Made by a program: the position numbers and the translations under genes. From a virus, in the IMG/VR virus record IMGVR_UViG_3300032223_001361, positions 1 to 20,315 of that record: a stretch of DNA of 20,315 nucleotides. One strand, given 5' to 3'. The stretch's first letter is position 1, and each line of letters begins with the position of its first letter. The notes beneath the pieces are model-generated. The model was not told where the DNA came from. It saw only the letters and a list, made by a program, of their open reading frames with translations, and did not search any database. This document shows positions 1-20,315 of this stretch, in pieces.

Positions 1-105
1 GCGGCCGTGAAAGCGTCGGCAGATCACGACGGTCTATCGCTCGCCGGGTGGGTGTTGGTCGCGTGTGCGGCCGCGCTGGCCAAAGAGCGCGAGGAACGGG
101 TTTGA
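1..105 (+). CDS. C-terminal end of an unidentified gene (5' partial)
   Basis: Frame 1 is open from the window edge to the TGA at 103-105 and encodes about 34 residues. They look like a real protein end: a hydrophobic Ala/Val/Leu stretch followed by a charged helix ending AKEREERV. The stop overlaps the TTG start of the next gene in a TTGA arrangement that recurs several times in this window, which supports the frame. A purine-rich GAGGAA near the end (91-96) would serve as ribosome binding site for the next gene. No family can be assigned from so short a piece. The alternative is that the next gene's frame, also open to the left edge, extends upstream and this frame is a shadow. Confidence 0.5.
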   Translation, partial: AAVKASADHDGLSLAGWVLVACAAALAKEREERV

Positions 106-803
106 CGGCGCCAGAAGCCCGCGAACGGAAGCGCCTCGCCAAACAACGCGAGCGAGAACGTAAGCGAAAACAAGCGGTTATCGCAGCTTTGGCGCTGGCT
201 GAACGTACAGAGCAAAATAACGAGCATCTGGCACCGCAAAACATGCGAAATGCGATAACGTCGGCTAACAACCGGATAATACTCGGTGCGAGAGTGCATA
301 TCGTCAACGGTAGACCCGTTCGGTCCGCGCCCATCGGAACACTATCCGACCCTATCGCGGATCGTGGCGCGAAGTCCCTTAAGCTATCAACATCGGCCCG
401 CCGCGCCGCTCGCGAACTACAGCGGGACTGGTCCGACGTGGGCGCCGGTCTCACGTCCGGGGTTGCCAATCTCATGTCGGATGGTCACGGCGGGCAATCA
501 GGCAAACCGCCCGGTCACGATGCAATGCTCGCCCAGATTGAAGCGCGGCGCCGGCTTGAGGCTGCGATCACATATATGGGCGCGTTTACCCCAGGCGTGG
601 TGCGGATCGTGATAGACTGCATTCCGGTGGCAACCTGGGCAACCGAGGTCGGGAAACCCTATCCGGACGCATGTGCGTGGTTGGAAGCCGGCCTGTCACG
701 GTTGGCGGGGTTCTATTGGCCAGCGACACCCGTTCGGCGGGGTGTGGTTGAAATCCTGACCATCGGTCCAGCGCGGGCTGATTACAGCCTGTCGGATGGA
801 TAG
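102..803 (+). CDS. DUF6456-like protein, possible replication or regulatory protein
   Basis: A 233-residue protein if started at TTG 102, chosen because GAGGAA (91-96) lies about 6 bases upstream and the TTG overlaps the previous stop (TTGA). A GTG at 48, or a start left of the window, is possible because the frame has no upstream stop. The N-terminus is a very basic helix rich in Arg/Lys (about residues 3-25). The C-terminal half (about residues 98-212) has RRAARELQRDWSDVGAGL, HDAMLAQIEARRRL and a segment ending LSRLAGFYW. This pattern resembles the DUF6456 domain of alphaproteobacterial chromosomes and phages, sometimes annotated as replication initiation. Function is not established. It ends in TAG, followed by 66 further open codons to TAA 1002-1004, probably chance. 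It sits upstream of the packaging genes and may close a separate module. Confidence 0.65.
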   Translation: MTAPEARERKRLAKQRERERKRKQAVIAALALAERTEQNNEHLAPQNMRNAITSANNRIILGARVHIVNGRPVRSAPIGTLSDPIADRGAKSLKLSTSARRAARELQRDWSDVGAGLTSGVANLMSDGHGGQSGKPPGHDAMLAQIEARRRLEAAITYMGAFTPGVVRIVIDCIPVATWATEVGKPYPDACAWLEAGLSRLAGFYWPATPVRRGVVEILTIGPARADYSLSDG

Positions 804-1089
804 AGAGAGATTGCGCGCGAGCGCGTTCATTGCATTTTCTTCCGTGTCAAGGGGGGTGTGGGATACGTAGTCTGGCGCGGCATCGGAAATCTTTTTGAGA
901 CGTGCGGGATTTATACCGTAACGGCAAGCATGTCGTTCGCACACAAACAATCTGCGGATTCGGACGGTTGGCATCATAGGCCAAAGCGAGGCGTAGCGAA
1001 CTAATGCTTGACAACGCGACAAAGCCATGCAAGGCAACACATAGGATGCGATAGCCGCGTCAACCCCTCTCACGATTGGACCCCGCCTC
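804..1089 (+). other. Intergenic gap between the DUF6456-like gene and the packaging module
   Basis: This is the only gap over 100 bases in the window. I see no convincing gene: the short ATG frames (930, 24 codons; 1004, 16 codons) lack a ribosome binding site. No tRNA T-loop consensus was seen. A GC-rich hairpin follows the previous stop (813-826). A perfect TTGACA lies at 1008-1013, but no TATAAT-like hexamer occurs at 16-18 bases, so a sigma-70 promoter is not supported. The position just before the terminase genes is where a promoter, packaging site or transcription boundary could lie; nothing in the sequence proves any of these. Confidence 0.6.
813..826 (+). terminator. Weak candidate terminator hairpin
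   Basis: GCGCG (813-817) pairs with GCGCGT-type bases at 822-826 around a CGAG tetraloop, giving five base pairs including one G-U. It lies 10 bases after the stop at 803. A T-rich stretch follows (838-845 area) but not immediately, so it is not a classical intrinsic terminator. Its position at a module boundary is the main support. Confidence 0.22.
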
Positions 1090-1491
1090 ATGGCTCAAGC
1101 GCCGATGGCTACCGCTGCCCCGACTGCCCCGACTGACCCGATGGCCGGCGGGACTGATCCCGGCATGGCCGGCGGTGGCGACGAGGCGGGCGATATGTCG
1201 TCCGATGTCGTCGTGACAATCTGCAAGACGGACGACGGATCGTATATGGTCTATGCCGGGGATGAGCCGGATGCGGATGCCGACGATGCGCCGGCCGGTG
1301 GTGGCCCCGCTCCTGCTCCGCAGGGCACGCCCGCCGATAGCGTTGGCGCTGCGCTCAAGGCCGCGATGGACATTCTCCAGGCCGATGCGTCGAGTGCCGG
1401 TGCCCCCGGCAGCGCCGACGATCAGCTTGCGGCCGGATATAATGCCCCGACCGCGCCAACCCCGGCTTCCGGGCCGTCGTCCAAATACTGA
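1090..1491 (+). CDS. Acidic Ala/Gly/Pro/Asp-rich phage protein of unknown function
   Basis: A 133-residue protein of low complexity at both ends (Ala, Pro, Gly, Asp) around a small ordered core, VVVTICKTDDGSYMVYAGDE (about residues 37-56). A second conserved-looking segment contains SADDQLAAGYN near the C-terminus. It is strongly acidic, with a DADADDAP run. No signal peptide or membrane segment is visible. The ribosome binding site is weak (GGA about 10 bases upstream). Its stop overlaps the start of the next small gene (TGATG), so the two are translationally coupled. I recall similar uncharacterised proteins beside terminase genes in alphaproteobacterial podovirus-like phages, but no function can be given. 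Confidence 0.75.
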   Translation: MAQAPMATAAPTAPTDPMAGGTDPGMAGGGDEAGDMSSDVVVTICKTDDGSYMVYAGDEPDADADDAPAGGGPAPAPQGTPADSVGAALKAAMDILQADASSAGAPGSADDQLAAGYNAPTAPTPASGPSSKY

Positions 1492-1628
1492 TGGCTGTCA
1501 CCGTTCCCCCTCCGCGCATCGGCAAGGTTCCGGTGGCGATGATCGCGCGCAAGCCACCGACCAAGACGCGGGCGAAGCGCAAGGCAAAGATGGTTGTGAT
1601 CGTCAAGCCGGGGTTGATTAACCAGTGA
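1491..1628 (+). CDS. Small basic protein (45 aa), unknown
   Basis: ATG at 1491 overlaps the upstream TGA, and the TGA at 1626-1628 overlaps the GTG start of the terminase small subunit at 1625. The 45-residue product has eleven Lys/Arg, mostly in RKPPTKTRAKRKAKM (about residues 20-34), and no acidic residue. This exactly nested arrangement with both neighbours is the main evidence that it is real. If left unannotated, there would be a 133-base hole in an otherwise continuous operon. It could bind nucleic acid or the acidic neighbour, or it may act mainly to couple translation into the terminase gene. No family is recognised. Confidence 0.6.
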   Translation: MAVTVPPPRIGKVPVAMIARKPPTKTRAKRKAKMVVIVKPGLINQ

Positions 1629-2149
1629 GTAAAGCACCTCGGCCTCCCGGTCAAAAATCGGGCGGTAGTCGTCCACTGCGAGACAACCCCAAAGTCGCGC
1701 CGTTCGTTGAGCGATTTCTGACCAACGGGCATAACGCGACCGACGCGGCCCGCCACGCGGGCTACACGGGATCGGGTATCAGGGTCAACGCCAGCCGCAT
1801 GATGCAACGAGCCGATGTCAAAGAGATGATCGCGGCGCGTGCCAAGCGGGTTGCTGCGAAGGTCGAATTAACCGGGGAAGCCTGGGCGCATGAGGTTGCC
1901 GCGTTAGCATTCTCCAATATCGGCGACCTTTACGACGATGCTGGTCAGTTAATCCCGATCCACCTGCTACCGCCCCACGTCAAGGCCGCGATTGCCGGGG
2001 TGCGCCAGCTATCGGACGGCTCGATGATGGCGATATTCGGGGATAAAAACGCGGCGCTGGCGATGGCAGCCAAGCACCTCGGGCTGTTTGAGAAGGACAA
2101 TTCGCAGCGGGCGGAAAACGTCCGCGTCACAGTCAATCTGTTGGGATGA
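1625..2149 (+). CDS. terS: Terminase small subunit
   Basis: A 174-residue protein starting at GTG 1625, overlapping the previous stop (GTGA). The N-terminal part carries the expected helix-turn-helix, FVERFLTNGHNATDAARHAG followed by ASRMMQRADVKEMI (about residues 22-65). This is the pattern of the Terminase_2 family, which recognises the packaging site and hands the DNA to the large subunit. The middle and C-terminus (residues 80-160) include a helical oligomerisation-type region and KHLGLFEK, commonly seen at the end of this family. The length is normal for the family. The position just upstream of the large terminase gene agrees. DNA specificity (cos or pac) cannot be read from the sequence. 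Confidence 0.9.
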   Translation: MSKAPRPPGQKSGGSRPLRDNPKVAPFVERFLTNGHNATDAARHAGYTGSGIRVNASRMMQRADVKEMIAARAKRVAAKVELTGEAWAHEVAALAFSNIGDLYDDAGQLIPIHLLPPHVKAAIAGVRQLSDGSMMAIFGDKNAALAMAAKHLGLFEKDNSQRAENVRVTVNLLG

Positions 2150-2153
2150 TCTT

Positions 2154-2369
2154 ATGAACAATCTGGAAACCGTCATCGCCGTTCTGGAACGTCACCGCGA
2201 GGGCCGCCATTGGGCGGATTTGAACGTTGCGCGCGATGTGCTGTCGGCGTTGAACCTTCCGGAAAGTGAACCCGCTCCTATGTCGATTGCCGAAGCAGAC
2301 GCGGCGATGGAAACGGCCACGCCGGCAACCACCAATGACGCCCCAGCGGAGCCGTCTGCCACCGCATGA
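2154..2369 (+). CDS. Small unknown protein between terminase subunits
   Basis: A 71-residue product from ATG 2154, four bases after the small-terminase stop. The frame extends upstream to 2088, but that part overlaps the terminase gene and is rejected. The first 40 residues form an amphipathic helix-rich segment (NNLETVIAVLERHREGRHWA, then ARDVLSALNLP). The rest is an Ala/Thr/Glu/Pro-rich disordered tail. The stop overlaps the ATG of the large terminase gene (ATGA), implying coupled translation. No family recognised; it may be a packaging accessory or simply a coupler. Confidence 0.65.
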   Translation: MNNLETVIAVLERHREGRHWADLNVARDVLSALNLPESEPAPMSIAEADAAMETATPATTNDAPAEPSATA

Positions 2370-3727
2370 GCGATGCGCCCGACATAGCGTGGAAAGACGT
2401 TCGGGTAGACCTACCCCGCAAACTCGCGTTTTTGATGGAAATGCACCCCTACAAGATAGCCCACGGGGGGCGGAATTCTCTAAAATCCTGGTCGTTCGCC
2501 CGCGCGCTGCTGACCCTCGGCATTCATCAATCGCTCCGCATCCTGTGTGCCCGTGAGGTTCAAAAGAGCCTAACGGAATCGGTCCACCAACTATTGCAGG
2601 ATCAAATTACCGCGCTTGGGTATGACAGCCATTACGAGGTGACGGAGAATGCAATCCGGGGCGTCTACAAGGATACGCTATTCCGGTTCACGGGCCTCGC
2701 CGACCATACCGTTGACAGCATGAAATCCTATGAGGGTTTTGATATCTGCTGGGTTGAGGAAGCGCAATCGGTTCAAAAGCGGTCGTGGCAGATAATGTTG
2801 CCGACGATCTTCCGAACGAAGAACTCCGAGGTTTGGGTATCGTTTAATCCCGGTATGGACACGGACGAGGTATGGGAACGGTTTATCGTCAACCCGCCGG
2901 AAGGCGCAGTCGTCCAGGAGATGAACTGGCGCGATGCCGTCGCGTGCGGATGGTGGTCCTCGGAACAAGAGCGGTTGCGGCAATACGATCTAATTTATTC
3001 CAAGGATGATTACGATAACATCTGGGAAGGCAAACCCCGGACTGCGGTTGTTGGCGCTATCTACGGGCGCGAAATCACTGAAATGGTGACGGAACAACGT
3101 ATCAGGGCGATGCCATACGATCCTCGGTTGCCGGTCCATCGGGTATGGGATTTGGGATGGAACGACCTGATGACCGTCATCATGGTTCAAAAGCCGACGC
3201 CGGCTTCGCTTTCCATCATCAACTATATGGAAGATTCCCAGATAACATATACGGAATTGCTCGCGGCAATGGACAAGTTGCGTTACCGCTGGGGTGACGA
3301 TTGGTTGCCGCATGACGCGGCGCAGCACCATCCGACGAGCGGGACCAACGCGAGGCAGCAGCTTATGGCGTTGGGGTGCAAGGTTAGGGATATTCCTCGA
3401 TCCGATCCCGAGGCCCGCATACGGGCGGCGCGCATGATGTTCCCGCGTATCTATCTGGACAATACCAAGCGGGACGCGGTGCCGGATCGCCCTGATAGGC
3501 GGTTGGGCGCGGGATACCTGATGGAGCGGCTCAAGACATACCGCCGGTCAGTGCCTCGGAACACGAAGGAACCTGCCGGGCCTGTCCATGATATCGCGTC
3601 TCACGGTGCGGATGCCTTTGGCGGTTTGGCCGAGATTGTGGACCGGATTAGGAATGAGACTGATCGCGTTGCGCCGGTAGTCGCCGGCTTTCGTAATGCC
3701 GACATGAGTATGGGGATGTTAGGCTGA
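2366..3727 (+). CDS. terL: Terminase large subunit (PBSX/Terminase_3-type ATPase-nuclease)
   Basis: A 453-residue packaging motor that translocates DNA into the capsid with ATP and cuts it with a C-terminal RNase H-like nuclease. The Walker A-like motif is HGGRNSLKSWSFAR (residues 33-46), Walker B is FDICWVEEAQ (125-134) with catalytic Glu 131 or 132, and the coupling motif is WVSFNPG (157-163). The nuclease begins at VWDLGWND (260-267) with Asp262, and the last acidic motif is in HDIASHGADAF, roughly residues 408-418. Length and order fit the PBSX-type family. The P-loop is unusual: family members normally have Gly or Ala where this one has Leu39. The start overlaps the previous stop. The gene ends in TGA, with a 34-base gap before the next gene. 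Confidence 0.95.
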   Translation: MSDAPDIAWKDVRVDLPRKLAFLMEMHPYKIAHGGRNSLKSWSFARALLTLGIHQSLRILCAREVQKSLTESVHQLLQDQITALGYDSHYEVTENAIRGVYKDTLFRFTGLADHTVDSMKSYEGFDICWVEEAQSVQKRSWQIMLPTIFRTKNSEVWVSFNPGMDTDEVWERFIVNPPEGAVVQEMNWRDAVACGWWSSEQERLRQYDLIYSKDDYDNIWEGKPRTAVVGAIYGREITEMVTEQRIRAMPYDPRLPVHRVWDLGWNDLMTVIMVQKPTPASLSIINYMEDSQITYTELLAAMDKLRYRWGDDWLPHDAAQHHPTSGTNARQQLMALGCKVRDIPRSDPEARIRAARMMFPRIYLDNTKRDAVPDRPDRRLGAGYLMERLKTYRRSVPRNTKEPAGPVHDIASHGADAFGGLAEIVDRIRNETDRVAPVVAGFRNADMSMGMLG

Positions 3728-3761
3728 TGTGTAAGTTTGAAAGCGCCTTGGAGGCAGTGGG

Positions 3762-4175
3762 ATGTTGAAGTCTCTCCTTTTAATCGCCGCGCTGGCGTTG
3801 TTCGCCATGCCAGCCCGTGCATCGATGGTTATCGCGTGCGATGACTTCAACGCATCGAGTTGGACGGCATCCCCGCAGCACCCCTGCCCGGCGGGTGTGG
3901 CGCTGTTGGCACCCATAACGGGGTCTCAGGAAGCGTTGGGCGTCGTGACAGCGACCACATTGACGGTTCCTGCTGGTGCGACAATCGCCACGATCACGAT
4001 CGAAGGTAATTCCGTCCGATACCGCTGCGATGGCACGGCTCCCACCGCATCCACGGGGTCTCTTTTGGCGGTGGGAACGGCTGGGTTTGTCCTGGTCGTC
4101 AACCCATTATCGGCCTGTCAGTTTATCCAGACTGCCGCCACGGCGACGCTGGACGTCGAGTATTGGCACCAATAG
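3762..4175 (+). CDS. Small Cys-containing protein with a signal peptide, virion-associated-like core
   Basis: A 137-residue protein with a clear ribosome binding site (GGAGG, 3750-3754). Residues 1-20 form a textbook signal peptide: Lys3, a Leu/Ala hydrophobic core, and a PARA-S cleavage context after Ala20. The mature part has four cysteines (26, 42, 89, 119), compatible with two disulfides in the periplasm. The C-terminal half (VRYRCDGTAPTAS ... FIQTAATATLDVEYW) resembles a small beta-sandwich found in many phage head-region proteins. Those usually lack a signal peptide and these cysteines. It lies between terminase and portal. Export to the periplasm is inferred from sequence. A role in superinfection exclusion, adsorption or lysis is possible but unproven. 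It ends in a genuine TAG. Confidence 0.75.
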   Translation: MLKSLLLIAALALFAMPARASMVIACDDFNASSWTASPQHPCPAGVALLAPITGSQEALGVVTATTLTVPAGATIATITIEGNSVRYRCDGTAPTASTGSLLAVGTAGFVLVVNPLSACQFIQTAATATLDVEYWHQ

Positions 4176-4180
4176 CCTAA

Positions 4181-6727
4181 ATGGCCGATCCGCTATCCAT
4201 ACTCCCTGACGACGTGCGGGGCATAATCGCGCCCCACATAGAACCCGATACGTCGCCGGTTCTGGACACTATCGGGATCGAGATTGCTGGAAAGCGCGAT
4301 GAGGCGAAAGCCGCTCGGGCATCGTCAGGCATCGAGGCGACATGGAAAGAGGCGGAAGAAGCTTATATCGGGATTGACGACGCGAACCGGAACGAATTTG
4401 CTGCTGGGCAATGGTATAAGCCGTCGTCCCTGAGCGGGCCTGTCACAACGACCCGGATGCCGTCACAGACGGACTATAAGTCTACCGTCTACCTGCGATT
4501 AACCTCTCGGTATGTGGACGCGGGCGCGGCGAAGCTGGGGGAAATCCTTCTGCCGGCGGATGGTAAGGCTTTCAGTTTCCACGAAATGCCGGTGCCGGAA
4601 CTGACAAAGGCAAAGGACGACGAAAGCCAAGTCGTGCATAGCGGGCTTGGTGTGCCCCTTACGCGGCCTGCAACGCCTGACGATGGACAACCCCCGCCGG
4701 CACAACCGGGCGCGCCAGCGCCGGCCCGTGTTCCGCTTAGGGTCAAGGATTTAGCGACCGAGGCGATAGAGATTGCTCGCAAAGCCGCTGAGGCGGCGGA
4801 GGAACGTGTTTACGATTGGATGGTTCAAGGCCAATTCCGGGGCGAAATCCGCAAGACGTTGTTCGATGCGGCACGGATTGGGGTGGGGATCGTCAAGGCT
4901 CCGGTGCCGAAGTCCAAGCGGTCCACGGTGGTCAACAAACTGCCGGATGGGGTTAAGATCACGATCAAGGAGACGATTGTTCCCGTGGTCGAGTGGAAAG
5001 ACCCATGGAACATTTTCCCTGACCCGGCGTGCGGCGAGAATATCCACGACGGGGATTATATCTTTGAGCGGGACTATATGGCCGGGCGTCAGGTGAAGGC
5101 GCTCAAGCGGCTTCCTGGATACATCGGGTCGCAGATTGACAAGGTGTTGGAGGAAGGCCCGAACAAGATCAACAAAACCGACAACCGGGGCGATCAGGGG
5201 AACAAAACCAAAGATCGTTTCGAGGTTTGGTATTTCTACGGGGCGCTGACGAAAGACGAAATGGCGGCGATTGATGCGGCTTCGGGATGTCCCCAATCGG
5301 ACGATCTAACGGATAACGTTTATGCGCTGGTCACGCTGATAAATGACAGCGTTGTGCGCGCCACGATCAATCCGCTGGACAGCGGGGCGTTCCCCTACCA
5401 TTCCATGCCGTGGCAGCGCCGGGCGCAACAATGGGCCGGGGTTGGCATCGCGGAACAGATGCGGACACCTCAAAAGGTGGTTAATGCGGCGCTTCGGGCG
5501 CTATTGAACAATGCGGGGAAATCGGCAGGCAGTCAGTTGGTTATCAACCAGATGGCAATTCGTCCGGCGGATGGAAGCTGGGCGATAACGCCGGATAAAA
5601 TATGGTTTTCGACGGAGGATGGACCGCCCGACGTTCGGCAGGCCATGTCTGCAATCCAGGTTCCGAACGTCACGCAAGAGCTTATGAATATCATCACCTT
5701 GGGCGAGCGGTTTGCCGAGGAAACCACGTCCATTCCGCTGATTTCGCAGGGGCAGTCAGGATCGACAACCCCGGATACGTTCGGCGCGGCACAGTTGCAG
5801 AATAACAACGCAAACCAGCTTCTCCGGTCGGTTGGGTATTCGTTCGATGATTACATAACGGAGCCGATGGTCCGCCAGTTCTATGAGTGGTTGCTGTTGG
5901 ACCCGGATGTGCCGGATGACGAAAAGGCCGAGTTCCAGATTGACGCTCACGGCAGCGTTGCCCTGGTGGAGCGGGCCATTCAGGATCAGACTATTGCCCA
6001 GATGGGGCAGATGGCAGCCAATCCGATCTATGGGATAGACCCCAAGAAATGGTCTGACGAGTTCCTGCGGTCCAAGAAACTTGACCCGGGCCGCATGAAA
6101 TACACGGATGAGGAACAAGCCAAGATTGACGCGGCACCTCCGCCGGAAGCGCCGGCTATTTCCGTCGCCAAGATCAATGCGGACACCCAGCTTAAATTGG
6201 GCGTGATGAAGCAACAGGTGGACCAACAGACAGCGCAGGCCGAGGGGCAGATTGCTGCTGCTGCCCATGTTTTGGAGGGTGGCAAGGCTCAGATTGAGCA
6301 ACAGCGGGTGCAAGGCGAACTGACGATTGCGGCGCACCAAATCCAGATGGAGCACGACCGGGCGCTGATGGATTACGCGAACCGGGAGAAAATCAGCCTT
6401 GACGCTGCAAAGGCGCAGTTGGCCAAAACTGCCATGGAATTGCAAACTGAGCGAGATTTGAACGCGGCGAACAACGCGGTTGCCCTTCATAAGCACCGGA
6501 CGGCGCCAGCGGTGGTCAAGACACCGGGGCAGATAAAGTCACCGACACAGGTTCCGGGCAGGGCTGCGAATGGGCAGTCGTTTTCACAGAGCGCGAGTGG
6601 CGGCAAACAAGGCGGTGGCAGCATACCTCCCGCTGCCTTGGCGCATCTTGTCCCCGGCCACGTCACGACGTTCGGCAACGGGCAAAAATGGACGGTTGAG
6701 AATGGCCAGCCTCGGAAGGTTGCATAG
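4181..6727 (+). CDS. Portal (head-to-tail connector) protein, large podovirus type
   Basis: An 848-residue protein in the portal position directly downstream of terminase. The N-terminal region contains the helical wing start (about 40-110, including EEAYIGIDDANR and YKSTVYLRLTSRYVD). A Pro/Ala-rich insertion lies at about 155-185. The core has VEWKDPWNIFPDPACGENI and IFERDYM (about residues 269-305), typical of large portal proteins of N4- or P22-like podoviruses. A helical clip/stem region follows, with MPWQRRAQQWAGVGIAEQMR. Residues about 660-770 are a long Gln/Ala-rich coiled coil that could form a barrel extending into the capsid, as in P22-like portals. The C-terminal tail is Gly/Ser-rich. 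No ribosome binding site is evident before ATG 4181. The gene ends TAG, overlapping the next GTG. Confidence 0.88.
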   Translation: MADPLSILPDDVRGIIAPHIEPDTSPVLDTIGIEIAGKRDEAKAARASSGIEATWKEAEEAYIGIDDANRNEFAAGQWYKPSSLSGPVTTTRMPSQTDYKSTVYLRLTSRYVDAGAAKLGEILLPADGKAFSFHEMPVPELTKAKDDESQVVHSGLGVPLTRPATPDDGQPPPAQPGAPAPARVPLRVKDLATEAIEIARKAAEAAEERVYDWMVQGQFRGEIRKTLFDAARIGVGIVKAPVPKSKRSTVVNKLPDGVKITIKETIVPVVEWKDPWNIFPDPACGENIHDGDYIFERDYMAGRQVKALKRLPGYIGSQIDKVLEEGPNKINKTDNRGDQGNKTKDRFEVWYFYGALTKDEMAAIDAASGCPQSDDLTDNVYALVTLINDSVVRATINPLDSGAFPYHSMPWQRRAQQWAGVGIAEQMRTPQKVVNAALRALLNNAGKSAGSQLVINQMAIRPADGSWAITPDKIWFSTEDGPPDVRQAMSAIQVPNVTQELMNIITLGERFAEETTSIPLISQGQSGSTTPDTFGAAQLQNNNANQLLRSVGYSFDDYITEPMVRQFYEWLLLDPDVPDDEKAEFQIDAHGSVALVERAIQDQTIAQMGQMAANPIYGIDPKKWSDEFLRSKKLDPGRMKYTDEEQAKIDAAPPPEAPAISVAKINADTQLKLGVMKQQVDQQTAQAEGQIAAAAHVLEGGKAQIEQQRVQGELTIAAHQIQMEHDRALMDYANREKISLDAAKAQLAKTAMELQTERDLNAANNAVALHKHRTAPAVVKTPGQIKSPTQVPGRAANGQSFSQSASGGKQGGGSIPPAALAHLVPGHVTTFGNGQKWTVENGQPRKVA

Positions 6728-7602
6728 TGGCCGATTGGACGCCTGAGAAGATCGAGCCGATCATGCCGCAAGGTTGGGATGTGGTGTCGCGCGCCCCGAC
6801 GTTGGCTGATGCTTGGGACGTGAACGGGCCGGCGATAGCGCAGAATATGCGGGACACGATGGCGGCGGTGCGTGATCCTCAGACTTGGACGGATGCGGCG
6901 CGGGAGTATGGACAGGCGTTGGTAGCGGGAACTTCGGCGCCGAAAGGCGTGCGGGTTTGGCATGGTTCCACAGCAAAATTCGATAAATTCGATTTAGGTA
7001 TGTCCGGGACGGGGGCGACTGCCGATGGATATTTCGCAAACCCTGAGAAATTGCCGCAATATATCTATTCTGCCAGCGAGAAGGACCATGCGGCTTTATA
7101 TGGGACGCCACAGCAATTTCAATTAAATGGCGCAATCCGCAATCATAATGTGGTCCCAGAGTTAAGGGAATGGGCTAAGGAATTAGGGTATAAGACACCC
7201 CAGAAAATGATTGACGATTATTTCGATGGCAACGTCTATCAAGCGTTGGATGCGGATAAATATTTTCTTGAAAAAATGCGCGCGGCTCAAAAGGATGGGA
7301 TTCCCAATATCAGCATTGATTTCGGCCCGCTTATGATGAAAATGAGCGACCGAAGCCAAAGTAAAGTTGGCAAGGTATATCTGTCATCTGATCCGGCACA
7401 GCTTGAAAAGGTGGTTGATACAACCGCACAGCCCGGAACTATCGCGGCCGGCCTCATGGCTGGCGGTGGTGCCGCTGCGATGGCGCAACCGGCTGAAGCC
7501 GCGCGCGCACCGGAACAAGCAACCCCGGCACCAATGGACGAATGGCAACCCGTAAGCCGTGAACCGATAGCGGCAGAACCTATCTCGGCAACCGTGCATT
7601 GA
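6727..7602 (+). CDS. Putative ADP-ribosyltransferase-fold protein in the head gene cluster
   Basis: A 291-residue protein from GTG 6727, overlapping the portal stop (TAGTG), with GGAAGG at 6714-6719 as ribosome binding site. Residues about 1-74 are a helical leader. Residues about 75-230 carry VWHGSTAKFDKFDL (77-90), GYFAN (101-105) and SEKDHAALYG, and end in KVYLSSDPAQLEKV. This layout matches the ART domain found in phage polyvalent proteins, in which the HGS histidine and the YFA tyrosine sit in the NAD pocket. A final catalytic Glu cannot be placed by eye, so activity is unproven. The C-terminus has a Gly/Ala hydrophobic stretch (about 238-255) and a Pro-rich tail. The ART part has about 45% GC, against 66-69% either side. 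It may be a virion-delivered effector like the T4 Alt type, by analogy only. Confidence 0.65.
   Translation: MADWTPEKIEPIMPQGWDVVSRAPTLADAWDVNGPAIAQNMRDTMAAVRDPQTWTDAAREYGQALVAGTSAPKGVRVWHGSTAKFDKFDLGMSGTGATADGYFANPEKLPQYIYSASEKDHAALYGTPQQFQLNGAIRNHNVVPELREWAKELGYKTPQKMIDDYFDGNVYQALDADKYFLEKMRAAQKDGIPNISIDFGPLMMKMSDRSQSKVGKVYLSSDPAQLEKVVDTTAQPGTIAAGLMAGGGAAAMAQPAEAARAPEQATPAPMDEWQPVSREPIAAEPISATVH
6955..7390 (+). other. Low-GC island covering the ART-like domain
   Basis: By hand count, 6961-7380 is about 45% GC (188 of 420). The flanking parts of the same gene are about 66% (6781-6960) and 69% (7441-7560). Codons ending in A or T become frequent only within this stretch. The boundaries coincide with the start (HGS motif) and end (VYLSSDP motif) of the ART-like domain, which suggests a domain acquired from a lower-GC source and still not ameliorated. 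Confidence 0.7.
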
Positions 7603-7829
7603 TCGCTCCCGACCCGCCTTTCATCCTCACGGAGAATGAAAAGGCTACGCTCTTGTGGGCGCGGATCAAAGGACACCTCAACGATAAACTGGCAGCGGCG
7701 CGGCGTCGCAATGACACCCCGCAGTCAGAACAGGAAACCGCAATGTTACGCGGTGAGATTAAGACCCTCAAGGGGATCATCGCCCTTGGGGACGACCGGC
7801 CAGTGACCGGAGATGATGGGACACCGTAA
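7599..7829 (+). CDS. Small head-module protein, unknown
   Basis: A 76-residue protein with TTG start at 7599 overlapping the previous TGA (TTGA). It is a helical, charged protein: ENEKATLLWARIKGHLNDKL (about residues 12-31), then a second helix, QETAMLRGEIKTLKGIIALG, with a disordered acidic end. I recall similar short proteins just before scaffold genes in related podovirus-like phages, and no function is known to me. No strong ribosome binding site is visible, so translation probably depends on coupling to the upstream gene. It could be a capsid assembly factor or part of the scaffold system. Confidence 0.75.
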   Translation: MIAPDPPFILTENEKATLLWARIKGHLNDKLAAARRRNDTPQSEQETAMLRGEIKTLKGIIALGDDRPVTGDDGTP

Positions 7830-7850
7830 GGCGCCCACGATGGAGCAAAC

Positions 7851-8669
7851 ATGAGCTTGGAAAACGACGCTAACGATAGCGCCTTGGAAGATGCTGACCT
7901 TGCGTCAGGATTTACAGGCGAGACGGTTGTAAAAGCAGCCAAGGCCCCGGACCCCGAAGTGAAGGCAGAAGTCGCGGAAACCCCACGACCGGAGCCGACA
8001 CCGAAGCCGGAATACGTGCGGTTGACCAAAAGCGATTGGGAAGAAGTGAAGGCTGCCGCTGCTAAGACGGCCTCTTATGACGCCCAGTTGTCCAAGGCGT
8101 TCGGCACGATTGGCAACCTGCAAAAGATCGTCAACGGGCTACAGTCTGCCAAAACGGGCGGGATCAAGCTGACACCGGAAGCTTTCGCCGAAATGGAGAA
8201 GGATTTTCCCGAGTTAGCCCAACAGACCCGCACGGCATTGGAAAAAGCTCTTTCAGGCGTCAACGGCAGTTCCGCCGATGCGCCAGACTTTAAGGCTTTG
8301 GCGGCAGAAATCGCCAACGCTCGCGAAGTGGAGGCACTGGAAGATGCTCATCCGGACTGGCGCACTATCGTCGGCGCGGTCGATATCACGAAAGAGCAAC
8401 CAAACGCGGGTAACCCGTTTCGGAAATGGCTCGCCACCAAAGACGCCACCTATCAGGCGCGCGTCAATGCAACCGAGTCCGCCGCCGTGATTTCTCGCGC
8501 GATTAATCTATTCCAAGCTGAGACGAAAGCATCAACCACCACGCCCGTCCGCGCCGATGCACGGTCAGAGCGTATCCGTGGAGCGGTGCAGCCTAAAGGC
8601 GATGGTGGTCCCCAGGCGCCGGGCAAAACTGACGACGACGAATTCCTCGCGGGTTTCAACTCGCGCTAA
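7851..8669 (+). CDS. Putative capsid scaffold protein
   Basis: A 272-residue protein with GGAG at 7842-7845 upstream. It directly precedes the major capsid gene, the usual place for the scaffold. Composition fits: an acidic disordered N-terminus (1-35), a Pro/Glu-rich linker (ETPRPEPTPKPEYV), then mostly helices including a likely coiled coil (about 60-100 and 125-165). A basic C-terminal stretch (VRADARSERIRGAVQP) is followed by an acidic DDDEFLAGF end. Scaffolds guide assembly of the capsid protein into a procapsid through a short basic C-terminal helix and are then removed. No protease gene or motif is seen nearby. The call rests on position and composition; scaffold sequences are poorly conserved. 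Confidence 0.8.
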   Translation: MSLENDANDSALEDADLASGFTGETVVKAAKAPDPEVKAEVAETPRPEPTPKPEYVRLTKSDWEEVKAAAAKTASYDAQLSKAFGTIGNLQKIVNGLQSAKTGGIKLTPEAFAEMEKDFPELAQQTRTALEKALSGVNGSSADAPDFKALAAEIANAREVEALEDAHPDWRTIVGAVDITKEQPNAGNPFRKWLATKDATYQARVNATESAAVISRAINLFQAETKASTTTPVRADARSERIRGAVQPKGDGGPQAPGKTDDDEFLAGFNSR

Positions 8670-8673
8670 CCTC

Positions 8674-8686
8674 ATAGGAGCCTATC
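8674..8686 (+). promoter_or_regulatory. Ribosome binding site of the major capsid gene, inside a small inverted repeat
   Basis: AGGAG at 8676-8680 lies six bases before ATG 8687, a strong Shine-Dalgarno sequence as expected for the most abundant virion protein. It is embedded in a perfect inverted repeat, ATAGG-AG-CCTAT (8674-8685), which could form only a very small, weak hairpin. Any regulatory effect is speculative. Confidence 0.7.
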
Positions 8687-9757
8687 ATGGCTGTTCAAAA
8701 CTTCTCCCTCACTCCCGGCCGGATTAACAAATACAAGGGCGAAATCCTGGCGCACGCAGTGCCCCTGGAAGTCCTCGGCAAGACTGGCCGGCAAATCCCG
8801 ATGCCTCGCAATCAGTCGGATACCTACGTCGCCCGGAAGTGGCTGCCGTATGGCGCGACCGCGACCAACGGGACAACCCAGAATGCGTTATTCCAGAACG
8901 GCACTGGGGACCGTGGCAACACCATCGCCCAAAACCACCAAATCCAGGAAGGCGTGACCCCTGCCCCTGACAGCATCGTGCCGCTGGATATCACGGTTGT
9001 GGTCCAGCAGTTCGGCTGCCTCTACGGGTTCACGGACAAGACATACGACCTGTATGAGGATGATATCCCCAAGGCGATGATCTAGCAGATTGGCGAGCGC
9101 GTCACCTTCGTCAATGAAATGATCATCTGGGGCGCGCTGCGTGGCTGCACCAACGCCTATTACGGGGGCACCGGCACATCGGTTGCAACCGTCAATGGCG
9201 GATTGACCCTCGGCATTGTTCGCAAGATCGCGAAGAACCTGCAAGCCAACCACGGCAAGCCGGTGAACAAGATGCTGAAGGCCGGCCCGAATTTCGGCAC
9301 CGACCCCGTTGCCGAAGGTTATACGGTCTATTGCCACACCGACCTGGAACCGGATATTCGCGACCTGCCGAATTTCATTCCTTCTGAAGCCTATGCGACG
9401 GGCGTTCCGCAGGCCAACGAAATCGGGAAATGCGAGCGGTTCCGGTTCATCACGTCCCCCGATCTTCCGTCCATTCAGGACGGCGGCGCGGCCATCGGTG
9501 CGACCGGGTTGTATTCCACAACCGGAACCAGCATCGACGTGTATCCGTTCATTGTGACGGCGCAGGATGCTTGGGGCCAGATTGCCCTGCGCGGTAAGGA
9601 CAGCCTTTCCCCGACGTTCCTCCCGCCCGGCGAAAAATCCAAGTCTGACCCGCTGGGTCAGCGCGGATACGCCGGCACGGCTTGGTGGAAAGCCGTTATG
9701 ATCGAAAACCAGGGATGGATGGCCGTTGGCTACGTCGGTTCCAAGGTTCTGGTCTAA
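8687..9757 (+). CDS. Major capsid protein, N4-gp56 family, interrupted by an in-frame amber codon
   Basis: Reading 8687-9757 in one frame gives 356 positions plus TAA, the size of an N4-gp56-type major capsid protein. The first 132 residues contain NKYKGEILAHAVPLEVLGKT, MPRNQSDTYVARKW and FGCLYGFTDKTYDLYEDDIP. Position 133 is TAG (9083-9085). The frame then continues without a shift with QIGERVTFVNEMIIWGALRG, GKPVNKMLKAGPNFGT and a C-terminal part ending GYVGSKVLV. The two halves together make the family; neither alone could form the HK97-like fold. No ribosome binding site precedes the ATG at 9119, so restart is unlikely. A CAG-to-TAG change fits (next codon CAG). Options are a mutation or sequencing error, suppression by host tRNA, or programmed readthrough. 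A strong ribosome binding site and the position after the scaffold gene support its identity. Confidence 0.9.
9083..9085 (+). other. In-frame amber (TAG) codon in the major capsid gene
   Basis: Codon 133 of the capsid reading frame, in the context ATG ATC TAG CAG ATT. The upstream and downstream codons belong to the same conserved helix region. Five other genes in the window end in TAG with another gene or another stop close behind, so TAG normally terminates here. Confidence 0.9.
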
Positions 9758-9781
9758 TCGTGAAAGGTTAGGAGAAGTCCA

Positions 9782-10282
9782 ATGCTTGACACGATGACCC
9801 GATACCTCTCGAACATCAAGGAGAATGCGTTCCGCCGAGCGGTGCGTATTCCCATGCTTAACTTGGTGGACCGCTATTCTTCGCAACCGCTGACAACTGC
9901 CGGCCTTGTGATTAAGGCCGGTGGCGGAACGCTTGCGAAGACCGGCGCGGCTGCCTTCTACGCCACCGCTCAAGGCGTTTTGGTCACGATTGCCGCATCC
10001 ACGGATATGCCCGCGCTAACGGGTATCAACATCACGGCGGCGAATTACAACGTCGTGTGTTTTTTCGTGGATAGCGCATCGGTCGTTACGGTTGCAGCGG
10101 GGACGCAGGGTGCCACACTCGGCGCGGTCGTTTTCCCGCAGTTTCCTCAAGGCAAGGCTTTGGTAGGGTTCTTAATCATTACCTACGCCAGCACCTTTAC
10201 GGGAGGCACAACCGCCCTTGACACCGCAACCACCGTCTACGTCAGCCCGTTGGGTCCGTTCGATCCCACGGTGCTTGTATAA
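9782..10282 (+). CDS. Putative capsid-associated or decoration protein, beta-rich
   Basis: A 166-residue protein with AGGAGA at 9770-9775 before ATG 9782. After a short helical N-terminus (MTRYLSNIKENAFRRAV, about residues 4-20), the rest is Ala/Thr/Val-rich beta sequence, such as LVIKAGGGTLAKTGAAAFY and KALVGFLIITYAS. It has no signal peptide. The position right after the major capsid gene, a strong ribosome binding site and a beta-rich composition suggest a structural protein such as a capsid decoration or head fibre component. A tail role cannot be excluded. The following gene has a similar composition and layout and may be a distant paralogue. The TAA stop overlaps the next ribosome binding site. 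Confidence 0.65.
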   Translation: MLDTMTRYLSNIKENAFRRAVRIPMLNLVDRYSSQPLTTAGLVIKAGGGTLAKTGAAAFYATAQGVLVTIAASTDMPALTGINITAANYNVVCFFVDSASVVTVAAGTQGATLGAVVFPQFPQGKALVGFLIITYASTFTGGTTALDTATTVYVSPLGPFDPTVLV

Positions 10283-10294
10283 GGAAACCCTCAA

Positions 10295-10798
10295 ATGGCA
10301 GACAACATCAACTTCAACTCTGGCATCACGATCAATCTCGTGTCCGCCGCCGCCGTTGCTGGCACCACCAGCACCTACACCACGACCGTCACGACGGAAT
10401 GCGTCATCAACGGTAAGTATGCCACCACATTGGGGGCACAGACCAACACCGCGACACCGACCACGGACGCGACCACCGCCGCAGCTTTTGTTGCGTTGGC
10501 GCCGAACCAGTGTTGCACTTTGGTTTTGGGGCAGAACTTGGCCGGGGCAATCAAAATGTCGCAAGGGCCGATCATCGCGACGAATACCGGCGTGACGACC
10601 ACGGTGGGCACGTTCCTTCGTGATCCGCAGTTCCCGACCCTGCCGGACGATTTTTGCCCGCTGGCCTATACTGTGGTCCGCACGGCCCCAAGCGCCTCCG
10701 CATGGACGCCTGGGACAAGCTCGTGGACGGCTTCTGGCGTATCCGCCAGCACCTTCCAGAACGTGGCTCAGTTGCCGAACCGTCCTCAGTCAAGCTGA
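10295..10798 (+). CDS. Putative head structural protein, Thr/Ala-rich
   Basis: A 167-residue protein with AAGGAAA at 10281-10287 as ribosome binding site. It is rich in Thr, Ala and Val with predicted beta structure throughout, for example NFNSGITINLVSAAAVAGTT and TPGTSSWTASGVSASTFQNV. Three cysteines occur: one near residue 34 and an adjacent pair near 70. The style is that of phage surface or decoration proteins. The end segment (CPLAYTVVRTAPSA, then a Ser/Thr-rich stretch) roughly parallels the end of the preceding gene product (LVGFLIITYAST, then a Thr-rich stretch). Function is inferred only from position and composition. A hairpin with a T-rich tail follows the gene. Confidence 0.62.
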   Translation: MADNINFNSGITINLVSAAAVAGTTSTYTTTVTTECVINGKYATTLGAQTNTATPTTDATTAAAFVALAPNQCCTLVLGQNLAGAIKMSQGPIIATNTGVTTTVGTFLRDPQFPTLPDDFCPLAYTVVRTAPSASAWTPGTSSWTASGVSASTFQNVAQLPNRPQSS

Positions 10799-10816
10799 GC
10801 CGGCATAGCCGACAAC

Positions 10817-10850
10817 GGCGCCGCGCCTTGCGTGCGGCGTCCGTTCCCTT
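10817..10850 (+). terminator. Candidate terminator after the capsid genes
   Basis: GGCGCCGC (10817-10824) pairs with GCGGCGTC (10834-10841), eight base pairs with one G-U, around a nine-base loop. A pyrimidine-rich, T-containing stretch (CGTTCCCTTCCTC) follows, without a clean T run. It sits in the 71-base gap after the capsid/decoration block. It could be a partial terminator or an mRNA 3'-end stabiliser that keeps capsid mRNA levels above those of the tail genes. Confidence 0.35.
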
Positions 10851-10869
10851 CCTCATACCGGAGCATTTC

Positions 10870-11361
10870 ATGGCCCGCCAAGAACTCCATAGCGATCAGT
10901 TCAAAACCGAACAGCGTCCGCCGATACCCATTGACCCGAATTCCTATGATGGGGATATCGTCATGGTCGATAACCTGGGGGATAAGGACTATGCGGCGGA
11001 ACTGGCATTCATGGAGGAACCCGTCAAAATCCGGCTTGAGCCGAGTGCGGAAAAGAACGCTTCGGGCGCGCATCCGTTCTGGGTGAATGGTAAGGCAGCC
11101 GAGGTATTCCAGAATGGTCGCTGGGATGAAATCGGGTATCTGCCGGTCGGTGTAGTGCTAACGGTCAAGCGTAAGGTTCTTGAAGTCATCATCCGCGCCA
11201 AGACGGACACGGTGCAAACGAAGGTCCAGGAATTCAACGGCGAATTGCCGAATAACCTGATGACCCGGTTCACGTCTCCGCAACACTCGTTTTCGATTAT
11301 CGAGGATCGTAACCCGCGCGGGCCGGCTTGGGTCGCGGAACTGCGGCGCCGGAATTTCTGA
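10870..11361 (+). CDS. Conserved structural protein of unknown function
   Basis: A 163-residue protein from ATG 10870 with GGAG at 10860-10863. The frame is open further left but overlaps the previous gene and the hairpin, so this start is preferred. Notable segments are VMVDNLGDKDYAAELAFMEE (about residues 31-50), HPFWVNGKAAEVFQNGRW, VGVVLTVKRKVLEVIIRAKT and a basic end (PAWVAELRRRNF). It is mixed alpha/beta and soluble, with no signal peptide. Its position between capsid/decoration genes and the head-tail adaptor suggests a structural or head-completion role. I recognise the general type from related phage structural regions but not a named function. Confidence 0.72.
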   Translation: MARQELHSDQFKTEQRPPIPIDPNSYDGDIVMVDNLGDKDYAAELAFMEEPVKIRLEPSAEKNASGAHPFWVNGKAAEVFQNGRWDEIGYLPVGVVLTVKRKVLEVIIRAKTDTVQTKVQEFNGELPNNLMTRFTSPQHSFSIIEDRNPRGPAWVAELRRRNF

Positions 11362-11460
11362 CCTTATGGGGATTTCTACCCCTTTCGCGTCGCGGCCTGT
11401 TTTGCGATATGACGCATACACTAATATCACAATAGACATAAAGCCGCGAGGGATAATCGC
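11362..11460 (+). promoter_or_regulatory. AT-rich intergenic stretch before the tail genes, possible terminator and promoter
   Basis: GGGG-ATTTCTA-CCCC (11368-11382) followed by TTT could form a minimal four-pair hairpin. The next part is unusually AT-rich for this window (about 11409-11440, including TAATAT and CACAATAG). TTGCGA (11402-11407) is a possible -35, with TATCAC (11425-11430) at 17 bases or TAATAT at 14. Neither is a good match, so a promoter is only suggested. GAGGGA (11448-11453) is a good ribosome binding site for the following ATG. Confidence 0.3.
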
Positions 11461-12192
11461 ATGAACTATTTGCAATTATGCCAACGCGCTTGTGTTGAAT
11501 GTGGCGTGGCGTCTAACCAAGCGATTTTGACGGCATTGCCGACCGTTGTTGGGGCTACCGGGAGCACAGGGCGTATTGTCAACTGGGTATCCGATGCGTT
11601 TTCCGATATTCTTATGGACCACGATGATTGGGATTTCATGCGGTCCAGCAACCTGTTGGGCGGCGGGGTATCCTTCGCGACCGTCGCCGGGCAAGCGTCT
11701 TATCCTCTCGGCACGGGCGCGGGAACTGTTGGCGTTATTGCCGATAATTTCGGGAAATGGGACCGCGTGACGTTCCGCAACTACACCACCTCGGTGGGAT
11801 ACACGAATGAAATGTATCTGGACGAAATCCCGTATGATACATGGCGCAACAGCTACATGCTTGGTTCGATGCGGACGGTGCAGACAAGGCCGGTTGCGGT
11901 AGCTATAGGACCGGATCAGTCGGTTTGCCTCGGCCCCCCGCCGAACGGGCTTTATACGGTAACGGCGGACTATTTCGTTGCCCCGACTAATATGGTTCTC
12001 GATGCGGATATTCCCACGGGTTTGCCGACGCGCTTTCATATGCTGATCGTTTACGCTACGATGATTAAGTATGCGGGTTACGAAAGCGCGCCGGAAGTTC
12101 TCGCGCGGGGACAACGGGAATACAACGGCATGTATGCTCAGTTGCAGGCAGTTCGTGCCCCGGCGATATCGTTTGGGGGTGCGCTCGCTTGA
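11461..12192 (+). CDS. Head-tail adaptor / tail tubular protein A-like
   Basis: A 243-residue protein with a good ribosome binding site (GAGGGA). It has the layout of podovirus adaptor proteins (T7 gp11 / P22 gp4-like role): an N-terminal helical part NYLQLCQRACVECG, a helix ending VNWVSDAFSDILMDHDDWDF (about residues 41-60), and beta segments with ASYPLGTG and RVTFRNY. The C-terminal helices contain PTRFHMLIVYATMIKYAGYE and a last helix with REYNGMYAQLQAV. Such proteins form a ring under the portal and connect it to the tail nozzle. The stop overlaps the TTG start of the nozzle-like gene (TTGA), which fits joint expression. Confidence 0.8.
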   Translation: MNYLQLCQRACVECGVASNQAILTALPTVVGATGSTGRIVNWVSDAFSDILMDHDDWDFMRSSNLLGGGVSFATVAGQASYPLGTGAGTVGVIADNFGKWDRVTFRNYTTSVGYTNEMYLDEIPYDTWRNSYMLGSMRTVQTRPVAVAIGPDQSVCLGPPPNGLYTVTADYFVAPTNMVLDADIPTGLPTRFHMLIVYATMIKYAGYESAPEVLARGQREYNGMYAQLQAVRAPAISFGGALA

Positions 12193-14303
12193 ACGCCGCC
12201 GCATCCCAATGGGCGCCGATAAAATACACCCAGACGCAGCTAGGCGGCGGGGTCACGCAGCAAGGCCAGCCATATCCGGGTGGTCTCGATCTTGTCACGC
12301 CGTCGCTGCGGTTGCAGCCGGGTGCCTTAACGGATGCGCTTAATTTCGAGATTGCCCCGTTCGGCGGGTATTCTCGGATTGATGGGTATGAGCGGATGGA
12401 CGGTCGCGCTTCCCCCTCGGGAGCGACCTATACCGTCCTGGTGTTGGCATCCTTCGTCACCCTCCCGACTATTGGCCAGACGGTCACACAGGATACCAGC
12501 GGCGCGACTGGGGTTATCATAGCCATCCGGCCGTCCAACCCGTCCTACCTCATTGTGACGAAAACGACGGGGGTGTTTGACGCAACGCACGCATTGACCA
12601 CGCCCGGCCCTATTTCTATCGGCACGGTCAATTCTCTGAGGACCACGCTGGATGCCGCGACGCAAGCGATCTATACAGCCGCCGCTGCTGATGTTTACCG
12701 CGCGCTCATTCAGCAAGTTCCGGGCAGTGGTGGTATCCTTGGCGTTGTCGCGATGGCGTTCTCTGGCACCGATCATGTTTACGCATTCCGCGCGAAGGTC
12801 GGAGGGACTGCCGTTGCGCTCTACAAGGCGAGCGGATCAGGATGGACGTTAGTTCCATTCTATAACATCGTGAGTTTCACCGCTGGCGGAACGGCTGTCC
12901 CGCTGGATGGTGACGTGCTGACGCAAGGCGGGGTAACTGCCACGATCAAGCGGGTTATGTGGCAGTCGGGCGCTTGGTCAGGAACGGCAGTCGGTCAATT
13001 CGTTGTAACCAATCCTGCCGGCGGCAATTTCGCTGCGGGAGCGGCCACGACGACCAGTGGCGCGACAATCACGCTGTCAGGCATTCAAACGGCGATCACT
13101 CTCCTGCCGGGCGGCAAGTTCGAATTTCAAAAGGCGAATTTCTCCGGTCAGCTTATAACACGCCGGATTTATGGCTGCGACGGGATCAATCAGTGTTTCG
13201 AGTTCGACGGTGACACATTGGCACCGATCAAGACGGGCCTTTCGCCTGACGCGCCTTCCCATATTCGGTTCCACAAGAATTACCTCGTCATATCGCAGGC
13301 CGCTTCTATCTTTGGTTGCGCGGCTGGGCTGCCATTCAAATGGAGCGCGGTTGACGGTGCATGGGAATTTGCGACGGGCGATACTGTCACCGGGTTAATC
13401 ACGCTTCCCGGCAGTCAGACCAACGCGACGCTTGGCGTTTTCATGCTGACAAATTCAGCATTTCTGTATGGGTCTGATCCGACCACCTTTAATTATGTGG
13501 CATTCAACACAGGAATAGGCGCGGTCGCCAAGAGCGTGCAAAACCTGTTCGATACGTTCTTTCTCGATGACCTTGGTGTTGTCACTCTCAAAACAACGCT
13601 CAATTGGGGTAATTTCCTTCCCTCCACCTTAACGAAAAATATCCTTCCATTCATCGCGCGGGAACGCGGCAACCTGTTAGCATCCTCGGTCCATAGGGCT
13701 AAGAGCCAATACCGCCTATTTTTCAGCGACGGATATGCGCTCTTTTGCACAGTCCTAAACCAGCAATATATGGGTGCCATGCCGATCCTGTTCCCTGCGG
13801 CAATGTCATGCGTTGACACGACAACCCTAACAACCGGCAATGAAGCGTCTTACGCGGGATCGTCTACAAACGGGTATGTTTTCCAGCTTGATATTGGGAC
13901 CAGTTTCGACGGCGCGGCCATATCGGCTTATATTGTGACATCATGGGACCCAATCCGCTCCCCCCGCATCCTCAAACGGTTCCGGGCCGCTTCAATAGAG
14001 GTCCAAGGCGGATCGTATGCGACTTTTCAATATGGCTATCAGCTTGGATATAATGTGTCGCAAATTGAACAAATCCCGGCGGTTCCCGTGGGTTTGAATT
14101 TCAGTTCCTTGCCTTACTGGGATTCTTTTGTATGGGATTCGTTCACATGGGACGGGAATGTGGTTTCCCCGAGTGATATTGACGAAACCGGGACGGCGGA
14201 GAACATCCGGGTCACGATCACGTCCGGCACGAATTACATCGCATCATATACGATCGCTTCGATAATCCACCATTATTCCATGCGTAGGGGGCTAAGGGTT
14301 TGA
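12189..14303 (+). CDS. Tail nozzle/tubular B-like protein
   Basis: A 704-residue, largely beta-strand protein starting at TTG 12189 (TTGA overlap; GGGGGT 6-8 bases upstream). The N-terminus has YPGGLDLVTPSLRLQPGALT (about residues 29-48), then FEIAPFGGYSRIDGYERMDG, a pattern I associate with large tail proteins next to the adaptor in podovirus-like phages. The middle part is Thr/Gly-rich. About residues 325-560 have propeller-like repeats (IYGCDGINQCFEF, FLDDLGVVTL, YRLFFSDGYALF). Near the C-terminus is a tandem aromatic WDSFVWDSFTWDG. In T7 and P22, the protein in this place forms the tail tube or nozzle below the adaptor. The assignment rests on order, size and fold type. Confidence 0.7.
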   Translation: MNAAASQWAPIKYTQTQLGGGVTQQGQPYPGGLDLVTPSLRLQPGALTDALNFEIAPFGGYSRIDGYERMDGRASPSGATYTVLVLASFVTLPTIGQTVTQDTSGATGVIIAIRPSNPSYLIVTKTTGVFDATHALTTPGPISIGTVNSLRTTLDAATQAIYTAAAADVYRALIQQVPGSGGILGVVAMAFSGTDHVYAFRAKVGGTAVALYKASGSGWTLVPFYNIVSFTAGGTAVPLDGDVLTQGGVTATIKRVMWQSGAWSGTAVGQFVVTNPAGGNFAAGAATTTSGATITLSGIQTAITLLPGGKFEFQKANFSGQLITRRIYGCDGINQCFEFDGDTLAPIKTGLSPDAPSHIRFHKNYLVISQAASIFGCAAGLPFKWSAVDGAWEFATGDTVTGLITLPGSQTNATLGVFMLTNSAFLYGSDPTTFNYVAFNTGIGAVAKSVQNLFDTFFLDDLGVVTLKTTLNWGNFLPSTLTKNILPFIARERGNLLASSVHRAKSQYRLFFSDGYALFCTVLNQQYMGAMPILFPAAMSCVDTTTLTTGNEASYAGSSTNGYVFQLDIGTSFDGAAISAYIVTSWDPIRSPRILKRFRAASIEVQGGSYATFQYGYQLGYNVSQIEQIPAVPVGLNFSSLPYWDSFVWDSFTWDGNVVSPSDIDETGTAENIRVTITSGTNYIASYTIASIIHHYSMRRGLRV

Positions 14304-16105
14304 CCAATCCATACTACGCCGCGTCGGGCAATCCTGGGACTGGATCGACGGGGCTTTCGTCCCTTATGCGTGCGGAATTTGCGTCGATCAGCGCCGCTTT
14401 TGACCTGTTGCCAGCATTTTCTGGTATTGGCGGGTTGGCGGTTGTCGTTAATGGTGGTGGGTCGGGGTTAACCCTCACAACCGGCCAACTTGCCCTCGCG
14501 GGGAATTTCTCGACTACGGGCGCTTTCAACACGGTATTCGCCCAGTCGGCATCGATCACGATTACGTTGCCGGGTGTTTCCGGGACAATGGCGACGCTGG
14601 CAGGGACGGAAACCCTAACCAACAAGACGCTTGTGGCTCCTGCGTTGGGGACGCCTGTGTCTGGCGTTATGACCAACGTCACCGGCACGGCGGCGGGATT
14701 GACGGCAGGGAACGCAACCACGGCGACCAATCAATCCGGCGGCACCGTGTCTGCCACGACCCTGGCGGCTTCCAGCACGGTATCGGGGCAAGGGTTTATC
14801 GACCGGCTTGCGACCCCAGGCCCAATTGGGAATACCTCTGCCTCAACCGGTGCATTTACGACGCTTTCCGCTTCATCGACGGTAAGCGGGTCCGGGTTCT
14901 CGACCTATCTTGCTTCCCCCCCGGCTATCGGCGGCTCCGCGCCAGCGGCGGGTGCATTCACGACATTAAGCGCCAGCAGCACGGCAACGGCTCCGACTGC
15001 CGCGCCGGGCACGAATACCACTGTGATCGCATCCACGGCCTTTGTCACCGCTGCGGTAACGGTCGAAACTAGCCGCGCCACGACAGCCGAGGCTTTGCTG
15101 GCGCCCTTGGCAAGCCCAACCCTATCAGGCACGCCGCTTGCCCCTACAGCCGCTCCTGGCACAAACACAACTCAGATTGGCAGCACGGCCTTCGTCACCG
15201 CCGCTGTGTTAGTGGAAACCAACCGGGCGACCACTGCCGAGGCGTTGCTTGCCCCAAAGGCCAGCCCGGCATTAACGGGGACGCCAACCGTTCCGACTGC
15301 TGCGGCAGGAACTAACACGACGCAAGCTGCCAGCACGGCCTTTGCAATGGCTATCCCAACGCCGGGATATTTGTTCGGATTGACCCTTTCCAACGATGGT
15401 GGGACGCCCAACACGGTTTTGGATATCGCCGCCGGGTCATGCGCTGACAGCACCAACGCGGTTAAGATCACGTTAGGCGCCTTTACCAAATCTACGGCTG
15501 GCTCATGGGCGGCGGGTTCTGGTGGCAATGGTATGGGCGCCGGACTGACGATTGCTAATTCGACATGGTATCATGTGTTCGCCATCATCAACACGGGCGC
15601 GGCAGATGCGTATTTTGATACGTCAATCACGGCGGCGAATAAGCCGGCGTCAACGACCTATTTCAGGCGCATCGGGTCATTCAAGACCGATAGTTCGGCG
15701 CGCATCGTTGCGTTTTCCCAGAATGGAGACCGGTTCGATCTGGCCGCGCCGGTTCTAGAGTATGGAGCAACAGCGGGCGTTATAACAGCCATCACCCAAA
15801 CGCTCGTCGCCGTGCCTACGGGGGTCGCTGTCGAAGCCATCCTATCGGGAGACATCGCGGATGCAACAAACAGTAACTCTATCCTCTACGTCTCCTCATT
15901 GTCGCAAACGAACTTGGCCGCGACTGTTACAAACCAGACTGCGCTTCTCGGGGGGGCCGCTTCAATTTACGCCGCAGCGTCTTTTTCCGACCTAAGAATT
16001 ATCACCAATGCGTCGGCTCAGATTCGCTGGCGGGTTAACTCCACTACCGCGAGTTTGAATTTAAACACGAACGGCTGGATCGACACCAGGGGAAGGTTTG
16101 CCTAA
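14300..16105 (+). CDS. Tail fibre protein with tandem repeats
   Basis: A 601-residue protein from TTG 14300, overlapping the previous stop, with AGGGGG at 14286-14291. The N-terminal part (1-130) is typical of fibres: NPYYAASGNPGTGSTGLSSL and TMATLAGTETLTNKTL. About residues 160-225 contain repeats of the GAFTTLSASSTVSG type. Residues 231-348 hold two and a third exact-length 50-residue repeats (TAAPGTNTT ... STAFVTAAV). The C-terminal 250 residues are a different, beta-rich domain ending NTNGWIDTRGRFA, likely the receptor-contacting tip. No chaperone-like intramolecular protease is recognised. The fibre binds the cell surface, so the C-terminal domain likely sets host range. Confidence 0.87.
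   Translation: MTNPYYAASGNPGTGSTGLSSLMRAEFASISAAFDLLPAFSGIGGLAVVVNGGGSGLTLTTGQLALAGNFSTTGAFNTVFAQSASITITLPGVSGTMATLAGTETLTNKTLVAPALGTPVSGVMTNVTGTAAGLTAGNATTATNQSGGTVSATTLAASSTVSGQGFIDRLATPGPIGNTSASTGAFTTLSASSTVSGSGFSTYLASPPAIGGSAPAAGAFTTLSASSTATAPTAAPGTNTTVIASTAFVTAAVTVETSRATTAEALLAPLASPTLSGTPLAPTAAPGTNTTQIGSTAFVTAAVLVETNRATTAEALLAPKASPALTGTPTVPTAAAGTNTTQAASTAFAMAIPTPGYLFGLTLSNDGGTPNTVLDIAAGSCADSTNAVKITLGAFTKSTAGSWAAGSGGNGMGAGLTIANSTWYHVFAIINTGAADAYFDTSITAANKPASTTYFRRIGSFKTDSSARIVAFSQNGDRFDLAAPVLEYGATAGVITAITQTLVAVPTGVAVEAILSGDIADATNSNSILYVSSLSQTNLAATVTNQTALLGGAASIYAAASFSDLRIITNASAQIRWRVNSTTASLNLNTNGWIDTRGRFA
14990..15343 (+). repeat. 150-base tandem repeat in the tail fibre gene (2.36 copies)
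   Basis: Units start at 14990, 15140 and 15290, spacing exactly 150 bases (50 codons). The first two encoded units are identical at 42 of 50 residues; the third stops after about 18 codons. DNA identity is lower than protein identity because of many synonymous differences, so the repeat is old and kept by selection rather than a fresh duplication. Confidence 0.9.
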
Positions 16106-17490
16106 TGTCCGGATCTATCACTCCCGGCTTGAACGCTCCGACCGTTCCCCCTGTCACGGCACCGCCGCCGGCTGGACCCACAACCCCACCTCCAATGACC
16201 GGGCTGATAAACAGCGCCCCAGACGCTGCACAGACGGTCGGAAGCGCGACGGTCAATCCCTACACCCCAAACACGGGCACGGCATCCACGGCGCAAGCGG
16301 TGGGCGCTACGCCTAACGCCTTTACCGTCGCGCCTGATCAGACGGTATCCGGGCAAATCCAGAACATTATCGCTTCCGGTTCCCCGCTCATGCAGCAGGC
16401 CGAGGCGAACGCACGCAACTTGATGAACCAGCGCGGTCTTATCAATTCCAGCATGGGGATAACGGCAGATCAGTCGGCACTTTATTCGGCAGCGGCACCC
16501 ATCGCTACGGCAGACGCCAATACCTATAACCAAGCCGCTACAAATACCACGACGGCACAGAACGCGGCCCTCACGGCACAGGCAGCGGCGACCAACACCG
16601 CCGGCCTGCAAAACGCTCAAATTCAGACGCAAAACTCGCAATTCAACGCGGCGGCTGGGAACACCGCCCAACAGACGGCGCAACAGATCGCCGCTGCCAA
16701 AGATACCGCGACCGTCCAGACAAGTTCGCAGCAAGCCATCGCGAAAATACAGTCCGACACGTCGCTGTCGGTTCAGGACAAAGCCTCGGCAACATCGCAG
16801 ATTATCGCGGGTATCCAGGCTAATACCAGCATGTCCAATCAGGATAAGCAGGATGCAACGTCGCTTGCTATCCAGTCGGCCCAGACCGGGTTGCAAACAT
16901 ACCTCGGAAACCTGCAAGCGAATACGCAGCTTTCTATTCAAGACCGTTCGGCACAGGCAACCGCTGCATTGGCATCGGTAAACAACCTGAACGCTCAGAC
17001 GATTGCGAATATCCAAGCCAACACCAGCCTAAGTGTTGAAAAGCAGCAGGCCGCATCGGCTCAGGTCATTGCGAGCATGAACAACGCAAACGCAGTGACG
17101 GTGCAAAATCTGCAAAATGCCGCCGCGCTGGAAAACATCAAGGCGAACGGTGCGATTAACACCGAAATCCAGAATATCACGAACCAAGGCAAGACGATCC
17201 TGCAAACCTCGGCTAGCGCGGCACAGTTGTATAATCAGGTGCTAACGAACCTTTCCTCTATCATGACCAATCCAAACCTAAGCACCGCACAACAGACCAT
17301 TGCGCTCAATAACGGGATTTCACAACTAAAGGATGGATTGGCCGCATTAAACGGGATAGCAGCCAATCAAGCGGTAACAACTAATCTGGTATTCACTGAT
17401 CCTACCGCCTCTGCGGTTTCTAACCCGACATCTGCGGTTTCTAACCCGATCTTTGCATCAACGCCCGCCACCGATTTCGCTACCGATTAG
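16105..17490 (+). CDS. Putative internal virion / ejection protein, Gln/Ala/Asn-rich
   Basis: A 461-residue protein from ATG 16105 overlapping the fibre stop (TAATG), with AGGGGAAGG at 16088-16096. The N-terminus (1-50) is a Pro/Thr-rich disordered leader. Next comes VSGQIQNIIASGSPLMQQAE (about residues 83-102) and NQRGLINSSMGITADQSALY, a pattern I recall from podovirus internal proteins. Residues about 150-370 form a long Gln/Ala helical region with degenerate repeats such as IQSDTSLSVQDK, IQANTSMSNQDK, LQANTQLSIQDR and IQANTSLSVEK. Such coiled proteins are carried in the head and ejected to build the channel across the envelope. The end carries a 21-base tandem repeat. Stop is TAG, then TAA four codons later in frame. 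Confidence 0.72.
   Translation: MSGSITPGLNAPTVPPVTAPPPAGPTTPPPMTGLINSAPDAAQTVGSATVNPYTPNTGTASTAQAVGATPNAFTVAPDQTVSGQIQNIIASGSPLMQQAEANARNLMNQRGLINSSMGITADQSALYSAAAPIATADANTYNQAATNTTTAQNAALTAQAAATNTAGLQNAQIQTQNSQFNAAAGNTAQQTAQQIAAAKDTATVQTSSQQAIAKIQSDTSLSVQDKASATSQIIAGIQANTSMSNQDKQDATSLAIQSAQTGLQTYLGNLQANTQLSIQDRSAQATAALASVNNLNAQTIANIQANTSLSVEKQQAASAQVIASMNNANAVTVQNLQNAAALENIKANGAINTEIQNITNQGKTILQTSASAAQLYNQVLTNLSSIMTNPNLSTAQQTIALNNGISQLKDGLAALNGIAANQAVTTNLVFTDPTASAVSNPTSAVSNPIFASTPATDFATD
17410..17451 (+). repeat. 21-base tandem duplication in the ejection-protein gene
   Basis: TCTGCGGTTTCTAACCCGA occurs at 17410-17428 and again at 17431-17449, within 21-base units, encoding SAVSNPT then SAVSNPI. 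The 19 identical bases, including the synonymous positions, suggest a recent in-frame duplication by replication slippage. Confidence 0.9.
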
Positions 17491-17507
17491 GCTAGTGTAT
17501 TTTAATA

Positions 17508-17882
17508 ATGACTAAAGAGGAAGCCATAGAAATCCTGTGGCTGGAAATGGAACCAAGCGTGTATATCACGCGCGGTCAGTTTATGGCTGGTCTGGAAGAT
17601 TGGGAAACTAGGCTTATGGAAATTAATGGCGTCCCCGCAATGGTGACTTTCACCAAAGGCCCCGAGTTCCATTTCGCCAGCCTTAATACCGGCGCTCCGG
17701 TTACATTGGCTATAATACGGTCGGAGTTTGCTGCTGTAATCAATAAATATGGGTTTTTGACCACCAAAACGCCTATAGACGGGTATGATCGGCAGCACCG
17801 TCTTAACCAAAGAATAGGTTTCAAAATCACCGGACAAGATGATCACTTTGTCCATTATAGATTGGATACCCAATGCCCATAA
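17508..17882 (+). CDS. GNAT-like small phage protein in the ejection gene cluster
   Basis: A 124-residue protein of normal alpha/beta character, unlike its low-complexity neighbours. The N-terminal part has EEAIEILWLEMEPSVYITRG, a beta segment ending in AMVTFTKGPEFHFAS, then RSEFAAVINKYGFLTTKTP and HRLNQRIGFKITGQDDHFVH. The last parts (a helix, a GFLTTK strand, and RIGFK followed by a strand) resemble the C-terminal half of GNAT acetyltransferase folds. Small GNAT-like proteins occur beside internal-virion genes in T7-like and other podovirus-type phages. No clear acetyl-CoA binding loop is visible, so it may be structural rather than enzymatic. No ribosome binding site is apparent before ATG 17508. 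It overlaps the next gene by 10 bases. Confidence 0.55.
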   Translation: MTKEEAIEILWLEMEPSVYITRGQFMAGLEDWETRLMEINGVPAMVTFTKGPEFHFASLNTGAPVTLAIIRSEFAAVINKYGFLTTKTPIDGYDRQHRLNQRIGFKITGQDDHFVHYRLDTQCP

Positions 17883-18961
17883 TCGCTGTTGGCGCAGCCA
17901 TCGCTGCCAGTGCCTTCGCGGCTGTCGATGTTGCTGCTGTCGGGATTGCGGCCATGAGTGTCGGCACGGCTCTTGAGGTTGTCACTGCTGTTGGCGCTAC
18001 CCTTGGCGCGATTGGCGTCGTTACCGGAGACAAAAACCTTGCGATGGTTGGCGGGGTTATCGGGGCAATCGGCGGGATCGGAGCCTTAGCGTCCTCGGCT
18101 GGCGTCATCGCCGGGGATGCCCCGTTATTTGGGGTATCTACGGCCTCCAATGCAGGGAGTATTACAGCTTCGGCGGCTGATAATGCGGCAGGGGCAGTCG
18201 GAGACACGGTGACCGGAGCCAATTCTTTGGCCAGCGGCGCACCTGGGAGCATTACCCAAGGCGCTGGAATGTCGGTCGCCGATGCGGCTTCTTCCGGCAA
18301 GTCAGCCGTTGACGCCATTGCATCTGGAACAACGGTTGCGGATCAAGCGTCGGCCGGCATTGTTGGTTCGATCACTAATCCGACACCGGAAGCCGCTGCG
18401 GACCCGTTTAGTGCTGGAGCGAACGCTCAGTGGAATTTAGTCTCAAAATCAGATGCTACCAATCCGGCGGCTGCAAATAGTGTCGGGGCGGGCAATACGG
18501 CTGCAGGGACACTTGACACCGGATTAATTAACAACGCACCTGCTTCGACTGGCGCGGGGCCAGCAGCGGCTACGCCGCCTCCCGGCGCTTCTGCGACCGG
18601 ATTTATCGATAGCGGCAACTTCACGGACGTCACAAAAGACGAGGCGAAAGACACTAGTATCTTCGGCAGCATTCTGGACTTCGCCAAGAAGAACCCGGCA
18701 GTTGCAATGGGCGTCATTCAAGCCGGCGGCTCGTTCATTTCCGGCATGACAAGCACCCTCACGCCAGCCCAGGCTAATGCGGCCAATGCACAGGCGGCAG
18801 CGAACAACGCAGCTGCTGCCCTTACGGTTCAACAGACGGCCAATTTGGCCATGCCGAAGGCAGTTGCATCGTCCACGCCTGTAACTGGCACGCCCGCGCC
18901 TTTAGTTCCTCAAGGACTTATCAACCAACCGCCGAAAATCAACGTAACGGGGGCGCCATAG
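17873..18961 (+). CDS. Putative ejection protein with glycine-zipper membrane segments
   Basis: A 362-residue protein whose start overlaps the preceding gene. Residues 2-35 and 36-85 are hydrophobic, Gly/Ala-spaced helices (AVGAAIAASAFAAVDVAAVG; AVGATLGAIGVVTGDKNLAM; GGVIGAIGGIGALASSAGV). This is a glycine-zipper pattern able to insert in membranes. The middle (90-250) is Ala/Ser/Gly-rich low complexity. About residues 255-290 contain DFAKKNPAVAMGVIQAGGSF, then a short Ala/Asn/Gln coiled stretch. Proteins of this kind in podovirus-like phages lie with the internal proteins and are thought to help DNA cross the inner membrane. Function here is inferred from position and composition. It ends TAG one base before the next ATG. 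Confidence 0.68.
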   Translation: MPIIAVGAAIAASAFAAVDVAAVGIAAMSVGTALEVVTAVGATLGAIGVVTGDKNLAMVGGVIGAIGGIGALASSAGVIAGDAPLFGVSTASNAGSITASAADNAAGAVGDTVTGANSLASGAPGSITQGAGMSVADAASSGKSAVDAIASGTTVADQASAGIVGSITNPTPEAAADPFSAGANAQWNLVSKSDATNPAAANSVGAGNTAAGTLDTGLINNAPASTGAGPAAATPPPGASATGFIDSGNFTDVTKDEAKDTSIFGSILDFAKKNPAVAMGVIQAGGSFISGMTSTLTPAQANAANAQAAANNAAAALTVQQTANLAMPKAVASSTPVTGTPAPLVPQGLINQPPKINVTGAP

Positions 18962-18962
18962 G

Positions 18963-19493
18963 ATGTCCGATTTCACCAATCCAATTCTTCAAGCAGCCGA
19001 GGATAAAATAGAAGATGGCCTCATGCCGGATACCCGCGCCAATTATATGAAGATCGTGGTGGCGGGGATGCACGCAGGGCTTGCGAAGGGGCCGGACAGT
19101 ATCCTTGCCTCCCTCATAAAAAGCTCGGACCCGCTGTCCGACGCGGCAAAAGGAGCAGTTTCTCTCGTGCTTATTCTCCGAAAGGAAGCCCACGGGGTTA
19201 TGCCGCTTAAAGCGATGGTCCCCGCCGGGATGACGCTGATGCTGCACGCGCTGGCCTTTGCTGAACGGGCTGGCATGATTAAGGTGGGTGCGCCGGAATT
19301 GGTGAAGGCGACCCACGTTTTTACCGATACTGTTTTCGCCCGCTTTGGGATCACACGGCAGGGCTTGGCGAACGCGGCGAACAAAATCCATACGATCATG
19401 CAGGACCCAGCCGCGATGGAGAAAATCAATCTCAAGGCGGGTTTGCTTAGGCACCCGCTGTCTGCCACTCCGACGCCATTACCGCCCGCGTAA
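18963..19493 (+). CDS. Conserved phage structural-region protein, helical
   Basis: A 176-residue, mostly helical protein with a compact, non-repetitive sequence: ANYMKIVVAGMHAGLAKGPD (about residues 26-45), SDAAKGAVSLVLILRKEAHG, then MPLKAMVPAGMTLMLHALAF and LVKATHVFTDTVFARFGIT. Two moderately hydrophobic segments (residues about 60-75 and 80-102) are amphipathic rather than clear membrane spans. I recall similar proteins among the internal/tail genes of related phages, with no known function. It begins one base after the previous stop and has no strong ribosome binding site, so coupled translation is likely. Confidence 0.7.
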   Translation: MSDFTNPILQAAEDKIEDGLMPDTRANYMKIVVAGMHAGLAKGPDSILASLIKSSDPLSDAAKGAVSLVLILRKEAHGVMPLKAMVPAGMTLMLHALAFAERAGMIKVGAPELVKATHVFTDTVFARFGITRQGLANAANKIHTIMQDPAAMEKINLKAGLLRHPLSATPTPLPPA

Positions 19494-19505
19494 GAGGTTT
19501 TCTCA

Positions 19506-20315
19506 ATGGCATCTTTGATGAATGGGTTATCAGCCCTCGGCCAAGGCGTTGCGACGTTCGCCGGCACTGCTGGGCTAGAAGCCCAAAAGGCAGACCTTGC
19601 CCGGCAGACCACGATCCTTGCCGATCAGTTGGCGACAACGCGGGAATCTTTAGGTAGGCAAGAGGCCGGGCAGATCGCGGCAACGGCGGCGGACAAACAA
19701 AACGCGTTCACGGCCGGGCAGACGGATAAGACGATAGCGGCACAACTCGGAATAGCGAATATCGGAGCGGGCGCCACATTGGGGGCCGCTGCCATACACG
19801 CGAAGTCCGCCACCGACGTTGCTAACATATCGTCTAACGCGAAGCCGGCTGAGATAAAAGAAGCGGAATGGTTCGCTAATGCTACCCCGCAGCAACGGGC
19901 GGCATATTCTGCCGCTTTGATGGCGAAGGCGGGATTACCGCCGTGGATGGCAGACCTGACGGGAGGCGAGGCGGCTGGGGTGGCCGGTGGCACGAAACCG
20001 GCGCCGATACCGCCGGTAACGGGTGTCACCCCTGTAACCGGGGCAATCCCCGATGATGCAACGGTGCTAGTGCCTAAAGCTGAGACACCCGCGCCGGTAG
20101 CGGGAACTGAGGGGCTTATACTGCCGTCGTCTCCGAATAGGAATGACGCCGCCTTGAATGGCCTTCCCGGCCCGGCAGTATCCACAATCAAGATGATGGT
20201 CGATGGCAAGATGTCGCCGCCATCTGCTATGGCTATGGGCAAACCTTACTGGCAATCGATGGTCGCCAAAGCATCCGAGTATGATCCGAATTTCGACCAA
20301 ACCTCATGGGCAAGC
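19506..20315 (+). CDS. Large putative internal virion protein (3' partial)
   Basis: ATG 19506 with AAGAGG at 19492-19497; the frame stays open for 270 codons to the window edge. Residues 1-125 are Ala/Gln/Thr helices with a coiled coil (about 25-60) and a short Gly/Ala hydrophobic stretch (ANIGAGATLGAAAI, about 80-93). Residues 155-210 are a Pro/Val/Thr-rich linker with a repeated PVTGV/PVTGA. The end (from about 230) has IKMMVDGKMSPPSAMAMGKP and WQSMVAKASEYDPNFDQTSW. This is the start of a domain I recall in large internal or tail proteins of many alphaproteobacterial phages. The full protein is probably much longer. It belongs with the preceding ejection-type genes. Confidence 0.75.
   Translation, partial: MASLMNGLSALGQGVATFAGTAGLEAQKADLARQTTILADQLATTRESLGRQEAGQIAATAADKQNAFTAGQTDKTIAAQLGIANIGAGATLGAAAIHAKSATDVANISSNAKPAEIKEAEWFANATPQQRAAYSAALMAKAGLPPWMADLTGGEAAGVAGGTKPAPIPPVTGVTPVTGAIPDDATVLVPKAETPAPVAGTEGLILPSSPNRNDAALNGLPGPAVSTIKMMVDGKMSPPSAMAMGKPYWQSMVAKASEYDPNFDQTSWAS

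Follow-up and report, generated by a model that had tools for sequence, protein, structure and literature searches.

By sequence comparison, the small gene lying between the terminase and portal genes of this virus encodes a leader-bearing form of a protein that is widespread in phages, belongs to structural operons and usually carries no leader. We tentatively favor a reading in which its product is a Sec-exported, disulfide-stabilised jelly-roll protein, which would fold in the periplasm and serve as an accessory that meets virions or cell surfaces at lysis. The stretch of DNA analysed, hereafter the window, is a virus record of 20,315 bases; its relevant features are collected in table 1.

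Table 1. Features of the window around the leader-bearing gene
Feature	Position	Strand	Basis
Exported four-cysteine protein (predicted), 137 aa	3762..4175	+	ORF list, sequence, comparison with L001
Shine-Dalgarno sequence GGAGG	3750..3754	+	7 nt ahead of the ATG; sequence
Large terminase gene	2366..3727	+	PHROG phrog_3717, E 2.8e-45; Pfam Terminase_3, E 4e-22
SU10-type portal gene	4181..6727	+	Pfam SU10_portal, E 1.6e-9; PHROG phrog_332, E 3.1e-37
Sec-type signal peptide MLKSLLLIAALALFAMPARA (predicted), cleavage after codon 20	3762..3821	+	Sequence and rule-based scan
Fast-changing linker, residues 21-50	3822..3911	+	C26 at 3837-3839, C42 at 3885-3887; low model confidence
Jelly-roll-like domain, VR[WY]RxDGTxPTA phage family	3912..4172	+	Profile match E 3.9e-29 (profile built from an alignment that includes the window row); model; cysteine columns

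The Gene and Its Start

The location between terminase and portal genes, given in the initial annotation, was confirmed by PHROG and Pfam matches on both sides, the phrog_332 family matched by the portal gene being the PHROG head-tail adaptor. The open reading frame begins with ATG and ends with TAG, 34 nt downstream of the terminase gene and 5 nt upstream of the portal gene. In MW202426.1, which holds a distant relative of the portal, terminase and portal genes abut with no gene between them.

A Shine-Dalgarno match of at least 4 nt is present at the leader start, and the internal starts of the window gene have none, save TTG codon 2, which shares the same GGAGG, and TTG codon 59 (AGGA at 4 nt). 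The sole ATG between leader and domain core is codon 22; initiation there was ruled out, as it has no Shine-Dalgarno match and is replaced by Thr in L001, a relative with 78% identity. In L001 itself, in-frame starts from the leader start to the domain core fall at residues 12 and 15 (within the leader), 47, 49, 51, and 58, and a Shine-Dalgarno-like match of at least 4 nt is found only at TTG 58 (AGGAG at 3 nt), already inside the domain. More generally, 9 of the 12 starts examined in leader-bearing members are preceded by a Shine-Dalgarno match of at least 4 nt at a distance of 6-9 nt. Reading of TAG as a sense codon was also ruled out, because the window gene and its L001 relative both stop at TAG just before the portal gene.

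The Leader and the Linker

The N-terminus of the window protein has the features of a Sec type I signal peptide, namely a positive N-region, a hydrophobic core, an AxA-like site and a usable start, as judged by a home-made rule together with the start evidence. Cleavage is predicted between MLKSLLLIAALALFAMPARA and S, so that the +1 residue would be Ser21 and no cysteine. A lipoprotein was ruled out, since there is no lipobox, Ser21 follows the predicted site and the first cysteine is C26. Signal peptides were scored with two home-made rules, one strict and one crude, and genes were predicted with a simple caller written for this analysis; the strict rule accepts 19 of 1121 non-family genes in the loci gathered for this count, several of these 19 adjoining family genes.

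The nearest relative among those found, L001 (which forms a pair with L002), offers a view of how the different parts of the gene evolve. Leader residues 3-18 are identical in the two proteins, with no non-synonymous and two synonymous changes over 16 codons, whereas all five codons of the cleavage site differ. The linker shows 10 non-synonymous and 8 synonymous changes, 10 of its 22 compared residues being changed while C26 and C42 are kept, and the domain part shows 42 synonymous against 15 non-synonymous changes over 92 codons; all four cysteines are kept between the two proteins. On this codon comparison, the leader is under selection, with good start signals. The signal peptide and cleavage context proposed in the initial annotation are thus confirmed, at the level of prediction, by the sequence, the start signals and the conservation of the leader relative to L001.

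The leader start of L001 overlaps the end of its terminase gene, whose product is only 30% identical over 205 aa to the terminase of the window; the homology of the window to L002 (positions 3766-4175 for this gene) begins at the leader, and the terminase upstream is the distant one. Nucleotide identity to L001/L002 is 96% in the leader, about 69% in the rest of the gene and 91% over the whole 3024-nt match, which includes part of the portal gene. Judged from these alignments, the leader sits at a recombination boundary. Among viral contigs, a 24-base piece of leader DNA was found in L001 and L008 alone, L008 being the same contig as L002.

A Widespread, Mostly Leaderless Domain Family

Relatives were fetched by DNA-pattern scans for the core motif of the domain, the main one of which gave at least 119 stretches, and then confirmed with a profile. 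The family comprises at least 120 distinct domain sequences after removal of duplicates, and its VR-R-DG--PTA--G core is invariant across a 46-row alignment. Among the matches listed, 13 of 120 have a leader (the window protein, L001, L003, L005, L020, L027, L065, L122, L147, L148, and L150-L152) and 107 were counted as leaderless, 6 of these rows being cut at the 5' end, including 3 without an ATG before the domain. The leaderless sequences come from viral contigs (103), phage records (1), and genomes (3: L137, L138, and L140, of which L138 and L140 are weak matches); viral contigs were the collection searched most and are the source of most relatives.

Leaders and cleavage points of relatives were assigned by hand from N-terminal features. 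Among the matches listed, the strict rule passes 10 of the 13 leader-bearing members (L122, L148, and L151 fail it) and the crude rule 12, while only 2 of the 107 leaderless sequences are flagged, both within the domain. L148 is cut at the 5' end and L151 requires a TTG start. A first rule scan had flagged 10 members, from which L107 (hit within the domain) and L068 (start within the motif) were removed. L128 was rejected as a family member, its pattern match lying in another frame of a cellular gene. Scanning a genome collection for the cysteine motif returned Rhodoblastus acidophilus (L129; a phage-like region of strain DSM 137, which holds the nearest leader-bearing member in a named cultured strain) and one chance match, and 4 of 397 genomes of the order of Rhodoblastus contain a match, some of them weak.

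The AlphaFold model of the domain has seven strands. Its blockwise pLDDT lies at 89-96 from model residue 41 onward, at 60-78 in the two preceding blocks, where the first strand is located, and near 50 in the linker; the model of a leaderless member, a type of protein that is typically about 90-105 aa long, reaches a mean pLDDT of 96.5. The window protein matches no significant family in PHROGs (best E-value 0.27) or Pfam (best 0.066), and neither do the relatives tested, five against PHROGs (best 0.019) and four against Pfam (best 0.053). A Foldseek search against the PDB gave no match at an E-value of 0.001 or less, and fold comparison likens the model to jelly-roll proteins of viral spikes or turrets, to a carboxylase domain and to cupin-like proteins, in each case at the common-fold level only, for which reason PDB fold matches were rejected as proof of function. 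In BFVD, 19 matches at 0.001 or less comprise 15 uncharacterised proteins, 3 without a name and 1 tail fiber protein. A tblastn search with the window protein against 50,697 phage records gave no match, and one with a leaderless relative in the same set gave one record.

These data qualify two points of the initial annotation. Its likening of the domain to head-region proteins has no counterpart among the named head families of PHROGs and Pfam, although relatives do lie in structural operons. It had also held that homologues with the same domain and no leader would count against its reading; such homologues are the rule (107 of 120 among the matches listed), and the leader of the window gene is unaffected by this. 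Comparison across the family shows the leader, as assigned from sequence features, to be an optional add-on to a mostly leaderless protein of structural operons, and it flags an unannotated domain family that is present in many environmental phage contigs.

Cysteines Accompany the Leader

The four cysteines of the window protein, at residues 26, 42, 89, and 119, are all in the predicted mature part, the codons of C89 and C119 (4026-4028 and 4116-4118) lying in the domain. The columns of C89 and C119 both hold cysteine in 4 of 112 sequences among the matches listed, all of them leader-bearing. At least two mature cysteines are found in 10 of 13 leader-bearing against 10 of 107 leaderless members among the matches listed (Fisher test, P = 3.5e-7, kinship ignored), or in 10 of 13 against 10 of 101 when the 5'-cut rows are left out (P = 5.9e-7, kinship likewise ignored); 97 of the 107 leaderless sequences listed thus have 0 or 1 cysteine. 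In a second test, we omitted the leader-bearing members tied to the cysteine-motif search (window, L001, L003, and L005), which left 6 of 9 against 10 of 107 among the matches listed (P = 1.8e-4, again with kinship ignored). The Fisher values overstate independence, because the tree leaves the number of leader origins unsettled: the best tree has six changes of which the starred branches force only one, a single origin for seven leader-bearing rows is not rejected (AU test, P = 0.152), and the tree-corrected test of leader against cysteines has one usable pair.

In other leader-bearing lineages cysteine pairs occur at other places, as EIC...TCF and EIC...FCF (L027 and L151), GYC...SSC (L152), AC-GYQ...TTC (L150), and IDC...FKC together with GCG...VCF (L020); L027 also has an N-terminal pair that by eye resembles that of the window protein. 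Pairs placed differently in each leader-bearing lineage are as expected of periplasmic folding. Three leader-bearing members have no mature cysteine (L065, L147, and L148) and L122 has three. The association between leader and cysteines among relatives lends support to the suggestion that the four cysteines would form disulfide bonds and, along with the leader and the start-site evidence, to the predicted export of the protein.

Gene Slots, Copy Number, and Exported Neighbors

Where the context of relatives was read, it was mostly that of a structural operon, and three kinds of phage have a gene slot that is taken by a leader-bearing member in some loci and by a leaderless one in others. Between terminase and portal genes, the window has a leader-bearing form, whereas L018 and L081 have leaderless ones (in L081 a gene for a 364-aa protein separates it from the portal gene). 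Between portal and capsid genes, the leader-bearing L027, whose copy L127 shows the portal gene, has a leaderless counterpart in L079; the genes separating the family member from the capsid gene include one in scaffold position, without a PHROG match in L027. The third slot follows the head-tail joining genes and is separated by one gene from the sheath gene; it holds a leader-bearing form in L065 and leaderless forms in L012 and L068, each of which has five genes in common with L065, the family member included, although the L012 locus stops before the sheath gene and the L068 copy of the family member looks frame-disrupted. One copy was found in the window record and in each of the seven records or genomes searched whole, five of which are leader-bearing (L129, L006, L003, L065, and L027); records may be fragments, in which a further copy would escape notice. 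Given this single copy per record, the leader-bearing gene seems to stand in for the leaderless form rather than to be added to it.

Among the matches listed, the next gene downstream encodes a protein with a predicted signal peptide in 5 of 13 leader-bearing against 7 of 98 leaderless members (P = 0.005; one of the seven, L012, is doubtful, and 9 leaderless members have no downstream ORF in their locus). Signal-bearing neighbors include GDSL-type proteins, and that of L005 matches a PHROG tail family (E-value 6.8e-20); L005 also has, two genes downstream, a gene that by eye is amidase-like. In addition, L041 encodes at 5832-8114 a 760-aa signal-bearing protein with a pectate-lyase Pfam domain (E-value 6.9e-17), and L050 encodes at 1023-3893 a 956-aa signal-bearing protein that is fibre-like by eye and matches no Pfam family.

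Other Genes of the Window and of Its Relatives

Several other genes of these loci deserve mention in their own right. The major capsid gene of the window (8687-9757) contains an in-frame TAG at 9083-9085 (KAMI*QIGER), while its relative in MW202426.1 (L131) is uninterrupted over 347 aa and matches both halves with 46% and 53% identity; the TAG may be a sequencing error, a mutation or a site of readthrough. Between portal and capsid genes, the gene at 6727-7602 has a weak match, below the cut-off (E-value 0.0043), to a polyvalent-protein ADP-ribosyltransferase domain, and the gene at 14300-16105 encodes a protein of 601 aa whose repeated APTAAPGTNTTQIGSTAFV-like stretches recall tail fibres (by eye). 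The terminase gene of L001 (2543-4708) encodes 721 aa with an insert that looks by eye like an intein, and is overlapped by a 236-aa ORF that is homing-endonuclease-like by eye. L122 encodes at 3516-6584 a long tailspike-like or fibre-like protein that opens with a signal peptide and matches no Pfam family. In L003 (6001-11602), a cluster of leader-bearing genes after the tail genes comprises genes for the jelly-roll protein, for a pair of GDSL-type proteins and for a protein that is NlpC/P60-like (below the cut-off).

Possible Roles of the Exported Form

An accessory that matures in the periplasm is favored because the exported form replaces the leaderless one in structural operons and because its exported neighbors include tail-type proteins. 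In such a scheme, expression would probably be late, together with the packaging genes, and signal peptidase would cut after Ala20. The C89-C119 and C26-C42 disulfides would then form in the periplasm, where the folded protein would stay until lysis. Acting as an adhesion protein or surface accessory, it may then attach to progeny virions or to surfaces that these encounter. The exported form would thereby do outside the cytoplasm the job that its leaderless relatives do in cytoplasmic assembly. The assembly of tailed phages is generally placed in the cytoplasm, and we know of no step in it that adds periplasmic proteins to virions.

The main rival to the accessory model is superinfection exclusion or receptor masking, a real if doubtful possibility: the exported protein would block related phages from the periplasm or outer membrane or, in the masking variant, keep released virions from sticking to their own receptors on debris. 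This is consistent with the leader and disulfide features, a surface domain of virion type could, once exported, recognise the same target on the surface, and lambda Lom, an exported protein encoded among tail genes, provides a precedent (PMC12309495). Several observations speak against it: the gene belongs to the packaging operon, where gaps of 34 nt and 5 nt leave little room for a promoter or terminator of its own, and the leader-bearing form replaces the leaderless one in the same slot, with no second copy in any of the seven records or genomes. Lipoprotein exclusion factors, such as T5 Llp, have a lipobox with a cysteine at +1, whereas the window protein has none. Slot location, replacement of the leaderless form and single copy number fit an accessory role at the virion or lysis stage at least as well as they fit superinfection exclusion, and a lysis role may be entertained for L005, given its amidase-like gene (by eye).

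It is improbable that the leader remains uncleaved and anchors the barrel in the membrane on its periplasmic side, perhaps as a factor for lysis or envelope remodelling. The single hydrophobic stretch near the N-terminus would suit an anchor, as would the long hydrophobic leader of L122 with charged residues behind it, and so would the vicinity of the amidase-like gene (by eye, two genes downstream) in L005 and of the NlpC/P60-like gene in L003. However, in the window protein a compact AxA-type site precedes a variable linker, an arrangement typical of cleaved leaders, and packaging, head or tail genes surround the window gene as well as most family genes whose context was read.

We consider quite improbable an incidental leader, in which case the protein would be cytoplasmic, an ordinary component of the virion or of head decoration with its hydrophobic N-terminus packed in the particle. 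Most fetched members are indeed leaderless, and those with context read are mostly in structural operons; however, residues 3-18 are unchanged while the cleavage region and linker vary, other members carry different leaders, again with good start signals, and both the cysteine association and the leaders of neighboring genes argue against it. A secreted effector working outside the cell and carried by the phage for the benefit of its host is very improbable, for although a Sec-type leader with cysteine pairs would suit one, the gene is part of a structural operon, an enzyme or toxin is suggested by no match in PHROGs or Pfam and by no close one in the PDB, and most relatives come from viral contigs (searched most), with matches in 4 of 397 genomes of one bacterial order.

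The accessory model can be extended, in a generalization that we hold rather unlikely, to some tailed phages using the host periplasm as a second folding compartment, with a swappable leader that shifts a domain between cytoplasmic and exported forms in the same slot. If so, surface accessories (the jelly-roll here; elsewhere tailspike-like beta-helix, tail-fibre-like and GDSL-type proteins) would be Sec-led, oxidised by the host disulfide machinery and stored until lysis, then joined to virions or used at the cell surface. Leaderless and exported forms at the same positions, with cysteine pairs tracking the leader, provide a clean natural comparison, which bears on whether virion accessories mature outside the cytoplasm or surface domains are recycled as exported blockers.

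Comparison with Known Systems

The leaderless member UOF78916.1 (MW202577.1, "hypothetical protein") has the same domain by profile (L130, E-value 9e-20) and lies, like the window gene, in a structural operon, shortly after a 397-aa gene in capsid position (by eye). Leaderless members differ from the window protein by the absence of leader and linker and usually by having 0 or 1 cysteine. Among proteins of known structure, the barrel of PM2 P1 aligns with the window model (Z 8.6, rmsd 3.4, 86 residues aligned) and with the leaderless model (Z 8.3, rmsd 4.2, 86 aligned), followed for the window model by HCIV-1 6h9c (Z 7.3, rmsd 2.6, 80 aligned), SH1 6qt9 (Z 7.0, rmsd 6.7, 87 aligned) and Bacillus Ena 7a02 (Z 6.8, rmsd 7.7, 92 aligned), the last with a score in the range of cupins. 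Identity to the turret or spike jelly-rolls and to Ena is 8-12%, and cupins and the carboxylase domain score alike, so that the likeness is at the common-fold level.

In the open-licence literature searched, we found no description of the VR[WY]RxDGTxPTA family, of its leader-bearing members or of forms with and without a leader in the same slot. T4 RI is a lysis regulator in a different gene context. PMC8385771 describes this antiholin as having a cleavable signal peptide and acting in the periplasm, and in that respect it resembles the window protein as a tailed-phage protein with a leader, predicted in our case. A few proteins with signal peptides are reported for two Bacteroides phages in PMC5723332, and the phage diversity-generating target proteins studied in PMC6199706 are stated there to be without signal peptides. 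Exported phage proteins are already known, among them T4 RI (PMC8385771) and lambda Lom (PMC12309495); the latter source describes Lom as an outer-membrane protein with a signal peptide encoded among tail genes. Lom and the window protein would share an exported product, predicted for the window, encoded within a block of structural genes. Compared by description only, they differ in that Lom is an outer-membrane beta-barrel of lysogens, whereas the window protein is predicted to be a small soluble jelly-roll with paired cysteines, encoded in the packaging operon.

Follow-up and report, generated by a model that had tools for sequence, protein, structure and literature searches.

The major capsid protein gene of an uncultivated virus record in IMG/VR contains a single in-frame amber codon, which we interpret, with a probability of roughly 0.92, as an isolated single-base nonsense substitution (Glu GAG to TAG) in one assembled record, without function. 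We favor this reading because no internal stop was found in any of the 89 related capsid genes that were fetched (80 loci and further loci), codon 133 is a sense codon everywhere, and signs of recoding are lacking. The stretch analyzed here (the window) is the whole record of 20,315 bases, a linear fragment covering part of a phage genome. Three features of it are central to the argument:

8674..8680, + strand: AUAGGAG, resembling a Shine-Dalgarno sequence and preceding the capsid start codon
8687..9757, + strand: N4-gp56-type major capsid protein gene of 356 codons with one in-frame TAG inside (TIGR04387, PHROG 1357; relatives in 80 viral contigs share 75-97% identity)
9083..9085, + strand: in-frame amber codon 133 of the capsid gene; relatives have GAG/GAA (Glu, 76/80) or ACC/ACG (Thr, 4/80)

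The capsid gene and its relatives

As written, the capsid open reading frame runs from 8687 to 9085 and encodes 132 amino acids, closed by the TAG at 9083-9085. When the TAG is taken as a residue, a single frame of 356 amino acids results, from the ATG at 8687 to the TAA at 9755-9757. A search of the record itself found exactly one internal stop in this gene, a TAG, which confirmed its placement at codon 133 by the initial annotation. The read-through protein matched TIGR04387, the NCBIfam model of the N4-gp56 major capsid protein, with an E-value of 6e-54 and 183.5 bits, passing the 60-bit cut-off for membership, and matched PHROG 1357 (major head protein) with an E-value of 4.8e-54, so that the proposed family assignment was borne out; Pfam gave no match for the product. 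Both halves carry segments of the family, as had been claimed: the C-terminal half alone matched TIGR04387 with an E-value of 1.5e-44 (152.7 bits), and the N-terminal half alone weakly, under the cut-off (6.4e-5, 22.4 bits). Alignments to the relatives contained no indel, frameshift, or insertion at codon 133, in agreement with the earlier reading, and a frameshift or insertion was rejected as the cause of the split. Judged by these matches, the frame is plainly one conserved gene, rather than a chance juxtaposition of two. A structure of the read-through protein predicted from 41 sequences had a mean pLDDT of 30.2, and no structural argument was drawn from it.

Relatives were collected as 80 loci in viral contigs, whose capsid proteins shared 75-97% identity with the read-through product in the best segment. 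The codon aligned to position 133 was GAG in 49 of these, GAA in 27, ACC in 3, and ACG in 1, corresponding to glutamate in 76 and threonine in 4; the column was conserved in 78 of 82 homologs. The residue is thus glutamate in most of the family and not glutamine, contrary to the CAG codon that the initial annotation had implied, and the TAG of the window is one base away from GAG. A degenerate DNA scan around codon 133, with its first base left open, matched 11 contigs, and all eight that were re-read, including two not met before, contained GAG. While N4-gp56 major capsid relatives (TIGR04387/PHROG 1357) have uninterrupted frames, which holds for all 89 genes, the copy in the window is interrupted by the one TAG at codon 133. 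The initial annotation would have given up a biological role for the codon if all relatives had a sense codon while this genome was a non-viable variant. The first half of this is what was found, as 89 of 89 relatives are free of internal stops, while the second half concerns the viability of the genome. In all 87 relatives with a readable gene end, the stop coincides in position with that of the window gene (50 TAA, 31 TGA, and 6 TAG), which shows that TAG serves as an ordinary terminator among capsid relatives (6/87).

The nearest relative (L001/L086) was 95.6% identical in capsid DNA and has GAG at codon 133. Its contig of 12,001 bases aligned to positions 7678-14967 of the window with 94.5% identity, and over these 7.3 kb, 324 substitutions and four gaps were counted, the latter located between genes or a multiple of three in length. 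No broken frame besides the capsid stop was found in this shared region. Relative to L086, the capsid codons before 133 contained 6 synonymous and 2 amino acid-changing differences, and those from 133 onwards 30 synonymous and 7 other changes, including the stop. Constraint past the stop is thus not relaxed, and because it equals the constraint before it, the stop would be recent, or unreal, or read through; constraint alone cannot discriminate between these. Departures from near-invariant residues that were specific to the window in the region shared with L086 were F68L and the stop at E133 in the capsid gene, and N203K in the gene at 12189, with L086 having one such departure of its own. Residue 68 of the capsid protein is phenylalanine in 74 of 82 homologs and in the nearest relative, and leucine in the window.

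Origin and background rate of the stop

Most likely, then, the capsid TAG represents an error or a dead variant, and not new biology. The caution of the initial annotation that the codon may be an error was well placed. We infer that GAG was probably read as TAG by a consensus or base-call error in the metagenome contig, although the rest of the record looks clean in the part comparable with relatives and gives no indication of a high overall error rate. Alternatively, the TAG could be a genuine null allele carried by a population member that is either rare or non-productive.

This second branch overlaps with a broader alternative, in which a true mutation has inactivated the capsid gene of a decaying prophage, or of a defective phage complemented by a co-infecting intact phage. 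Genuine null alleles do occur, if infrequently, and F68L, as a second change at a near-invariant capsid residue, could reflect relaxed constraint. Against this, every other gene that was checked has an open, conserved frame, so that the capsid stop is the sole disruption, and the unrelaxed constraint after the stop means that any inactivation must be very recent. We regard an inactivating mutation as a tentative option, improbable but far from negligible.

The type of base change was considered as well. F68L (C to A) and the capsid stop (G to T) both belong to the G:C to T:A class that oxidized guanine gives rise to, G to T being the typical direction of such damage in library preparation (PMC12390751). 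Two such sites are too few to argue for a damage-type origin. The polarized spectrum is uninformative, as only four window-derived changes were polarized at depth, of which three, including the stop, were G to T, too few to conclude from.

An isolated nonsense substitution gains context from the frequency of such codons in comparable records. We surveyed 630 aligned gene copies, comprising 170,761 codons, from 83 contigs of relatives, and this flagged four internal stops. Those in the portal genes of L039 and L040 are close to the C-terminus, a region in which gene ends vary, and probably represent shifted gene ends. The other two were true lone nonsense codons: a TAG at codon 44 of a conserved fragment of the terminase large subunit (VWD*GW) at the start of locus L069, and an in-frame TGA at approximately 2338-2340 of L038, in the gene that immediately follows the capsid gene. 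Like the capsid TAG, both are single, lie in a conserved frame, and are absent from other relatives; they differ from it in affecting other genes and, for L038, in being a TGA. Approximately 3.2% of single-base changes in the window's capsid gene create a stop, so that two stops correspond to some 60 unselected single-base changes in approximately 512 kb, or about 1 per 10,000 bases. At this rate, a 20-kb record would carry a lone stop in somewhat fewer than one in ten cases, and one is therefore expected when many windows are scanned. The capsid TAG thus looks compatible with a background event. A literature search on premature stops in viral contigs gave no hits. Nonsense codons that stand alone in one metagenome contig have a measurable background (2 in approximately 171,000 codons of relatives), and comparison with relatives should precede any interpretation as recoding.

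Recoding, suppression, and restart

The capsid gene is the only gene in the window that holds an internal TAG, and under code 11 the remaining genes have their full length. Calculated read-through of the terminal TAGs of the genes ending at 803, 4175, 6727, 17490, and 18961 added 67, 17, 32, 5, and 15 residues, respectively, yielding short tails or overlaps only; at 6727, the TAG shares bases with the start codon of the following gene. Gene ends were compared for the genes ending at 17490, whose homologs end at offsets of -5 and +3 from its TAG, and at 18961, whose homologs end +3, +5, and +18 codons from its TAG; the comparison leaves aside the genes with ends at 803 and 4175. As the TAG-ended genes read sensibly and homologs, where compared, end nearby, global or partial recoding of TAG was rejected. 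This agrees with the initial annotation, which had argued against global recoding, and is in line with the single internal TAG and with relatives terminating at TAG.

Known code-15 phages insert glutamine at TAG, whereas the relatives of the window have glutamate (76/80) or threonine (4/80) at this position. The window resembles such phages in having a TAG inside a conserved structural gene. They have many in-frame TAGs, however, and would be expected to show a low coding density under code 11, whereas the window has one TAG only, its genes end normally at TAG elsewhere, and no suppressor tRNA was seen in it. In the code-15 phage phAss-1, 41 ORFs contain TAG (PMC10607447).

It is very unlikely that a suppressor tRNA of phage or host, or programmed readthrough, inserts a residue at amber codon 133 to give a full-length capsid protein. 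The sequence downstream of the stop is still constrained, as this reading would predict, and amber suppressor tRNAs are known from phages, including 52.4% of those predicted to use code 15 (PMC11210395). No tRNA was detected in the 20-kb window, however, nor any Rfam family, even at an E-value of 1. ARAGORN called tRNAs over the cut-off in 3 of 14 relatives' records (Asn, Trp, Ile, and Arg), and one further weak candidate in relatives fell short of the cut-off and was absent from the ARAGORN calls. A suppressor tRNA with a CUA anticodon was thus found neither in the window, which is a fragment, nor among these four tRNAs. Since the record is part of a phage genome, a suppressor could sit elsewhere in the phage or in its host, but a true fixed amber codon suppressed in that manner is more improbable still. 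If it were true, capsid production would hinge on the suppressor, amounting to a code-dependent host range.

A conserved readthrough site was likewise not observed, as no relative has a stop at codon 133. The 120 nt after the stop folded with a z-score of -1.86 relative to shuffled sequences, 9 of 200 of which folded equally well, in a GC-rich coding region and with the test covering pseudoknot-free structures. This RNA structure is only moderately better than that of shuffles, and is not a strong readthrough signal. For the suppressor tRNA, programmed readthrough, or functional truncated form put forward by the initial annotation, no supporting evidence was found.

A separate role for the 132-amino acid N-terminal product, or for a C-terminal product of restart, has a negligible chance of being correct: an ATG is present in the open frame at 9119-9757, but no Shine-Dalgarno sequence precedes this ATG or the neighboring position 9122, the N-terminal half by itself is missing most of the region matched in the family, and the split occurs in no relative. 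Nothing like the AUAGGAG of the capsid gene lies ahead of 9119, as the initial annotation had stated in noting no restart signal, and internal restart was rejected.

Other features of the record

A DNA search with the whole window gave no match among cultured phages. In bacterial and archaeal genomes, a single relative of the capsid gene turned up, on a 3,075-base contig of a Curvibacter sp. MAG (L090), which may hint at a host within the Burkholderiales, too weakly for host assignment. Compared with L086, the window contains an additional 48-base intergenic stretch at 11400-11447. Finally, the gene at 14300-16105 contains internal repeats (window positions 14846-15720), stretches of which match L086 at several offsets with 69-78% identity, similar to the internal repeats of repetitive tail-fibre-like proteins.
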